From: Planotetraspora mira
GTDB taxonomy: Bacteria; Actinomycetota; Actinomycetes; Streptosporangiales; Streptosporangiaceae
DNA: 64,000 nucleotides
NCBI RefSeq assembly: GCF_016863275.1
Contig: NZ_BOOO01000024.1
Location: forward strand, 62,001 to 126,000
Reading direction: 5' to 3'
A program made the position numbers and the translations under genes. The first letter of the stretch is position 1, and each line of letters opens with the position of its first letter. The notes under the pieces were generated by a model, which saw nothing but the letters and a program-made list of their open reading frames with translations, was not told where the DNA came from and did not search any database. Positions 1 through 64,000 of this stretch are shown piece by piece.

Positions 1-2
1 TT

Positions 3-830
3 CGCCGCCGCTGGGACGAGGAGCACGCCAAGCTGAAGCGCCTGGTCGTGATGCTGCGGCAGAAGGCGACCTACAACGACGGCATGGCCGCGCCCTACCA
101 CGCGGCCCAGACCCGGCTGCGCCGGTTCGAGGAGGCCGGGCCGCCCGAGCTCGCCCCGAAGGACCAGCTCATCAGCATGCGCCTGCGCGGCGGCCGCACC
201 GCCAAGCGTGCCGTGATCTGTGAGAATCTCGAGCTCAGCGGCTTGATGAAGCCGTTCGACCTGGAGATCTGGTACGGCGAGCGCGTCGCCGTCCTGGGCT
301 CCAACGGCTCGGGCAAGTCGCACTTCCTGCGCCTGATCGCGGGGGAGGACGTCCGGCACACCGGGGTGGCGCGTCTGGGTGCGCGGGTCGTCCCCGGGCA
401 CTTCGCGCAGACCCACGCCCGGCCCGAACTGCTCGGGCGCACGCCCTGCGAGATCGTGATGACCGAGCACGCCCGCCTGAAGAACGAGGCCATGAAGGCG
501 CTCGCCCGCTACGAACTGGCCGGCGGCGTCGCCGAGCAGCGGTTCGAGACGCTCTCCGGTGGTCAGCAGGCCCGGTTGCAGATCCTGCTGCTCGAGATGT
601 CCGGGGCCACGCTGCTGCTGCTCGACGAGCCGACCGACAACCTCGACCTGGCCAGCGCCGAGGCGCTCCAGGCCGGACTGGACGCCTTCGACGGCACGGT
701 CCTCGCGGTCACGCACGACCGCTGGTTCGCCGACGACTTCGATCGATACATGGTGTTCGGCGCCGACGGCCGCGTCTACGAATCGCCGGAGCCGGTCTGG
801 GACGAGACGCGGGTGGTCCGCCCGCGATAA
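3..830 (+). CDS. ABC-F family ATP-binding protein, C-terminal part (gene runs in from the left edge)
   Basis: The reading frame is open from the window edge, so the start and the first ABC domain are missing. What remains is the inter-domain linker and the complete second ATPase domain: Walker A GSNGSGKS (bases 297-320), the signature LSGGQQ (about 552-569), Walker B ending LLLLDEPTDNLD, and the H-loop in AVTHDRW. No transmembrane segment is present, as expected for the ABC-F class. These soluble proteins act on the ribosome, either as translation factors (EttA/Uup type) or as ribosome-protection antibiotic resistance proteins. The two roles cannot be separated here without the linker and the first domain. 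The gene ends at TAA. An AT-rich palindrome follows. Confidence 0.85.
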   Translation, partial: RRRWDEEHAKLKRLVVMLRQKATYNDGMAAPYHAAQTRLRRFEEAGPPELAPKDQLISMRLRGGRTAKRAVICENLELSGLMKPFDLEIWYGERVAVLGSNGSGKSHFLRLIAGEDVRHTGVARLGARVVPGHFAQTHARPELLGRTPCEIVMTEHARLKNEAMKALARYELAGGVAEQRFETLSGGQQARLQILLLEMSGATLLLLDEPTDNLDLASAEALQAGLDAFDGTVLAVTHDRWFADDFDRYMVFGADGRVYESPEPVWDETRVVRPR

Positions 831-848
831 ACCACGATAAATAGCAAT

Positions 849-868
849 AAGACTCGATTAATCGTCTT
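849..868. promoter_or_regulatory. AT-rich palindrome downstream of the ABC-F gene
   Basis: CGATTAATCG (855-864) is a perfect 10-bp palindrome, flanked by AAGA on the left and TCTT on the right. It stands out in GC-rich surroundings. It could be the ABC-F gene's terminator stem or an operator for the lipoprotein gene that begins at 1046. There is no clear T run to decide. Confidence 0.3.
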
Positions 869-1045
869 GATTGCGGCCGACTCGATGCCCGGACGGCGAC
901 TGCCCGCTCATCACGCGCACGGAACGGCGTTTCCGGCGACGGGTGCGCGGCCGGTTGAGAAGGCGAAGAGAACGGCCGTTAAAAACAACGCACGCCTTGC
1001 GCGTGTCACCGGTCCGGCCATCTGGTTCCGGGTTAAGACGGCTGA

Positions 1046-1837
1046 GTGACGCGACGCACCCACATCACGATCGCCCTCGCCCTCGCCGGACTGGTGACCA
1101 CGGCGTGCTCCGGCGACGACAATTCGAACGGCCTCCGGCCGCTCTCTCTGAAGGAGCAGGCCTCCTCCGTCGTCAAGTCGGGCAGCGGTTACGTGGTGAG
1201 CTGGGCGGGCGTGCTCAGCAACGCCAACCGCTGGCACTTCGGCGAGAACGCGGTCGCCGTGATCACCGCTGTCGACGCCGCCGGCAAGGAGGTCGTCCAC
1301 ATGGAGCAGCCGCTCGACGCGGTCGCTCCGGGCGCGTCGTTGCCCTTCTCCGGCCAGGTGACCTCCAGCGCCAAGCCCGTCCGCGTGAAGATCGACTACA
1401 GGCCGGCCTCGTGGCGTGCCGCGACCCGGATACCGTCGGCCTTCCTGGCCTTCCCGGTGTCCGAGGTCTCGACCGACCGGCTGCCGGCCGGTTCCTACCT
1501 GGTGACCGGCTACGTCTCCGACCCGTTCCTGAAGGCGGCCGACGGGCTCGCGGTCACCGCGCTGCTGCGGGACGCCGGGGGCAAGCTGGCGGGAGGCGGC
1601 ACCGCCTACGTCGACGACGTCCGCGCGGGTGACAAGCGCCGTTTCGTCATCACCGTGGAGGGGGTGCGCGGAGCCGTCGCCAAGACCGACGTCCTGGTCA
1701 CCACCTGGGGCGCGACGGCCAAGCCGTACGAGGACCTGGCCACCGCGGGGGCGGTCCCCATCCACACGGTCATGCCCACCACTGAGCCGTTCGTCAAGGA
1801 CCGCGGCTACCAGACGATCACCGATCGGCGTCAGTGA
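1046..1837 (+). CDS. Predicted secreted lipoprotein of unknown function
   Basis: This 263-residue protein starts with GTG. The N-terminus has two arginines, a hydrophobic stretch (residues 7-17) and then Cys21 in the context TTAC followed by SGDD. That is a lipoprotein signal, although the -3 residue of the lipobox is a Thr rather than the usual Leu. The mature part is rich in beta-strand-like segments. It has paired VVSWAGVLSN-like and VLVTTWG-like stretches that suggest an immunoglobulin-like fold. I do not recognise the family. No ribosome-binding site is obvious. The gene stands alone between the ABC-F gene and a reductase. Attachment to the outer face of the membrane is the only role that can be inferred. 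Confidence 0.7.
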   Translation: MTRRTHITIALALAGLVTTACSGDDNSNGLRPLSLKEQASSVVKSGSGYVVSWAGVLSNANRWHFGENAVAVITAVDAAGKEVVHMEQPLDAVAPGASLPFSGQVTSSAKPVRVKIDYRPASWRAATRIPSAFLAFPVSEVSTDRLPAGSYLVTGYVSDPFLKAADGLAVTALLRDAGGKLAGGGTAYVDDVRAGDKRRFVITVEGVRGAVAKTDVLVTTWGATAKPYEDLATAGAVPIHTVMPTTEPFVKDRGYQTITDRRQ

Positions 1838-1922
1838 GACAGCCCGTCGGCGGCATCGGTCACCCGGAACCGGCGACGACCCACTGTGGATCTTGAAATC
1901 GGAGGCAGGTTACCGTAACGGC

Positions 1923-3026
1923 ATGACGAGCCCCAGGATCGTGGTCTTCGGAGCCACCGGCTTCACCGGCGGGCTCATCGTCGAGGCTCTGCTCGCGATC
2001 GGGGTCCGGCCGCTGCTCGCGGGCCGCGACCGGGCCAGGCTCGACGCACTCGCGGCCACCCTCCCCGCCGAGGTGCCCACGGCCGTCGCGGACGCCAGGC
2101 GGCCCGAGTCGGTGCGCCGCGTCGTCGGGCCCGGTGACGTGCTCGTCTCCGCGGTCGGCCCGTTCGTCCGCATGGGCGACGCGGCGGTGCGCGCCGCGAC
2201 GGAGGCGGGCGCCGTCTACCTGGACACCTGCGGCGAGCCGATGTTCATCAAGCGGATCTTCCAGCGGTACGGCCCCGCCGCCGCCACACGGGGGGCGGCC
2301 CTGGTCACCGCGTTCGGGTACGACTACGTGCCCGGCAACCTGGCCGCGAGCCTGGCACTGCGGAAGGCGGGCGCGGAAGCGGTCCGCGTCGACGTCGGAT
2401 ACTTCCTCAGCGGCAACGTCGCCAGGCGTGCCAGCGCCGGCACCCGAGCCTCCATGCTCGGTGTCGCCCTCGACCCCATGTACGGCTTCCGCGAGGGCCG
2501 CATCGTCCGCGAACACGGACGGACGAGGGTGTTCCACACCGGCGGCCGCCGGCGTCACGGCGTCTCGGTGGGCGCCTCCGAGCACTTCACCCTCCCGCCC
2601 GCCCATCGGGGGCTGCGCGAGGTGAACGTCTACCTGGGCTGGTTCGGCGGTCTCGGCCGGGCGGCCGGCCTACTGGCCAGGTCGGCTCCAGTGATCGCGG
2701 CCCTGCCGGGCGCCAAACGGGCGACGGAGAACATGGCCGATCGCCTGCTCCGCTCCGCCGATCGGGCGAATCCGGCGGGCAGGCCGCTCTCTTCGCAGGT
2801 CGTCGCCGAGGCATACGACGCCAGGGGCAGGCTGATCGCCTCTGCCGAGCTCGACGGCGGCGACCCGTACGACTTCACCGGGCGCGTCGTCGCCTGGGCC
2901 GCCGCGACCGCGCTGGCCGGGGGCGTGCGGGGAAAGGGCGCCCTCGGCCCGGTGGACGCCTTCGGTCTGGATTCCCTCGTCGAGGGCTGCGCGGAGGCCG
3001 GGTTCGCCGTGCAGGAGAACGGGTGA
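1923..3026 (+). CDS. Saccharopine dehydrogenase-like / trans-acting enoyl reductase family oxidoreductase
   Basis: The protein has 367 residues. The N-terminal Rossmann motif GATGFTG (residues 10-16), followed by an Arg-containing second strand (LLAGRDRARL), indicates NADP(H) binding. The sequence LVSAVGPF and later YLDTCGEP are typical of the saccharopine-dehydrogenase-like superfamily, which includes the mycobacterial trans-acting enoyl reductase of phthiocerol and phenolglycolipid synthesis. The substrate cannot be told from sequence. ATG at 1923 was chosen over upstream in-frame starts because the nucleotide-binding motif must lie near the N-terminus and a GGAGG lies at 1901-1905. That spacing is somewhat long. 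The gene is monocistronic, with a hairpin just after the stop. Confidence 0.8.
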   Translation: MTSPRIVVFGATGFTGGLIVEALLAIGVRPLLAGRDRARLDALAATLPAEVPTAVADARRPESVRRVVGPGDVLVSAVGPFVRMGDAAVRAATEAGAVYLDTCGEPMFIKRIFQRYGPAAATRGAALVTAFGYDYVPGNLAASLALRKAGAEAVRVDVGYFLSGNVARRASAGTRASMLGVALDPMYGFREGRIVREHGRTRVFHTGGRRRHGVSVGASEHFTLPPAHRGLREVNVYLGWFGGLGRAAGLLARSAPVIAALPGAKRATENMADRLLRSADRANPAGRPLSSQVVAEAYDARGRLIASAELDGGDPYDFTGRVVAWAAATALAGGVRGKGALGPVDAFGLDSLVEGCAEAGFAVQENG

Positions 3027-3049
3027 CGCTCGGCTTTCTTTCCCGAGCG
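3027..3049 (+). terminator. Candidate terminator hairpin after the reductase gene
   Basis: CGCTCGG (3027-3033) pairs perfectly with CCGAGCG (3043-3049) across a 9-base pyrimidine-rich loop, immediately after the stop codon. The T tract is weak, so intrinsic termination is probable but not certain. Confidence 0.5.
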
Positions 3050-3204
3050 CGATTTCAGCAATGAACATGAATTGTCCGAATAAGGTTGCATAGAAGTCGT
3101 GTGGAATCGCCGTTGATCGCCACCGTTAAATGCGATCCGTGTAGTTACGCGACTTCAGGTGAATCGGTGGAGCTTTAAGTAACAGAGCCTTTACGCTCGG
3201 TTAT

Positions 3205-4842
3205 ATGAACGATGGCATCCTGGTCGATGCGTTGCGGGCCCGCGATCCCGGCGCGCTCGCGGCTCTCTATGACACGTATGCCGAAGGGGTCTACCGATAC
3301 TGCCGCGCGATGCTGGGCAGCCCCGACGGCGCCCAGGTCGCGTTGCGCGACACCTTCGTCGCGGCCGAGGCTCTCGTGGGCTCGCTCGGCGACTCCGCGA
3401 AGTTCCGGCCCTGGCTTTACGCCCTGGCGCGCGGAGAGTGCCTGCGCCGCCTGATGCCCGGGGAGCCCACGCCGGTCGACACCGGCCCTCTTCCCGTCAT
3501 GACGCCGCCGAACGGCGATCCCGGCGACGCCGATCTTCGGAACGTGGCGTGGAGTGCCGTCATGGGGCTCGACCCGCGCGATCGCGAGGTGCTGGAGCTG
3601 GCCACCCGGCACGAGCTCTCCGGAGCGGAGGTGGCGGCCGTCCTCGGCACGGGCGAGCGGTACGCCGAGGGGCTCCGCGAGACCGCGGTCGCCCGGCTCC
3701 GCGACGCCGTCACCGCGGAGATCCTCGCCCGGCAGGAACCACGCGGCTGCCACCGCCTGGCCGGAATCCTCGCGGGCTTCGGCGGAGACCTCCCGCGTGA
3801 GATGCGTGACCGGGTGACCAGGCACCGGGCCCGTTGTGAGATCTGCTCACGCCGAGGGATCAAGCAGATCTCGGCTGCCAAGGTCTTCGCCCTGCTGCCC
3901 GAGATCACGCTGCCGGGCGCATTGCGCGTTCGCGTGCTGAGCTGCTTCATCGATCCCGAGCTCGTGCCCTACCGCCGGTTCGTGGCGCGGAGGATCGGCC
4001 CGCTGGACATCTCCGGATTCCCCCGCTCGGGGATCAGGGGCGAGGGCCGGGTGGCCCAGGCGATCGCCGGTACGGTGGCCGCCGTCGCGGCCGTGGCCGC
4101 GGTGGTGCTGGTGCTCGCGCAGGTGGTCGGAAGCCCGGAGGAGAGGATCACGACCATCACCGCGCGCCGGGTGCCCGTTCCCAGTGGGACGTCGGTGGTC
4201 GCGGCGCCCCCGCCGGCGCAGGCCGCGAAGCCGGAAAGGACGCCGACCCTCATCATGCCGGTGGCGGAGGAGGCGCCGATCGACACCCTCGGGCCGCGCA
4301 AGCTCGTGGCGGCCGTTCCCGGGGTGCCGAACAGGCCCCAACCGACCCCCCAGCCCCTTCCCGCGCCGACCTGGTCCAAGCCGCAGGGCCCGTTCCATCC
4401 GCCGTCCTGGCCGCACCGGCCGACTCCCCGGCCCACCAGCCCCGCTCCGACCACACCCACACCCACGCCGACCCCGACGCACACACCGACTCCTGAGCCG
4501 AGCGAGCCGACGACGCCGCCCACCGCGCCCACGCCCCCCACTGAGCCGCCGACGTCCCATCCCCGGCCGCCGCACGAGCATCAGCACGGCTCCGGTCACC
4601 CCCGGCCGCACCGTGAGCGGGACTGCCCGCCCTCCGCCGAGCCGCGGCCGCGGCCGAGTCAACCCGGTGGGTCACACCCCAGGCCGGAGCGTCGCGCCGA
4701 GCCGCGTCCCGAGCGTCGCGCCGAGCCGCGTCCCGAGCGTCGCGCCGAGCCGCGCCCCGAGCCGGAGCAGCCCGCTCCGCCCGCGCCCGAGCCGACTCCC
4801 TCGGTCGAGCCCACCGCGCGCCCGGAGGCGCCGTCGGAGTGA
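3205..4842 (+). CDS. ECF-type sigma factor with fused zinc anti-sigma-like motif, transmembrane helix and proline-rich tail
   Basis: The protein has 545 residues. Residues 1-80 resemble sigma region 2 (DPGALAALYDTYAEGVYRYC). Residues 115-170 resemble region 4, with GLDPRDREVLELATRHELSG followed by a helix-turn-helix. His207-X3-Cys211-X2-Cys214 matches the zinc-binding motif of anti-sigma factors. A single hydrophobic helix spans residues 286-309, and the remaining 235 residues are Pro/Thr/Arg-rich, presumably extracytoplasmic. This is the architecture of actinobacterial ECF groups with C-terminal extensions (ECF52/53-like), in which the sigma factor is its own membrane-tethered regulator. There is no separate anti-sigma gene next door, which fits. 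A 24-bp tandem repeat encodes part of the tail. ATG at 3205 lacks a clear ribosome-binding site. Confidence 0.75.
   Translation: MNDGILVDALRARDPGALAALYDTYAEGVYRYCRAMLGSPDGAQVALRDTFVAAEALVGSLGDSAKFRPWLYALARGECLRRLMPGEPTPVDTGPLPVMTPPNGDPGDADLRNVAWSAVMGLDPRDREVLELATRHELSGAEVAAVLGTGERYAEGLRETAVARLRDAVTAEILARQEPRGCHRLAGILAGFGGDLPREMRDRVTRHRARCEICSRRGIKQISAAKVFALLPEITLPGALRVRVLSCFIDPELVPYRRFVARRIGPLDISGFPRSGIRGEGRVAQAIAGTVAAVAAVAAVVLVLAQVVGSPEERITTITARRVPVPSGTSVVAAPPPAQAAKPERTPTLIMPVAEEAPIDTLGPRKLVAAVPGVPNRPQPTPQPLPAPTWSKPQGPFHPPSWPHRPTPRPTSPAPTTPTPTPTPTHTPTPEPSEPTTPPTAPTPPTEPPTSHPRPPHEHQHGSGHPRPHRERDCPPSAEPRPRPSQPGGSHPRPERRAEPRPERRAEPRPERRAEPRPEPEQPAPPAPEPTPSVEPTARPEAPSE
4684..4755 (+). repeat. 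Three 24-bp tandem repeats inside the sigma-factor tail
   Basis: Three almost identical 24-bp units (4684-4707, 4708-4731, 4732-4755) encode the octapeptide PERRAEPR in succession. They lie in the proline/arginine-rich C-terminal tail of the ECF protein. Copy number is likely to vary between strains by slippage. Confidence 0.85.
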
Positions 4843-4845
4843 CGG

Positions 4846-4887
4846 CCCGCCCCGTCGTCGGGGGCTCCTTGTCACCCCGACGGCGGG
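4846..4887 (+). terminator. Candidate terminator after the ECF gene
   Basis: A GC-rich left arm (from 4846) can pair with CCCCGACGGCGGG (4875-4887) with one or two irregularities, followed by a short TTC. It sits just after the stop at 4842. No strong T run is present. Confidence 0.35.
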
Positions 4888-5039
4888 TTCGACCGAGCCC
4901 GCTTCCCCGGGGCAACGGCCGACCCTTTCCACCACATACCGGGCGATCTACCTCGCGACCAAATTACTTTCCGTGTCTTAGATGTGTACGGAGAGTAACC
5001 GGTGGGAACTGAGGGATGTGGAATTAGGGAAGGGGTAGC

Positions 5040-6194
5040 ATGCCACTCCTCAGAGCGTCGGGCCTGGTCGCAGGCTTGGGTTCAGGTCTCGTCCTGACCC
5101 TTGGCTGCCCGGCCGCGGCGGATCCGAGACCCTCGGCACATGACGTCGCCGAGGCCCGGCAGCAGGCTCAGGACCGAGCGCATCAGCTGGGCGAGGCGGA
5201 GGCCGACCTGGCCGTCGCGCAGGCCCGGCAGGACGACCTCGCCTCCAACGCGGAGCGACTCGTCGAGGCCTACAACGGTGAGCTCGTCCGGCTCGAGAAC
5301 GCGCGGAACCAGTATGAGCAGGCGTCCAGCCGCGTTCGGCAGGCCGCAGACCAGTACCAGCAGGCGCGGGCGGCCGCCGCCGCGGAGGCCGCCCGGGCCT
5401 ACAGCGACCTGATCGTCTTGCGGCCGGCCGCCGCGATGTTGTCCACCTCGGGAGGCTTCGGCGCCTATCTGCAGCAGGCCAGTGTGCTCAGCCATCTCGA
5501 CAGCGAGCACGCCGCGACCCTGCAGCAGTTGCGCGACGCCCAGGAGGTCTTCGGGATTCTGCGCGACCAGGCCGCCGAGGCCTACGAGACGCAGAAGAAG
5601 ACGGCGGAAGAGGTGAAGCTGGCCAGGGACGCCGCCCGCGCGTCCGTCGACCAGCAGGTCCAGGAGACAGAGAAGATCAGGCACCAGAAGGCCGCGATCT
5701 CGCAGCGACTCGACGCCGCCAGGTCGCGGGTCGAGCGTCTGCGCAGCGCCCGTGCCGTGGCGCAGCGGACGAGAGTGGGGCTCCGCGCCGGCCTGGCCGT
5801 ACCGGGCTGGGCGGGATCACTGGCCTCGGGCAGAGGCGGCCGTGCGGCGCAGTGGGCGCTCAAGCAACTCGGCAAGCCATACGTCTGGGCGGCTGACGGG
5901 CCCTCGAGCTTCGACTGCTCCGGCCTGACCATGCGGGCCTGGCAGCGGGCGGGCATCTCGCTCGACCACTGGACCGGAACTCAGTGGAGTTCCGGCCCGC
6001 ACGTGCCGGTCAGAAATCTCCGCAGTGGCGACCTGGTGTTCTACGGGCAGTTGACCCGTTACCCGGGGACGATCCACCACGTCGGGATCTACATCGGCCG
6101 GGGGCTGATGGTCCACGCCCCCCAGACGGGGGACGTGGTCCGCATCTCGAGCATCTGGCGTCGTGACCTCGTGGGGGCGACCCGGCCGAGATAA
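5040..6194 (+). CDS. Secreted NlpC/P60 peptidoglycan endopeptidase with coiled-coil domain (RipA/RipC-like)
   Basis: The protein has 384 residues with a signal peptide (hydrophobic 8-22, probable cleavage after PAAA near residue 27). Residues about 35-250 form a long Ala/Gln/Glu/Arg-rich coiled coil. The C-terminal 120 residues are an NlpC/P60 cysteine peptidase domain with catalytic Cys293 (FDCSGL), His347 (HHVGIYIG) and a third polar residue, His359 (HAPQTG). The family cleaves D-gamma-glutamyl-meso-diaminopimelate bonds in peptidoglycan stem peptides, and the coiled coil usually keeps the enzyme in check until it is recruited at septa. AAGGGG sits just before the ATG. A paralogue at 31563 lies behind a c-di-AMP riboswitch. 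This copy has no such leader. Confidence 0.88.
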   Translation: MPLLRASGLVAGLGSGLVLTLGCPAAADPRPSAHDVAEARQQAQDRAHQLGEAEADLAVAQARQDDLASNAERLVEAYNGELVRLENARNQYEQASSRVRQAADQYQQARAAAAAEAARAYSDLIVLRPAAAMLSTSGGFGAYLQQASVLSHLDSEHAATLQQLRDAQEVFGILRDQAAEAYETQKKTAEEVKLARDAARASVDQQVQETEKIRHQKAAISQRLDAARSRVERLRSARAVAQRTRVGLRAGLAVPGWAGSLASGRGGRAAQWALKQLGKPYVWAADGPSSFDCSGLTMRAWQRAGISLDHWTGTQWSSGPHVPVRNLRSGDLVFYGQLTRYPGTIHHVGIYIGRGLMVHAPQTGDVVRISSIWRRDLVGATRPR

Positions 6195-6260
6195 CCCGGC
6201 GCGGTGGGGGGAGCACGACTTCAGGCGCCCGGTGGTCCGGTGTCCTGATTCTTCGGCGAC

Positions 6261-6791
6261 TCAGTGCTCCGGAGTCTGCTCCTGGTCCTGGGTCTGCTCC
6301 TCGTGGTGCTCTTCCGTGAGGGCCCGCTTGGTCGAGGCCACGATCTCGGCCTCGGCCTCGGTGCGGCCGACCCAGTTCGCCCCCTCGACCGACTTGCCGG
6401 GCTCCAGGTCCTTGTAGACCTCGAAGAAGTGCTGGATCTCCAGCCGGTCGAACTCCGCGACATGATGGATGTCGCGGATGTGCTCCATGCGGGGATCCGT
6501 GGCGGGGACGCACAGAACCTTGTCGTCTCCGCCCTTCTCGTCCGTCATCCTGAACATGCCGACGGCCCGACACTTGATCAGGCACCCGGGGAAGGTCGGC
6601 TCCTGCAGCAGCACCAGGGCGTCGAGCGGGTCACCATCCTCACCCAGGGTGTTCTCGATGAACCCGTAGTCGGCGGGGTACTGAGTCGACGTGAAGAGCA
6701 TGCGGTCAAGGCGGATCCGGCCGGTCTTGTGGTCGACCTCGTATTTGTTCCGTTGCCCCTTGGGAATCTCCACGACAACGTCGAACTCCAC
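6261..6791 (-). CDS. ppa: Inorganic pyrophosphatase
   Basis: This is a soluble family I pyrophosphatase of 176 residues that hydrolyses pyrophosphate to two phosphates and so pulls biosynthetic reactions forward. Visible signatures are [17 protein letters not shown] at the N-terminus, the metal-binding DGDPLDALV motif and the YKDLEPGK segment. The C-terminus has a short Glu/Gln/His-rich tail. I place the start at GTG 6791 because GGAGGAA (complement of 6797-6803) lies at ideal spacing and family members begin with EFDVV. A GTG 18 bases upstream would put that ribosome-binding site inside the coding region. The gene is divergent from the carboxypeptidase gene at 6878. Confidence 0.93.
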
Positions 6792-6877
6792 TGCGGTTCC
6801 TCCGCTCACGCCCCCGGATTCCCGGGCTGGCGTTAATGTCTCGTATGCGTTTTATGGCTGGCGCGAATTGAGGTCTC

Positions 6878-8272
6878 GTGGTGCGACGTGAGCGATGGGT
6901 GGCGGTGGCCACACTCGCCCTCCTGCAGGTCTTCGTCGTCGTCGCGGGCAGCTACCTGCTCTCCCACGACAGCGCCGAGATCCCGGTCTCCATCGCGCCC
7001 CCGAAACCGACCCCGACCCCTCTCGTCACCGCGGGTCCGGTTCTGGCCGCGGCGGGGGACGGGGCGCTCCCCGCCAAGGGTACTTTGAGCGCCGGCCTCG
7101 CCGAAGCGCTGGGTGACCCGGGGCTCGGGAAGAACGCCGCGGGTGTCGTGCTGGACGCGAAGACCGGCGGAATGCTCTTCGACGGCCGCGCGGCGAAACC
7201 GCTCACGCCCGCCTCGACGACCAAGGTGGTCACGGCGACGGCGGTGCTCGACTCCGTCGGGACCGACGTGCGACTGGCCACCACCGTGGTCATGGGCAAG
7301 GCCGCGAACTCGATCACGCTCGTGGGCGGAGGCGACCCCACCCTGGCCGGGCCCAAGACGGTGGCGGACGCGAAGAAGTCGAAGCAGGACCCGTATCCGA
7401 AGCCCGCGTCGCTCGCCCAACTCGCGTCACGCACGGCCAAGGCGCTCAAGGCCGCGAAGATCACGTCGGTCAAGCTGTCGTACGACGCGTCGCTGTTCAG
7501 CGGGCCGATGACCGCTCCGGGCTGGAAGCCGAACTACGTGCCGGAGGGCACGGTGGCTCCGGTCGCGGCGCTGACCATCGACGAGGGCCGCTCGCCCGGC
7601 GGCCCGCGGTACTCCGACCCGCCGCTCTCCGCCGCCAAGGCCTTCGTCACGCAGCTCATGCGATACGGCATCGAGGTCGAGGGGGAGGTCACCCCGGCCA
7701 AGGCCGCGCCCGGCGCCCGGGAACTGGCCAGGGTCGAGTCCGCGCCCATGTACGCCCTGGTCGAGAAGATGCTGACCGAGAGTGACAACGACCTCGCGGA
7801 GGCCCTCTCACGTCAGGTCGCCATCAAGGAGGGGTTGCCGCACACCTTCGTGGGGGAGGCCAAGGCCGTCCACCAGGTTCTGGGCCGCCTCAAGGTGGAC
7901 CAGGGGGTCGAGATCCACGACGGCAGCGGTCTGTCGACCAGGAACCGCATCACGCCGGCCGCGCTCGCACGCCTGATCGCCGCGGCGGCCTCTCCGGGGA
8001 ACCCCCACCTGCACTCTCTCATCAGCGGCCTGCCCGTCGCGGGCTTCACCGGAACCCTGGACAACAGGTACGGCAGGAGCGACTCGAAGCCCGGCGCCGG
8101 ATTGGTCCGCGCGAAGACGGGCACGCTCACCGGCGTGAACACGCTCGCAGGCATCACCTACACGGCCAGTGGACGATTGGTGGCCTTCGCGTTCATGGCC
8201 GACGAGGTGTCCGATCCCGGAGCGGCCGTCGCCGTACTGGACAAGATGGCGACGATCGTCGCGCAGAGCTGA
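6878..8272 (+). CDS. dacB: D-alanyl-D-alanine carboxypeptidase/endopeptidase, PBP4 (DacB) family
   Basis: This 464-residue, membrane-anchored or secreted class C penicillin-binding protein has an N-terminal hydrophobic segment (residues 8-26). All three penicillin-binding motifs are present: SxxK as STTK (Ser113, Lys116), SxN as SDN (302-304) and KTG (413-415). The long insert between the first two motifs is typical of PBP4-type enzymes, which trim or cut peptidoglycan cross-bridges. Two consecutive GTG codons (6878, 6881) can serve as start. The upstream promoter region is shared with divergent ppa. Together with the NlpC/P60 gene nearby, it points to a cell-wall remodelling neighbourhood. 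Confidence 0.9.
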   Translation: MVRRERWVAVATLALLQVFVVVAGSYLLSHDSAEIPVSIAPPKPTPTPLVTAGPVLAAAGDGALPAKGTLSAGLAEALGDPGLGKNAAGVVLDAKTGGMLFDGRAAKPLTPASTTKVVTATAVLDSVGTDVRLATTVVMGKAANSITLVGGGDPTLAGPKTVADAKKSKQDPYPKPASLAQLASRTAKALKAAKITSVKLSYDASLFSGPMTAPGWKPNYVPEGTVAPVAALTIDEGRSPGGPRYSDPPLSAAKAFVTQLMRYGIEVEGEVTPAKAAPGARELARVESAPMYALVEKMLTESDNDLAEALSRQVAIKEGLPHTFVGEAKAVHQVLGRLKVDQGVEIHDGSGLSTRNRITPAALARLIAAAASPGNPHLHSLISGLPVAGFTGTLDNRYGRSDSKPGAGLVRAKTGTLTGVNTLAGITYTASGRLVAFAFMADEVSDPGAAVAVLDKMATIVAQS

Positions 8273-8339
8273 TGGTGCCTGCTCACCCCACCCGCTGCCC
8301 GAGGTGCTCCTCGCGCGGCGGGAGCGAGGAGAACGTACG

Positions 8340-9416
8340 GTGGTGGGTATGCAGGTGATCGACTGGGATCTGGCCGTAGCGACCGGCGTGCGCCTGGTGC
8401 GCCCCGGTCCGCAGGTGACCCGAGAGGAGGCCAAGCAGGCGGTCGTCGACCTGAGGACCCTCTCGCGCGAAGCCGAAGGGCACGTGCGTGAGTTCACCGG
8501 GATCGACTCCGCGCCTCCGGAGGAGGCCACCGTCGTCGACCGGCCGGGCTGGATCCGGGCCAACGTCGACGGGTTCCGGGTCGTCCTCGAACCGCTGACC
8601 GACAAGATGTCGAGCATGCCGCCGATCGTCAGCGCGGTCGGCTCGCGGATCACCGGCGTCGAGGTGGGCGCGGTTCTGGCGTTCCTGGCGTCCCGGGTGC
8701 TCGGGCAGTACGAACTGTTCCTCCCGCCGGATCCGTCGGGCAACGCGCCGACGGGCCGTCTGACCCTGGTCGCGCCCAACATCGTCCACGCGGAGCGCGA
8801 GCTCGGGGTCTCCCCGCGCGATTTCCGCCTGTGGGTCTGCCTGCACGAGGAGACGCACCGCGTCCAGTTCACCGGCGTGCCCTGGCTGAGGGAGTACGTC
8901 CGGGGCCAGATGACCGAGTTCCTGCTCGCGTCCGACATGGACCTCACGACCCTGCTGGAGCGGTTGCGTGCGGCCGGCGACGCGGTGGCCGACGCCTTCA
9001 AGGGCGGCGAGGGCAACCTCATCGAGGCCATCCAGACCCCCGAGCAGAAGGCCGTGCTCGACCGGGTCACGGCCGTGATGACCCTCGTCGAGGGGCATGG
9101 CGACTACGTCATGGACGCCGTCGGGCCGTCCGTGGTGCCGTCGGTCGCCGACATCCGGGCCAAGTTCCAGCGCCGCCGCGAGGGCGGCTCGCGGATCGAC
9201 CAGCTCATCAGGCGCTTCCTGGGCATCGAGCTCAAGATGAAGCAGTACGCCGAAGGTTCCCGATTCGTCCGCACCGTCGTCGACGAGGCCGGAATGGCCG
9301 GGTTCAATCGAGTCTGGACCTCTCCGGAGACCCTTCCCGACCGGGACGAGATCGCCGACCCCCGCGCCTGGATGAACCGAGTCCTCGGCACCCGAGCCGT
9401 AGAACCCGGCATCTGA
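8340..9416 (+). CDS. Zinc-dependent metalloprotease of the DUF2342 family
   Basis: The protein has 358 residues from GTG 8340, with GAGGAGA at 8326-8332 at good spacing. ATG 8349 is the alternative. The zinc signature HEETH (residues 169-173, in CLHEETHRVQF) and the flanking FLASRVLGQYE and VEGHGDYVMD motifs identify the actinobacterial DUF2342 family, once labelled as associated with coenzyme F420 biosynthesis. The substrate is unknown. The gene follows dacB by 67 bases and may be co-transcribed with it. Its position directly upstream of tilS-hpt-ftsH is common in actinomycetes. An array of 53-bp repeats begins 10 bases after its stop codon. Confidence 0.85.
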   Translation: MVGMQVIDWDLAVATGVRLVRPGPQVTREEAKQAVVDLRTLSREAEGHVREFTGIDSAPPEEATVVDRPGWIRANVDGFRVVLEPLTDKMSSMPPIVSAVGSRITGVEVGAVLAFLASRVLGQYELFLPPDPSGNAPTGRLTLVAPNIVHAERELGVSPRDFRLWVCLHEETHRVQFTGVPWLREYVRGQMTEFLLASDMDLTTLLERLRAAGDAVADAFKGGEGNLIEAIQTPEQKAVLDRVTAVMTLVEGHGDYVMDAVGPSVVPSVADIRAKFQRRREGGSRIDQLIRRFLGIELKMKQYAEGSRFVRTVVDEAGMAGFNRVWTSPETLPDRDEIADPRAWMNRVLGTRAVEPGI

Positions 9417-9426
9417 CCCCTTCGGC

Positions 9427-9598
9427 GTGATCATGCACAGGTTCGGCCGCAGGCCCCCCGACCTGCCCCCACCCGTGGCGTGATCATGCACACATTCGTG
9501 ATCAAGCGGCCTCACCTGGGCCGACTCTTTTTCGTGATCATGCGCAGGTTCGCGATCAGCTAGGCCGACCTGCGCGGATGCGTTCCGTGATCATGCAC
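9427..9598 (+). repeat. 53-bp-period repeat array A (4 units), 3' of the DUF2342 gene
   Basis: Cores of GTGATCATGC[A/G]C begin at 9427, 9480, 9534 and 9587, that is at intervals of 53, 54 and 53. Each full unit reads core, then (A/G)(G/A)(G/A)TTCG (unit positions 13-19), a variable stretch, and a second conserved block (G/C)A(C/G)CTG at unit positions 34-39. The third unit has GCGC where the others have GCAC. The fourth unit diverges after its core because the tilS start region takes over (ATG 9618). Orientation is the same as the upstream gene. The same unit occurs at 23717-24312 and 40894-41064. Confidence 0.9.
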
Positions 9599-9617
9599 GG
9601 GTGGACACAATGGGCCT

Positions 9618-10598
9618 ATGGGCCCACATCCCGCCGTCGCCGACGTCCGCCGTGCCGTACGGCAGTCGCTCGGGGATCTCACGCCCGGCGGACTGGTGCT
9701 GGTCGCCTGCAGCGGCGGGGCCGACTCGCTCGCCCTCGCGGCGGCGCTGGGGTTCGCCGCGCCGCGGATGGGCCTCAAGGCCGGACTGGTGACCGTCGAC
9801 CACGGTCTGCAGGACGGGTCGGCCGCCCGCGCGCTCGATGTCGTACGGCTCGCACCTGCACTGGATCTTGAGCCCGCCGAGGTCCTGACGGTCACCGTGG
9901 GCCGGGCCGGAGGCCCCGAGGCCGCAGCCAGGGACGCCCGTTACGCCGCACTCGCGGAGGCGGCTCAGCGGCTTGAGGCCGCGGCGGTGCTCCTGGGGCA
10001 CACGATGAACGATCAAGCCGAGACCGTGCTTCTGCGCCTCGCGCGCGGCAGCGGCAGCCGTTCACTGTCAGGCATGCCCGAGGTCTCCGGCGTCTATCGC
10101 CGGCCCCTGCTCGGCCTGAGCCGTATGAGGACCAGGGACGCCTGCGCGGCTCTGGGCCTGCGGCCGTGGGACGACCCGCACAACACCGATCCCGCCTACA
10201 CCAGGGTCAGGGTCCGGCATGACGTGCTCCCGGCGCTCGAGACGGCCCTGGGGCCCGGCGTGGCCGAGGCCCTCGCCCGTACGGCACGGCTGTGCCGGGA
10301 CGACGCGGACGCCCTCGACGCGTGGGCCGACACGGTGTACGAGGCGTCGGCGGGCCCGGACGGCCATCTGGAGGTGTCCGCGCTGGAGGACGTGCCGGCG
10401 GCGGTGCGGCGGCGGGTGATCCGGCGGGCGGCGGTGTCGGCGGGCGCGTCCGCCTCCGCACTGGGCGCCGTCCACATCGAAGAGGTGGAGCGCCTGGTCA
10501 CCGAGTGGCGAGGTCAGAAGGCCGTTCACCTACCCGGGGGGGTGGGCGCCGTTCGGCGCTATGGGACGCTGATATTCGCCACAGACAACCTCTCGTAA
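9618..10598 (+). CDS. tilS: tRNA(Ile)-lysidine synthetase
   Basis: The protein has 326 residues. The N-terminal PP-loop ATPase motif SGGADS begins at Ser32. [20 protein letters not shown] and [15 protein letters not shown] are strongly characteristic of TilS. The enzyme uses ATP and lysine to convert C34 of tRNA(Ile)(CAU) to lysidine, changing both codon reading and aminoacylation identity. The C-terminal domain is short, as in other actinomycete TilS proteins. The gene heads the conserved tilS-hpt-ftsH-folE order. Its leader overlaps the last unit of repeat array A, and no clear ribosome-binding site is seen. Confidence 0.95.
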
Positions 10599-10610
10599 GG
10601 AAAACCCCAG

Positions 10611-11168
10611 GTGGACGCAGCCGACATGGGTCAGGACCTCTCGAGTGTCCTCATTCCGGAAGAAGATCTCCAAACCAAGATCAAGGAGCTGGCGGGCAAG
10701 ATCGACGCCGACTACGCCGGGAAGGACCTGCTGATAGTCGGCGTGCTCAAGGGCGCCGTCATGGTCATGGCCGACCTCGCACGCGCCCTCCACGTGCCCG
10801 TGCACATGGACTGGATGGCCGTTTCGTCCTATGGAGCCGGCACCAAGTCGTCCGGCGTCGTGCGGGTGCTCAAGGACCTCGACACCGACATCGCCGGGCG
10901 GCACGTCTTGGTGGTGGAGGACATCATCGACTCCGGGCTGACGCTGTCGTGGCTCATGAACAACTTGAAGTCGCGGAACCCTGCATCGGTTGAAATATGC
11001 ACGCTTCTCCGCAAACCGGACGCGGTAAAAGTGCCCATCGATGTGCGGTACGTCGGCTTTGACATCCCGAACGAGTTCGTGATCGGATTCGGCCTCGATT
11101 ACGACGAGCGATACCGTAACTTGCCCTTCATCGGGACGCTCGCCCCTCATGTCTACGGTGGGGAGTAA
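10611..11168 (+). CDS. hpt: Hypoxanthine phosphoribosyltransferase
   Basis: This 185-residue purine-salvage enzyme transfers phosphoribose from PRPP to hypoxanthine or guanine. The PRPP-binding loop is [11 protein letters not shown], and the PPi loop and dimer motifs ([24 protein letters not shown]) are present. The start is GTG 10611 with AAGGAAA at about 10597-10603. ATG 10626 is an in-frame alternative. It is 12 bases from tilS, so the two are probably co-transcribed. A 264-base gap with its own inverted repeats separates it from ftsH. Confidence 0.95.
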
Positions 11169-11181
11169 GCCCTAAGCGAAG

Positions 11182-11385
11182 TGCCCTTCCAGTCCGGCGT
11201 TATTCGCTCCCAGGTAGGGGAACACGGGAACGGCTGACGTACGTTGGAAGGGCAAGCCGGAATCGCACGGGCAGTTACCGCCTGGGGCGGCCCGGTGTAC
11301 CTTCGGAGATCCGTGGGGAACCAGTCGGTTACTCATGGGTAGTCAGAAGGAGCGGCAGGATGCCGCGACCCCGGGTTTCCCGGGG
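11182..11385 (+). promoter_or_regulatory. hpt-ftsH intergenic region with two inverted repeats
   Basis: TGCCCTTCCA (11182-11191) is the exact inverse complement of TGGAAGGGCA (11245-11254), 53 bases apart. Further on, CCCCGGG (11369-11375) and CCCGGGG (11379-11385) make a tight 7-bp hairpin with a 3-base loop, 48 bases before the ftsH start. The first could be a distant operator pair or the base of a leader structure, and the second a leader hairpin of the ftsH transcript. No RNA family is recognised. Confidence 0.4.
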
Positions 11386-11432
11386 CCAGGCCTTGGTCAG
11401 GAAGGGACGGGCCCGCCGGGGTTCCGCAACGG

Positions 11433-13433
<2,001 letters not shown>

Positions 13434-13435
13434 CA

Positions 13436-14020
13436 GTGGTGCCATCAGTTCCGCAGTTCGACCACGGGCGGATCGAGAAGGCCGTTCGCGAGATCCTTTC
13501 GGCGATCGGCGAAGATCCGGATCGGGACGGGCTGCGGGACACCCCCGCTCGCGTGGCCCGTGCCTACGCCGAGCAGTTCGCCGGTCTCGGTCAGACGCCG
13601 GAGGACGCGCTGACCACGATGTTCGACGCCGACCACGATGAGATGGTGCTGGTGAAGGACATCGAGGTCATGTCCACCTGCGAGCACCACCTCCTTCCGT
13701 TCCACGGCGTCGCGCACATCGGCTACACGCCCAACGAGAAGGGCCAGATCACCGGCTTATCCAAGCTGGCCAGGCTGGTGGACGTGTACGCCCGCCGGCC
13801 CCAGGTCCAGGAGCGGATGACGTCGCAGATCGCCGACGCCCTGATGCGGGTGCTCGAGCCTCGCGGAGTGATCGTGGTCATCGAGGCCGAGCACATGTGC
13901 ATGACGATGCGCGGCGTCCGCAAGCCGGGAGCCAAGACGATCACCTCGGCCGTCAGGGGCGACTTCCGCACGAGCGAGGCGACGCGCGCGGAGGCGATGT
14001 CCCTGATCCTCCGCGGCTGA
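13436..14020 (+). CDS. folE: GTP cyclohydrolase I
   Basis: The protein has 194 residues and is the first step of the folate pathway: GTP to 7,8-dihydroneopterin triphosphate plus formate. Zinc ligands are visible in CEHH (Cys82, His85) and Cys155 (EHMCMTMRG). [14 protein letters not shown] is the family N-terminal signature. Consecutive GTG codons at 13436 and 13439 follow the ftsH stop by 2 bases. The gene starts the fol block (folE, folP, folB, folK), interrupted only by a 153-base gap before folP and an NTF2-like gene. Confidence 0.96.
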
Positions 14021-14115
14021 TCGCGGCGGGACCCGATTCGTTATGGCGGTGGGCGCACCCATGCGACTGATCGCGACTCGGCAGCACCTAGGCTTGGTTG
14101 CGAGCGAAGCGAGTG

Positions 14116-14135
14116 GGCCTCCCGACGCGGAGGCC
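14116..14135 (+). promoter_or_regulatory. Hairpin in the folE-folP gap
   Basis: GGCCTCC (14116-14122) and GGAGGCC (14129-14135) form a perfect 7-bp stem with a 6-base loop, 38 bases before folP. There is no T run, so it is more likely a leader structure or mRNA-processing hairpin than a terminator. Confidence 0.35.
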
Positions 14136-14173
14136 ACGGTCATTCGCCGACGAGCCGCAGGCGAGGAGGGGCA

Positions 14174-15049
14174 ATGACCACACGACATGTGCACGGCATG
14201 CCCGCGCCTGGGCGCTGCCTGGTCATGGGCGTGGTCAACGTGACGCCTGACTCGTTCTCCGACGGCGGCCAGTGGTTCGACGTGGACACCGCGATCAGGC
14301 ACGGCCTCGACCTCGTCAAGGAGGGCGCCGACATCGTCGACGTGGGCGGCGAGTCGACCCGCCCGGGCGCCGTCCGGGTTCCGCTCGACGAGGAGCTGCG
14401 CAGGGTCGAACCCGTGATCCGCATCCTCACCGAGGAGGGCGTGACGGTCAGCGTCGACACCATGCGGGCGGAGGTCGCCGAGGCGGCCGTCAAGGCCGGG
14501 GCGAAGCTCGTCAACGACGTCAGCGGCGGCCTGGCCGACCCGGTGATGCCCCGGGTGGTGGCCGCGACGGGCGTGCCGTACGTGGTGATGCACTGGCGCG
14601 GGCACAGCCGCGACATGGAAAGCCGCGCGATCTACGCCGATGTCGTGACCGAGGTGGCCGAGGAGTTGCGCAAGCGGGTCGACTCGGTGCTCGCCGAGGG
14701 GGTCCGCGAGGAGCAGATCGTCCTTGATCCTGGTCTGGGTTTCTCCAAGCAGGCCGAGCACAACTGGGCTCTGCTCGCCGGCATCGGCACACTGAACGAG
14801 CTGGGTTACCCTCTGATCATCGGCGCGTCCAGGAAACGTTTCCTCGGCCGCCTGCTCCCGGACGCCGACGGCACGCCCAGGCCGTTCAGCCGCAGTGACG
14901 ACGCGACGCTCGCGGTCACCGCGCTGGCCGCCCAGGCCGGTGCCTGGTGCGTCCGGGTGCACCACGTCGCGGCCAACGCCGACGCCGTGCGCGTGGCCGC
15001 CGCGTGGACGGCGGCCAGCGATGGACATGCCGACAAAGGACGCGGATGA
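14174..15049 (+). CDS. folP: Dihydropteroate synthase
   Basis: This 291-residue TIM-barrel enzyme joins 6-hydroxymethyl-dihydropterin pyrophosphate to p-aminobenzoate and is the target of sulfonamides. Family signatures are VMGVVNVTPDSFSDGG, DIVDVGGESTRPGA and IIGASRKRFLG. GAGGAGGGG immediately precedes the ATG. The last bases overlap the start of the next gene in ATGA. All catalytic-site loops appear intact, so this is the functional copy and not the inactive FolP2-like paralogue seen in some actinobacteria. Confidence 0.96.
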   Translation: MTTRHVHGMPAPGRCLVMGVVNVTPDSFSDGGQWFDVDTAIRHGLDLVKEGADIVDVGGESTRPGAVRVPLDEELRRVEPVIRILTEEGVTVSVDTMRAEVAEAAVKAGAKLVNDVSGGLADPVMPRVVAATGVPYVVMHWRGHSRDMESRAIYADVVTEVAEELRKRVDSVLAEGVREEQIVLDPGLGFSKQAEHNWALLAGIGTLNELGYPLIIGASRKRFLGRLLPDADGTPRPFSRSDDATLAVTALAAQAGAWCVRVHHVAANADAVRVAAAWTAASDGHADKGRG

Positions 15050-15471
15050 AGGACATCGAGGAGCTCAACGAGGCGTTCTACAACGCGATTGAGAGCGCCG
15101 ACCTCGACAAGATGTCGGAAATATGGGTGGAGGACGTCGCCGACCGGGTCGCGATGTGCGTGCACCCCGGCTGGCCGATGCTCAGCGGCCGTTCCGAGGT
15201 GCTCAGGTCATGGGCGCTGATCATGGCGAACACTCCGTACATCCAATTCGTGCTCACCGACGTCCAGACCACGGTCGTGGGCGACGTGGCCATCGTCACG
15301 TGCGCGGAGAACATCCTCACGGCGGCCGACACCGACGAGCCGGGCTTCGCGGCCGGCCGGGTCGTGGCCACCAACACCTTCCTGCGGACCCCCGCCGGCT
15401 GGCGGCTCTGGCTGCACCACGGGTCTCCCGTCCTGCAGGGTGACGACGATGATGAGGAAGAGGAGCCGTGA
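15046..15471 (+). CDS. NTF2-like / SnoaL-like small protein embedded in the folate operon
   Basis: The protein has 141 residues and a cystatin-like alpha+beta NTF2 fold. The N-terminal helix pair is IEELNEAFYNAIESADLDKMSEIW, and the rest is antiparallel strands ending WRLWLHHGSPVL. The C-terminus is a run of Asp and Glu. It overlaps folP (ATGA) and folB (GTGA), so it is translated as part of the folate operon. Proteins of this type are found at this position in many actinomycetes, but no pterin reaction has been assigned to them that I know of. No catalytic residues can be named. Confidence 0.8.
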   Translation: MKDIEELNEAFYNAIESADLDKMSEIWVEDVADRVAMCVHPGWPMLSGRSEVLRSWALIMANTPYIQFVLTDVQTTVVGDVAIVTCAENILTAADTDEPGFAAGRVVATNTFLRTPAGWRLWLHHGSPVLQGDDDDEEEEP

Positions 15472-15857
15472 GCGAGCCGACCGGACGTACGGCACGGATG
15501 GACAGCGTGCGCCTCGCCGGGCTCAGGGCGCGCGGGCGGCATGGCTGCCTGCCCGCCGAGCGCGCGCTCGGCCAGGAGTTCGTCGTCGATGTGATCCTGT
15601 TCCTCGACACCGCCCCCGCCGCCGCGTCCGACGACCTGACCAAGACCGTCGACTACGGCGCGCTGGCCCTCCAACTCGTCCGTACGGTCGAGGGCGAGCC
15701 GGTCAACCTGATCGAGACCCTCGCCGACCGGCTGGCGTCGGACTGCCTGGCCTATGACCTGGTCGACGAGGTCGAGGTCAGCGTCCACAAGCCGGCGGCG
15801 CCCATCCCGCTGCCGTTCGGCGACGTGGTGGTGACCATCAGAAGGGCCCGCGGATGA
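15468..15857 (+). CDS. folB: Dihydroneopterin aldolase
   Basis: The protein has 129 residues and converts 7,8-dihydroneopterin to 6-hydroxymethyl-dihydropterin plus glycolaldehyde. Signatures are RLAGLRARGRHGCLPAER, the KTVDYGAL strand, NLIETLADRLA and VSVHKPAAPIP, which contains the conserved active-site Lys. The normal GxxGV(F/Y)xxE motif at the N-terminus appears here as GRHGCLPAE, with Cys-Leu in place of the aromatic pair. GTG start overlaps the previous stop; its own stop overlaps folK in ATGA. Confidence 0.94.
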   Translation: MSEPTGRTARMDSVRLAGLRARGRHGCLPAERALGQEFVVDVILFLDTAPAAASDDLTKTVDYGALALQLVRTVEGEPVNLIETLADRLASDCLAYDLVDEVEVSVHKPAAPIPLPFGDVVVTIRRARG

Positions 15858-16354
15858 GGGTCGTCCTGTCGCTCGGCAGCAACCTCGGCCGCCGGATCGA
15901 CTACCTCCAGGGTGCGCTGGACGCTCTGTTCGACGCCCCGGGGCTCAGCTTCGTGGCGGTGTCGCCGGTCTACGAGACGGATCCGGTGGGCGGCCCGGAG
16001 CAGGAGGCCTTCCTGAACGCCGTGGTGATCGCCGAGAGCGTGCTGGCCCCGCGGGTGCTCCTCGACCGGGCGCACGACATCGAGAAGGCCTTCGGCCGCG
16101 AACGGCTCGAACGCTGGGGACCGAGGACGCTCGACGTCGACCTGATCATGGCGGGCGACGTGGTGTCCGACGATCCCGAGCTCACCCTGCCGCACCCGCG
16201 GGCACACGAGCGGGCATTCGTGTTGATCCCGTGGGCGCAGGCCGATCCCGCGGCGGCCCTTCCCGGCCTCGGGCCCGTCTCCGCGTTGCTCGCCGGCCTC
16301 GACCACAGTGGCGTACGGCTGCGCGCCGATCTCTGCCTCGAACCCCCTGCCTGA
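15854..16354 (+). CDS. folK: 2-amino-4-hydroxy-6-hydroxymethyldihydropteridine diphosphokinase (HPPK)
   Basis: The protein has 166 residues and transfers pyrophosphate from ATP to 6-hydroxymethyl-dihydropterin, producing the FolP substrate. The hallmark RWGPRTLDVDLIM is present with its metal-binding Asp pair, as are SLGSNLGRR at the N-terminus and LPHPRAHERAFVLIPWAQ near the end. It is translationally coupled to folB. It completes the set folE-folP-folB-folK in one transcription unit. The next gene starts 13 bases later. Confidence 0.95.
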   Translation: MRVVLSLGSNLGRRIDYLQGALDALFDAPGLSFVAVSPVYETDPVGGPEQEAFLNAVVIAESVLAPRVLLDRAHDIEKAFGRERLERWGPRTLDVDLIMAGDVVSDDPELTLPHPRAHERAFVLIPWAQADPAAALPGLGPVSALLAGLDHSGVRLRADLCLEPPA

Positions 16355-16367
16355 CGAGGAGCCCAGC

Positions 16368-16817
16368 GTGAAGCCCAGCAATCCCGGCGTGCTCGTGGGC
16401 CTGGTGGTCGTGTTCGCCCTGGCCACCTGGGGAGTACTGCAAGAGCTCTACTCCCAGATCCCGACCGTCCCGTGGACGGCGATCCCGACGCTGCTGATCC
16501 TCGCGGTCGGCGAGGGGTACACGGGCTGGCTGACGCGCGCCAGGATCCTCCGCAAGCCGGACACCAAGCCGGTCGAGCCGCTGGCCGTCGCCCGGCTGGC
16601 GGCACTCGCCAAGGCGACGGCCTACGCGGGCGCGGTCTTCGGCGGGATCTTCGCCGGGTTCGTCCTGCACGTGCTGAACCTGCTCGATCTGCCGAAGCCG
16701 CGGCAGGACGCGATCGTGGCCGGCGGCTCCTTCGTCGCCTGTGTGGCCCTGATCTGCGCCGCGCTCTTCCTCGAGTACTGCTGCCGGGTCCCCGGCAAGC
16801 CCGAGGACGAGGAGTAG
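16368..16817 (+). CDS. DUF3180 family membrane protein
   Basis: The protein has 149 residues from GTG 16368, with GAGGAG at about 16356-16361. Four hydrophobic segments (about residues 7-22, 35-50, 82-100 and 118-136) make it an integral membrane protein. DUF3180 proteins sit immediately after folK across the actinomycetes, but their function is unknown. The short cytoplasmic C-terminus ends in acidic residues. It is the last gene of the folate operon and converges on the nuoD-like gene with 9 bases between the stops. Confidence 0.82.
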   Translation: MKPSNPGVLVGLVVVFALATWGVLQELYSQIPTVPWTAIPTLLILAVGEGYTGWLTRARILRKPDTKPVEPLAVARLAALAKATAYAGAVFGGIFAGFVLHVLNLLDLPKPRQDAIVAGGSFVACVALICAALFLEYCCRVPGKPEDEE

Positions 16818-16826
16818 AGAGCCGGC

Positions 16827-18011
16827 CTACTTGTCGATGTCGCCGACGACGAAGAACATCGAGCCCAGGATCGCCACCATGTCGGCGACGAGGTTGCCGG
16901 GGAGCAGTTCGCGCAGGACCTGCACGTTGTTGAAGGACGCGCTGCGGAGCTTGAGCCGCCAGGGCGTCTTCTCCCCCCGGGACACGAGGTAGTAGCCGTT
17001 GAGGCCGAGAGGGCTCTCCGTCCAGGCGTACGTGTGCCCCTCGGGGGCCTTCAGGATCTTGGGCAGGCGCTGGTTGATCGGCCCCGGCGGGAGCTGCCGT
17101 AGTCGCTCGACGCACGCGTCGGCGAGGTCGAGCGAGACCTTGACCTGCTCCAGGAGCACCTGGAACCGGGCGTGGCAGTCGCCGGCCGAGCGCGTCACGA
17201 CCTTGACCGGCAGCTCGCCGTACGCCAGATAGGGCTCGTCGCGCCGCAGGTCGAAGTCGACTCCAGAGGCCCGGGCGATCGGGCCGCTCACGCCGTACTG
17301 CATGATCGTCTCTCGATCGAGCACGCCGACGCCCCTGGTCCTGGCCAGGAAGATCTCGTTTCCGGCGATCAGCTGCTCGATGTCGGGCAGGCGGCGGCGC
17401 ACGTCGGCGACGGCCCCGGACGCGCGGTCGAGCCAGCCGTACGGAAGGTCCTCCTTGAGGCCGCCCACACGGTTGAACATGTAGTGCATGCGGCCGCCGG
17501 AGATCTCCTCCATGACGTGTTGCAGGGTCTCCCGCTCGCGGAAGGCGTAGAAGAGCGGAGTGATCGCGCCCAGCTCCAGGGGATAGGAGCCGAGGAACAT
17601 GAGGTGGTTGAGCACCCGGTTGAGCTCGGCGAGCAGCGTGCGTGCCCAGATCGCCCGCTGCGGCACCTCCATGCCGAGCATGCGCTCCACCGCGATCACG
17701 ACGCCGAGCTCGTTCGCGAACGCCGACAGCCAGTCGTGCCGGTTGGCCAGCACGATGATCTGCCGGTAGTCGCGCACCTCGAAGAGCTTCTCCGCGCCCC
17801 GGTGCATGTAGCCGATGATCGGCTCGGCCGACACGATCCGCTCGCCGTCCAGCGTGAGCCGCAGCCGCAACACCCCATGGGTGGACGGGTGTTGCGGGCC
17901 GATGTTGAGGACCATGTCCTCGGTGGCCAGCTCCCTCGCCTGGACGGCTTCCGCACCCGCGCCGATCCCGACGACGCGTTCCCGGAACCTGCCCTCGGGC
18001 TCTTCCGTCAT
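16827..18011 (-). CDS. NuoD-like protein (49-kDa subunit homologue), orphan copy
   Basis: The protein has 394 residues and covers the whole NuoD family: GPQHPSTHG (His41, His45), [10 protein letters not shown] (Arg71), [41 protein letters not shown] and a C-terminus resembling [19 protein letters not shown]. In complex I this subunit holds the quinone head-group. At the position of the quinone-binding Tyr (bovine 49-kDa Tyr108) the sequence here is NRHDWLS, so that Tyr is Trp94. No other nuo gene is adjacent. Similar isolated nuoD-type genes are known in Streptomyces. It may be an alternative subunit or a repurposed protein. ATG 18011 has GGGAG ten bases upstream; ATG 18020 is too close to it. 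Confidence 0.82.
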
Positions 18012-18086
18012 AGGTCCCATGCTCCCACGCTCGTACGGCCTGGCGAAGAGCGTGAACCCCATCGAAGCCGTACGAGCCGGGATATG

Positions 18087-19394
18087 TCAGGCCTTGGCCA
18101 AGCCTCGCAGCGCCTCGAGCAGGCGGTCGACGTGCTCCTCGGTCGAGCCGATGCCGATCGAGGCGCGCACCGCGCTCGCCGTGTCGTCGTCGCAACCGCC
18201 GTCCGCGGTGCCGAGAAGGTGCCGGACGAACGGGTGGGCGCAGAACTTGCCGTCCCTGACCCCGACGCCGTGCTCCGACGACAGGAACTCGGCCACCTCC
18301 CGCGCGGAGCGGCCCTCGACCACGAAGGACACGATGCCCACCCGTGGGTGGTCCGGGCCCCACAGCGAAAGCTCCTGGACGCCCTCGATCGCGGCGATCC
18401 CCGCGCGCAGACGGGTCACGAGGCGTTCCTCCTCGCGCACGAGGTCCGTCCAGCCGGTGGCGCTCAGGGTGTCGCAGGCGGCGGCGAGGGCGATCGCGCC
18501 CAGCACGTTGGGGGTCCCCGCCTCGTGCCTGGCCTCCGGGTCGTCGCTCCACTCCACGACGTCCGTGACGGACTTCACCGCGCCGCCGCCCCGCAGGTAC
18601 GGCAGGGCCTGCCCGAGCCAGTCCGCGCGGCCGATCAGGGCGCCCGCGCCGAAGGGGGCGTAGAGCTTGTGACCGGAGAAGGCCACATAGTCGAGGTCGA
18701 GCGCCGTCAGGTTGAGCCGCCGGTGGGGGACGAGTTGCGCGGCGTCCACCGCGATCCTGGCGCCGTGGCGGTGGGCGATGTGCGCCAGACCCGCGATCGG
18801 CCACAGCTCGCCGGTCACGTTCGACGCCGCCGTGACGACGAGCAGCGCGGGACCGTCGATCTCCGACAGGGCCTCGTCTGCCGCCCGGATCGCCTCGCCG
18901 GGGAAGGCCGGGGGTGCCAGCCGTACGACCTGGGCCCAGGGCAGGAGCGAGGCGTGGTGCTCGGAGTCGAAGACCACGACGGTGGTGCCCGTCGGCAGGG
19001 CGCGGGCGAGCAGGTTCATCGCGTCCGTGGTGTTGCGGGTGAAGACGAGCGCGTCGTCGGGACGGGCGCCCACGAAGGCCTTCACGGTGTGCCTGGCCTG
19101 CTCGTACCTGGCGGTGGTGAGCTGCGAGGCGTAGCCGGCGCCGCGGTGGACGCTGGAGTAGGCCGGGAGCGCGGCGGCGACCGCGGCGTTCACGGCCTCC
19201 AGACAGGGCGCGCTCGCGGCGTAGTCGAGGTTGGCGTACGGCACGAGCCTGCCGCCCTTGACGGGCACCTGGAGGTCGGAGCCGAGCACGGCGGGGATGT
19301 GGGCTTCCCGGACGGCCGTGGGGGTGGGGGAATCAGCAGAGGCGGAACGGCTCAGAACGGACAACGTAGACAACGCCGGACTCCTTGGGGTCAT
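18087..19394 (-). CDS. Class V aminotransferase (cysteine desulfurase-like, PLP enzyme)
   Basis: The protein has 435 residues. YANLDYAASAPC at the N-terminus, SSVHRGAGYASQ, FTRNTTDAMNLLA, VDAAQLVPHR and the PLP lysine motif SGHKLYAPFGAG (Lys243) place it in the SufS/NifS-like class V family. The product releases sulfur or an amino group from an amino acid. The C-terminal segment DGKFCAHPFVRHLLG contains a Cys, but I cannot assign it with confidence as the persulfide-forming residue. No Suf or Isc scaffold gene is nearby. ATG 19394 was preferred to a start 141 bases upstream because the extra 47 residues are Arg/Pro-rich and unlike the family. Confidence 0.82.
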   Translation of the reverse strand: MTPRSPALSTLSVLSRSASADSPTPTAVREAHIPAVLGSDLQVPVKGGRLVPYANLDYAASAPCLEAVNAAVAAALPAYSSVHRGAGYASQLTTARYEQARHTVKAFVGARPDDALVFTRNTTDAMNLLARALPTGTTVVVFDSEHHASLLPWAQVVRLAPPAFPGEAIRAADEALSEIDGPALLVVTAASNVTGELWPIAGLAHIAHRHGARIAVDAAQLVPHRRLNLTALDLDYVAFSGHKLYAPFGAGALIGRADWLGQALPYLRGGGAVKSVTDVVEWSDDPEARHEAGTPNVLGAIALAAACDTLSATGWTDLVREEERLVTRLRAGIAAIEGVQELSLWGPDHPRVGIVSFVVEGRSAREVAEFLSSEHGVGVRDGKFCAHPFVRHLLGTADGGCDDDTASAVRASIGIGSTEEHVDRLLEALRGLAKA

Positions 19395-19660
19395 GGGACC
19401 CCGGCCATGGCGTCGTACGGCGGAGCCCGCGCTTGCCCGGCACACCTCGTGCCGGACCTGGTCCTCACCCGGGGCACCCCGCCGCGGACGCGAGGGTTGC
19501 CGGCCAGCGAGCCGGGGCTTGACGCTGGCGCTCATGACCTGATGTGGACTATAACCGACGGCCCCCAGTCGTCCGCAAATCCCCAGGTGAACCGGCCGAT
19601 GACGGCGAATCGGGCAGTGATCCGGGTGCGGTCCGCGGCCAGGATCCGTATGGTGGCTTT

Positions 19661-20860
19661 GTGAAGTTTGATCCTTGGAATCCCCAGTTCGTGGCTCATC
19701 CGTACGACGCCTATCGCGATCTGCGGGACAACGAGCCGGTCAGCTTCTTCGAGCCCACAGGACAGTGGCTGATCGCCCGGCACGCCGACGTCAACGCGCT
19801 GCTGCGCGACCGGCGGCTCGGCCGGTCCTACCTGCACGTGGCCTCGCACGAAGCCTTCGGACGGGAGCCGGAACCGGCCTTCCAGGAGCCGTTCTGGCGG
19901 GTGACCCGCGCCGGGATGCTCGATGTGGAGCCCCCCGTCCACACCCGGCTGCGCCGCCTGGTGTCCAAGGCCTTCACCCCGCGGATGGTGGAGGCGCTGC
20001 GCCCCCGCGTCCGCAAGATCGCGACCGGCCTGGTCCAGGAGTTCGTGGAGCGGGGCGGCGGGGACCTCATCGCGGAGGTGGCCGAGCCCCTCCCGGTCAC
20101 CGTGATCGCCGAAATGCTCGGCGTGCCGGAGTCCGACCGGCATCTGCTCCGGCCCTGGTCGGCCGACATCTGCAAGATGTACGAGCTGAACCCGCCGATG
20201 GAGTCGCAGCAGGCGGCGGTGCGGGCGTCGCTGGAGTTCGGCGACTACCTGCGCGAGCTGGCCAGGAAACGACGGCAGGAGCCCGGTGACGACCTCATCT
20301 CGGCGCTCGCCCAGGTCGTCGACGAGGGGGACAGGCTCACGGAGGACGAGCTCGTCGGGACGTGCGTGCTCCTGCTCAACGCCGGTCATGAGGCGACGGT
20401 CAACGTCACCGGCAACGGATGGTGGTCGTTGTTCCGCAACCCCGCCGAGCTGGACCGCCTGCGGGCCGACCCCGGCCTGCTGCCCACCGCGGTCGAGGAA
20501 CTCATGCGCTACGACACCCCGCTGCAGATGTTCGAGCGCTGGGTGCTCGAGGACATCGAGGTCGGCGGCGTGGAGATTCCGAAGGGCGTCGAGGTCGCGC
20601 TGCTGTTCGGCTCGTCCAACCGTGATCCCGCCGTGTTCGACGATCCCGACAGGCTGGACGTCGGGCGGGCCGAGAACCCGCACATCTCGTTCGGCGCGGG
20701 CATCCACTTCTGCCTGGGCGCGCCGCTGGCCCGGGTGGAGCTCATCGAGTCGTTCGGCGCGCTCCTGCGGGCCGCTCCCGATCTGGCGCTCGTGGAGGAG
20801 CCGGTCTGGAAGCCGGGTTACGTCATCCGGGGCCTGGAGTCGCTGAAGGTCACCGTCTAG
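19661..20860 (+). CDS. Cytochrome P450
   Basis: The protein has 399 residues from GTG 19661, a normal length for a soluble bacterial P450. The heme ligand is Cys351 in FGAGIHFCLGAPLAR. The I-helix oxygen-activation motif is AGHEAT (241-246), with His where most P450s have a Gly. The K-helix ExxR is EELMR. No ferredoxin or ferredoxin reductase gene is adjacent, so electrons must come from elsewhere, and the substrate is unknown. An in-frame GTG at 19544 would add 39 low-complexity residues and has no better ribosome-binding site. The stop codon overlaps that of the convergent methyltransferase gene by 3 bases. Confidence 0.9.
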   Translation: MKFDPWNPQFVAHPYDAYRDLRDNEPVSFFEPTGQWLIARHADVNALLRDRRLGRSYLHVASHEAFGREPEPAFQEPFWRVTRAGMLDVEPPVHTRLRRLVSKAFTPRMVEALRPRVRKIATGLVQEFVERGGGDLIAEVAEPLPVTVIAEMLGVPESDRHLLRPWSADICKMYELNPPMESQQAAVRASLEFGDYLRELARKRRQEPGDDLISALAQVVDEGDRLTEDELVGTCVLLLNAGHEATVNVTGNGWWSLFRNPAELDRLRADPGLLPTAVEELMRYDTPLQMFERWVLEDIEVGGVEIPKGVEVALLFGSSNRDPAVFDDPDRLDVGRAENPHISFGAGIHFCLGAPLARVELIESFGALLRAAPDLALVEEPVWKPGYVIRGLESLKVTV

Positions 20861-21831
20861 TTCGCGGACCTCGTGGACTGGCTCAGCCAGCCGAACCCGC
20901 CGAGCCCTGAGGGGGCGATGAGCTCGGCCTCCTCGGACGCCAGGCTCAGCGCCCTGAGGTAACCGGCCGGATCGCTACGAGCCATGTCGAGGGGCGGCCG
21001 CCCGCCGCGTATCCCCAGGTCGCGGAGGGCGTCCCGCTGAGTGGTCAGCGTGGTGGAGACGGCGACCGCCCGTTCGCCGGCGGCGGCGCACGCGTCCAGG
21101 GCCACGTGCGCCGTGATGTCACAGGTCCCGTCCGGTACGGCAGGCACGATCGACCCGCCGCGGTAGCCCGTCAGCGTGCCGATGGGCGGTCGCCGGTCCC
21201 TGTGGTGCGCGTAGTCGACGGCGACCGCCGTGCCGCGCGAGAGCCGTACGAGCACGGAGGTCCAGGCCTCGTCGCGCGGGCGGCCGATCTCGGCGCGGCA
21301 GCCCGGTGTGCACAGCGGCCACCAGCGCTCCAGCCAGTCGAGATCGGCGGCGTCGGGCGCCGGCCCGAGGCGCTCGTCGCCCGTCGCGGGATCGACCAGC
21401 ACCAGCCGCGGCCCCGACGGCGTCTGCTCCGCGACGTCGAGGGCGATGTTGTCCAGCCACTCGTTGGCGACGACCAGGCCCTCCACCGTGGCGGGCGGGG
21501 TCGAGGCCCAGGCGATCCTCTCGTCGAGGCCCGGAGGGCGGGAGGACAGGTCGACGGCGGTGACGCGCAGCCGTACGGCCAGGTCCGGGGGAGCGGAGGC
21601 CAGGACCCGGGCGGCCAGCAGGCCGTCACCACTGCCGACGTCGACGAAGTCGATCGCCGGAGGGCGCCCGAGTGCCTCGTCGACCCGGCAGGTCAACTCG
21701 AGCAGGGCCCGGGCGAAGGACGGCGAGGCGTGCACCGAAGTCCGGAAGTGCTGGTCCGGGCGCTCACGCCGATAGAAGCCGTCGTCGCCGTAGAGCGCCT
21801 CCTGAATGGCGTCGCGCCACGTGACCCACAC
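20857..21831 (-). CDS. SAM-dependent methyltransferase of the NDUFAF7/MidA superfamily
   Basis: The protein has 324 residues. The N-terminal ALYGDDGFYRRERPDQHFRTS resembles the GYY segment of MidA. The SAM-binding motif is FVDVGSGDGLLAARVL. VVANEWLDNIALDV corresponds to the family's SNEL(L/F)DALP motif, which carries a conserved catalytic Asp. Human NDUFAF7 symmetrically dimethylates an Arg of the 49-kDa (NuoD-equivalent) complex I subunit. This gene is 2.8 kb from the orphan NuoD-like gene, which retains that Arg. It starts at GTG 21831. A small-molecule substrate cannot be excluded. Confidence 0.75.
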   Translation of the reverse strand: MWVTWRDAIQEALYGDDGFYRRERPDQHFRTSVHASPSFARALLELTCRVDEALGRPPAIDFVDVGSGDGLLAARVLASAPPDLAVRLRVTAVDLSSRPPGLDERIAWASTPPATVEGLVVANEWLDNIALDVAEQTPSGPRLVLVDPATGDERLGPAPDAADLDWLERWWPLCTPGCRAEIGRPRDEAWTSVLVRLSRGTAVAVDYAHHRDRRPPIGTLTGYRGGSIVPAVPDGTCDITAHVALDACAAAGERAVAVSTTLTTQRDALRDLGIRGGRPPLDMARSDPAGYLRALSLASEEAELIAPSGLGGFGWLSQSTRSAN

Positions 21832-21978
21832 AACACCCCACGTTATCGAGCCTCGGCCTATGACGAAATGCGTACTCGCCGCTCGACATAGCTACATCGC
21901 AAAAGGGACAAAATTCGACCATTGGGTCCAGGCCAGGCAGGCGGGCGGTCGCCGCTACCCTGGGCGAGGGGAGGCGTC

Positions 21979-22869
21979 ATGGACACTAGTGACCGCCCGG
22001 GGCGGCTCGCCGTGGGAGTGCTCGGCGCGGGACGGGTCGGCTCCGTTCTGGGAGCCGCGCTCGTGCTCGCGGGCCACCGCGTGGTGGCCGCCAGCGGGGT
22101 CTCGGACGCGTCCCACAGACGGGCCACCGAGCGGCTGGCAGTCGAGCTGACCCGGCCGGACGAGGTGATCACCCGATCCGATCTGGTGCTGCTCACCGTG
22201 CCGGACGACGTCCTTCCAGGACTCGTCGCCGGTCTGGCGGCCACCGGAGCCGATCTGCGCGGCAAGCTGCTCGTGCACGCCAGCGGCGCGTACGGCCTGG
22301 ACGTCCTCGGCCCGGCGACCGACCTGGGGGCGCTGCCCCTGGCCCTGCACCCCGTGATGACGTTCACCGGCAGGGACGACGATCTCGTCAGGCTGAACGG
22401 ATGCTCGTTCGGCGTCACGGCGCCCGCGATGTTGCGGCCGGTGGCCGAGGCGCTGGTGATCGAGATGGGCGGCGAGCCGGTGTGGATCGCCGACCAGGAC
22501 CGGGCGCTGTATCACGCCGCCATCGCCGGCGCGGCCAACCACATGGTCACGCTGATCGCCGAGTCGCAGGAACTGCTCGGCCGGATCGGGGTCGAGCATC
22601 CCGGCCGGTTGCTCGGCCCGCTGCTCGGGGCCGCTCTGGACAACGTGCTGCGGCTCGGCATCGCCGGGCTGACCGGCCCTGTGGTGCGCGGCGACGCGGG
22701 GACAGTGCGCAAGCATGTGGACGCGCTCATCCTGGCCGCCCCCGAGGCGGCGGACGCCTACGTGGCCCTCGCCAGGCTCACCGCGGACCGGGCGCTGGCC
22801 GCCGGACTGCTGAAGCCCGAGGCCGCCGAACGCCTGTTGGACGCATTGGGAGGAAACATATGGACGTGA
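21979..22869 (+). CDS. Rossmann-fold / DUF2520 oxidoreductase-like protein, coupled to panC
   Basis: The protein has 296 residues. The N-terminal NAD(P)-binding motif is [16 protein letters not shown]. The second half is the all-helical DUF2520 domain ([18 protein letters not shown]), the overall plan of ketopantoate- and pyrroline-5-carboxylate-reductase-like enzymes. GAGGGGAGG (21964-21972) fixes ATG 21979. The last 10 bases overlap panC, so the two are co-translated, and in actinomycetes this gene is regularly found just before panC. A role in pantothenate synthesis is an attractive inference, but the reaction is not established. Confidence 0.82.
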
Positions 22870-23720
22870 TCGTCGCAGGCGATCGCGCGGATCTGGTCAA
22901 GGCGAAGGACATGCTCGGCGCGGGGACGCTGGCCCTGGTGCCGACCATGGGGGCGCTGCATGAGGGGCATCGGTCGCTGATACGGCTCGCCCGTGAGCGT
23001 GCCGATCATGTTGCGGTAAGCATTTTCGTCAATCCACTCCAGTTCGGGCCTAACGAGGATTTTTCGCGTTATCCGAGGACATTTGATGTCGACCTGGAGG
23101 TGTGCGCGGAGGAGGGCGCCGGCGTGGTCTTCGCGCCCTCCGCCGAGGAGATGTACCTCCCGGACCGGCAGGTCGGCGTCTCCGCCGGGGAGATGGGCAC
23201 GATCGTCGAGGGCGCCTTCCGGCCCGGCCATTTCGACGGCGTCCTGACCGTGGTCCTGAAGTTGCTGAACCTGGTCCAGCCCGACGTCGCGGTCTTCGGT
23301 CAGAAGGACGCCCAGCAACTCGCGATGATCCGCCGGATGGTGGCCGATCTCGACGTCCCCGTCGCGATCGTCGGGGCGCCCACCGTGCGCGAGCCCGACG
23401 GCCTGGCCCTGTCGAGCCGCAACCGCTACCTGTCGGCACGGGAACGGGCGACCGCGCTGTCCCTTTCTCAGGCCCTCGCGGCGGGGGCCGCGGAGACCAC
23501 GCCGGCCAGGGTCCTGGCGGCTGCGAAAGCCGTACTGGAGGGCGCCACGCGCCTGGATCCGCCCCTCCTCCTGGATTACGTGGAACTGGTCGACCCCATG
23601 ACGTTCCGGCCGGTGGACGACGACCACCAGGACGAGGCCCTCCTCGTCGTGGCCGCCAAAGTCGGCACCACCCGCCTGATCGACAACACCCCCATCCTCC
23701 CCACACCCCCTCCGGCGTGA
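22860..23720 (+). CDS. panC: Pantothenate synthetase (pantoate-beta-alanine ligase)
   Basis: The protein has 286 residues and makes pantothenate from pantoate, beta-alanine and ATP. Signatures are [12 protein letters not shown] (HIGH-like nucleotide-binding motif), [33 protein letters not shown] and [10 protein letters not shown] (KMSKS-like loop). GGAGGAAA precedes ATG 22860, which lies inside the DUF2520 gene. The stop codon TGA (23718-23720) is provided by the GTGATCATGCAC core of the first unit of repeat array B. Type III pantothenate kinase (coaX) lies 3.2 kb downstream in the same direction. Confidence 0.96.
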
Positions 23721-23940
23721 TCATGCACAAGTTCGTGAATCGGCCCCCTCGCCTGCCCTTCCCTCGGGCGTGATCATGCACAGATTCGTGGATTGCCCTA
23801 CTGACCTGCGGCACTCCACTTCGTGATCATGCACGGATTCGGCGCCGGGCCGCTTGAGCTGGGCGTTTCCGGTTCGTGATCATGCGCAAGTTCGGTACGG
23901 CATGGCCTGAGCTGGGACTTCCCGCTTGGTGATCATGCAC
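23717..23940 (+). repeat. 53-bp-period repeat array B, left arm (5 units)
   Basis: Cores begin at 23717, 23770, 23823, 23876 and 23929, exactly 53 apart, all in the orientation of panC. The fourth core has GCGC instead of GCAC. Unit structure is as in array A, with a second block around unit positions 34-39 (GCCTG, GACCTG, GAGCTG, GAGCTG). The fifth unit keeps little beyond its core. Every unit has a counterpart at equal distance from the centre in the right arm (24089-24312). Confidence 0.92.
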
Positions 23941-24088
23941 GGCCATGCCCTCCCCGTACGGCGATGCGGCCCTGCCGTACGGGAGCGACGTGAAGCAGGC
24001 CGCGATGCCGGGTGCGCCGGTTGGGCCGATGAACCCATACCTGCACGTGATCGCCCGTCAGGACAGGGCGGGGTGCAAGTCTCGGCTT
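23941..24088. other. Central spacer between the two arms of repeat locus B
   Basis: These 148 bases hold no credible gene. The only structure I see is a 9-bp perfect stem, CCCGTACGG (23953-23961) with CCGTACGGG (23975-23983). It would form a side hairpin in the apical part of the larger fold made by the two repeat arms. Confidence 0.6.
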
Positions 24089-24312
24089 GTGCATGATCGA
24101 GAACCGTGCAGGTCCAGCTCAACGCGTACAACGTCGAACCTGCGCATGATCACGGACCGGAAGCGCCCAGGTCGAAGGGTGTGCCACCGAATCCGTGCAT
24201 GATCACGAAGAGGATCGCCGCAGGTCAACGGGCCAATCCACGAACCTGTGCATGATCACCCCCCAAGAAAGGGCACGTGAGAGGCCAGATTCACGAACCT
24301 GTGCATGATCAC
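24089..24312 (-). repeat. 53-bp-period repeat array B, right arm (5 units, inverted)
   Basis: Inverted cores (G[T/C]GCATGATCAC, first copy ending GA) begin at 24089, 24142, 24195, 24248 and 24301, again exactly 53 apart. Read on the minus strand from 24312, the units match the left-arm units in the same order. By hand count the first, second and third pairs share about 43, 45 and 42 of 53 bases, and the GCGC variant is again in the fourth unit. The arms are therefore a long inverted repeat with its centre near 24014. Confidence 0.92.
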
Positions 24313-24318
24313 GGCCAA

Positions 24319-24338
24319 GGGAGGGTGGGGGTGGGGGG
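24319..24338 (+). promoter_or_regulatory. G-quadruplex motif upstream of the nadB-nadC gene
   Basis: Four G runs of 3, 3, 5 and 6 are separated by single bases (GGGAGGGTGGGGGTGGGGGG), a textbook intramolecular G4 on the coding strand, ending 53 bases before the nadB start codon. More G runs follow. It could affect transcription or the mRNA leader. Confidence 0.6.
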
Positions 24339-24391
24339 GATACGGGGAAAGGGGGGCGTTATCGTCATATTGACGAAAGGGGAACCCCCTC

Positions 24392-26890
24392 ATGGTGGCG
24401 ATACCGAGAAAGCTGACGGCTCCCGCTCCCGGATGGAGTGTGGACGCCGACGTCGTCGTGGTCGGGTCGGGCATCGCCGGCCTGACGGCGGCCCTGACCT
24501 ACATCGAGCTCGCCCCTGAGGCGCGGGTCCTCGTCGTCACCAAGGACGTGCTGTCCGCCGGATCCACCCGATGGGCCCAGGGCGGCATCGCGGCGGTCCT
24601 CGACCCCGAGGACACCCCCGACGAGCACCTCAACGACACCCTCATCGCGGGCGTCGGACTCTGCGACGAGGAGGCCGTGCGGATCCTGGTCACCGAGGGC
24701 CCCGACGCGCTGAAGCGGCTCATCGGGCACGGGGCCCGTTTCGACCGGGACAGCGACGGCGAGCTCCAGCTCACCCGCGAGGGGGGCCATCGCCGCAATC
24801 GGATCGTCCATGCGGGCGGCGACGCCACCGGTGCCGAGGTGCAGCGCGCCCTCACCCAGGCCGTCCTCGCCGAGCCGCGCATCGAGATCATCGAGCACGC
24901 CCTCGTCCTCGACCTCCTCCAGGACGAGACAGGCCGTGCGAGCGGCGTGACCCTGCACGTCATGGGAGAGGGCGCCAGGGACGGCGTCGGCGCCGCGAAC
25001 GCCGGGGCCGTCGTCCTGGCCAGTGGCGGCATGGGCCAGGTCTACGCGGCCACGACCAACCCGGTCGTCTCCACGGGTGACGGTGTCGCGCTGGCCCTCC
25101 GTGCCGGAGCGGTCGTGCGGGACGTCGAGTTCGTCCAGTTCCACCCGACGGTCCTCTGGCTCGGCGAGGGCTCGACGGGCCAGCAGCCCCTGGTGTCGGA
25201 GGCGGTCCGCGGCGAGGGCGCCGTCCTGATCGACGTGAACGGCGACCGGTTCATGCAGGGCGTGCACGAGCTCGCCGACCTCGCGCCGCGCGACGTCGTG
25301 GCCAAGGCGATCACCAGGAAGATGCACGAGACCGGCGCCGACCACGTCTACCTGGACGCCCGGGACTTCGGCGAGGAGAAGTGGCGGGCGAGGTTCCCGA
25401 CGATCCTCGCGGTCTGCCGCGAGCACGGCATCGACCCGGTCACGGAGCCGATCCCGGTCGCGCCGGCCGCCCACTACGCCAGCGGCGGCGTCCGCACCGA
25501 CCTGTACGGCAGGACCAGCGTTCCCGGCCTCTACGCCTGCGGTGAGGTGGCCTGCACAGGCGTCCACGGCGCCAACCGACTCGCCTCCAACTCCTTGCTC
25601 GAGGGTCTCGTCTTCGCCGAGCGCATCGCCTCCGACCTGGTCGCCCACACGAGGACACCGAAGAAGGCGGACGCGCTGCACCGGCCTGAGGGCCTGGTCG
25701 ACCCCCGGGTCAGGGCCCGGATCCAGAGCCACATGAGCCGGGGCGCCGGGGTGCTCCGCAGCGAGGAGAGCCTGGCCGAGGTCGCCCGCGCCCTCGAGAA
25801 CGCCCGCTGGACCCCGGTCGCCGTCGAGCCCTGCACCGAGTCGTGGGAGGCCACGAACCTGCTCACGGTCGCGTCCGCTCTGGTCGCGGCGGCGAAGGAG
25901 CGGGAGGAGACCCGCGGCGCCCACTGGCGTGAGGACCACCCGGAACGCGACGACGACCGCTGGCGGCTGCACATCGACATCTCGCTTGGAACGGAAGGAC
26001 TGCTCATGCGACACCAGGCCCACGACATCGACGCCGAGCTGACCGGTCTGGGCATCGAGCCCGCCCAGCTCAGCCACCTGGTGTCCACGGCTCTCGACGA
26101 GGACCTCGCCGGCGGGCTGGACGTGACGTCGGCCGCCACCATCCCCACGGACCAGACCGCCGTGGCCGACCTGGTCGCCCGCAAGGAGGGCGTGGTCGCC
26201 GGGCTCGTGGTCGCCGAGGCCGTCTTCCGCCAGGCCGGCCCGGAGACGGTCGTCGAGCGCCGGGTCAAGGACGGCGACCGGGTCGGCCCCGGAGACGTTC
26301 TCATGACCGTCCACGGCCGCACGAGGGACCTGCTCACCATGGAGCGGACCGCGCTGAACTTCCTCACGCACCTGTCGGGCGTCGCCACCGCCACCAGCCG
26401 GTGGGTGGACGCGGTCGCCGGGACGAAGGCCCGCGTACGGGACACCCGCAAGACGCTGCCGGGCCTGCGCGCACTGGAGAAGTACGCGGTGCACTGCGGC
26501 GGCGGGGTGAACCACCGGATGGGCCTCCACGACGCCGCCCTGATCAAGGACAACCACGTGGTTGCGGCGGGAGGCGTCGCCGAGGCGTTCCGTGCCGTAC
26601 GGCAGGCCTTCCCCGATGTGGCGATCGAGGTCGAGGTGGACCGGATCGACCAGATCGAGCCGGTCCTGGCCGAGGGCGCCGAGGAGATCCTGCTCGACAA
26701 CTTCACGGTGGATCAGCTCGCCGAGGCCGTACGGCTGGTCGGAGGGCGGGCACGCCTGGAGTCCAGCGGCGGGCTGACCCTTGACAGCGCCCGCGCCGTG
26801 GCCGAGACCGGAGTCGACTATCTGGCGGTCGGAGCCCTCACGCATTCGGCTTCGGCGCTGGACATTGGCCTGGATCTTCGTGGTGCATAA
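24392..26890 (+). CDS. nadB-nadC: Fused L-aspartate oxidase and quinolinate phosphoribosyltransferase (NadB-NadC)
   Basis: One open frame of 832 residues contains two complete NAD-synthesis enzymes. Residues 1 to about 530 are FAD-dependent L-aspartate oxidase (GSGIAGLTAAL, TRWAQGGIAAV, VEFVQFHPT, GEVACTGVHGANRLASNSLLEG). Residues about 539-832 are quinolinate phosphoribosyltransferase (DVTSAATIP, RTALNFLTHLSGVAT, DTRKTLPGLR, KYAVHCGGGVNHRMGL, KDNHV). In most actinomycetes these are adjacent separate genes. Here no stop lies between them. ATG 26006 inside the joint is preceded by GGAAGGA at good spacing, so free NadC may also be made. nadA is not in the window. The start at 24392 has GAAAGGGGA before it. 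Confidence 0.9.
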   Translation: MVAIPRKLTAPAPGWSVDADVVVVGSGIAGLTAALTYIELAPEARVLVVTKDVLSAGSTRWAQGGIAAVLDPEDTPDEHLNDTLIAGVGLCDEEAVRILVTEGPDALKRLIGHGARFDRDSDGELQLTREGGHRRNRIVHAGGDATGAEVQRALTQAVLAEPRIEIIEHALVLDLLQDETGRASGVTLHVMGEGARDGVGAANAGAVVLASGGMGQVYAATTNPVVSTGDGVALALRAGAVVRDVEFVQFHPTVLWLGEGSTGQQPLVSEAVRGEGAVLIDVNGDRFMQGVHELADLAPRDVVAKAITRKMHETGADHVYLDARDFGEEKWRARFPTILAVCREHGIDPVTEPIPVAPAAHYASGGVRTDLYGRTSVPGLYACGEVACTGVHGANRLASNSLLEGLVFAERIASDLVAHTRTPKKADALHRPEGLVDPRVRARIQSHMSRGAGVLRSEESLAEVARALENARWTPVAVEPCTESWEATNLLTVASALVAAAKEREETRGAHWREDHPERDDDRWRLHIDISLGTEGLLMRHQAHDIDAELTGLGIEPAQLSHLVSTALDEDLAGGLDVTSAATIPTDQTAVADLVARKEGVVAGLVVAEAVFRQAGPETVVERRVKDGDRVGPGDVLMTVHGRTRDLLTMERTALNFLTHLSGVATATSRWVDAVAGTKARVRDTRKTLPGLRALEKYAVHCGGGVNHRMGLHDAALIKDNHVVAAGGVAEAFRAVRQAFPDVAIEVEVDRIDQIEPVLAEGAEEILLDNFTVDQLAEAVRLVGGRARLESSGGLTLDSARAVAETGVDYLAVGALTHSASALDIGLDLRGA

Positions 26891-26897
26891 TCGGGGA

Positions 26898-27680
26898 ATG
26901 CTGCTCACCATCGACGTCAGCAACACCCATACGGTGCTTGGCCTGTTCGAGGGTGAAGAGGTCATCGAGCACTGGCGGATCGCCACCGACCCCCGCCGCA
27001 CCGCCGACGAGATCGCCGTCGTGCTGCAGGGGTTGCTCGGCCAGTCGCCGATCCTCAAGGACGCGGACATCAGCGGCATCGCCATCTGCTCGACCGTCCC
27101 CTCGGTCCTGAACGAGATGCGCGAGATGTCCCGCCGCTACTACGGCGACGTGACGGCGGTCGTGGTCGAGCCGGGCGTCCGGACGGGCGTCCCCGTCCGG
27201 ATGGACAACCCCAAGGAGGTCGGCAGCGACCGCATCGTCAACGCCCTCGCCGCCGCCACCCTGTACGGCGGGCCGTGCGTGATCGTGGACTTCGGCACGG
27301 CGACCTCGTTCGACGCCGTCTCGGCCCGCGGGGAGTACATCGGGGCGGTGACGGCTCCGGGCCTGGAGATCTCGGTGGACGCCCTGGCCACGGCCGGCGC
27401 GCAACTGCACAAGGTCGAGCTGATCCGCCCGCGCTCGGTGATCGCGAAGAACACGGTGGAGGCCCTCCAGTCGGGCATCGTCTACGGCTTCGCGGGTCTG
27501 GTCGACGGCATCGTCGAGCGCATGACGGCGGAGTTGTCCGACGACCCCGACGACGTCACCGTGGTGGCCACGGGCTCGGGCGCTCCCCTCGTGGTGAGCG
27601 AGGCCAGAACGATCGACGTCCACGAGCCGTGGCTCACCCTGATCGGCCTGCGCCTGGTCTACACGCGGAACACCGCCTGA
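26898..27680 (+). CDS. coaX: Type III pantothenate kinase
   Basis: This 260-residue ASKHA-fold kinase phosphorylates pantothenate, the first committed step to CoA. Signatures are MLLTIDVSNTHTVLGLF (phosphate-binding loop with conserved Asp), NPKEVGSDRIVNALAA and IVDFGTATSFDAV. The ATG is 7 bases after the nadB-nadC stop, so they are co-transcribed. The pathway link to panC upstream is clear, and the panC to coaX segment, apart from the repeat locus, acts as a cofactor block. Confidence 0.94.
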   Translation: MLLTIDVSNTHTVLGLFEGEEVIEHWRIATDPRRTADEIAVVLQGLLGQSPILKDADISGIAICSTVPSVLNEMREMSRRYYGDVTAVVVEPGVRTGVPVRMDNPKEVGSDRIVNALAAATLYGGPCVIVDFGTATSFDAVSARGEYIGAVTAPGLEISVDALATAGAQLHKVELIRPRSVIAKNTVEALQSGIVYGFAGLVDGIVERMTAELSDDPDDVTVVATGSGAPLVVSEARTIDVHEPWLTLIGLRLVYTRNTA

Positions 27681-27736
27681 AGCACTCCCCGGCGTGCGGG
27701 ACCATAGAAGGCAGGATTCCCTGAGAGAGGACTGCC

Positions 27737-29416
27737 GTGATGGACGCCGACTGGGTGGCGCGTTTCGCCGATGAGGTCATCGCCGAGGCCGAACGGCGCG
27801 CGCCGGGCAAACCCATCGTCTGCGCGTCCGGCCTCAGCCCCTCGGGGCCGATCCACCTGGGCAACCTGCGCGAGGTCATGACCCCGCACCTGGTCGCCGA
27901 CGAGATCAGGCGGCGTGGGCACGAGTGCGTGCACATCCTGTCGTGGGACGACTTCGACCGGTTCCGCAAGGTACCCGCCGGCGTCGACCCCTCGTGGAGC
28001 GAGCACATCGGCAAGCCGCTGACCTCGGTGCCGGCCCCGCCCGGCAGCCCGCACCCGAACTGGGCCGAGCATTTCAAGGCGCCGATGGCCGCCGCCCTCG
28101 CCGAGATGGGCGTCGAGTTCCGCGGCATCAGCCAGACCGAGATGTACACCTCGGGGGCGTACCGGGAGCAGGTCCTGCTCGCCATGCGCGAGCGGCGGCG
28201 GATCGACGCCATCCTCGGCCAGTACCGCACCAAGGCGAAGGCCAAGGTCGCGGACGACGACGAGGCGGCCGCCCTCGAGGGCTCGGGGGCGGCGGGGGAG
28301 GACGACGGCTCCGGCGCCGGCGGCTACTACCCCTACAAGCCCTACTGCTCGGTCTGCGACCGTGACCTGACCACGGTGACGTCCTACGACGACGAGACGA
28401 CGGCCCTGGCGTACACCTGCGCGTGCGGCCACGCCGAGACCGTGACGCTCGCCGAGCACACCCGGGGCAAGCTGGTGTGGAAGGTCGACTGGCCGATGCG
28501 CTGGGCCTACGAGGGCGTGGTGTTCGAGCCGTCCGGCGTCGACCACACCTCGCCGGGGTCGTCCTTCGTCGTCGGCGGCCAGATCGTCAGGGCGATCTTC
28601 GGCGCCGATCAGCCGATCGGCCCGATGTACGCCTTCGTCGGAATCAGCGGCATGGCCAAGATGAGCAGTTCCAAGGGAGGCGTGCCGACCCCGGCCGACG
28701 CCCTTTCGATCATGGAACCCGCTCTGCTGCGCTGGCTGTACGCGCGGCGCAGGCCCAACCAGTCGTTCAAGGTCTCCTTCGACCAGGAGATCCAGCGGAT
28801 GTACGACGAGTGGGACACGTTGTCGAGGAAGATCGCGGACGGCTCCGCGCTCCCGGCCGACCAGGCGGCCCATCGCCGCGCGGCGACCACCGCGTCGGCG
28901 ACCCTCGGCGAGACCCCTCGGCGGTTGCCGTACCGGACGCTCGCCTCGGTGGCCGACATCACCGGTGGCGACCAAGAGCAGACGTTGCGGATCCTCCGCG
29001 AGTTCGACCACGAGATCGCCGGGCTGGACGAACTGCGGCCGAGGCTCGACCGCGCCCAGCACTGGGTGGCGACCTACGTCCCCGCCGAGGAGCGCACCCA
29101 GGTCCGCGAGGAGCCCGACACCGCGCTGCTCACCACCCTGGGCACCACCGAGCGGGAGTCGCTCAAGCTGCTGGCGGACGGTCTCGACGAGCACTGGTCG
29201 CTCGACGGCCTGACCGCGCTCGTGTACGGCGTGCCGAAGATCCAGGCCGGGCTCGATCTGAGCGCCAAGGCGGCGACGCCCGAGCTGAAGGCTGCTCAGC
29301 GGGCCTTCTTCGCGCTCCTCTACCGGCTGCTGGTGGGCCGTGAGACGGGGCCGCGGCTGCCCACGCTGCTGCTCACCGTGGGTCGTGATCGGGTGCGCAG
29401 GCTGATCGCTTCGTAG
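27737..29416 (+). CDS. lysK: Lysyl-tRNA synthetase, class I type
   Basis: The protein has 559 residues, starting at GTG 27737 (or ATG 27740) behind GAGAGAGGA. The class I HIGH motif appears as SPSGPIHLGNLRE and the KMSKS motif as KMSSSKG. Two CxxC/CxCxH pairs (CSVCDRD and CACGH) form the zinc insertion in the connective domain. Residues about 172-197 are an Asp/Glu/Gly-rich low-complexity insertion ahead of YYPYKPYC. The enzyme charges tRNA(Lys) by the class I chemistry typical of archaea and some bacteria. A class II LysRS gene follows 14 bases later, which is the unusual point. Confidence 0.92.
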   Translation: MMDADWVARFADEVIAEAERRAPGKPIVCASGLSPSGPIHLGNLREVMTPHLVADEIRRRGHECVHILSWDDFDRFRKVPAGVDPSWSEHIGKPLTSVPAPPGSPHPNWAEHFKAPMAAALAEMGVEFRGISQTEMYTSGAYREQVLLAMRERRRIDAILGQYRTKAKAKVADDDEAAALEGSGAAGEDDGSGAGGYYPYKPYCSVCDRDLTTVTSYDDETTALAYTCACGHAETVTLAEHTRGKLVWKVDWPMRWAYEGVVFEPSGVDHTSPGSSFVVGGQIVRAIFGADQPIGPMYAFVGISGMAKMSSSKGGVPTPADALSIMEPALLRWLYARRRPNQSFKVSFDQEIQRMYDEWDTLSRKIADGSALPADQAAHRRAATTASATLGETPRRLPYRTLASVADITGGDQEQTLRILREFDHEIAGLDELRPRLDRAQHWVATYVPAEERTQVREEPDTALLTTLGTTERESLKLLADGLDEHWSLDGLTALVYGVPKIQAGLDLSAKAATPELKAAQRAFFALLYRLLVGRETGPRLPTLLLTVGRDRVRRLIAS

Positions 29417-29430
29417 GGCCCGTACGCTGT

Positions 29431-30915
29431 GTGACCATGCATGACCTTCCTGAGCAGATGCGGGTGCGCCGGGACAAGCTGGACCGACTGCGCGCCCAGG
29501 GCATCGACCCCTACCCGGTGACCTTCCCACGGACCACGACCATCGCCGAGGTCCGGGAGAAATACGCCGACCTGGGGGCGGGAGCGGCGACGGGCGACCG
29601 GGTCGGCGTCACGGGCCGGGTCATGTTGTCGCGCGTCGGCGGAAAGCTCTGCTTCGCCACGATCCGGGACGGCTCAGGCGATCTCCAGGTCATGGTGTCG
29701 CTCGACCGGGTCGGTGAGGAGTCGCTCGCCGCGTGGAAGCGCGACGTCGATCTCGGCGATCACGTCGGCGTCGAGGGCGAGGTCGTCACCTCCCGGCGCG
29801 GCGAGCTCTCCGTGATGGCGGAGAGCTGGCAGATCACGTCCAAGTGCCTGCGGCCGCTGCCGGAGAAGCACGCGGGCCTCAGCGACCCGGAGGCGCGCGT
29901 ACGGCACCGCTACGTCGACCTGATCGTCAACGACGAGGCCAGGCGGATGGCGTACCTGCGCAGTGCCACGGTCAGGGCGGTGCGCGACTTCTGGCACGAG
30001 GAGGGTTATCTCGAGGTCGAGACCCCGATGTTGCAGCCGATCCACGGTGGCGCGGCGGCCCGGCCGTTCAAGACCCACATCAACGCCTACGACATGGAGC
30101 TCTACCTCCGCATCGCGATCGAGCTCTACCTCAAGCGGCTGGTCGTGGGCGGCATCGAGAAGGTCTTCGAGATCAACCGGAACTTCCGCAACGAGGGCGC
30201 GGACGCCACGCACAACCCCGAGTTCACCATGCTCGAGGCGTACGGGACCTATCTCGACTACAACGACATGGCCGACCTGACCCAGCGCATGTACCAGCGG
30301 GCGGTGGTGGCGGCACTCGGCACCTCCGTCGTGGTGCACGAGGGACGACAGATCGATCTCGGCCTGCGGGAATGGCCACGCGTCACGCTGTACGGCTCGG
30401 TCTCGGCGGCACTCGGTGAGGAGGTCACACCCGAGCTCCCCCTCGACCAAGTCCGGAAATTTGCGGACAAGGCGGGGGTGCATTGGGAGCCCGCCTGGGG
30501 CCAGGGCAAGGTCGTTCAGGAGATCTTCGAGGCACTGGTCGAGCACACGCTGATCCAGCCGACGTTCGTCATGGACTACCCGCTGGAGACCTCCCCCCTC
30601 ACTCGTCAGCACCGGGACAACCCGCTGCTGACCGAGAAGTGGGACCTCATCGGCTTCGGCACCGAGCTCGGCACGGCCTACTCCGAGCTGGTCGATCCGA
30701 TCGAGCAGCGCCGCCGCCTGGTCGAGCAGTCGCTCCTGGCCGCGGGCGGCGACCCGGAGGCGATGCAGCTCGACGAGGACTTCCTGGAGGCCCTGGAGTA
30801 CGCCATGCCGCCCACCGGCGGCCTCGGCGTCGGGATCGACCGGATGATCATGGCTTTCACCGGCAAGAACATTCGGGAGACGATCCTGTTCCCTCTCGTC
30901 AGGCCGCACGGCTGA
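29431..30915 (+). CDS. lysS: Lysyl-tRNA synthetase, class II type
   Basis: This 494-residue class II enzyme has an N-terminal OB-fold anticodon-binding domain (GVTGRVMLSRVGGKLCFATIRDG) and a catalytic domain. Motif 2 is visible in FEINRNFRNEGADATHNPEF and motif 3 in GLGVGIDRM. All motifs are intact, so both LysRS proteins look active. There is no C-terminal membrane domain of the LysX (MprF-like) type. GTG 29431 or ATG 29437 may start it; only a weak AGGG lies upstream. It is co-directional with, and only 14 bases from, the class I gene, so the two are probably co-transcribed. Confidence 0.93.
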   Translation: MTMHDLPEQMRVRRDKLDRLRAQGIDPYPVTFPRTTTIAEVREKYADLGAGAATGDRVGVTGRVMLSRVGGKLCFATIRDGSGDLQVMVSLDRVGEESLAAWKRDVDLGDHVGVEGEVVTSRRGELSVMAESWQITSKCLRPLPEKHAGLSDPEARVRHRYVDLIVNDEARRMAYLRSATVRAVRDFWHEEGYLEVETPMLQPIHGGAAARPFKTHINAYDMELYLRIAIELYLKRLVVGGIEKVFEINRNFRNEGADATHNPEFTMLEAYGTYLDYNDMADLTQRMYQRAVVAALGTSVVVHEGRQIDLGLREWPRVTLYGSVSAALGEEVTPELPLDQVRKFADKAGVHWEPAWGQGKVVQEIFEALVEHTLIQPTFVMDYPLETSPLTRQHRDNPLLTEKWDLIGFGTELGTAYSELVDPIEQRRRLVEQSLLAAGGDPEAMQLDEDFLEALEYAMPPTGGLGVGIDRMIMAFTGKNIRETILFPLVRPHG

Positions 30916-31221
30916 GCCTTCTCGGGCCCGGCCCGGCATCCCCGCTACAGGCACGAAAGTCGCGGAATCCGAGCGATTCGGGTGGACCCGATCGCTCGGA
31001 AGCGGGCCGTCGGATCCCAGAATCGCCAGCCCTCGGGACGTGTCCGTAAAGCCCGGAAGCATCCGGAATCTCACACTGCTGGGAACAGTGTTGCTGCCGT
31101 GGCGGAGCGCTCATCCGAGCGCCGTTCTGCACAAGGCCGTACCTTGACGACCTTGTCGGACGGCGTTTACCTTCCCTGAGGGTGGGCCGACCCAATCATC
31201 GTCGTGGGGGAGGGCGGGACG
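30916..31221. other. 306-base non-coding gap after lysS with a terminator-like hairpin
   Basis: The only strong structure is CCGAGCGATTCGGGT (30969-30983) pairing with ACCCGATCGCTCGG (to about 30999), with one bulged base. This is a likely terminator for the lysK-lysS transcript, though no T run follows. A smaller inverted repeat, ACACTG/CAGTGT, lies at about 31074-31092. The rest is presumably the promoter of the HTH gene at 31222. I see no gene. Confidence 0.45.
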
Positions 31222-31482
31222 ATGGGGCTTCCTGACGTCGTCACGAGAGGCGAGGATCTCGCAGTGGACCTCGCTATGGATGTCGAGCGCGCCGGTCTGA
31301 ACGATGAGGATCTGTTGCTCCTCGCGGAGCTCGCCAAAGGGGTCACCGCGGATCGCGTGGGCCGGAGCCTGGATGTGAGCGGCCGCACGGTCCGCCGGCG
31401 GCTACGCCACATCTGCGATCAGATCGGTGTGGCGACCGCCATCGAGGCGGTCGCCTGGGCAGCGCGGCGCAGGCTCATCTAG
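31222..31482 (+). CDS. Small LuxR-type helix-turn-helix protein
   Basis: The protein has 86 residues from ATG 31222, with GGGGGAGGG upstream. Nearly the whole protein after residue 25 is a GerE/LuxR-like DNA-binding domain: LNDEDLLLLAELAKGVT, then the recognition helix region SLDVSGRTVRRRLRHIC and the closing helix GVATAIEAVAWAARRRLI. There is no receiver or sensor domain, so it is a solo effector domain whose signal is unknown. It lies between the LysRS pair and the convergent NlpC/P60 gene. A partner kinase is not evident. Confidence 0.78.
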   Translation: MGLPDVVTRGEDLAVDLAMDVERAGLNDEDLLLLAELAKGVTADRVGRSLDVSGRTVRRRLRHICDQIGVATAIEAVAWAARRRLI

Positions 31483-31562
31483 CGCCGCCTCAACACAGCA
31501 TTTCGCCGCAGGCCCGGGCTCGGACCTGCGGCGTCATGATTCGGGGACCGCCTCGCCGGGGC

Positions 31563-32606
31563 TCAGTCCGCGATTCGTACCACTCCCGCGATCGGCCGCC
31601 CGGCGAGAGGCGCCACACGCACCACGTCGCCCGTGTGGGGAGCGTGGATCATGAAGCCGCCGCCGAGGTACATACCGACGTGGTGCAGGTCCGAGTAGAA
31701 GAAGATGAGGTCACCGGCGCGCATGTCCTTGGTGGAGATGTGCGTGCCCGAGGTCCACTGGTTGCCGGTGTAGTGGGGGAGGCTGATCCCGACCGTGTGA
31801 TAGGCCGCCATCATCAGGCCTGAGCAGTCGTAGGAACTCGGCCCCGCGGCTCCCCAGACGTACGGCTTCATCTGCTGTGTCAGCGCCCACCGGGCCGCCT
31901 GGGCGGCCTTGCCGTCGCCGACGACGGGGAAGGAGACGCGCTTGGCCGCGCCGCCGCTGACGCTGGCGGCGACCGTGCTGTAGAGCTTGCTCTCGGACTT
32001 CTTGACCAGCTTGGTGATCTTCTTGCGCTGGGAGTCGAGGCTGGAGAGCAGCTTCTTCACCTCGGCCGCACGCGCGGCGGCGCCGGCCTTCGCCCGCTCG
32101 GCCGCCTGCATCGCGTTGGCGACCTCGGTGACCTCCTGGCCCTGCTGCATCTCCAGGGCGTAGGTGGTGGAGGCCTGGTCGAGGTAGGTCTCGGGATCGA
32201 CGCCGCCCATCAGGGCGAAGGGCGTGGATCCGAAGCCGCCGTTCATGTACGAGTTCTGCGCGAGGTAGGCGGCCTTCTGGCGGCGCTCGGCGAGCTCGGA
32301 CTCGCTCTTGGCGAGGGTCTTCTTGGCTACATCGGCCGACCGCTGGGCGGCGCTGAGACGGACGCGCTCGCCGTTGTACTGCTCGGAGAGGGTCTCGATG
32401 TCGCTGTAGAGCTTCTCGACCTCGGCGGCGAGTTGCTTGGTGGTGGGCTTGGGCTCAGCGGTGGCTGCCACCATGGGGACGCCGACCGTGATCATGGTTA
32501 TCGCAACGCCAACTAAGGCGAATCTCCGGATGGAGCCGGACAGGGCTCCGCCGGCCACAGGCTGCCGGCCGTGGGCATGTCTACCGGCCGCCCGTTCTCG
32601 ACGCAC
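31563..32606 (-). CDS. Secreted NlpC/P60 peptidoglycan hydrolase under c-di-AMP riboswitch control
   Basis: The protein has about 347 residues. It has a basic N-terminus, a signal peptide (IRRFALVGVAITMITVGVPMV, probable cleavage after AATA), a coiled-coil region with many Lys/Glu/Ala, and a C-terminal NlpC/P60 domain with Cys (YDCSGLMM), His (HHVGMYLGG) and a third His (IHAPHTG). It is a paralogue of the gene at 5040 with the same domain plan. The start is probably GTG 32606 or TTG 32612, just after GGAGAGGAG (complement of 32618-32626). The long leader carries a ydaO-type riboswitch, so wall hydrolysis is tied to c-di-AMP, which in actinomycetes often controls resuscitation and wall-lytic enzymes. 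Confidence 0.88.
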   Translation of the reverse strand: MRRERAAGRHAHGRQPVAGGALSGSIRRFALVGVAITMITVGVPMVAATAEPKPTTKQLAAEVEKLYSDIETLSEQYNGERVRLSAAQRSADVAKKTLAKSESELAERRQKAAYLAQNSYMNGGFGSTPFALMGGVDPETYLDQASTTYALEMQQGQEVTEVANAMQAAERAKAGAAARAAEVKKLLSSLDSQRKKITKLVKKSESKLYSTVAASVSGGAAKRVSFPVVGDGKAAQAARWALTQQMKPYVWGAAGPSSYDCSGLMMAAYHTVGISLPHYTGNQWTSGTHISTKDMRAGDLIFFYSDLHHVGMYLGGGFMIHAPHTGDVVRVAPLAGRPIAGVVRIAD

Positions 32607-32636
32607 GCGCAACAAGACTCCTCTCCAGTGTCGTGT

Positions 32637-32689
32637 CGTACGGACGGGGTCGCCGTGTGATGCGCAGATGGTCACACGGTTCCGTACGG
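32637..32689 (-). promoter_or_regulatory. Expression-platform hairpin between the riboswitch and the start of the NlpC/P60 gene
   Basis: CCGTGTGA (32653-32660) pairs with TCACACGG (32672-32679), and outside it GTACGGACGG-like bases near 32637-32646 can pair with CCGTACGG (32682-32689). The combined stem is long, has no T run and sits 11 bases from the ribosome-binding site. It could work as the switch's regulatory helix or as a Rho-related structure. Confidence 0.5.
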
Positions 32690-32694
32690 CACTC

Positions 32695-32825
32695 CTTGCC
32701 GCCTACCGGGTTAGCTGACGGGTTCGGGCCGGAGTAGCCCTACCTTTCGGATTCACCCCTTGTTGATCTAGAACGTCCAGATCCGCACAGTTGGGTCCCC
32801 GGCTCCACTTCGCACGTGAGTGCTC
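32695..32825 (-). ncRNA. c-di-AMP (ydaO-yuaA) riboswitch
   Basis: Read on the minus strand, the conserved blocks of this class are present in order: GAGCCGGGGACCCAA near the 5' end (about 32798-32784), GGGGTGAATCC (32759-32749), GGTAGGGCTACTCC, and the 3' block CCCGTCAGCTAACCCGGTAGGC (32722-32701). This combination is diagnostic for ydaO-type aptamers, which bind two c-di-AMP molecules. The aptamer lies about 90 bases upstream of the NlpC/P60 start codon. Exact ends are approximate. In known examples ligand binding turns expression down. Confidence 0.9.
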
Positions 32826-32870
32826 GGAAGACTCGGCGGCCCGGTCGCCGTGTGGGGCCACGATGACCGG

Positions 32871-32888
32871 TAATGTCGCTGGACATTA
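32871..32888. promoter_or_regulatory. Perfect inverted repeat overlapping the -10 region of the NlpC/P60 promoter
   Basis: TAATGTC (32871-32877), GCTG, GACATTA (32882-32888) form an 18-bp operator-like palindrome. On the minus strand it covers the -10 box and the likely start of transcription. A repressor binding here would block the promoter. The factor is unknown. Confidence 0.55.
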
Positions 32889-32911
32889 GTGCATCCGGGG
32901 TTCTAGCTCAA
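32883..32911 (-). promoter_or_regulatory. Promoter for the riboswitch-controlled NlpC/P60 gene
   Basis: On the minus strand TTGAGC (32911-32906) and TAATGT (32888-32883) are separated by exactly 17 bases, a good housekeeping sigma promoter. Transcription would start near 32875, giving a leader of about 270 bases that includes the whole riboswitch. A second inverted repeat, GTTCT-N9-AGAAC (32900-32918), overlaps the -35 box. Confidence 0.6.
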
Positions 32912-32919
32912 CCAGAACT

Positions 32920-33228
32920 CGAGATTCCGTTGAGGTTTCACAACCAAACGATCACGGCAAGGTCACGGCCGATAATGGCCCACACCCCCATCTAGCTGCG
33001 GTTTAGCCGTTTTGGAGCGTTTTGCCGGGCGGTCGGCGCAGGTCCAACCCTGGACATAACCTGAAAGCATGGGGACAGAGTGACCAGTGGGATCGGTCGG
33101 GCTGGCCGGCGCACCGTCCCTGGCGTGAATCTGGCACCCCTTTTTGGGCCTGACCGTTAATGGATTCCTCGCGCCTCCGCGGTGCCGTGGAACCGGTTCA
33201 CCTGCGGCGCCGACTACGCTGACGGACC
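32920..33228. other. Non-coding region between the divergent NlpC/P60 and acetyltransferase genes
   Basis: About 300 bases of relatively AT-rich sequence with no credible gene. It presumably contains the acetyltransferase promoter. I see no RNA family, repeat or strong palindrome beyond those listed for the NlpC/P60 promoter. Confidence 0.5.
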
Positions 33229-33777
33229 ATGGAGCAGGTCGCGGAGCAGACGTCTGCCGAGTCCGGGCCCCCGGCGGTCATCGTGCGCAGGGCCACGACG
33301 TCGGACGTGCGCGTCATCCGCCGCCTCGTCGACGAGTACTCCGGAGTGGGTCCCCGGCTCCTGGAGAAGAGCACGGTCACGCTCTATGAGGACGTGCAGG
33401 AGTTCTGGGTCGCCGAAGCGGGGGGAACGGTCGTCGGCTGCGGTGCTCTCCATGTTCTCTGGGAGGACCTGGCCGAGATCCGCACCGTCGCCGTGGATCC
33501 GGCCGCGCGGGGCAAGGGTGTGGGCCACCGCATCGTCGGAGCCCTCATCGAGACCGCGCGCGATCTAGGAGTGGGGCGGGTCTTCTGCCTGACCTTCGAA
33601 GTGGACTTCTTCGGCCGCCACGGTTTCGTCCCCATCCAGGGCACTCCGGTGGCACCTGAGGTATACGCGGAGTTGCTCGCGTCTTATGACGAGGGCGTCG
33701 CCGAATTCCTCGATCTCGAGCATGTGAAGCCCAACACGCTCGGCAATACCAGGATGTTGCTCCATCTCGACCGGTGA
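33229..33777 (+). CDS. argA: Amino-acid N-acetyltransferase, GNAT family (ArgA-type)
   Basis: The protein has 182 residues. It is a GNAT fold with the acetyl-CoA-binding signature AARGKGVGHRIVGALIE and strands IVRRATTSDV and EFWVAEAGGTVVGCGALHVLWEDLAEIRTVAV. The last third (LTFEVDFFGRHGFVPIQGTPVAPEVYAELLASYDEGVAEFLDLEHVKPNTLGNTRMLLHL) closely follows the short ArgA enzymes described in Mycobacterium tuberculosis, which acetylate glutamate or glutamine to start arginine synthesis. No other arg gene is nearby. ATG 33229 has GACGGACC upstream, a poor ribosome-binding site. Confidence 0.85.
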   Translation: MEQVAEQTSAESGPPAVIVRRATTSDVRVIRRLVDEYSGVGPRLLEKSTVTLYEDVQEFWVAEAGGTVVGCGALHVLWEDLAEIRTVAVDPAARGKGVGHRIVGALIETARDLGVGRVFCLTFEVDFFGRHGFVPIQGTPVAPEVYAELLASYDEGVAEFLDLEHVKPNTLGNTRMLLHLDR

Positions 33778-33898
33778 TCTTGACCGGGCTGTTGACGTTG
33801 CGCAAAAGTGACTGTTGATATGCGTCTCGCTACGTTAGGCGATATCAGCATGCGAGCCTGACGATGTGCCGCACGCGCACTCGAAACGAGGTGACACG

Positions 33899-35113
33899 GT
33901 GAGCACTGGACAGCCGCCGTACCCGCAGGAAGATCCGGATGGTTCGCCTCCGGCCCGCGGACGCGACCGCCAGGACACCGAGCAGTCCCAGCAGGGCTAC
34001 GACCCGGACGCCACGATCGTCGGCCAGCCGGGTCCGCAGCAGGGATACGGGTACGGCCAGCAGCCCGGCACTCCTCAAGGCCAGCAGGGTTACGGCCAGC
34101 AGGGATACGGCCAGCCGCAGTATGGCCAGCAGGGCTATGGCCAACAGGGCTACGGTCAGCAGCAGTACGGCCAGCAGGCGCAGCAGGGGGCCAACCCCCA
34201 GCAGCCCGGCCATCCGTACGGACAGCCGCCGGCGCAGCCTCAGGACCAGGGAGGTCAGGGCGGCTACGGCCAGCAGCCTCCCAACCCCTATGGCCAGCAG
34301 ACTCCGAACCCCTACGCTCAGCAGCCGGCCCAGCCGTACGGTCAGGGCCAGCAGGGTTACGGCCAGCCGCAGTACGGTCAGCAGGGCTATGGCCAGCAGG
34401 GTTACGGTCAGCCCGATTACGGCCAGACGCAGCAGTACGGTCAGGGCCAGCCCGGATACGGCCAGCAGCCTTACGGCCAGCAGCCCTATGGTCAGCAGGG
34501 TTATGGCCAGCCCGGGTACGGCCAGCCCGCTTATGGACAACCCGCCTACGGTCAGCCGGGGTACGGCCAGCAGTACGGCGCTCCCGCGGCGATTCCGCCG
34601 GGTGCGCCGGCGCCGCTCGCCGAGTGGTGGCAGCGACTGGTCGCGAGGATCATCGACGGCGTCATCGTCTATGTCCCGTTCCTCATCATCTCGGCGATCA
34701 TCACCGCCGTAGTGGTCACGAACGCCGGTTATGACGCCGAAACAGGAGTCGTGACGTTGGAAAGCGGCGTCTTCCTCGCCGCCTTGCTCAGCGCCTTGGT
34801 CGGTGGCGTCGGGATGATCGCCTACGAGTTCCTCATGCTCCGGCAGCGAGGACAGACCTTCGGAAAAATGGCCATGGGCATCAAGGTCGTCCAGGTCGGC
34901 GGAACGCTCGGCCCGGAAGGTCTTCCGCAGGATGTCGCGGCCAAGCGGGCCGGTGTGCTCTTCGGCCCGCAACTGATCAGATTTAACCTCCTCCTATCCT
35001 TGATCGCCGGCATCTTCGCCTTGGTGAATGCGCTCTGGCTGCTTTGGGACAAGCCGCTTAGTCAGGCGTTGCACGACAAGGTGGCCAAGACGATCGTGGT
35101 CAAGGTCAAGTAG
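33899..35113 (+). CDS. RDD-family membrane protein with a long GYGQ-rich prion-like N-terminal domain
   Basis: The protein has 404 residues from GTG 33899, with ACGAGG upstream. Residues about 30-228 are almost entirely Gly, Tyr, Gln and Pro in repeats such as GYGQQ and YGQP. Residues 240-404 are an RDD domain: the Arg-Asp motif in [12 protein letters not shown], three hydrophobic helices and the closing [21 protein letters not shown] proteins are small transport-related membrane proteins of poorly defined function, and actinobacterial versions often carry Pro/Gly-rich cytoplasmic extensions. The composition here resembles phase-separating low-complexity domains. A paralogue follows at 35278. 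A strong terminator ends this transcript. Confidence 0.85.
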
Positions 35114-35120
35114 TGCTACG

Positions 35121-35156
35121 AAACGGGGCCGATGGAACGGACCATCGGCCCCGTTT
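35121..35156 (+). terminator. Strong intrinsic terminator after the first RDD gene
   Basis: A perfect 15-bp stem (35121-35135 with 35142-35156), containing CGGGGCCGATGG, has a 6-base loop and ends in TTTT. It sits 8 bases after the stop codon. The A-rich 5' side could let it work in both directions. Confidence 0.92.
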
Positions 35157-35277
35157 TCGTATCTTCGATACAAGTAGTGCTCACTGTGAAGGTAGGTAGT
35201 AAAAGCCGTAACGGCCGGGGTTTCCCGTGCGATGCTTGACCGACGCATGTCCCGACCGCTGTCACGAGAGGTGACCA

Positions 35278-35832
35278 ATGACTGCGGAACCACCCCCCGG
35301 CCAGAATCCATATGAGTCCGCGCCGCCGCCACCGCCCGGCGGATATCCGCCTCCTGGTTACGGCCCTTATGGGGGCGCTCCGCAAGGTGCGCCTATCCCT
35401 CCGGGTGCCCCGGCCCCGCTCGCCGAATGGTGGGAGCGCTGGGTTGCGCGACTCATCGACAGCATCATGTTCGCCGTCGTGTTCTACATTCTCAGCGGCA
35501 TCCTTGGCCTGATCGGCGGGTTGATCGCCTACCTCGGTTATGCGGCCTACGACTACATGCTGCACTCCAAGGACGGTCAGACGCTCGGCAAGAAGGCCAT
35601 GAAGATCCAACTCGTCGGCGTAGGAGGAGCGCCACTGGATTCGTCCGCGCTCATGAAGCGTTCGGCCATCTATCCGGGCGTCATGGTGCTCAGTCCGCTG
35701 GCCTTCGCCCTCTCTGGAATCGTCGGACTCTTCGTTCTCGTGCTGGGCATCCTGATCATCGTGGACAGCCCTCTTCACCAGGGACTTCACGACAAGATCG
35801 CTGGCACGCTCGTGGTGAAGGCTCCGCGCTGA
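35278..35832 (+). CDS. RDD-family membrane protein, second copy
   Basis: The protein has 184 residues. A short Pro/Gly/Tyr-rich N-terminus (residues 1-45, with GYPPPGYGPYGG) leads into the same [12 protein letters not shown] junction as in the upstream paralogue. The RDD domain follows (WWERWVARLIDS, three hydrophobic segments, SPLHQGLHDKIAGTLVVK). The start has GAGAGGTGACC just upstream. The two genes are a tandem duplication that diverged mainly in the length of the low-complexity domain. Each has its own terminator, so they are transcribed independently. Confidence 0.88.
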   Translation: MTAEPPPGQNPYESAPPPPPGGYPPPGYGPYGGAPQGAPIPPGAPAPLAEWWERWVARLIDSIMFAVVFYILSGILGLIGGLIAYLGYAAYDYMLHSKDGQTLGKKAMKIQLVGVGGAPLDSSALMKRSAIYPGVMVLSPLAFALSGIVGLFVLVLGILIIVDSPLHQGLHDKIAGTLVVKAPR

Positions 35833-35902
35833 CACAGCGCTGAAATCACTGTGACATCGTGCCGACACGGTGCGATCTATGCCTCTGAACTCAGGGCGAA
35901 AG

Positions 35903-35934
35903 GTGGGGCGGCCCGCTTCGGCGGACCGCCCCAC
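35903..35934 (+). terminator. Terminator after the second RDD gene
   Basis: GTGGGGCGGCCCGC (35903-35916) pairs with GCGGACCGCCCCAC (35921-35934) with one mismatch around a stable TTCG tetraloop. The T tract is weak, but stem and loop are very stable. Confidence 0.7.
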
Positions 35935-36150
35935 TTGGCATTCCTGGGTATGATTTCTCCACATCCGGTAAGGCGGCTGGAGAGACACGGATTACCTTCT
36001 GCTCCACAGGTGCCCCCGGAAGGAGGAGCAGGTCCTGGCGGCGCTATCGTCGAGAGGACGCCCTCCAGAGCTGAACGCCACGGTGGCCGGACGTCATCCC
36101 GAAATTCACGCGGGTGCCGTGAAAGACACCCCCGGCGCAAGCGAGTCAGA

Positions 36151-36315
36151 ATGACAGATGTATTGTCCGCCTTGATACCTTCCGTGGTCGCCGCGGGAGC
36201 GGTCGTGTACGGCATCGTAAAGTTGGTACGTTCCGATGCCGCCGGCCTGCGCTCGACACCGGAGTCGCGGGAGAACTCAGCAAGCTCACAGGTTCCTGAG
36301 AATCCACAAACTTGA
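36151..36315 (+). CDS. Small single-pass membrane protein (hypothetical)
   Basis: The protein has 54 residues: one hydrophobic helix (LSALIPSVVAAGAVVYGIVKL), then a basic stop-transfer KLVRS and a polar Ser/Glu/Asn-rich tail. No convincing ribosome-binding site precedes ATG 36151. The frame is open further upstream, but that part is Arg/Pro-rich and unlike a protein. It lies directly before the lsr2 promoter. It may be real or chance. Confidence 0.4.
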   Translation: MTDVLSALIPSVVAAGAVVYGIVKLVRSDAAGLRSTPESRENSASSQVPENPQT

Positions 36316-36316
36316 A

Positions 36317-36344
36317 TTGTCAGCCGCGGGAAACCGGGTATATG
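36317..36344 (+). promoter_or_regulatory. Candidate lsr2 promoter
   Basis: TTGTCA (36317-36322) and TATATG (36339-36344) are 16 bases apart, which would give a leader of roughly 38 bases before the lsr2 ATG. The surrounding sequence is AT-rich, as is often the case at Lsr2-autoregulated promoters. Confidence 0.5.
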
Positions 36345-36388
36345 TTTGGCTGACGAATCAAATCTATGCTCCGCGAAAGGATTGCCGG

Positions 36389-36733
36389 ATGGCCAAGCAC
36401 ACACAGGTGATTCTCATCGACGATCTCGATGGCGGCGAGGCCAATGAGACGGTCGCGTTCGCGATTGACGGCGCCGCTTATGAGATTGACCTGAGCGACG
36501 GCAACGCCAAGCGGCTTCGTGAGGCTCTGTCACCTTTCGTCGGCGGTGCGCGGCGAGCCGAATCCGGTTCGACCCGAGGTCGCCGTCGTGGTGTGGGCGG
36601 TAGTGCACAGCGTGCGATGAGCCGCGAGAAGAGCGCGGAGATCCGCGCTTGGGCGAAGTCGCACGGCCACCCCGTGAGTGAGCGGGGCCGTATTGCCGCA
36701 TCGATCGTCGAAGCCTACGACGCAGCGCACTAA
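36389..36733 (+). CDS. lsr2: Lsr2, nucleoid-associated xenogeneic silencing protein
   Basis: The protein has 114 residues. The N-terminal dimerisation domain (KHTQVILIDDLDGGEANETVAFAIDGAAYEIDLS) is joined by a basic linker (RGRRRG) to the C-terminal DNA-binding domain. That domain carries the AT-hook-like Arg99-Gly100-Arg101 in SERGRIAASIVEAY. Lsr2 coats AT-rich DNA, bridges it and silences horizontally acquired genes, an H-NS-like role in actinobacteria. The neighbouring clpC gene is the usual partner in actinomycete genomes. A strong terminator follows. Confidence 0.96.
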   Translation: MAKHTQVILIDDLDGGEANETVAFAIDGAAYEIDLSDGNAKRLREALSPFVGGARRAESGSTRGRRRGVGGSAQRAMSREKSAEIRAWAKSHGHPVSERGRIAASIVEAYDAAH

Positions 36734-36744
36734 CTGCGCCCTTG

Positions 36745-36799
36745 ATCGCGCGGTTATGCCAGTCGTCGGATGTTCTGACGATCGGCATAACCGCGCGAT
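36745..36799 (+). terminator. Terminator after lsr2
   Basis: ATCGCGCGGTTATGCC (36745-36760) is perfectly complementary to GGCATAACCGCGCGAT (36784-36799). The 23-base interior can itself pair partly (CGTCGGA/TCTGACG). TCTGTTT follows. The 16-bp stem would also stop transcription from the other side. Confidence 0.88.
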
Positions 36800-36824
36800 T
36801 CTGTTTCCACTCTCCTAAAACCTC

Positions 36825-36838
36825 GTTCGCTTGCGGCG
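36825..36838 (+). promoter_or_regulatory. ClgR-type operator upstream of clpC
   Basis: GTTCGC, then TTGCG, then GCG matches exactly the GTTCGC-N5-GCG motif reported for ClgR, the activator of clp and lon genes in Streptomyces. It lies about 165 bases before the clpC start, a reasonable place for an activator site. Confidence 0.6.
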
Positions 36839-37001
36839 TATCCGGAACATCTCGCGCCCATCAGGGGGTTGGATAGAGGGTGAACGCCTCGCGCTCGGGG
36901 AACCCTTCTGCTATGGGAGCGGTCGCTGGGTCGGGGCTACCATGCGGAACGACGGGCCGGATCTCCCTGGCTCGCCTGACCGCTCTGTGAGGAGCGACGA
37001 G

Positions 37002-39503
37002 ATGTTCGAAAGGTTCACCGACCGTGCGCGGCGGGTTGTCGTCCTGGCTCAGGAAGAAGCCCGGATGCTCAACCACAACTACATCGGTACTGAGCACATT
37101 CTTCTTGGCTTGATCCATGAGGGTGAGGGCGTTGCGGCCAAGGCTCTGGAGAGCCTGGGCATCAGCCTTGAGGGTGTGCGCCAGCAGGTCGAGGAGATCA
37201 TCGGCCAGGGCCAGTCGGCGCCGTCGGGGCACATTCCCTTCACCCCGCGCGCCAAGAAGGTCCTTGAGCTGTCGCTCCGCGAGGCCTTGCAGCTCGGCCA
37301 CAACTACATCGGCACCGAGCACATCCTGCTCGGTCTCATCCGTGAGGGTGAGGGTGTGGCGGCCCAGGTGCTGGTGAAGCTGGGGGCTGATCTCAACAGA
37401 GTGCGGCAGCAGGTCATCCAGTTGCTCCATGGTTACCAGAAGGAGCCCGCGGCGGCCGGTGGGCCGCAGGAGGCTGCTCCTTCGACCTCGCTTGTGCTGG
37501 ACCAGTTTGGCCGCAACCTGACTCAGGCCGCCCGTGAGGGCAAGCTCGACCCGGTCATCGGCCGGGAGAAGGAGATCGAGCGGGTCATGCAGGTCCTCTC
37601 CCGGAGGACCAAGAACAACCCCGTGCTGGTGGGAGAGCCCGGCGTCGGCAAGACCGCCGTCGTCGAGGGCCTGTCGCAGAAGATCGTCAAGGGCGAGGTG
37701 CCCGAGACGCTCAAGGACAAGCAGCTCTACACCCTCGACCTGGGTGCCCTGGTGGCCGGCTCCCGCTACCGCGGTGACTTCGAGGAGCGCCTCAAGAAGG
37801 TGCTGAAGGAGATCCGCACCCGCGGCGACATCATCCTGTTCATCGACGAGCTGCACACGCTGGTCGGAGCGGGCGCCGCCGAAGGCGCGATCGACGCGGC
37901 GAGCATCCTCAAGCCGATGCTGGCCCGCGGTGAGCTCCAGACCATCGGCGCGACCACGCTGGACGAGTACCGCAAGCACCTGGAGAAGGACGCCGCGCTC
38001 GAGCGCCGCTTCCAGCCGATCCAGGTGGCCGAGCCGAGCCTCAGCCACACGATCGAGATCCTCAAGGGCCTGCGCGACCGTTACGAGGCGCACCACCGGG
38101 TCTCCATCACCGACGGCGCCCTCGTGGCCGCCGCCCAGCTGGCCGACAGGTACATCAGCGACCGGTTCCTGCCGGACAAGGCGATCGACCTCATCGACGA
38201 GGCCGGCTCCCGGATGCGCATCCGCAGGATGACCGCTCCGCCGGACCTGCGCGAGTACGACGAGAAGATCGCCAACGTGCGGCGCGAGAAGGAGTCCGCG
38301 ATAGACGCGCAGGACTTCGAGAAGGCCGCGGCCCTGCGTGACCAGGAGAAGCAGCTCCAGCTCAAGCGCGAGCGCCGTGAGAAGGAGTGGAAGGCCGGCG
38401 ACATGGACGTCGTCGCCGAGGTCACCGAGGAGCTCATCGCCGAGGTCCTCGCGACGGCCACCGGCATCCCGGTCTTCAAGCTGACCGAGGAGGAGTCGCA
38501 GCGGCTGCTCCGCATGGAGGACGAGCTCCACAAGCGGATCATCGGCCAGGACGACGCGATCAAGGGTCTGTCCCGGTCCATCCGCCGGACGCGCGCCGGC
38601 CTGAAGGACCCGAGAAGGCCCGGAGGGTCGTTCATCTTCGCCGGTCCCTCCGGCGTCGGCAAGACCGAGCTGTCCAAGGCGCTCGCCGAGTTCCTCTTCG
38701 GGGACGAGGACGCGCTGATCATGCTGGACATGTCGGAGTTCATGGAGAAGCACACGGTCTCGCGGCTGTTCGGCTCCCCGCCCGGTTACGTCGGGTACGA
38801 GGAGGGCGGCCAGCTGACCGAGAAGGTGCGGCGCAAGCCGTTCTCGGTGGTCCTCTTCGACGAGATCGAGAAGGCCCACCCGGACATCTTCAACTCGCTG
38901 CTCCAGATCCTGGAGGACGGTCGCCTGACCGACGCCCAGGGTCGCGTGGTCGACTTCAAGAACACCGTCATCATCATGACGACCAACCTCGGCACCCGGG
39001 ACATCTCCAAGGGCATCGGGGTGGGCTTCGCGAAGAACAACGACGCCGAGAGCAACTACGACCGGATGAAGTCGAAGGTCCAGGAGGAGCTCAAGCAGCA
39101 CTTCCGGCCCGAGTTCCTCAACCGTGTCGACGACATCGTGGTCTTCCACCAGCTCACGCCGAAGGAGATCATCCAGATCGTGGACCTGATGCTCGCCCAG
39201 GTGGACGAGCGTCTGAAGGACCGCGACATGTCACTGGCGCTGACCCCGGCCGCGAAGCAGTTGCTTGCCGACCGCGGGTACGACCCGGTGATGGGTGCCC
39301 GTCCGCTTCGCCGGACGATCCAGCGCGAGCTGGAGGACAGCCTGTCCGAGAAGATCCTGTACGGCGACCTGCGTCCGGGTCAGATCGTCAAGATCGACAT
39401 CGAGGGCGAAGGCGACGCGGCGACGTTCACCTTCGTCGGCGAGTCCAAGGCTCCGGTGGTTCCCGACTCGGCGGCGTCCATCGCCGAGCCGATCCAGAAC
39501 TGA
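37002..39503 (+). CDS. clpC: ATP-dependent Clp protease ATP-binding subunit ClpC
   Basis: This 833-residue HSP100 unfoldase feeds substrates to ClpP. There are two Clp_N repeats (each with [14 protein letters not shown]) in residues 1-145, and AAA+ module 1 with Walker A GEPGVGKT (211-218). A UVR-containing middle domain lies around residues 420-460 ([19 protein letters not shown]), and AAA+ module 2 has Walker A GPSGVGKT (548-555) and the [11 protein letters not shown] sensor region. GAGGAG (36989-36994) fixes ATG 37002. The single gene has a ClgR-like operator upstream and a terminator downstream. Confidence 0.97.
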
Positions 39504-39531
39504 CCGGGCGGCACTGACCGAGCAGCACCGA

Positions 39532-39562
39532 CGAGGGGCGTCCCCGATGGGGGCGCCCCTCG
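39532..39562 (+). terminator. Terminator after clpC
   Basis: CGAGGGGCGTCCCC (39532-39545) and GGGGGCGCCCCTCG (39549-39562) form a 14-bp stem with one G-T pair and a 3-base loop. There is no T tract, but the stem is very stable. Confidence 0.75.
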
Positions 39563-39697
39563 GCGTATGTGCGAGGTCGTTTCGACCGCCCGAGGAGCGC
39601 TCCGAGCCTGTCACGCCGGAGGCGCGATGCCGGTCATCCATATGGACCTCACCTCGGGTCCGGGTTTTGCGTTAGATCGGGTATCCCGCCACCGGAC

Positions 39698-39719
39698 GTA
39701 GTACTACACTCTGTAGAGT
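39698..39719. promoter_or_regulatory. Two adjacent palindromes in the 448-base gap before the EboE-like gene
   Basis: GTAGTACTAC (39698-39707) is a perfect palindrome, followed at once by ACTCT-GT-AGAGT (39708-39719). CCATATGG occurs 60 bases earlier. Clustered palindromes in an otherwise featureless gap (39563-39951) suggest regulator binding sites for the gene at 39952. I see no gene in the gap. Confidence 0.4.
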
Positions 39720-39951
39720 CTGGCCTGGTTCCATGCGGATCATGACGGCGAACGTGGCGAGACCGCTCTCGAAGTCATCCCGGCGGCGTACGTACGAATC
39801 CGCTGCGGGACGGACGCGGGAACCCGGGCATCCGCGGGAGGCTCGGTGGAGGCCGGGAAGATCCCGGTGCCAATGGGACCTCGGCCCCATGCGATCGGGA
39901 CAGATCGTGTGGACCATGGTCGGAGAGTGCACAACGTCTGGGAGGCACCTG

Positions 39952-40887
39952 ATGCGCCTGTTGCACGACGACGGGACGCTCGTTCACCTGGCCTACAACG
40001 CTGGGGTACATCCGGCCGAGGACCTGGAGAACCTGATCGCCCACCTCACCCGTTACGCGGTGCCGGTGCGGCGGAAGCTGGGCGTCGAGCGGCTCGGAAT
40101 CGGCCTTTGGCTGGCGCCCGCCGTCGCCGACCATCTCATCGCCGACCGCATCGAGCTGGTACGGCTGCGCCGTTCGCTGGAGGAACGCGGACTGGAGGTC
40201 GTCAGCCTCAACGGGTCCGGCGGCCACAACCAGGACGTCCTCGGGCCGGACTGGGCGAAGCCCGAGCGGTACCGGTACACGATGTCGCTGGCGAAGATCC
40301 TCGCCTTCCTGCTCCCTGAGGATGTGCGGTTCGGCAGCATCTCGACGATCCCGATCGGCTGGCGCCGCGACTGGCCGGCCGATCTGCACTCGATCGCCTC
40401 CCGCCGCCTCGAACGGCTCTCGCGGGAGCTGCGCGGCCTCTACAGCGTGACCGGCAAGACCATCCGCGTCGGGTTCGAGCCCTGGCCGGGCTGCGTTCTG
40501 GAGACGACGGAGCAGGCGCTCGCGAGGGTCTGCGACATCGACTCCGATCACCTCGGCGTCTGCCTGGACGCCTGCCATCTGTCCTGCGGCGCGGAGGAGC
40601 GCGGTGCCGCCCTCCGGGGGCTCGCTCTCGCGGGCGCGCCCGTGGTGAAGCTGGGGCACGTGCACAACCACAGCCAGGAGATCCCGAGCACGCAGCCGGT
40701 GCTCCAGGACACGCTCAACGCGATCCTGTCCGGCGCGGTCAACGGCTCGGCTCATGTCGAGGTCGAGGCGCACGAGTGGACGGCTCCCAAGTCGAAGGGC
40801 CCGGCGGCCCTGGTGGCGAGGCTCGCCGCCGAGCTCGACTGGACCCGCCGCAACCTGACCGACCTCGGCCTCAAGCTGGCCGCCTGA
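39952..40887 (+). CDS. EboE-like TIM-barrel protein (sugar-phosphate isomerase superfamily), stand-alone
   Basis: The protein has 311 residues from ATG 39952, with GGGAGG at 39940-39945. Segments such as HLAYNAGVHPAEDLENLIAHL, LGIGLWLAP, VVSLNGSGGHNQDVLGPDW, FGSISTIPIGW, GFEPWPGCVLET, GVCLDACHL and VKLGHVHN follow the pattern of EboE, the xylose-isomerase-like member of the ebo operon thought to move or process a cryptic membrane-derived metabolite. No other ebo gene is in this window, so the assignment is to the fold family and the role is open. The gene converges on mutY. Repeat array C fills the gap. Confidence 0.6.
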   Translation: MRLLHDDGTLVHLAYNAGVHPAEDLENLIAHLTRYAVPVRRKLGVERLGIGLWLAPAVADHLIADRIELVRLRRSLEERGLEVVSLNGSGGHNQDVLGPDWAKPERYRYTMSLAKILAFLLPEDVRFGSISTIPIGWRRDWPADLHSIASRRLERLSRELRGLYSVTGKTIRVGFEPWPGCVLETTEQALARVCDIDSDHLGVCLDACHLSCGAEERGAALRGLALAGAPVVKLGHVHNHSQEIPSTQPVLQDTLNAILSGAVNGSAHVEVEAHEWTAPKSKGPAALVARLAAELDWTRRNLTDLGLKLAA

Positions 40888-40893
40888 CCGTCC

Positions 40894-41064
40894 CTGCATG
40901 ATCACGCGCCTGGTTTCCGCAGGTGGGGTGGGGTTCCGCCGAACCTGTGCATGATCATGCACCTGATTTCCGCAGGTGGGGTGGGGTTCCGCCGAACCTG
41001 CGCATGATCACGATCGGGGTGTGCGCAGGTCAGGTGGGATCTCGGCGAACCTGTGCATGATCAC
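40894..41064 (-). repeat. 53-bp-period repeat array C (4 units), 3' of mutY
   Basis: Inverted cores begin at 40894, 40947, 41000 and 41053, exactly 53 apart, oriented with mutY (minus strand). Reading from the mutY stop, the cores are GCAC, GCGC, GCAC (with ATG in place of GTG) and a degraded last copy. The middle units are almost identical to each other (GGCGGAACCCCACCCCACCTG). The first core overlaps the end of mutY and provides its TGA stop. Confidence 0.92.
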
Positions 41065-41927
41065 GCGGGGAGGCGGTAGGTCCCGTCTTCCAGGATCTCG
41101 GCGAGCCCGTCGTCCAGCAGGCCGTCGAGCGCCCTCTCCCGCTGGACGTGGTCGTCCCACACCGCATCCAGCGCCTCCTTCGGCACGGGGCCGTACGCCT
41201 CGCGCAGGACGGCCAGCAGCCGGCCCCTGCACTGGCGGTCGGTGCCCGCGTAGGTCTGCCCCACCCGTGCCGGTCCCGCGTGGGCCGGGCGGCCCGCCAG
41301 CCTCCAGGCGCACCGCGACGCCACCGGGCAGTCGTCGCACCTGGGGGCGCGAGCCGTACAGACCAGGGCGCCCAGCTCCATCACGGCGACCGCCCAGCGC
41401 GGGGCGCCGACGGGTGGCAACAACGACTCGGCCAGCCGCCGCTCGGCGGCCGTGGTGGCCTTCGGCGGATATTCCTCCCCCTGTACGGCTCTCGCGAGAA
41501 CCCGCCGGACGTTGGTGTCCAGGACGGCGTGGCTGCCTCCGTAGGCGAAGCTGGCCACGGCGGCCGCCGTGTAGTCGCCGATGCCCGGCAGGGCGCGCAG
41601 CTCGTCGTAGGCGGACGGAACCCGGCCGCCGTGGTCCACGGTGATGGCCTTCGCGCACGCGTGCAGGTTGAGGGCCCGCCGGGGATAGCCGAGGCGGCCC
41701 CAGTGGCGTACGGCCTCGCCTGGCGGCTCCTGGGCGAGGGACTCCGGAGTGGGCCAGCGCTCCATCCAGTCGGCCCAGATCGGGAGCACCCGGACGACGG
41801 GGGTCTGCTGGAGCATGATCTCGCTGACGAGGATTCCCCAGGGGGTCGCGTCGGGTCGCCGCCACGGCAGATCGCGGTTGTGTTCGGCGTACCAGTCCAG
41901 GATCGGTTCACGTAGTGAGGCGGCCAC
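41061..41927 (-). CDS. mutY: A/G-specific adenine glycosylase
   Basis: This 288-residue base-excision repair enzyme removes adenine mispaired with 8-oxoguanine. The N-terminus WYAEHNRDLPWRR, the SEIMLQQTPVVRVLP motif, the helix-hairpin-helix LPGIGDYTAAAVASFAYG followed by the catalytic-region VLDTNVRRVLAR, and a four-Cys [4Fe-4S] loop (CTARAPRCDDCPVASRC) are all present. The C-terminal MutT-like recognition domain is short or absent, as in actinobacterial MutY. The stop codon lies inside the repeat core at 41053-41064. GTG start; divergent from the gene at 42054. Confidence 0.93.
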   Translation of the reverse strand: MAASLREPILDWYAEHNRDLPWRRPDATPWGILVSEIMLQQTPVVRVLPIWADWMERWPTPESLAQEPPGEAVRHWGRLGYPRRALNLHACAKAITVDHGGRVPSAYDELRALPGIGDYTAAAVASFAYGGSHAVLDTNVRRVLARAVQGEEYPPKATTAAERRLAESLLPPVGAPRWAVAVMELGALVCTARAPRCDDCPVASRCAWRLAGRPAHAGPARVGQTYAGTDRQCRGRLLAVLREAYGPVPKEALDAVWDDHVQRERALDGLLDDGLAEILEDGTYRLPA

Positions 41928-42053
41928 CGTCCGACCTTATCGCCGGTCATTCCGGAGCAGGTCCGGACGGAAGCCACGCGTGCAGCGGCTCCGTCCGGCA
42001 CCGGCGCGGCGAGCCGTTTCCCCTGGCGGCCCATGACTCACCATACTGTCCGT

Positions 42054-42767
42054 ATGGATCCGGACACGTTCCGTGGTGATGTCGGTGTCGAGGGCGGGGA
42101 CGTCTACTGGCGCCGCCGGGTGTCGGTGCTCACCGGCATGCTCGTCGTCGTGGCAGTCGTGGCCTGGGCGTGTTCGAGCGCGTCCGGCAAGCCGGAGAGC
42201 CCGACCGGGGTCAAGGCCACACCGGGGGCCGGCGACGGGATGGTCGTCTCGCTTCCCTCGCCGCTCGGTTCGAAGTCTCCCGGCCCTTCGAGCGCGGCTC
42301 TGGCGCCGGGCAGGCTGCCCTCCGCGTCGGCCGTGCCGTCCGCTCACGCGTCGGCGAGCTCGAGACCCAAGCGGCCGGGTGATCCGTGTGACGCCAAGGA
42401 CCTCGTGGTCGCCCTCCAGACCGGCCAGGACGTCTACAACCGAGGCGTGACACCGAGCTTCATGCTGACGATCGTGAGCACCAGCCGTGTCTCGTGCACG
42501 GTCGACGTCGGGCCGCGGGCGCTGGAGATGCGCGTCACGTCGGGCTCGGACCGGGTCTGGTCGACGGCGGACTGCGTCAGCGGCCCAGGCGTCGACACGC
42601 AGACGCTGCGGCGAGGCGTTCCCTACGTTCGGACGGTTCAGTGGGACCGCCGGCTTTCGGGGAGCGACTGCGCGAGCCGGCGTTCGTCCGCCGCGCCGGG
42701 CACCTACGTCGCGTCGGCTCTCGCGGGCCCCCTCCGAAGCCCGAGGGTGGTCTTCCATCTCCGCTGA
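42054..42767 (+). CDS. Membrane-anchored or lipoprotein-like protein with Ser/Pro-rich stalk
   Basis: The protein has 237 residues from ATG 42054 (ATG 42033 is possible). A hydrophobic helix (residues 24-38, VSVLTGMLVVVAVVAW) ends at Ala-Cys40, so it may be lipidated or simply membrane-anchored. A low-complexity Ser/Pro/Lys stalk follows (about residues 50-110). The C-terminal domain contains four Cys residues (PCDAKD, SCTVD, DCVSG, DCASR) and ends VVFHLR, suggesting a disulfide-linked beta-sandwich on the outside. I do not recognise the family with confidence. It is convergent with disA. Confidence 0.7.
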   Translation: MDPDTFRGDVGVEGGDVYWRRRVSVLTGMLVVVAVVAWACSSASGKPESPTGVKATPGAGDGMVVSLPSPLGSKSPGPSSAALAPGRLPSASAVPSAHASASSRPKRPGDPCDAKDLVVALQTGQDVYNRGVTPSFMLTIVSTSRVSCTVDVGPRALEMRVTSGSDRVWSTADCVSGPGVDTQTLRRGVPYVRTVQWDRRLSGSDCASRRSSAAPGTYVASALAGPLRSPRVVFHLR

Positions 42768-42799
42768 GCGACTCCGCCGGCGACTTCGCTGAGCGACTT

Positions 42800-43885
42800 C
42801 TAGAGGTAGCGCTCCAGAATCGAGGACTCGGCGAGGCGGGAGAGTCCTTCGCGGACGCTGCGGGCCCGTGTCTCGCCGACCCCTCCGACCGCCTGGAGAT
42901 CGGTCGTGCTCGCCGCCAGCAGCTTCTGCAGACCACCGAAGTGGCCGACCAGCCGGTCGACGATCGTGTCGGAGAGCCGGGGGACCTTGGCCAGCAACCG
43001 GAAGCCGTGCGGGCTGACCGCGGTCTCCAGGCCGTCGGCACCGGAGTGGCCCAGCACGTGGGCGACCCTCGACAGATCGAGCAGGTCGGTGGAGGACAGG
43101 TCGTCGAGCTCCCGCATCGCCTCGGTGAAGCGCCGGGGCCCCTCGTCGAGTGAGGACGGCAGGTAGTCGCGCACGATCAGCTCGCGATCGGCGTCGACCC
43201 CGGCGACCAGTTCGTCGAGCTGGAGGGTGAGCAGCCGGCCGTCGGTGCCGAGCTCGACCACGTAGCCCTCGATCTCCCCGGCGATCCTGCGGACCATCTC
43301 GAGCCGCTGCAACACCACCGTCACGTCGCGGACGGTGACCAGGTCCTCGATCTCCAGAGCCGAGAGCGTGCCGGCGACCTCGTCGAGCCGCAGCTTGTAC
43401 CGCTCCAGCGTGGCGAGCGCCTGGTTGGCCTTGGAGAGGATGGCCGCCGACTCCTCCAGGACATAACGCGTGCCGTCGAGGTAGAGCGCGATGATCCGCA
43501 TCGACTTGCTGATGGCGATCACGGGAAGGGACGTCTGCCTGGCCACGCGTTGAGCGGTCCTGTGCCGGGTGCCCGACTCGTCCGTCGGGATGCCGGGATC
43601 GGGCACGAGATGAACGGCGGCGCGGACGATGCGCAGGTCGGCGCTGTCCAGCACGATCGCGCCGTCCATCTTCGCCAGCTCGCGCAGCCGGGTCGCGGCG
43701 AACTCGACGTCGAGCTCGAATCCGCCGGTGCAGATCTCCTTGACGGTGTCGCTGTAGCCGAGGACGATCAGGCCGCCGGTGTGGCCGCGGAGGATGCGCT
43801 CCAGCCCGTCACGCAGGGCGGTGCCCGGAGCGACCGCGGCGAGCACGGTTCTCCTCCGGTCGTCCAATCCCTTGTCGTGTTGCAC
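42800..43885 (-). CDS. disA: DNA integrity scanning diadenylate cyclase DisA
   Basis: The protein has 361 residues and condenses two ATP to c-di-AMP and scans DNA for branched structures. The DAC domain has the catalytic DGA (74-76, in KMDGAIVLD) and RHR (107-109, GTRHRTA) motifs. The centre is helical, and the C-terminus has a helix-hairpin-helix domain (GVGETRARSVREGLSRL). GTG 43885 has GGGGG just upstream. Longer upstream frames add non-conserved residues. It follows radA by 87 bases in the same direction, the usual arrangement. Its product is the ligand of the riboswitch at 32695. Confidence 0.95.
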   Translation of the reverse strand: MQHDKGLDDRRRTVLAAVAPGTALRDGLERILRGHTGGLIVLGYSDTVKEICTGGFELDVEFAATRLRELAKMDGAIVLDSADLRIVRAAVHLVPDPGIPTDESGTRHRTAQRVARQTSLPVIAISKSMRIIALYLDGTRYVLEESAAILSKANQALATLERYKLRLDEVAGTLSALEIEDLVTVRDVTVVLQRLEMVRRIAGEIEGYVVELGTDGRLLTLQLDELVAGVDADRELIVRDYLPSSLDEGPRRFTEAMRELDDLSSTDLLDLSRVAHVLGHSGADGLETAVSPHGFRLLAKVPRLSDTIVDRLVGHFGGLQKLLAASTTDLQAVGGVGETRARSVREGLSRLAESSILERYL

Positions 43886-43972
43886 GTGACCCCCGTGCTC
43901 GGCGGCTCCATCGGCCCGGTGACGCCCCTGAGGGCTCATGACACCGTCCAGTTTACCGGCGTAACGGCGTCT

Positions 43973-45400
43973 TCACCGGACGTGTGCGAGTGCATCCCAC
44001 ACGTTCTCGACTTCTGTGACGTCGAAGCCGGGTGCGAAGCTCGTCGTGCGGGACGCGGGTTCGCGGACCGCGACCAGACCGCCCCGCGACTTCGGGCTCT
44101 CCAGCCGGGGGGTGTCGTTCTCGAGCGAACCTGCGGGCACCAGCGCCCGGGTGAACCCCAGCCGGGAGGCCTCGGCCAGCCGTCGCCGCACGTCCCTGAC
44201 CGCGCGCAGCTCGCCGGCCAGGCCGACCTCGCCAAGGACGATCATGCCGGAGGGCAGGGCCTTGTCCCCGGCCGCGCTGACCACCGACAACATCAGGGCC
44301 AGGTCGACCGCCGGGTCGGTCAGCCGGATTCCCCCGACCGTCGCGGTGAACACGTCACACTTGCCGATCTTGGCGTTGAGTCGTCGCTCCATGACGGCGA
44401 GCACCATCGCGACCCGGTAGGAGTCGAGCCCCGAGGAGGTGCGACGCGGCTGCGGCGCCTCCGTCGGCCCGACCAGGGCCTGCAGTTCGGCGGGGATCGG
44501 CCGGGTGCCCTCGATGGTGACCGTGACGCACGTGCCGGGCACCGGCTCCGGGTGCCGCGAGACGAACAGCCCGCTCGGGTCGGAGATGCCGGTGATCCCG
44601 CGCTCGTGCAGGTCGAAGCAGCCGACCTCCTCGATCGGGCCGAACCGGTTCTTGGCCGCGCGCACCATGCGCAGCCGCGAGTTGCGGTCGCCTTCGAACT
44701 GCAGGACCACGTCGACGAGGTGTTCCAGCACGCGGGGGCCCGCGATCGTGCCGTCCTTGGTCACGTGGCCGACGAGCACGGTCGACATGCCGCGCTCCTT
44801 GGCCAGCCGCACGAGGTTGCCGGCGACCTCGCGGACCTGGGTGACGCCGCCGGGCACTCCCGTGGCGTCGGCCGAGCCGATCGTCTGAACCGAGTCGACG
44901 ATCAGCAGCCGGGGCTGGACCTTCTCGACATGGGCGACGAGGGCGGCCAGGTCCGTCTCCGCCGCGAGGTAGAGCTGGTCCTCGATCGCGCCGATCCGGT
45001 CGGCCCGCATCCGCACCTGGGAGGCCGACTCCTCGCCCGTCACATAGAGCACGGTGTCGTGCCGGGCCGTACGGGCCGCGGCCTCGAGCAGCAGCGTCGA
45101 CTTGCCGATGCCGGGCTCGCCGGCCAGCAGGACGACCGCCCCCGGCACCAGGCCGCCGCCGAGGACGCGGTCGAGCTCACCGACGCCCGTCGGCCTGGCG
45201 TGCGCCGTCTCGGCCGCGACCTGGCCGATGGGGACCGCGGGTGCGGAGACCGCGCCCGGCTTGACCACGTGGACGCCCTGCCGGGCGCCCGCCTCCTCGA
45301 CCGTGCCCCACGCCTGACACTCGCCGCAGCGGCCCACCCACTTGGCGGTGGTCCACCCGCACTCGCCGCACCGGTACGCCGGCCTCGCTGCCTTGCTCAC
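43973..45400 (-). CDS. radA: DNA repair protein RadA (Sms)
   Basis: The protein has 475 residues from GTG 45400. The N-terminal zinc finger is Cys11-X2-Cys14...Cys25-X2-Cys28. The RecA-like core has Walker A GEPGIGKST (94-102), the RadA-specific KNRFG motif, and a C-terminal Lon-type domain without protease activity (RLTDPAVDLALMLSVVSAAGDKALP). It drives branch migration of recombination intermediates as a DnaB-like helicase. Pairing with disA fits the reported physical and genetic link between RadA and DisA, in which RadA modulates c-di-AMP synthesis. Confidence 0.95.
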   Translation of the reverse strand: MSKAARPAYRCGECGWTTAKWVGRCGECQAWGTVEEAGARQGVHVVKPGAVSAPAVPIGQVAAETAHARPTGVGELDRVLGGGLVPGAVVLLAGEPGIGKSTLLLEAAARTARHDTVLYVTGEESASQVRMRADRIGAIEDQLYLAAETDLAALVAHVEKVQPRLLIVDSVQTIGSADATGVPGGVTQVREVAGNLVRLAKERGMSTVLVGHVTKDGTIAGPRVLEHLVDVVLQFEGDRNSRLRMVRAAKNRFGPIEEVGCFDLHERGITGISDPSGLFVSRHPEPVPGTCVTVTIEGTRPIPAELQALVGPTEAPQPRRTSSGLDSYRVAMVLAVMERRLNAKIGKCDVFTATVGGIRLTDPAVDLALMLSVVSAAGDKALPSGMIVLGEVGLAGELRAVRDVRRRLAEASRLGFTRALVPAGSLENDTPRLESPKSRGGLVAVREPASRTTSFAPGFDVTEVENVWDALAHVR

Positions 45401-45435
45401 GTGCCGGAGGCTATCGGTCGCCGCCGACAATCGCG

Positions 45436-45750
45436 TCAGATGTGCTGCTCGAGGTCGGCGAGGAGCAGGCGCTTGGGCTTGGCTCCCCTGATCTGCTGCA
45501 CCACCTCGCCGTCCCGGTAGAGGTTGAGCGTGGGCAGGCCGAGGATGCCGTACTTCGCCGCGATCTCGGGGTTCTCGTCGAAATTGATCGAGGCGACGGT
45601 CACCCGGTCGCCGTACTCCTCGGCGATCTCCTCCAACACCGGCGCGACCATCCGGCACGACGGGCACCATTCGGCCCAGAAGTCCACGAGCACGGGCTTG
45701 TCGCTCCGCAGCACCTGCTCCTCGAAGTTCTCCGCTGTCAGCGTGATCAT
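45436..45750 (-). CDS. trxA: Thioredoxin with a non-canonical CPSC active site
   Basis: This 104-residue thioredoxin fold reads MITLTAENFEEQVL, then VLVDFWAEWCPSC with redox Cys29 and Cys32, and the cis-proline loop LGLPTLNLY. The active site is C-P-S-C where ordinary thioredoxins have C-G-P-C. That changes the redox potential and partner choice, so it may be an oxidase-like or specialised reductant. GAGGAGAAGC precedes the ATG, which overlaps the stop of the merR gene (ATGA). The two form an operon, and this thioredoxin is probably produced on the MerR signal. Confidence 0.92.
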   Translation of the reverse strand: MITLTAENFEEQVLRSDKPVLVDFWAEWCPSCRMVAPVLEEIAEEYGDRVTVASINFDENPEIAAKYGILGLPTLNLYRDGEVVQQIRGAKPKRLLLADLEQHI

Positions 45751-46124
45751 GCTTCTCCTCGTTTGATCAGGCAGCCCGGGCACGCCTCGGCGAACTGGGC
45801 GGCCACCTCGGATCTGCGGGCCAGCAGAGCGCGGATCTCGGCGTCGATGTCGGCCAGCTTGCGCCGGTAGACGGCGACGGACTCCGGGCAGGAGCCCCCC
45901 GACTCGTGCCCCGATTTCAGGCACTCGACGAAGGGGCGGGCGTCCTCCAGGGTGAAGCCCACAGCGATCAGCGAACGGATCTCCGCGACGAGCCGCACGT
46001 CGGCCTCGTCGTACTCGCGGTAACCGTTCGCGGAGCGCCGGGCCCTGATCAGCCCGTTCTGCTCGTAGTAGCGCAGCGCCCGGGGGCTGACCCCCGACCG
46101 CCGAGCGAGCTCTCCGATCCGCAT
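45747..46124 (-). CDS. MerR-family regulator with C-terminal cysteines, controls trxA
   Basis: The protein has 125 residues. It has an N-terminal winged HTH (MRIGELARRSGVSPRALRYYEQNGLI, then NGYREYDEADV) and a dimerisation helix. Four cysteines sit at 69, 79, 115 and 118, the last two as CPGC. They could bind a metal or sense thiol oxidation, although the spacing matches neither SoxR nor MerR/CueR exactly. GGAGGG (46129-46134) marks ATG 46124. The gene is upstream of and overlaps trxA. A promoter with a 20-base spacer lies just upstream, as expected for MerR autoregulation. Confidence 0.88.
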   Translation of the reverse strand: MRIGELARRSGVSPRALRYYEQNGLIRARRSANGYREYDEADVRLVAEIRSLIAVGFTLEDARPFVECLKSGHESGGSCPESVAVYRRKLADIDAEIRALLARRSEVAAQFAEACPGCLIKRGEA

Positions 46125-46142
46125 CGGCCCTCCTTCGGCACG

Positions 46143-46174
46143 ACCGTAAGCGTTGACGCCGGTGTCAGGGTCAA
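46143..46174 (-). promoter_or_regulatory. MerR-type promoter/operator for merR-trxA
   Basis: On the minus strand TTGACC (46174-46169) and TACGGT (46148-46143) are separated by 20 bases rather than 17, the stretched spacing that MerR proteins correct by twisting DNA. The spacer contains the inverted repeat TGAC-ACCGGC-GTCA. The -10 box is 19 bases from the start codon. Confidence 0.6.
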
Positions 46175-46198
46175 GCCTCAGGAGGCCGCGGATATGCC

Positions 46199-46897
46199 TC
46201 AGAAGTGGCGCCACCTGAGAACGTTGGGATAGAAGATCTTCAGGCCGGGGGTCTCCTCCGCGGCCCTGGCCGCCACCGCGGGCGCGAACTCGATGGCCAG
46301 CACGGCCTCGAGGTCGGCCCGGGACGAGAACTCCATCGTCAGGTCGAGTTCCCTGCGCCGCCATCCCTGGCGGGACCAGAACTCCTCGACGGCCTCGGGC
46401 GAGTACGAGGGGACCGTCTGCCGGAACCACCGGCCGAAGTCGCCGCGGGAGCCGTCCAGGTCGATCACGAAGGCCGCGCCGCCCCGGCGGACCACCCGGG
46501 TCAGCTCGCGCAGGCCGGGCTCACAGCCGGGACCGAAGAAGTAGGCCCATCGGGCGACCGCCACGTCGACCGAAGCGGGGGGAAGGGGCAACTCCTGGGC
46601 GGTGGCCGTACGGACGGAGACGTTGGGCAGGGACGCGCATCGGGCGGCGGCGCGCGCCGCGAGGCCCGCGTGGGGTTCGATCCCCACGACACGCGAGGCC
46701 GTGGCGGCGTAGGAGGGCAGATGGAAGCCCGATCCGCAGCCGATGTCGAGGACGGTGGCGGCGTCCCAGGGCCGGATCTCCCGCATGGCGGCGTCGGCGA
46801 GCCCGCCGGGGTCCACCGCCTGGTTCTCCACCTCGTAGATCTGTGGGGAATTCCAGATGTTCGGGCTGGGTACGGCCCCGTTCGCGATCCGTGCCAT
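46199..46897 (-). CDS. Class I SAM-dependent methyltransferase
   Basis: The protein has 232 residues. The SAM-binding motif is VLDIGCGSGFHLP with the acidic end of strand 2 in VVGIEPH. Motif III-like RVVRRGGAAFVIDLD is also present. The substrate is unknown. The C-terminus carries VEEFWSRQGWRRRELDLTMEF, as in other ubiquinone/menaquinone-type (UbiE-like) small-molecule methyltransferases, but this does not identify the acceptor. ATG 46897 has no strong ribosome-binding site. The frame is open far upstream but loses conservation. It is 74 bases downstream-facing to merR's promoter region. Confidence 0.82.
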   Translation of the reverse strand: MARIANGAVPSPNIWNSPQIYEVENQAVDPGGLADAAMREIRPWDAATVLDIGCGSGFHLPSYAATASRVVGIEPHAGLAARAAARCASLPNVSVRTATAQELPLPPASVDVAVARWAYFFGPGCEPGLRELTRVVRRGGAAFVIDLDGSRGDFGRWFRQTVPSYSPEAVEEFWSRQGWRRRELDLTMEFSSRADLEAVLAIEFAPAVAARAAEETPGLKIFYPNVLRWRHF

Positions 46898-47062
46898 GGG
46901 TTCACGATAGTTCGTGATCTTGCATGTCATCATTGTGGCGAAGCGGCACACGGTGCTGGTCCGGCTTAGGCTGGATCCGTGAACGGGCGCAGGCGGCGAA
47001 CAGACCACGACGGAGCTGCCACAGCGACGTGCCCGTCGAGCCGCCAGGGGAGGCGGGCGTAG

Positions 47063-47878
47063 ATGAGTGTGATCCGCGTGCCCAGCGCGAAGGTGGCGCT
47101 GTCGACGGCCTCGGTGTACCCGGAGCGTACGCCGGACGCCTTCGAGCTTGCGGCGCGCCTCGGGTACGACGGCGTCGAGATCATGGTGGGGCAGGACCCG
47201 GTCAGCCAGGACGTCGAGGTGCTCCAGCGACTGAGCGACCACTACTCGATGCCCGTTCTCGCCGTGCACGCTCCATGTCTGCTGGTCACCCAGCGTGTGT
47301 GGGGCCGCGACCCATGGGTCAAACTGCAGCGGGCGCGGGACGCGGCCGAACGGCTCGGCGCCCAGACCGTGGTGGTCCATCCCCCGTTCCGGTGGCAGCG
47401 CGACTACGCCAGAGACTTCGAGGTCGGTCTCGCCCGGATGCGCGAGGAGACCGATGTCGTCTTCGCGGTGGAGAACATGTTCCCCCTCCGGGCGCGGGGC
47501 AACGAGGTCGTGCCGTACGCGCCGGACTGGAACCCGGTCGACTACGACTTCCCCCATGTGACGCTCGATCTGTCCCACACCGCCGTGTCCGGCTCCGACG
47601 CGATGGAGATGGCGGGCAAGCTCGGCGACAGGCTCGCCCACCTGCATCTCGCCGACGGCGTCGGCACCACGAACAAGGACGAGCACCTGGTGCCCGGCCG
47701 GGGCGTGCAGCCCTGCGCGCAACTCCTCGAACGCCTCGCCGGAAACGGATACGGCGGGCTGATCGTGCTGGAGATCAACACCCGCAAGGCCATCAGCCGC
47801 ACCGAGCGGATCGACGACCTGACCGAGGCGCTCGCCTTCGCCAGGCTGAACTTCGCCGCGTCCACGACGGCCACATGA
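47063..47878 (+). CDS. Sugar-phosphate isomerase/epimerase family TIM-barrel protein
   Basis: The protein has 271 residues in the AP-endonuclease-2/xylose-isomerase-like barrel. Metal-binding landmarks are [71 protein letters not shown] and [11 protein letters not shown]. The set of His, Glu and Asp residues at the strand ends is intact, so catalysis on a sugar or inositol-type substrate is likely. The exact reaction is open. ATG 47063 is 165 bases from the divergent methyltransferase, and the stop overlaps the next gene in ATGA. Confidence 0.85.
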
Positions 47879-48663
47879 CCAGGGCGCGAGAAGACAGCCA
47901 TCAGGTCTTCGACCGGGTGGCGGAGGCCTACGACGCGGCGCGGCCCGAGTATCCGGAAGCGCTCTACGTCGCGCTGGAGGAGTTGTCCGGCGTCCGGCTC
48001 GAGGGCGCCCGGATCGTGGACGTCGGCGCGGGCACCGGCATCTCCACCCGCGGCCTGATGGATCGCGGCGCCCAGGTCGTCGCGCTGGACCGCGGGGGCC
48101 GCATGCTGTCGCGTCTTCGAGCGCGCACGGAGTGCGGATCGCTGCTGGCCGACGGGAACTCGCTGCCCTTCCGCGACGGCGTGAGCGACCTGGTCACCTA
48201 CGCGCAGGCCTGGCACTGGCTGGACCCGGTCCTGTCGATCGCGGAAGCCGTACGGGTGGTCACACCGCGGGGAGCGGTGGCCGGCTGGTGGAACTCCGTG
48301 GACGCGGGCAAGGCAGACTGGCTCGCGGCCTGCCAGGTGCGGCTGGCGGAATCGTGTGAGGGATACACCGGCCCTGCGCTGCCCGGGTGGAGCATGCCCC
48401 CCATCGCGGAGGCGATGGCCGACGCGGGGCTGCGCATCGAGGAGACGTGGGTCCACTGGACGCGTGGGGTGCTCCTCGACGACTTCCTGACCGACCTGCG
48501 CTCGCACTCCTATGTCGCCATCCTCGACACGGAGGCGATGGAGGAGCTCATGGCCCGGGAGCGCGCCGAGCTCACCAAGGTCTTCACCGACGGCAGGATG
48601 ACCGTCCCGATGCGGGTCTACCTGGCGGTGGGCCGCAGAGGCGACACGGGCGGACGGTCGTGA
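47875..48663 (+). CDS. Class I SAM-dependent methyltransferase
   Basis: The protein has 262 residues: [22 protein letters not shown] at the N-terminus, SAM motif [15 protein letters not shown], and [22 protein letters not shown] followed by [13 protein letters not shown]. This is the common actinomycete small methyltransferase subfamily related to UbiE and SmtA. The substrate is unknown. It overlaps the TIM-barrel gene at its start and reaches into the TetR gene region at its end, so the three genes look like one operon. Confidence 0.87.
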
Positions 48664-48707
48664 CGAGAGGCCCGGCCGGCGGGCGCGCGGGCGCGCCGGA
48701 GGAACAC

Positions 48708-49292
48708 GTGCCGGAGAAGAGGCGCCGGCCCGGACGCCGTCCCGGAGCCGCGGACACCCGCGGGGAGATCCTCACCGCGGCGCGCAGGGTCTTCGCGGAG
48801 AAGGGCTTCGACAAGGCGACGATCCGCGGCATCGCCCGTGAGGCGAGCGTCGACCCCGCGCTGGTGCACCACTACTTCGACACGAAGGACGGCATCTTCG
48901 TCGAGGCCATGCAGTTGCCGATGGACCCCGCGGTGGCGCTTCCCACGATCTTGGCCGGGCCGCGTGAGGAGATCGGCGAGCGGCTCGTGCGCTTCGTCCT
49001 CACACTGACGTCCGACCCTCAGGCGCGTGAGCCCGTCGTGGCGCTGCTGCGTACGGCGATGGCGAACGATCAGGCCGTCGCCATGATCCGTGAGTTCCTC
49101 ACCCAGGCGGTGCTCGGGCGGGTGGCGGAGGCGCTGGGCATCCCGCCGATCCGGCTGGAGGTCGCCTTCGCCCAGATGTTCGGCGTGATCATGATGAGGT
49201 ACATCCTCAAGCTGGAGCCGATCGCGTCCGCGGACCTCGAGGAACTGGTCGAGATCCTCGCGCCCACGATCCAGCGTTACCTCGAGGGCTGA
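48708..49292 (+). CDS. TetR-family transcriptional regulator
   Basis: The protein has 194 residues from GTG 48708, with GGAGGA at 48698-48703. A GTG at 48660 overlapping the previous stop is possible but adds a Gly/Ala/Arg-rich leader. The N-terminal HTH reads TRGEILTAARRVFAEKGFDKATIRGIAREASVDPALVHHYFDTKDG. The C-terminal ligand domain resembles the TetR_C group with PLPMD...PREEIGERLVRFVL. It may control the operon it ends or the EtfD-like gene downstream, in whose promoter region an inverted repeat occurs. Confidence 0.9.
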   Translation: MPEKRRRPGRRPGAADTRGEILTAARRVFAEKGFDKATIRGIAREASVDPALVHHYFDTKDGIFVEAMQLPMDPAVALPTILAGPREEIGERLVRFVLTLTSDPQAREPVVALLRTAMANDQAVAMIREFLTQAVLGRVAEALGIPPIRLEVAFAQMFGVIMMRYILKLEPIASADLEELVEILAPTIQRYLEG

Positions 49293-49323
49293 GGGCTCGC
49301 GCGATCCGGTCCAGAGCCTTGTT

Positions 49324-49343
49324 CTAGTATCGGAGCGTACTGG
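49324..49343. promoter_or_regulatory. Operator-like inverted repeat between the TetR gene and the EtfD-like gene
   Basis: CTAGTA (49324-49329) and TACTGG (49338-49343) are near-perfect inverted complements separated by 8 bases, a size and layout common for TetR sites. It lies 118 bases before the EtfD-like start. Confidence 0.4.
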
Positions 49344-49460
49344 TCGTCATGCGGTGAAAGGGCATAAGTTACCGACGGGTACCATTCGTGGTGGGCCGGG
49401 TGGACATGCCTGGTCACCGCGGACGGGCGGCGATCATACGCTTGGCAGCCAACGCTGGAT

Positions 49461-51575
49461 ATGGGAGGGCCCGTGCTCTGGGTAGCGATCATCGGGCTGG
49501 TCATGACCGCCATCGCGGTCACCTTGGCCGGTCGCCGCGTGCTGTTCCTCTACAGGCTCGCCACCAGCGGCCAGCCCGCCCCTGAGCGTGTCCGCTACGC
49601 CAGGGAGAACGTGGGCGCGGAGATCAAGGCCCAACTGGTCGAGGTCTTCGGGCAGAAGAAGCTGCTGAAGTGGACGCCCTCCGGCACCGCCCACTTCTTC
49701 GTCATGTGGGCGTTCTTCATCCTCGCCACCGTCTATCTCGAGGCGTACGGCGCGCTGATCCAGGGCGCGGTCACCGGTACGCCCGACTTCCACATCCCGC
49801 TCATCGGCACGTGGCCGATCCTGGGCTTCCTGCAGGACTTCATCGCGGTCGCGGCGCTCATCGGCCTGATCGTGTTCGCCGCCATCCGCGTCGCGAAGTC
49901 ACCGAAGAAGCTGGGCCGCGGGTCCCGGTTCTCCGGCTCGCACCTCGGCGGCGCCTGGCTGGTCCTTTTCATGATCTTCAACGTGATCTGGACGATGTTC
50001 CTGTTCCGCGGGGCGGCGGTCAACACGGGCAACTTCCCCTACAAGTCCGGCGCCTTCGCCTCGGACCTGGTCGCGAAGATCCTCCCGACGAGTGAGGCAC
50101 TGGAGAGCGTCGGGCTGCTGCTGCACATCGGCGTGATGCTGGTCTTCCTCGTGATCGTGGTGAACTCCAAGCACCTGCACATCTTCACGGCCCCGATGAA
50201 CGTGCTGTTCTCGCGCCGCCCCGACGGGCTCGGCGGAGCGCAGGAGATGCGCAGCAACGGCAAGGTGCTCGACTTCGAGGAGGCCGACCCCGACGTCGAC
50301 GTGTTCGGGCGCGGCAAGATCGAAGACACGACCTGGAAGGGCTTCCTCGACTTCTACACGTGTACGGAGTGCGGCCGCTGCCAGTCGCAGTGCCCGGCGT
50401 GGAACACCGACAAGCCTCTGTCGCCCAAGATGCTGATCCTCGACCAGCGCGACCACGCCTTCAAGGTCGCGCCTTATCTCCTGATGAGCGAGGAGCAGCG
50501 TGCCCACCAGGGCCAGGACGTCCTGGCCCTGCTCGAGAAGCCGCTGGTGGGCGAGGACGGCGTCATCCACCCCGACGTGTTGTGGTCGTGCACCAACTGC
50601 GGCGCCTGCGTCGAGCAGTGCCCCGTGGACATCGAGCACATCGACCACATCCTCGACATGCGCCGCTACCAGGTGATGATCGAGTCCTCGTTCCCCTCCG
50701 AGGCCGGCGTGATGCTGAAGAACCTCGAGAACAAGGGCAACCCGTGGGGCATGCCGGAGATGAAGCGGGCCGAGTGGATCGAGGAACTCGACTTCGAGGT
50801 CCCGATCATCGACGAGAAGATGCCGGAGGACGTCGAGTACCTCTTCTGGGTGGGCTGCGCCGGCGCTCTTGAGGACCGGGCGAAGAAGACCACCAAGGCC
50901 GTGGCCGAGTTGCTCCACATCGCGGGCGTGAAGTTCGGCGTGCTCGGCCCGATGGAGGCGTGCACGGGCGACCCGGCCCGACGTCTGGGCATGGAGTTCC
51001 TGTTCAACATGCTCGCCCAGCAGAACATCGAGACGCTGAACGAGGCCGGCGTCAAGAAGATCGTCGCCACGTGCCCCCACTGCTTCAACACCCTGGCCAA
51101 CGAGTATCCGCAGCTCGGAGGCGACTACGAGGTCGTGCACCACACGCAGTTGCTGTCGCATCTGGTCGAGGAGGGCAGGCTCACCCCGATCACCCCGATC
51201 GAGGAGAAGATCACCTACCACGACCCGTGCTTCCTCGGCCGTCACAACAAGGTGTACGCCCAGCCGCGCGACATCATGGCGAAGGTGCCCGGCGTGCAGA
51301 CGCAGGAGATGCACCGCTGCAAGGACCGCGGGTTCTGCTGCGGGGCCGGTGGCGCCCGCATGTGGATGGAGGAGCGGATCGGCAAGCGCATCAACACCGA
51401 GCGCGTCGAAGAGGCGCTGACCACCGATCCCGACACCGTTTCCACGGCCTGCCCCTTCTGCCTCGTCATGCTCGGCGACGCGATCAATGAGAAGAAGAAC
51501 TCGGGTCAGGCTAAGGAGTCCGTCGAAGTGGTCGACGTGGCCCAGTTGTTGATCAAATCCGTGAAGGGCATCTAA
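49461..51575 (+). CDS. Membrane Fe-S oxidoreductase, EtfD/heterodisulfide-reductase-like
   Basis: The protein has 704 residues. The first 250 contain about five hydrophobic helices resembling a NarI-type quinone-interacting membrane domain. Two [4Fe-4S] ferredoxin motifs follow (CTECGRCQSQCP and CTNCGACVEQCP), then two cysteine-rich CCG-type domains (WVGCAGALED, CPHCFNTLANEYP, YHDPCFLGRHN, GFCCGAGGARMW). This is the plan of mycobacterial EtfD (Rv0338c), which passes electrons from the electron-transfer flavoprotein to the quinone pool and is needed for fatty-acid beta-oxidation. ATG 49461 contains the only SD-like GGGAGG for the alternative start GTG 49473. The following 160 bases are AT-rich with a weak hairpin near 51650. 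Confidence 0.87.
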   Translation: MGGPVLWVAIIGLVMTAIAVTLAGRRVLFLYRLATSGQPAPERVRYARENVGAEIKAQLVEVFGQKKLLKWTPSGTAHFFVMWAFFILATVYLEAYGALIQGAVTGTPDFHIPLIGTWPILGFLQDFIAVAALIGLIVFAAIRVAKSPKKLGRGSRFSGSHLGGAWLVLFMIFNVIWTMFLFRGAAVNTGNFPYKSGAFASDLVAKILPTSEALESVGLLLHIGVMLVFLVIVVNSKHLHIFTAPMNVLFSRRPDGLGGAQEMRSNGKVLDFEEADPDVDVFGRGKIEDTTWKGFLDFYTCTECGRCQSQCPAWNTDKPLSPKMLILDQRDHAFKVAPYLLMSEEQRAHQGQDVLALLEKPLVGEDGVIHPDVLWSCTNCGACVEQCPVDIEHIDHILDMRRYQVMIESSFPSEAGVMLKNLENKGNPWGMPEMKRAEWIEELDFEVPIIDEKMPEDVEYLFWVGCAGALEDRAKKTTKAVAELLHIAGVKFGVLGPMEACTGDPARRLGMEFLFNMLAQQNIETLNEAGVKKIVATCPHCFNTLANEYPQLGGDYEVVHHTQLLSHLVEEGRLTPITPIEEKITYHDPCFLGRHNKVYAQPRDIMAKVPGVQTQEMHRCKDRGFCCGAGGARMWMEERIGKRINTERVEEALTTDPDTVSTACPFCLVMLGDAINEKKNSGQAKESVEVVDVAQLLIKSVKGI

Positions 51576-51735
51576 GGGCGCGACTTTGCAGGATTTGTGA
51601 ACTATTGGTGGAATCTTTGTGTAAAGAAGGAAGAAACGCTCGTTCGCAGAGAAGGGCATGAAACCCTTTCTCCACATAACGGGAAAATCACGGTAACCTC
51701 AACGTTGGCTCGATCGACGGGGAGGGGGCTGCAGG

Positions 51736-52530
51736 GTGGGCGTGGTCGTCACCGGCGCTGAGGTAACACTGGCCGACGTCCTCTCTCTTCGTATTGCGAT
51801 CGACGAGCCGCTCGCCGAGGGCACCCGGCTCGTGCTGCGCCATCGTGGCACCGGTGTGGAACGGGAGGTGGCGCTCGGGACGCCGGGCGACCCGCCCGGT
51901 GACGCCAGCGTCGCCGTCTCACTCGCCCCGCTGTCGCTCACCACGGGCCGCTGGGACGCCTATCTCCAATCCGACGCGACGCGCACCCGGATCCAGAGCG
52001 TCGATCCCGGTTTCTCGCTCGACAGCCTCGACGCGTACGCGCTGGGCCGCAGGACGATGGCCTACCGGGCGTACCGGACCAGGAACGGCTTCCTCGCCAT
52101 CAAGATCGAGGAGGCGGAGCCGGTCGCCGACGTCCGCGCGGTGTGGTTCCGCGAGGGCAGGTTCGAGGTCACAGGGCTGCTCGCCTACACCGGGCTCGAC
52201 GACGACGACCGGCACCATGAGGCCAGGCTCGCGTTGCGGCACAACGACCCGGCCGCGACCGTCACGGTCGCCGCCACGGTGCAGGGGGTCCGCTTCCACG
52301 CGGCTCTGTCGTTGTGCGACGTGCTGGACGCCATCCCCGAATCGGAGGGCGTCTGGGAGCCCTCGCTCGAAGTGGACGGCGTCGACGGCCAACTTCCGCT
52401 CGGTGCCAGACTCGACGACATCGAGGGGAAACGGCGCCGCGTCCACTACCCCAGGGCGCTCGTGGACGGCGTGCCGATCATGCCGAGCTTCACCTCCGAC
52501 GACGAGTTACGGCTCGAGGTGGGTGCGTGA
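51736..52530 (+). CDS. Protein of unknown function, coupled to a glycosyltransferase
   Basis: The protein has 264 residues, GTG start, GGAGG at 51721-51725. There is no signal peptide or membrane span. It is rich in beta strands, with two apparent halves: one with TLADVLSLRIAIDEPLAEGTRLVLRHRG and another with VRAVWFREGRFEVTGLLAYTGL and ATVTVAATVQGVRFHAALSL. It ends in SFTSDDELRLEVGA. Such beta-rich proteins occur next to teichoic-acid or polysaccharide glycosyltransferases. Here it overlaps the GT4 gene in GTGA, so the two are translated together and probably act together. I do not recognise the family. Confidence 0.7.
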   Translation: MGVVVTGAEVTLADVLSLRIAIDEPLAEGTRLVLRHRGTGVEREVALGTPGDPPGDASVAVSLAPLSLTTGRWDAYLQSDATRTRIQSVDPGFSLDSLDAYALGRRTMAYRAYRTRNGFLAIKIEEAEPVADVRAVWFREGRFEVTGLLAYTGLDDDDRHHEARLALRHNDPAATVTVAATVQGVRFHAALSLCDVLDAIPESEGVWEPSLEVDGVDGQLPLGARLDDIEGKRRRVHYPRALVDGVPIMPSFTSDDELRLEVGA

Positions 52531-53603
52531 GGATCACCTTCCTGGTTCCCTCCGCGTACAGCATGCGTGGGGACGTCAGGGCCGTCCTCAACCTCGCGGC
52601 CGAACTGGCCGGCAGCCACGAGGTCGAGGTCGTGAGCGTCAAGCGGACCAGGGAGAGGCCGTTCTTCCCCGTCAGCCCCCGCGTCGCCATGCGCTGGCTC
52701 ATGGACGTGCGGCCCGGTGTGCCCCATCTGCTGCCACGTGGCCAGATGCGGACCGAGGTCGCGTTGTGGCGGATGCTCCGCAGCCTGCGGTCCGATGTCC
52801 TGGTGACGGCACGGCCGGGGCTGAGCGTGCAGTCCGCCAGGTACGCGCCGCGAGAGATCGTCCGCATCGCCCGGGAATGGAACCGCCCCGTGGTGCCCGG
52901 CCCGATCCGGCGGTTCTATCCCCGCCTCGACGCGGTCGTGGCGAGCAGCGCGAGCGGCCGGGACGAATGGATCCGGCTGCTCGACGACGAACTCTCCGTC
53001 CACGCGATACCCGACGCGCTCCCGGCGGGGCCGTGGCCGCGCTCGCGCATGGACAACAGGATCGTCTGCGCGGGCGGCCGTCTCGTCCAGCAGAAGGCGT
53101 ACGACCGGCTCATCCGCGCGTTCGCGATCGTCGCGGACAAACGGCCGGACTGGAGGTTGCGCCTGTACGGCAGCGGCCCCGAGGACAAGCGTCTGCGCAC
53201 CCTGGCCGCCGACCTCGGTCTTCACAACCACGTCTACTTCATGGGCGCCACGTCGGACCTGGCCGGAGAGTTCGCCAAGGCGTCGATCGTCGCGGTGCCG
53301 TCCCGCCAGGAACCCCTGGGGATGACGGTGATGGAGGCGCTGAGCTGCGGGGTTCCCATCGTCGCGTTCGACTCGCCGCGCGGACCGGCGGAGTTCCTCC
53401 GGCCGGGGAAGGACAGCGTGCTCGTCGCGGAGGGCGAAGGGGAGATCGAGTCGTACGCCGCGGCGATCCTGGCGCTTGTGGACGACGAGCGCCGCCGCGT
53501 CGCGCTCGCGACGGGAGCGCTCGAATCGGCGTCCGAACGTGCCGCCGACGTCATCGCCGGCCGCTGGCAGGAGCTCATGTACGGCCTGCGCTCCCGGACC
53601 TAG
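52527..53603 (+). CDS. Glycosyltransferase, GT4 family
   Basis: This 358-residue GT-B fold protein begins ITFLVPSAYSMRGDVRAVLNLAAEL. The nucleotide-sugar-binding C-terminal half has AGGRLVQQKAYDRLIRAF, RLYGSGPEDKRL, YFMGATSDLAGEF and the retaining-GT E-X7-E region in PSRQEPLGMTVMEALSCGVPIVAFDSPRGPAEFL. Donor and acceptor are unknown. GTG 52527 overlaps the stop of the upstream unknown gene. There is no signal or membrane helix, so it works in the cytoplasm, most likely on a cell-surface polymer or lipid-linked intermediate. Confidence 0.88.
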   Translation: MRITFLVPSAYSMRGDVRAVLNLAAELAGSHEVEVVSVKRTRERPFFPVSPRVAMRWLMDVRPGVPHLLPRGQMRTEVALWRMLRSLRSDVLVTARPGLSVQSARYAPREIVRIAREWNRPVVPGPIRRFYPRLDAVVASSASGRDEWIRLLDDELSVHAIPDALPAGPWPRSRMDNRIVCAGGRLVQQKAYDRLIRAFAIVADKRPDWRLRLYGSGPEDKRLRTLAADLGLHNHVYFMGATSDLAGEFAKASIVAVPSRQEPLGMTVMEALSCGVPIVAFDSPRGPAEFLRPGKDSVLVAEGEGEIESYAAAILALVDDERRRVALATGALESASERAADVIAGRWQELMYGLRSRT

Positions 53604-53624
53604 CCTCCGGGGAAGCCGGTTCGA

Positions 53625-53639
53625 TACCCGTAGCGGGTA
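53625..53639. promoter_or_regulatory. CsoR operator
   Basis: TACCCGTAGCGGGTA is an almost perfect palindrome (TACCC/GGGTA) and fits the GTA-CCC/GGG-TAC pattern of copper-sensing CsoR sites. It ends 10 bases before the csoR ATG, so binding would block the gene's own transcription. Confidence 0.75.
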
Positions 53640-53649
53640 CCGTTGAGAC

Positions 53650-53931
53650 ATGCACGGCTACAGCGGCGACAAGCAGGCATACCTCGCGCGCCTTCGCCGG
53701 ATCGAGGGGCAGATCCGCGGATTGCAGCGGATGGTCGAGGAGGACGCGTACTGCATCGACGTCCTCACCCAGGTCTCCGCGGCCACGCGCGCGCTCCAGG
53801 CGGTCGCGCTCGGGTTGCTGGAGGACCACATCGGGCACTGTGTCGCCGACGCCGTCAGCACGGGCGGTCCGGAGGCGGAAGCCAAGGTGAAGGAAGCTTC
53901 GGCGGCTATCGCCCGACTTGTACGGTCTTGA
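53650..53931 (+). CDS. csoR: Metal-sensing repressor of the CsoR/FrmR (DUF156) family
   Basis: This 93-residue all-helical repressor opens with KQAYLARLRRIEGQIRGLQRMVEED. The Cu(I) ligand set Cys35, His60 and Cys64 is complete (AYCIDVL and LEDHIGHCV), favouring copper sensing over the formaldehyde-sensing FrmR branch. Apo-protein binds the operator just upstream, and copper releases it. No copper transporter or chaperone gene follows, so the regulated pump must be elsewhere. A hairpin 50 bases after the stop probably terminates transcription. Confidence 0.93.
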   Translation: MHGYSGDKQAYLARLRRIEGQIRGLQRMVEEDAYCIDVLTQVSAATRALQAVALGLLEDHIGHCVADAVSTGGPEAEAKVKEASAAIARLVRS

Positions 53932-53978
53932 GAGTTATGCGCTTGTTGGGTAATTCGAACTAGTCCACACAAACCAGC

Positions 53979-54000
53979 CCGGACCCCGAGGGGAGTCCGG
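53979..54000. terminator. Terminator-like hairpin between convergent genes csoR and the 53-residue gene
   Basis: CCGGAC (53979-53984) pairs with GTCCGG (53995-54000) and the C-rich and G-rich bases between them extend the stem around a GAG loop. It lies between two convergent genes and could serve both. Confidence 0.6.
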
Positions 54001-54022
54001 ACCGGTTCTGCTGAGAATCCCT

Positions 54023-54184
54023 TCAGCGGCTCGCCGAAGTCCGCAATCCGAGCGCGTTGTCGAGCTCCTCCAAGGTCAGTCGGTCATCGGTGAAGTTGAC
54101 GGCCTCCAGCACCTCGGCGTACAGCGCGATCTCGTCCAACGCGACACGATCGTGGACCCGGGAGTCCAGGTCATCGTGCCCCAC
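54023..54184 (-). CDS. Small conserved actinobacterial protein (53 residues)
   Basis: GTG 54184 is preceded at good spacing by GGAAGGAAGG (complement of 54193-54202), so this short form is preferred to longer frames. The sequence is acidic and helical: DDLDSRVHDRVALDEIALYAEVL, DDRLTLEELDNALGLR. I recall very similar short proteins with a DEIALYxE core in other actinomycetes, but no function. There is no HTH, membrane span or cysteine. The gap 54185-54458 upstream is AT-rich and presumably contains the promoter. Confidence 0.65.
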   Translation of the reverse strand: MGHDDLDSRVHDRVALDEIALYAEVLEAVNFTDDRLTLEELDNALGLRTSASR

Positions 54185-54458
54185 CGCGTCGTCCTTCCTT
54201 CCGCAGCCCACACCCACCATGAGGTTACGTCGGGGCTCCTTTCCGCGACATGGCCCATCGGGACCATTCCGCGACCCCATCGTGTCCCTCTCTGACCATT
54301 TCCCAGATAGCGAGATCACGATTCGGTGAAAAAGCCGGTGAGGTTGGGAAGAGATTGCTAAAGGAGTAGTAAGGAGGACATATCCGAATTTGACGTTTGG
54401 TGTGACGTAACGCGATCACGGATACCGGTGGGATTGCCCTGATGTGCCCGCGATCCCC

Positions 54459-55847
54459 TCACTGCCAGGCACGCAGGGGGACGGGATCAGGCGGCAGATC
54501 GGAGAAGTCGCCGGGTCCACCGGCGGGGAACGGGTCGTCACGCTGGTGGATCAGGAACGGCACGACGGCCGAGGAGGCCGCGAAGCCGTTCGCCGGCGGG
54601 GCCGTCCCGGTGAGCCCGCACCAGGCGAGCCCCGTGGCGTACGCGGCTCCGAGAAGGGCGGCGGCGGCCCGTCGATCGGGCGGCACGAGCACCGGGGGAA
54701 GCGCGTCGTCGACGGGCCAGCACCCGCGCAGAGCATGGGACGGATCCGCGAGCGCGCCGTACAGCCAATGGCGCGACTCCTCGTCCATCCACGCATAGAG
54801 GCGATTCACGGCGTCCGCGGCGGAGGGTGATCCCGCGAAACGGCCGTCGAGATCGGCGGCGAGCAGCGAGGCGGCCGCCGCCCGCGGGTCCACCCCCCGA
54901 AGTGCGGTGTACGCCAGGGCCTCGACCAGGTCGTACAGGCTGTGCCTGAAGTGCTCTCCGGACGACACCTCGGTGAGCGTCGCGCCGATCAGATGGGGCG
55001 GGCATCGTGACAACCACGCCTGCCGTACGGCGCCGCCTGCGAGGGCGTGGCGGTCGAGCCACGGCTGGGCCAGGATGGGCTCGGCCATCGCGAGCAGGGC
55101 CTCGGCCCTGGGCCGGAACCGGGAGTCGGCCCGCAGGACGACGGCCGTGTCCCTCATCAGCCTCACGAGGCGGAGGCCGGCCTCCCCGGCCCCCGCGCCC
55201 ATCCGCTCGGCGTAGAGGGAGACGAGCGCGTCCAGCGACGTCGGCGGGAGCCAGCGCACCCAGTCGTCTCCGGGAAGCGGCCGGGCCAGGAACTCGCCGA
55301 ACATCGACAACAACACCTCGTTGCCGTCGAAGGCGGGCGCGTAGGCACACCACATGACCGTCGCCCAGACGGCCGCGACCGGGCTGGTCACGTCTCGGGC
55401 GAACATCTCGTGGAGGCCGCCGGAGGGCAGGGGGAAGTCGTCGTGGCGAAGACCCCGGTGCGCCTGCAGCAGTGACCTGATCCCGTCGGTGACCCCATCG
55501 GGCACGTCCGGGCCGACGAAGGCCTGGGTCGACCCGCGGTCGTACGCGAAGTCGGGACCGGCGGGCAGCGGGAGCGGGGGGATCACCGGCGGTGGCGGCA
55601 GGAGCCGGGCGGCCGACCGGATCTCGGGGTGCGCCGGCGGCGCCGACAGGTGCCAGCGGCCGTCGGCCCGGCCGAACCGGTGCCACCGTGCGTGGGCGCC
55701 GAACAGCCAGTGCGAGCCGTCGGGGGTCTCGAGCATCCGCTGGGCCATCGCCCGGGCGCGTGCGGCGGCGGGGAGCGTGCTCCATCGCGGGTCGCCGACC
55801 AGAGCGCGGACATCCCGCTCCATCGCCGTGAACCCGTCCCATCGCAC
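54459..55847 (-). CDS. Large protein of unknown function
   Basis: The protein has 462 residues from GTG 55847 (ATG 55823 is the alternative). The N-terminal third has a Trp-rich region (HWLFGAHARWHRFGRADGRWHLS) that looks like a short beta-domain, then a Pro-rich linker (LLPPPPVIPPLPLP). The rest is Ala/Leu-rich helices with ADAVNRLYAWMDEESRHWLYGAL near the end. There is no signal peptide, membrane helix or catalytic motif that I recognise. The helical part could be a TPR- or DUF-type scaffold. It is transcribed alone and is divergent from the mannosyltransferase gene. Confidence 0.7.
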   Translation of the reverse strand: MRWDGFTAMERDVRALVGDPRWSTLPAAARARAMAQRMLETPDGSHWLFGAHARWHRFGRADGRWHLSAPPAHPEIRSAARLLPPPPVIPPLPLPAGPDFAYDRGSTQAFVGPDVPDGVTDGIRSLLQAHRGLRHDDFPLPSGGLHEMFARDVTSPVAAVWATVMWCAYAPAFDGNEVLLSMFGEFLARPLPGDDWVRWLPPTSLDALVSLYAERMGAGAGEAGLRLVRLMRDTAVVLRADSRFRPRAEALLAMAEPILAQPWLDRHALAGGAVRQAWLSRCPPHLIGATLTEVSSGEHFRHSLYDLVEALAYTALRGVDPRAAAASLLAADLDGRFAGSPSAADAVNRLYAWMDEESRHWLYGALADPSHALRGCWPVDDALPPVLVPPDRRAAAALLGAAYATGLAWCGLTGTAPPANGFAASSAVVPFLIHQRDDPFPAGGPGDFSDLPPDPVPLRAWQ

Positions 55848-56025
55848 GCGGCAATGCTAGTTCCGGTCACCGACAGCGGAGGCGGAAGCGCCGGGCCTGT
55901 GGGTGAGCGTGAAACTTTCCCCCGCAGGGAGTGCGATGAGCTGCGCTAACGCCGATGAATGCCGCGTAAGCTCACATACACGTCCTGCCAGCCCTTGGCA
56001 TGGACACTCCTGACGTATTCGATAG

Positions 56026-57285
56026 ATGGTCGTGACAGAGATCCACAAACCCGTGGCCGCTTCGGCTCCCGCGGACGCGGAGGCGACGCCGGGCGACCTG
56101 GCGGCACCCGCGCAGCACCTGACGCCCGCGCAGCCCGCGACAGGCGAGGTGAGAGGCGAAGCGACGGCCGCAGGCGCGGAACGCCGATGGTGGGTGGGCG
56201 GTCCGGCCGACCGTACGGCACTGCTGATCTGGTTCTTCTGGCACGTGGCCGCCTACGTCTACATGGTCCTGGCGGCTCCTGGGCGGACCGACGCCCCACT
56301 GCTCGACCGGCTCACGCCCTGGGACTCCGACAACTTCATCACCATCGCGCAGCACGGCTACGACGGGTCGCCGGGGATGACGGACGCGCCCAAGCTGAGC
56401 GCGTTCTTCCCCGGCATACCGCTGCTCCTGCGTTACCTGCACGTGTTCGTCTCCGACTGGAGCCTCGCCATCGTGCTGGTGTCGCTCGTCGCGAGCGCGG
56501 TGGTGGCGGTGGCGCTGTCCCGGCTGAGCGAGTCGTTCAAAGAAGGCACGGGAACGTGGACCGTCCTGGCCTTCTTCCTCAGCCCGTTCGCCGTGTTCAT
56601 GCTGGCGGGCTACTCGGAGGCGCCGTTCCTCGCGCTGGCGATCCCCGCGTGGCTGCTCGCGCGGCGGGGCCGCTGGGAGGCGGCGGCGGTCTGCGCGGCC
56701 TTCGCGTCCTCGATCCGCGTCTCGGGCCTGTTCCTGCTCGCGGGGCTGGTCATCCAGTTCCTGGTCGCCGACAACGGCCTGCGGGGGAAGGGGTGGCGGA
56801 CGGTGCCGTGGCTGGCGTTGCCGGCGGTTCCCGTCCTGGCCTACATGGCCTACCTCTGGTCGCGTACGGGTGATCTGCTGGCGTGGAAGCACGCGGAGGC
56901 GGACTACTGGGGGCGCTTCGCCGAATGGCCCTGGCAGGTCTTCGTCAACACGTGGAACCGGTCGCTCGAGGAGAGCGTCCTGCGGACGTCCTACCGTGAG
57001 GAGATCCTGGCTGCGCTCGTGCTGGCGGCGCTGGTCGTCTGGCAGGCCGTCAGGCGGCGATGGGGGAACCTCGCATACCTCGCGCCCCAGGCCGTCGCAC
57101 TGCTCGCGATGTCGTCGTTCTACATGTCGGTCGGCCGGGCCTCGTTGTTGTGGTGGCCGCTCTATCTGTCGGTGGGCATCGCCGGTGCGCGCAGGCCCTG
57201 GGTCTTCATGGCCTACCTGGCGGTCGCCGCGCCCGTTATGGCAATCAATGTAGGAAATTTCACCACAGGCGCATGGGTTGGATGA
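56026..57285 (+). CDS. PIG-V-like mannosyltransferase family membrane protein
   Basis: The protein has 419 residues. A disordered Ala/Pro/Thr-rich N-terminus (residues 1-55) precedes about nine hydrophobic helices. The first external loop has the GT-C signature TPWDSDNFITIAQHGYDG, with the catalytic Asp in WDSD, and SAFFPGIPLLLRYLH follows. The family transfers mannose from polyprenyl-phosphate-mannose on the outer face of the membrane, in actinobacteria often onto glycolipids or proteins. The gene lies 90 bases ahead of a secreted EEP nuclease, possibly in the same transcript. Confidence 0.85.
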   Translation: MVVTEIHKPVAASAPADAEATPGDLAAPAQHLTPAQPATGEVRGEATAAGAERRWWVGGPADRTALLIWFFWHVAAYVYMVLAAPGRTDAPLLDRLTPWDSDNFITIAQHGYDGSPGMTDAPKLSAFFPGIPLLLRYLHVFVSDWSLAIVLVSLVASAVVAVALSRLSESFKEGTGTWTVLAFFLSPFAVFMLAGYSEAPFLALAIPAWLLARRGRWEAAAVCAAFASSIRVSGLFLLAGLVIQFLVADNGLRGKGWRTVPWLALPAVPVLAYMAYLWSRTGDLLAWKHAEADYWGRFAEWPWQVFVNTWNRSLEESVLRTSYREEILAALVLAALVVWQAVRRRWGNLAYLAPQAVALLAMSSFYMSVGRASLLWWPLYLSVGIAGARRPWVFMAYLAVAAPVMAINVGNFTTGAWVG

Positions 57286-57375
57286 TCCCAATTCAGCTAC
57301 TGTCACCGCTTATGGAGGGATTTGTCGCCAATGACCTCCTGAGCGGATGCCCGCGGGGGCTCCCGGAATCGGGGG

Positions 57376-58398
57376 GTGTGGCGCGTGTGGAAGGCAGGTT
57401 GGCGTCGGCGTGGCGCGGCGTTGGTGGCGGCGGCGGCCGTCCTGGTCGGGGGTTTCACGGGCGTCTCGTCAGCAGGCCGGCGGGGTCCGGACCGCGTCGA
57501 CGTGCCGGTGTCGGAGGGCCGGCCGGGCCCGTACCGCGTCAACGTGCTGACCTACAACGTCTGCGCGGCGAACAACAGGGACAACACCTGCACGGAGAGC
57601 CTGAAGCCCGACCGCAGGCGTGCGTGGGCGGGTAAGGTCGCCGCGCTCGTCCGCCAGCGGAACGTGGACGTCGCCTCGTTCACGGAGATGTGTTACGCGC
57701 AGGTCGACCTGCTCCAGCGGAGGCTTCCGGACTATCAGATGGTGTGGTTCGGCATCGACCGGGCGCACTCGCGCGGAGGCGGAGGCGACAAGTGCCGGCG
57801 GTTCTGGGGCGACCTCACGTCCCGGACGACGCCCCCTGACAAGAAGACGTTCGGCCTGGCCCTGGCGCTCAAGGGGCGGGTCATGGGGCAGCCGCTCCGG
57901 CGGATGCTCGCCGTGGACGCGGCGCCCAGTCCCGGTTCGAAGGTCCATCCCCGTGGACTGCTGTGCGCCACCAGCATGGTGGGCCCGCGCCGCTCGGTGA
58001 GCTGCGTGACCCACATCTCGGAGACCGAGTCGCCCCGGCAGGTGGAGGACCTGGTCGCGAGGTACGCGGGGCGGAGCCCGGTGATCCTCGGCGGCGACTT
58101 CAACCGCAAGCCGGAGGATCCCCAGCTCACCGCCGTGTACGGCCGCGGCCTCGGCACCGGGAGGTACACCGAGGTGGGAGCCGGGCCGTACATGGCGCAG
58201 CGCCGGACCGGCACGCCCACGACCAGAGGCGGCCGCAAGATCGACTATGTCTTCGCGACCGAGGCGGACTTCATGGCCGCGGGCGCCGAGGTGATCAAGA
58301 CCACGCCCGAGCTGTCCGACCACCTGGTCCTGGCCGGGACCTTCATCGGGAAAGCTCGGTCGCCGCGGCGTGCCGCCGCGCCTTCGCCTGGTAGTTAG
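57376..58398 (+). CDS. Secreted endonuclease/exonuclease/phosphatase (EEP) family protein
   Basis: The protein has 340 residues, GTG start after a G-rich SD. The signal region has WRRRGAALVAAAAVLVGGFTGVSSAG (about residues 9-34). The EEP fold has VLTYNVCA, FTEMC (metal-binding Glu), GGDFNRKPEDP (catalytic Asp-Asn pair), KIDYVFA and SDHLVLAGTF. Substrates of the fold include DNA, RNA and phospholipids, and secretion points to nutrient scavenging or sphingomyelinase-like use. The two Cys in CAANNRDNTC might form a disulfide. The 3' end overlaps the convergent gamma-carbonic-anhydrase-like gene by 56 bases. Confidence 0.85.
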   Translation: MWRVWKAGWRRRGAALVAAAAVLVGGFTGVSSAGRRGPDRVDVPVSEGRPGPYRVNVLTYNVCAANNRDNTCTESLKPDRRRAWAGKVAALVRQRNVDVASFTEMCYAQVDLLQRRLPDYQMVWFGIDRAHSRGGGGDKCRRFWGDLTSRTTPPDKKTFGLALALKGRVMGQPLRRMLAVDAAPSPGSKVHPRGLLCATSMVGPRRSVSCVTHISETESPRQVEDLVARYAGRSPVILGGDFNRKPEDPQLTAVYGRGLGTGRYTEVGAGPYMAQRRTGTPTTRGGRKIDYVFATEADFMAAGAEVIKTTPELSDHLVLAGTFIGKARSPRRAAAPSPGS

Positions 58399-58882
58399 CC
58401 GGAGTGCGGGCGAAGGAGGCGCGGTCGTCGTCGGTGAGCTCGCGGACGATCCGGCCGGGCACGCCGGCCACCAGCACCCCGGCGGGGATCTTCGCGCCGG
58501 GGGTGACGACGGCGCCGGCGGCGATCAGCGACCCCTCACCGACGACGGCGGCGCCCAGCACGGTCGCGCCGATCCCGACCAGCGCTCCCGCGCCGATGTG
58601 AGCGCCGTGCACCATCGCCCGGTGCCCGAGGCTCACCCGATCCTCCAGGATCGCCGGCTCGCCGGGATCGGAGTGCAGGCAGCACAGGTCCTGGATGTTG
58701 CACTCCGCGCCGACCTCGATCCGCTCGTCGTCGCCGCGCAGGACCGAGCCGTACCAGACGCTGGTGGCGCGGCCGAGCCGTACCCGCCCGACCACCACGG
58801 CCCCCGGGGCCACCCACGCCTCCGGGTGGATCGTCGGTACGGCGTCGTCGTCCAGGGCTGCGATGTACGGCATGCGGGTCAT
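58343..58882 (-). CDS. Gamma-carbonic-anhydrase-like hexapeptide-repeat protein
   Basis: This 179-residue left-handed beta-helix protein begins AWVAPGAVVVGRVRLGRATSVWYGSVLRGD, then CNIQDLCCLHSDPG and VSLGHRAMVHGAHIGAGALVGIGATVL. His70, His87 and His92 occupy the positions of the zinc ligands of gamma-class carbonic anhydrases. It may be an anhydrase or a related transferase. Many annotated members show no anhydrase activity. GAGGAG lies about 10 bases before ATG 58882. ATG 58873 is an alternative. Confidence 0.88.
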   Translation of the reverse strand: MTRMPYIAALDDDAVPTIHPEAWVAPGAVVVGRVRLGRATSVWYGSVLRGDDERIEVGAECNIQDLCCLHSDPGEPAILEDRVSLGHRAMVHGAHIGAGALVGIGATVLGAAVVGEGSLIAAGAVVTPGAKIPAGVLVAGVPGRIVRELTDDDRASFARTPANYQAKARRHAAATELSR

Positions 58883-59035
58883 GATTCCACGCACTCCTCG
58901 GCCGCCTGAGGGCCGGTGTCCTGCAATTTTCCCCTGGGGCTTGTGGCGTTCGGGTTGCGATGTCCGGCGGATAGCAGGAAAGTCGTGTCCTGACGTGCGT
59001 ATCGCCTCTCTGTCTTCCGACCCCCAGGGCTTGTC

Positions 59036-60292
59036 ATGACCAACCAGACCGAGAACTTCCCCGACCTCATGAGCGACGACTCCTTCGAGGTCGTCATGCG
59101 TGGATACAGTCGCCGGCAGGTCCACGACTACATGATCCGGACGCGCAACCAGATCCGGGACCTGGAGGAACGGCTCGCCCGCACCATCGACCAGGCCGAG
59201 CAGAGCCGCATCGAACTGGCCGACGCCCGCCGAAAGGTGACCGAGTCCCCGCAGAACCCGGATGAGCTGGGCGAGCGGCTGAGCCAGATCCTCAAGCTGG
59301 CCCACGAGGAGGCGGCCGCCAACAAGGAGGCGTCGGAGTCGGAGGCCGCCCGCCTGCGTGACCACGCGGCCGCCGAGGCCGAGCGGCTGGTCATGATGGC
59401 ACGTGAGCAGGCCGAGTCGATCAGGGCCGCCGCCCAGGAGGAGGCCGAGCGCCGGGTCGCCGACGCGACCGGCGCCGCGGAGCGCCTCCTGTCGCAGGCC
59501 GGTTCCGACGCCGAGGAGACCCTGGGCACGGCCCGCGCCGAGGCCGAGGACACTCTGCGCTCGGCCCGGGCCGAAGCCGACCGGCAGTTGACCACCGCGC
59601 GACTGGAGTCGGAGCGGCACGTGGCCGACGCCAACGCGGAGGCGAGCGCCGCACTGGCCGCGGCGGACAAGCGGGTCTCCGCGCTCGACGAGCACACCGG
59701 CCGCCGGGTCGTCTACCTGACCGACACGCACACCGAGGTGATGCGCCGCCTCAACGAGATCGGGTCGGTCCTCGGCGACCTGCTGCACCGCGAGGCGTCG
59801 GCGGGCCCGCTGATCGACGAGGCCGCGGTCGTGCCTCCCGCCCCGCAGTTCCGCGAGGAGCAGCAGGCGGAGCAGCCAGCGAACGACGCTCCCGCCCAGC
59901 CGGAGCACCAGGCAGACGACCTGGCCGGCGAACTGGCCGGCGACCTGGCCGAGGATTCGGCCGACGGTCCGGCCGATCAGGGTGACGACCGGAACCACGC
60001 GGACGACCGGGTCGAGGTCGAGAGCCTGGACGCGACGGCCGGCGACGAGGCCGGATACGGACCGGGCTCCGCACCCGCCCACGAGAGCATCGACATGTTC
60101 CGCCCGGTCCGTGCGGTGGACCAGTCCATCGGCGACGCACACGAGGACGTCCGGGTGATCGTTGACGACGTCCGCCACGCCGACCCCCTCGGCTCCGGCC
60201 CGATGGCCATGGAGGTCGTGGACTACCCCGACGTCGACTTCGGCCGGGTCCGGCAGTCGCCCGACGATCAGGGGCCGTTCCGCATCAGGTAG
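59036..60292 (+). CDS. DivIVA-domain coiled-coil protein
   Basis: The protein has 418 residues. The N-terminal DivIVA-like segment (SFEVVMRGYSRRQVHDYM) targets negatively curved membranes. Residues about 45-245 are a long Ala/Glu/Arg coiled coil (repeated ADRQLTTARLESERHVADANAEA-like heptads). The C-terminal third is acidic and disordered, with LAGELAGDLAEDSAD repeats. In actinomycetes such proteins organise polar growth and the cytoskeleton-like polarisome (DivIVA, Scy, FilP relatives). It is probably one of those accessory scaffolds, since canonical DivIVA sits near the dcw cluster. Two strong hairpins follow the stop. Confidence 0.85.
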   Translation: MTNQTENFPDLMSDDSFEVVMRGYSRRQVHDYMIRTRNQIRDLEERLARTIDQAEQSRIELADARRKVTESPQNPDELGERLSQILKLAHEEAAANKEASESEAARLRDHAAAEAERLVMMAREQAESIRAAAQEEAERRVADATGAAERLLSQAGSDAEETLGTARAEAEDTLRSARAEADRQLTTARLESERHVADANAEASAALAAADKRVSALDEHTGRRVVYLTDTHTEVMRRLNEIGSVLGDLLHREASAGPLIDEAAVVPPAPQFREEQQAEQPANDAPAQPEHQADDLAGELAGDLAEDSADGPADQGDDRNHADDRVEVESLDATAGDEAGYGPGSAPAHESIDMFRPVRAVDQSIGDAHEDVRVIVDDVRHADPLGSGPMAMEVVDYPDVDFGRVRQSPDDQGPFRIR

Positions 60293-60320
60293 GAACCGGA
60301 GCAGGCAAGAAGAGGCCGGA

Positions 60321-60415
60321 CCCGTGAGGGCGTCGTTGTGACTGACACCAGCGACGACGCCCCCACGGGAGAACCGAGCGGAAGCCTCCGCCCCCGATAG
60401 GGTCGGAGGCTTCCG
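60321..60415. terminator. Two consecutive hairpins between the convergent divIVA-like and small-protein genes
   Basis: First, CCCGTGAGGGCGTCGT (from 60321) pairs with ACGACGCCCCCACGGG (to 60369), with small bulges. Second, CGGAAGCCTCCG (60379-60390) pairs perfectly with CGGAGGCTTCCG (60404-60415). Together they separate two convergent transcripts and act as a bidirectional terminator. Confidence 0.8.
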
Positions 60416-60418
60416 CGC

Positions 60419-60637
60419 TCACGGATCGGCGATCGTGGCACGTTCCTCTTGTTCACGCAGCTGACCGCGCAGCCCCTCGGGATCGTCCGCGTCGATGGTC
60501 ATCGCGCATCCCGCCTCCCGCTGAGCCATGGTCAGCGGGTGATGCCGGGTAGCCCACCACCGGCCCGCGTCACTCCGCCAGATCGTCCATTCCGGAAACT
60601 CCCGGGCAATCTCGGCGAGATGTCGGTCAAAGGACAT
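60419..60637 (-). CDS. Small actinobacterial protein paired with a GntR regulator
   Basis: The protein has 72 residues and begins SFDRHLAEIAREFPEWTIWRSDAGRWWATRHHPLT, with Trp-rich pairs and several His. It ends in a Glu/Arg-rich helix. Comparable 70-80-residue proteins with a WxIWRSD...WATR motif are frequent next to GntR/HutC regulators in Streptosporangiales and Streptomyces, often in several copies. Function unknown. AAGGGTGGA precedes the ATG. It shares the 115-base region 60638-60751 with the GntR gene upstream in the same direction. Confidence 0.7.
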   Translation of the reverse strand: MSFDRHLAEIAREFPEWTIWRSDAGRWWATRHHPLTMAQREAGCAMTIDADDPEGLRGQLREQEERATIADP

Positions 60638-60700
60638 CCGTCCACCCTTCCCTCGCCGTGTCCGGTTGTTCTTGACGTCTCTTTTTCAAGGTGCGGGACA

Positions 60701-60710
60701 TCTCTAGAGA
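60701..60710. promoter_or_regulatory. TCTCTAGAGA palindrome between the GntR gene and the small-protein gene
   Basis: A perfect 10-bp palindrome 64 bases before the small-protein start codon and just after the GntR gene. GntR/HutC-type operators are short palindromes of similar style, so it is a plausible site through which the regulator controls the small gene. Confidence 0.5.
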
Positions 60711-60751
60711 AATCAATGATCGGGATGGACAGGTCAACCTTGCCCCTTGAC

Positions 60752-61504
60752 CTACGCATCGAAGTCGTACTGGAGTACATACGATGCGGCGTCGAGAGTC
60801 ATCTCATTGAGCTCGATCGGAATACCTCCGGCGGCATAGGCCAGCCGGCTGATGATGATGACCGGTGTCCCCGCCGGAAGGCCGAGCAGGCTCGCCTCCC
60901 CCGGCTGCGGCATCCGGGCGCGCACCTCCTCGGTGAAGTGCACAGGGGAGTAGCCCAGGTCGCCGAGCCTCGCGTAGACCCCGCCGGGCCCCGTGTCCGG
61001 CAGGGTCACCGCCGTGCCCTCGACGAGGTCGGCGGGAAAGTAGGAGACCGCCAACTGGACGGGACGGCCGTCCACCGAGTATCGGCGGCGGCGCACCCAG
61101 ACCTCGTCGCAGTCGAGCACCCGGGCCACCTGCTCGCTCGCCGGTGTCCGCTCGATGCTGACCTCGTCCACGGTGTAGGAGCGCCCCCGGGTGTCGGAGT
61201 CCCAGATCGCCCGGCCCTGGCCCCACTGTTCTCTGGAGAGTCGCCGGGACCCGTGCCGCCTGATCGGGCGGAACAGGCGCACGTAGACGCCCGATCCCCT
61301 TCTCGGTACGGCCAGGCCCTCGTTGATGAGCACGGCGAGCGCCTGCCTCGCCGTCGCCCGCGCGATGCCGTACTCGGCCATGATCGCGTTCTCGCCCGGT
61401 AGTCGATCCCCATCACTCAAGGCGCCCGACAGGATCTGATCGCGCAACCGGTCGGCGATGCGGCGATAGATCGGGGGCTCGTGATGCACCGGGGACTCCG
61501 TCAC
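60752..61504 (-). CDS. GntR-family regulator, HutC subfamily (UTRA ligand domain)
   Basis: The protein has 250 residues. The N-terminal winged HTH is IYRRIADRLRDQILSGALSDGDRLPGENAIMAEYGIARATARQALAVLINEGL, with the wing in PRRGSGVYVR. The C-terminal UTRA effector domain spans about residues 95-245 (VLDCDEVWVRRRRYSVDGRPVQLAVSYFP, PVIIISRLAYAAGGIPIEL). Effectors of HutC regulators are usually small acids or sugar derivatives. This one is unknown. It is likely to control the small gene downstream and perhaps itself. Confidence 0.92.
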   Translation of the reverse strand: MTESPVHHEPPIYRRIADRLRDQILSGALSDGDRLPGENAIMAEYGIARATARQALAVLINEGLAVPRRGSGVYVRLFRPIRRHGSRRLSREQWGQGRAIWDSDTRGRSYTVDEVSIERTPASEQVARVLDCDEVWVRRRRYSVDGRPVQLAVSYFPADLVEGTAVTLPDTGPGGVYARLGDLGYSPVHFTEEVRARMPQPGEASLLGLPAGTPVIIISRLAYAAGGIPIELNEMTLDAASYVLQYDFDA

Positions 61505-61891
61505 GTTTGATCACCCTCTGTCACCAACGGGGGATTGGCGTCTACAGAGAACTTGCCCCGTCTTGTCCACGATCGCACAGAGTCTCTGGTTGGTCCCGTG
61601 CTTATTTTGAGCGGATCGTGCCCGTGTGGCGATCTCCGCGAGTTATTGCAGTCCGTAACCATGGAACGATCCCGGTCCGTATTTCACCGCTGTGCCAACA
61701 CTGAGTCATTAACGCTGCGAATACGGTCAGCCCGAGGCCGGGTGCGCTGTCCCCGGACGGGTGCGGGCGGCGAACTCCCAGGACGTACGGAAGTAACCCG
61801 GCGGTAAGGGTGCGCGGCCGTCCAGGGCGGCCCCATTTGTGACCATATGAAGATATTTGGGGACATAATGCAGTGAGCGAAGGAGTGACAG
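61505..61891. other. 387-base divergent intergenic region between the GntR gene and kynU
   Basis: No gene is seen. The part nearest kynU (61835-61875) is AT-rich with CATATGAAGATATTTGG and CATAAT, and probably contains its promoter. GAAGGAG (61880-61886) is the kynU ribosome-binding site. I see no repeat or RNA family. Confidence 0.5.
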
Positions 61892-63127
61892 GTGGCCATC
61901 AGCCGTGCGGACTGCCAGACCCTCGACGAGCAGGATCCCCTCAAGGGCTTCCGGGACGAATTCACCCTTCCGCCGGATGTCGTCTATCTTCTCGGCAACT
62001 CGCTCGGGGCGCTTCCCCGGCGGACCGCCGCCCGCGTCGCGCACGCGGTGGAGAGCGAGTGGGGCCGGCATCTGGGGGCGAGTTGGAACACCGCGGGCTG
62101 GTGGGACCTGCCGCAGACGACGGGTGACCGGATCGCGCCGCTGATCGGCGCCGGCCCAGGCGAGGTCCTCGCCGGTGACTCCACGTCGGTGAACATCTTC
62201 AAGGCGGTCACCGCGGCGCTGCCTCTGCGGCCGGGCCGCCGAGTGATCATCTCCGACCTCGACAACTTCCCCACCGACCGTTACGTGGTCGAGGGCGCGG
62301 CCAGGGCGCTCGGCGACTATGAGATCCGCGACATCGGCACCGTGGACGGCGCGCTGAACCTGGACGAGGCTCTCGGCGACGACGTGGCGATGGTCCTGCT
62401 CTCGCAGGTCGACTACCGCACCGGGGCGATGCACGACATCGACGCGGTGACCGCGCAGGTCCAGGCCGCCGGCGCCCTCATGGTCTGGGACCTGTGCCAC
62501 AGCGCCGGCGCCGTTCCCGTCGACGTGAGCGCGGCGGACCTCGCGATCGGCTGCACCTACAAGTACCTCAACGGAGGTCCCGGCGCGCCCGCGTACATCT
62601 ACGTGGCCTCGCGTCACCACGAGGACGTCCGCAACGTCATATCCGGATGGCACGGGCACGCGGCGCCGTTCGACTTCGAGCCGGGCTACCGGCCCGCCGA
62701 CGGGGTGCGCAGGTTCGCCTCGGGCAGCCCGCCCGTGTTGTCCTACACGGCGCTCAACGCCTCGCTCGACATCTGGGAGCGGGTGGACCTGCGGCACCTG
62801 CGCGCCAAGAGCGTGTCGATGACCTCGCTGTTCATCGACCTGGTCGACGAGCTGTGCCCGGGTCTCACGCTGGCGAGTCCGCGAGACGCCGACCGGCGCG
62901 GCAGCCAGGTGAGCTACCGCCACCCCGACGGCTACCCGGTGGTCCGGGCGCTCGTGGACCGGGGAGTGATGGGGGACTACCGCGAACCCGACATCATCCG
63001 GTTCGGCTTCGCCCCGCTGTACCTCCGCCACGTCGACGTGTACGACGCCGCGACGACGCTCGCCGAGGTGCTGAGCAAGGAGTTGTGGCGGGACGAGCAG
63101 TACCAGCGGCGGTTGACCGTCACCTGA
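61892..63127 (+). CDS. kynU: Kynureninase
   Basis: This 411-residue PLP enzyme cleaves kynurenine to anthranilate and alanine (or 3-hydroxykynurenine to 3-hydroxyanthranilate). Signatures are VYLLGNSLGALPRRT, GDSTSVNIFKA, SDLDNFPTDRYV, LLSQVDYRTG, VWDLCHSAGAVPVD and the PLP lysine Lys224 in CTYKYLNGGPGAPAY. GTG 61892 follows GAAGGAG. No tryptophan dioxygenase or kynurenine formamidase gene is in the window, so the pathway is split or kynurenine comes from outside. Confidence 0.94.
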   Translation: MAISRADCQTLDEQDPLKGFRDEFTLPPDVVYLLGNSLGALPRRTAARVAHAVESEWGRHLGASWNTAGWWDLPQTTGDRIAPLIGAGPGEVLAGDSTSVNIFKAVTAALPLRPGRRVIISDLDNFPTDRYVVEGAARALGDYEIRDIGTVDGALNLDEALGDDVAMVLLSQVDYRTGAMHDIDAVTAQVQAAGALMVWDLCHSAGAVPVDVSAADLAIGCTYKYLNGGPGAPAYIYVASRHHEDVRNVISGWHGHAAPFDFEPGYRPADGVRRFASGSPPVLSYTALNASLDIWERVDLRHLRAKSVSMTSLFIDLVDELCPGLTLASPRDADRRGSQVSYRHPDGYPVVRALVDRGVMGDYREPDIIRFGFAPLYLRHVDVYDAATTLAEVLSKELWRDEQYQRRLTVT

Positions 63128-63162
63128 CCGGTTCGCCGCTCAGATGAGCGGCGGCCGGGTCG

Positions 63163-63567
63163 TCAGCGGCGTTTGGCCAGGTCGGCGACTATCTCGCCGG
63201 CGAGTGCCACGCACTTGTCGCAGATGCGGCCGGCCTCGCCGTGGACCATGTGCACCCGGGGGCCGGGACGCTGCCGGCAGAAGGAACACGCCGCGTCACG
63301 CTTCTTGCGGCGGTTCTCCAGCGTCCGGCCGGCGAAGGGCGGCGTGAACCGTTTGCGCGCCGCCTGCCGGGAGAAGCCGAAGCGTTCGCCGATCGTGGTC
63401 CAGGACGCGCCCGCGTCCCGGGCGTCGCGCACCGCGAGGTCGAGCAGGATGTCGGCGTCGCCGCTGAGCTCGGTGCTGAGTGCGATCGCGGCGGAGAGGG
63501 TCTCCAGCGGGTCGTCCGGATCGGACGAGCGTGAGCGGGCCTGCGCCAGTAAATCGGGGGGCTCCAT
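63163..63567 (-). CDS. HTH protein with a C-terminal ClpX-type C4 zinc finger
   Basis: The protein has 134 residues. Residues 55-75 form an HTH-like helix pair (SWTTIGERFGFSRQAARKRF). Residues 94-119 carry the ClpX zinc motif Cys94-X2-Cys97...Cys116-X2-Cys119 (CSFCRQRP and RICDKCV). ClpX's own domain uses this finger for dimerisation and adaptor or substrate binding. There is no AAA+ domain, so it is neither ClpX nor a fragment with frameshift. A role as regulator or adaptor is inference. It is divergent from the PPOX gene. Confidence 0.78.
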   Translation of the reverse strand: MEPPDLLAQARSRSSDPDDPLETLSAAIALSTELSGDADILLDLAVRDARDAGASWTTIGERFGFSRQAARKRFTPPFAGRTLENRRKKRDAACSFCRQRPGPRVHMVHGEAGRICDKCVALAGEIVADLAKRR

Positions 63568-63657
63568 TCCGACAACCTTAGGTTGCCCGAGAAAGATCAT
63601 CAAGTGCGGCCGGTCCGGCGGCGACGCGGCCCGTACGGCACGGCATAACCTGGCGGC

Positions 63658-64000
63658 GTGAGGATGCCGGCGGACCGGGCACGTGAGCTCTTCGCCGCCG
63701 CCCGGGTGGCCAGGCTCGCGACGGCCGGCGCGGGTGAGGCGGCCACAGCCGTGCCGAGGCTCGTGCCGGTGACCTTCGCCGTGGCCGGCGACGTCGTGGT
63801 GACCGCCGTGGACCACAAGCCGAAGACGACCACCGATCTGCGCCGTCTCCGCGACATCGCCGAGAACCCTCAGGTCTGCCTCCTGGCCGACCACTACGAG
63901 GACGACTGGGAACGGTTGTGGTGGGCCAGGGTCGACGGGCGGGCGCGCGTCGTCGAACGCGGCCCGGAGCGGGACCGCGCCGTGGAGTGGCTGGTGGCGA
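63658..64000 (+). CDS. PPOX-class F420-dependent enzyme (TIGR03668-like), truncated by the window end
   Basis: The visible 114 residues from GTG 63658 (or ATG 63664) show the split beta-barrel of the flavin/F420 pyridoxamine-oxidase-like family: RELFAAARVARLATAG, VPVTFAVAGDVVVTAVDHKPKTT, NPQVCLLADHYEDDW and LWWARVDGRARVV. This pattern is specific to the TIGR03668 group of probable F420-binding proteins. The C-terminus lies beyond the window. A reductive role on small molecules is likely. Confidence 0.85.
   Translation, partial: MRMPADRARELFAAARVARLATAGAGEAATAVPRLVPVTFAVAGDVVVTAVDHKPKTTTDLRRLRDIAENPQVCLLADHYEDDWERLWWARVDGRARVVERGPERDRAVEWLVA

Follow-up and report, generated by a model that had tools for sequence, protein, structure and literature searches.

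The chromosome of Planotetraspora mira carries a family of short arrays in which a conserved core recurs at a distance of 53 bp and in which two closely spaced arms face each other. Judged from sequence, the anatomy of these arrays is new, the function being one that we infer. No description of a 53-bp array repeat was found in the literature searched, subscription papers lying outside its scope. The arrays may be phased sites for a putative sequence-specific DNA-binding protein, which at gene ends would form a boundary to transcription from both sides, a reading that is given a probability of little more than one in three (about 0.36). The array from which the analysis departs lies between panC and a nadB-type gene, within a window of 64,000 nucleotides (the whole stretch of DNA that was analysed), whose numbering is used below.

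The array between panC and nadB

A sequence-only reading of the window had described an imperfect inverted repeat at this locus, and the repeat is real: the cores lie in two facing arms (Table 1), every step within an arm is exactly 53 bp and a repeat search returned arms at 23690-23894 and 24135-24339 with a complementarity of 81%. The centre that it had placed near 24014 is found in the sequence, and its hand-counted identities of 43, 45 and 42 of 53 positions between mirrored units were reproduced, the values for units 0-3 being 0.81, 0.85, 0.79 and 0.68 (the fourth pair having 36 positions in common). The ten copies of the core that it had counted do keep the 53-bp spacing, but only nine have the exact form GTGATCATGC(A/G)C, since the innermost reverse core (24091) reads TCGATCATGC, with two changes from the other nine. 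Nor does the locus stand alone, as that reading had seen it, the same unit forming two further arrays in the window and hundreds of units in the genome; within the window, TGATCATGC was counted 20 times against 0.39 expected.

The TGA stop codon of panC, a gene name carried over from the earlier reading, occupies 23718-23720 and is at the same time the TGA of the first core. Some genes abutting arrays end in Pro/Thr-rich tails, as panC does at 23680-23717, as if the leader of the array had grown into the reading frame. No site resembling an intrinsic terminator (a short GC-rich hairpin followed by a T run) was found in 23600-24420, with 0.5 expected in shuffled sequences, and a cmscan search of the window at gathering thresholds gave no Rfam match at the array, the only two matches being riboswitches located elsewhere (Table 1). 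Just upstream of nadB, at 24359-24379, lies the palindrome TTATCGTCATATTGACGAA, which is present as the same or a near copy in 12/12 genomes compared, with or without an array, and is possibly an operator for NAD biosynthesis.

Table 1. Positions of the arrays and of other features in the 64,000-nucleotide window.
Feature	Position	Strand	Details
Second array of the window	9427..9597	+	Single forward arm, four cores, steps of 53, 54 and 53
SAM-IV riboswitch	19424-19539	-	Rfam RF00634, 101.6 bits
panC (pantothenate synthetase)	22860..23720	+	ORF and 861-nt gene call both end at 23720
Forward-arm leader, C-rich and G-poor	23677..23716	+	Overlaps the panC 3' end; composition from the family-wide mean
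Forward arm	23717..23940	+	Four 53-bp units and terminal core; cores start at 23717, 23770, 23823, 23876, 23929
Centre, ~148 bp	23941..24088		Holds its own hairpin, 23950-23985
Reverse arm	24089..24312	-	Cores start at 24303, 24250, 24197, 24144, and degenerate 24091
Reverse-arm leader, C-rich on the minus strand	24313..24352	-	Sequence and family-wide profile
nadB-type ORF, 832 aa	24392..26890	+	Beyond the array; ORF
c-di-AMP riboswitch (ydaO/yuaA leader)	32685-32847	-	RF00379, 66.1 bits
Coding tandem repeats	34050-34620	+	Long GYGQQ-rich low-complexity segment
Third array of the window	40894..41067	-	Reverse arm only, with four cores; flanking genes called convergent

A genome-wide family of fixed period

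In the 9.03 Mb genome of P. mira (G000), 638 pairs of cores lie exactly 53 bp apart (305 + 333), a reversed-pattern control giving 0, and these account for 638 of the 661 core pairs at distances of 49-57 bp. The same precision is seen in 864 kb of fetched sequence, where 126/129 core-to-core steps of 45-61 bp measure exactly 53. These 864 kb hold 29 arrays, of which 15 consist of two convergent arms and 14 of a single arm, and 38 of their 44 arms carry 4 or 5 cores. Approximately 145 arrays are estimated for the genome (29 x 638/128, the 864 kb containing 128 of the 638 pairs), a figure based on pair counts and not on density per kb, as the C4 stretches were picked for known arrays and the density in the 864 kb is thus not a fair sample.

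Wherever two arms lie within 250 bp of each other they converge, in 48/48 cases across eight genomes and in 15/15 in P. mira alone, the pooled counts not being independent because orthologous arrays of G000, G001 and G003 were counted separately. At separations of 0.25-3 kb there are six pairs of neighbouring arms, of which four converge, one diverges and one is parallel. Cargo genes between distant arms were rejected: the genes enclosed there recur only between G211 and G212 and, by eye, seem to encode an ABC transporter ATPase, a DUF-type protein and enzymes of an ordinary kind. A phage or plasmid origin was also discarded: viral_contigs held no match with the correct 53-bp spacing for either of two dialects, and plasmid and phage records held no array match.

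Units, leaders and gene ends

An arm usually lines up 2-5 cores, each consisting of GTGATC(A/T)TGC followed by a lineage-specific tag that ends in TTCG, TTCC or TCGCA. In P. mira the unit comprises the core GTGATCATGC, the tag (A/G)CAGGTTCG and, at unit position 32-39, a second conserved block, YGACCWGS (block B), while in the last core of an arm only GTGATCATGCA conforms to the consensus. The centre between two arms is variable, in many cases of about 15 bp, and in G212 the outer and the inner units tend toward different tags. A length of 53 bp corresponds to five helical turns at 10.6 bp.

Outside the arm lies a leader of some 40-80 nt in which the excess of C climbs toward the array. Over the 40 nt outside the first core, C averages 0.50 and G 0.20 (44 arms), as against 0.35 and 0.34 after 397 control stop codons (p=1e-20); this bias is seen in five genomes, and C exceeds G by at least 0.2 in 93/132 leaders. 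Arms that face gene starts have C-rich leaders as well (0.28 vs 0.39), which indicates that the bias is not solely a feature of 3' untranslated regions. A G-quadruplex role of the leaders was rejected, the motif occurring in 25/132 of them with 24.0 expected from shuffles.

With gene calls from a home-made codon-usage caller, and with counts that omit the stretches of G002 and G079, any array at the end of a stretch and six arrays that had no close neighbours, 30/78 arrays lie between convergent genes (background 141/877) and 5/78 between divergent genes (background 238/877). On arms facing a gene's 3' end, the median distance from stop codon to first core is 18 nt (85 arms, six genomes), and the TGA of the core itself is the stop codon in 15 of these 85, as it is, by eye, in 7/29 arrays of P. 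mira. Single arms are oriented in sense with the outer gene in 26 cases and in antisense in 9; in tandem settings alone the numbers are 12 and 7, which suggests a loose coupling to the direction of transcription.

Constraint, copying and pairing

The spacers of the units appear to have drifted freely. Spacer identity over all G000 unit pairs averages 0.466, where 0.470 is predicted from the base composition of each column; units of different arrays average 0.465 with a maximum of 0.781 (8465 pairs), and the pairs with an identity of at least 0.85 (8 of 8778) all lie within one array. By comparison, T16, C17 and G38 are fixed in 133/133 G000 units, and the tag TTCG and block B are near-invariant, neither the tag nor the block having played a part in finding units. 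Between G000 and G001, in the 19 of 57 orthologous units with an identity of at least 0.66, the tag and block B differ at 42/285 sites and the rest at 140/513 (p=5e-5), while the core differs at 6/209, a figure biased by the arms having been found by their core. As the similarity of spacers between arrays does not exceed what composition predicts, selection, and not recent copying, is the best explanation of the core that the arrays have in common.

Copying of another kind was nonetheless suggested by the sequence-only reading, which had offered an inverted duplication of an array or a structure kept by pairing. The former does occur: among cross-arm unit pairs, identities of at least 0.8 are found in 8/117 in mirror register and in 5/274 of the others, which points to occasional inverted copying between arms. 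The latter, a long RNA or cruciform hairpin maintained by base pairing, is now very improbable. It could draw on the predicted folding energy of the 601-nt RNA of the panC–nadB array (-400 kcal/mol vs a mean of -248 in 20 shuffles, z -26) and on the hairpin of the centre, 23950-23985, formed by CTCCCCGTACGG / CCGTACGGGAG, both sides of which have changed in G003, to CTTTCCATACGG / CCGTACGGAAAG (by eye, at one locus). Yet 14/29 arrays have a single arm, and spacers in mirror register average 0.508 identity, near the 0.461 of other cross-arm pairs. When the panC–nadB locus was compared with that of the sister genome G003, changes on one side had abolished 15 pairs and created 16, with a further 6 unpaired before and after, and of nine positions changed on both sides two stayed paired, two became paired, one lost pairing and four remained unpaired; G-T mismatches showed no enrichment over A-C (39 vs 50, loci compared). 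The arms thus diverge independently and without a wobble bias, which indicates that a hairpin is not the conserved feature. The sequence-only reading had named as evidence against itself the independent evolution of the arms together with a unit confined to this locus; the arms do evolve independently, and the unit occurs elsewhere too.

A folded RNA within each unit was likewise rejected, as no base-pair covariation was seen inside the unit in 206 units and no pairing excess above 0.11. The consensus of P. mira contains CAGGT...ACCTG, which could pair, and this is broken in the dialects of G004 (AAGT) and G212.

Occurrence and dialects

Triplets of GTGATC spaced by 53 bp were found in 13/345 genomes of the order, belonging to 4/70 genera, and in 3/393 genomes of a class sample (G000, G070 and G617, the repeat of the last being unrelated), a triple pattern that may overlook arrays whose cores differ. 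The four genera comprise Planotetraspora, a neighbour of it (represented by Planotetraspora sp. A-T 1434), Microbispora and the genus of G211 and G212, the names Planotetraspora and Microbispora having been inferred from nadB identities. Repeats at other lags stand near nadB in Micromonospora (59/60), Nocardioides (57), Streptosporangium (70) and Microtetraspora (51), with sequences unrelated by eye; those of Micromonospora (L146, L148, L150) are tandem 59/60-bp repeats with GAGCG(C/G)GAGGAGTGAGC near nadB/panC genes.

The tag differs between lineages in concert. In P. mira (A/G)C follows TGATCATGC in 601/638 pairs, whereas in G004, a genome near P. thailandica, the tag is CAGAAGTTCG, 668/679 pairs lack the (A/G)C of P. 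mira and the two positions after TGATCATGC are AG in 53/53 fetched units. Other tags are CACNGGTTCC in G062, CAGTTTGTCGCA in G079 and one ending in CTCGCA in G212, with block B and GTGATC constant across the dialects.

With the nadB-type ORF as a guide, the orthologous site was located in 11 other genomes. The panC–nadB array is present in G000, G001, G003, G004, G062 and G079, has shrunk in G002 to a single core in each direction and is missing from G090 and G199; in G069, G074 and G076 another gene occupies the site. On contig C1, 12/13 arrays occur in G001 at the same site and with the same arm orientation, while conservation of position across genera is seen at panC–nadB and at one of three mappable G212 arrays. 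In G002, which is close to Planotetraspora phitsanulokensis, 7/13 of the contig C1 arrays keep two or more cores, six of these as single arms; two-arm arrays have mostly been deleted or have collapsed to at most one unit each way and single arms have mostly been kept, and the array family of this genome is in decay. Since 10/15 Microbispora-type genomes are also without a triple-pattern match (variant cores could be missed), the losses there and in G002 indicate that the arrays are dispensable.

Proposed function

In the mechanism proposed, a protein recognising approximately 20 bp would bind cooperatively on one face of the DNA, at sites five helical turns apart, and its specificity would have drifted together with the tag, producing the dialects. 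RNA arriving from either side would first expose a C-rich, G-poor stretch of the Rho-loading kind, and RNA polymerase would next meet a series of protein roadblocks in the form of the bound array. The arms at panC–nadB may have turned mirror-like through inverted copying, a possible hairpin being a by-product. A protein at phased sites of this length would explain why the spacing is exact although the spacers drift, why block B and the tag are constrained and why the dialect switches. Filaments of H-NS, described as pausing polymerase and helping termination, are a known parallel (PMC4337669). Rho-dependent terminators (rut) combined with protein roadblocks resemble the arrays in that a C-rich, G-poor stretch precedes a possible block, often at gene ends, and such a stretch is found ahead of the presumed stop zone (mean C 0.50, G 0.20, 40 nt); the arrays differ from these systems in that they are sequence-specific and phased, have two sides and are inherited as an element.

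The 53-bp spacing, the 48/48 convergence, the preference for convergent genes, the leader bias and the 12/13 sites common with G001 argue for such a boundary, and Rho is encoded in 44/44 genomes tested. Against it stand the tandem single arms, 12 in sense and 7 in antisense, which would be a weak bias for a pure terminator, the C-rich leader on arms facing gene starts, the lack of an intrinsic-terminator-like site at the locus and the dispensability of the arrays. It is put forward only tentatively that directional, helically phased binding arrays insulate gene ends both ways, possibly with Rho, are read by a putative factor whose specificity shifts from species to species, taking hundreds of sites to another dialect at once, and would form a new chromosome element.

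A second, shorter Rho gene lies beside the canonical one (L260 2923-4152, on contig C59 of G000; also L261, L262 and L263). Immediately upstream of it, G000 and G004 each have three cores and G062 has one exact core, and each of these genomes also carries a two-arm array farther downstream. An array of G002 stops 350 bp ahead of the gene, and G079 has none. As a dedicated factor of the arrays the short Rho was rejected, since relatives that lack arrays encode it and it was not found in the array-bearing G211 and G212; since it does not track the arrays across genomes, no link is claimed.

Alternative explanations

Somewhat less probable than a boundary, and itself rather unlikely, is a role in chromosome architecture, where phased arrays bound by a putative protein would anchor loops, domains or segregation complexes, gene ends would merely be tolerant places and the convergent pairing of arms would matter as it does at paired loop anchors. 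The spread of the arrays over the fetched contigs (29 in 864 kb), their strict convergent pairing, their scarcity at divergent promoters and the loose orientation relative to transcription (12 vs 7) are consistent with it. Beyond 3 kb, however, no strict orientation rule holds, 14/56 neighbours having the same orientation, which also disposes of a strict alternation of arms along the chromosome; the losses in G002 and most Microbispora-type genomes weigh against such a role too, and it leaves the C-rich leader unexplained. A quite different protein is supposed if the rows are promoter-like and point inward, block B being the -35 element (CTGACC/TTGACC), GATCAT/GATCTT in the next core, 18 bp away, the -10 element, and RNA polymerase holoenzyme or an alternative sigma factor the bound protein. 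A consensus promoter scan of 23600-24420 did return a site, TTGACC-18-GATCAT at 24228-24199 on the minus strand, with 0.2 expected in shuffles, but this is the single unit of the locus to pass, the first -10 base is an invariant G and an invariant core with a dialect tag is atypical of promoters, so that this explanation is held to be very unlikely. The least probable of all is neutral tandem and inverted duplication without function: arms lose and gain units and spacers drift freely, as it predicts, but the tag and block B show fewer changes than the remaining sites (42/285 vs 140/513), the length is exact despite the drift and convergence is 48/48, and the explanation is contradicted unless constraint, exact length and convergence all have a mutational cause.

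By distribution, the nearest known kind of element is REP/BIME, and selfish or domesticated repeats of the REPIN/BIME type, kept and spread by a dedicated enzyme, are an improbable though not negligible alternative. Palindromic unit, transposase and orientation were the features compared (PMC3733652, PMC2817692). The arrays are like REPs in being intergenic, of high copy number, species-specific, arranged as inverted pairs between convergent and tandem genes and few between divergent ones (PMC3733652). They differ in lacking a palindrome kept across dialects (the REP unit being an imperfect palindrome of 20-40 bp) and a GTAG/CGTC head, and their arms are direct repeats at 53 bp, the units of an arm sharing one orientation and the two arms converging, whereas neighbours in BIMEs alternate. 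A search for the Y1 transposase (PF01797) gave 0 matches in G000 and a match in 14/26 genomes searched; the enzyme is found in six of the 13 array-bearing genomes (G004, G070, G076, G080, G211, G212) but missing in seven (G000, G001, G002, G003, G062, G074, G079), and of the four genomes that exceed 500 pairs three are in this second group (G000, G001, G003); a RAYT/REP system was rejected on this ground. Spacers of different arrays show no ancestry signal and the 12/13 sites common with G001 speak against recent spread there, so that the REPIN/BIME explanation is already weakened; the sequence-only reading, which had found a match neither with REP/BIME nor with CRISPR, is supported in both respects by the defining features tested. 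CRISPR loci have identical repeats, unique spacers and one or few loci, and here YGACCWGS is conserved within the spacers and 29 separate sites occur in 864 kb. Foldback elements with modular inverted repeats are known from Drosophila. They share with the arrays the inverted arms of tandem modules around a variable centre, and differ from them in that about half of the arrays have a single arm and 12/13 contig C1 sites are common with G001.

Self-DNA marks comparable to Neisserial DNA uptake sequences (DUS), read by an uptake or transfer receptor and isolating species through their dialects, would be a less probable explanation again. The DUS dialects of the Neisseriaceae are the nearest known case of a concerted switch, and the genome-wide dialect switch and the inverted pairs near gene ends resemble them (PMC3630211). 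Both are short sequences in hundreds of copies, and the genome-wide, concerted difference between related species that marks DUS is found in the arrays, whose tag varies by lineage. The arrays are unlike DUS in being phased and in having larger units, a second block and a leader. DUS are single 10-12-mers and not 53-bp phased arrays, and we know of no DNA uptake by array-bearing organisms.

Implications

A signal of approximately 20 bp that occupies hundreds of sites in fixed helical phase and differs in concert between species is the trace expected from co-evolution with one trans-acting factor. To our knowledge, no such factor is known in the Planotetraspora lineage. Finding it would reveal either a bacterial system of insulation or termination that is new, a protein of chromosome architecture or another case of genome-wide sequence dialects, and would make it possible to study how binding sites in their hundreds change jointly.
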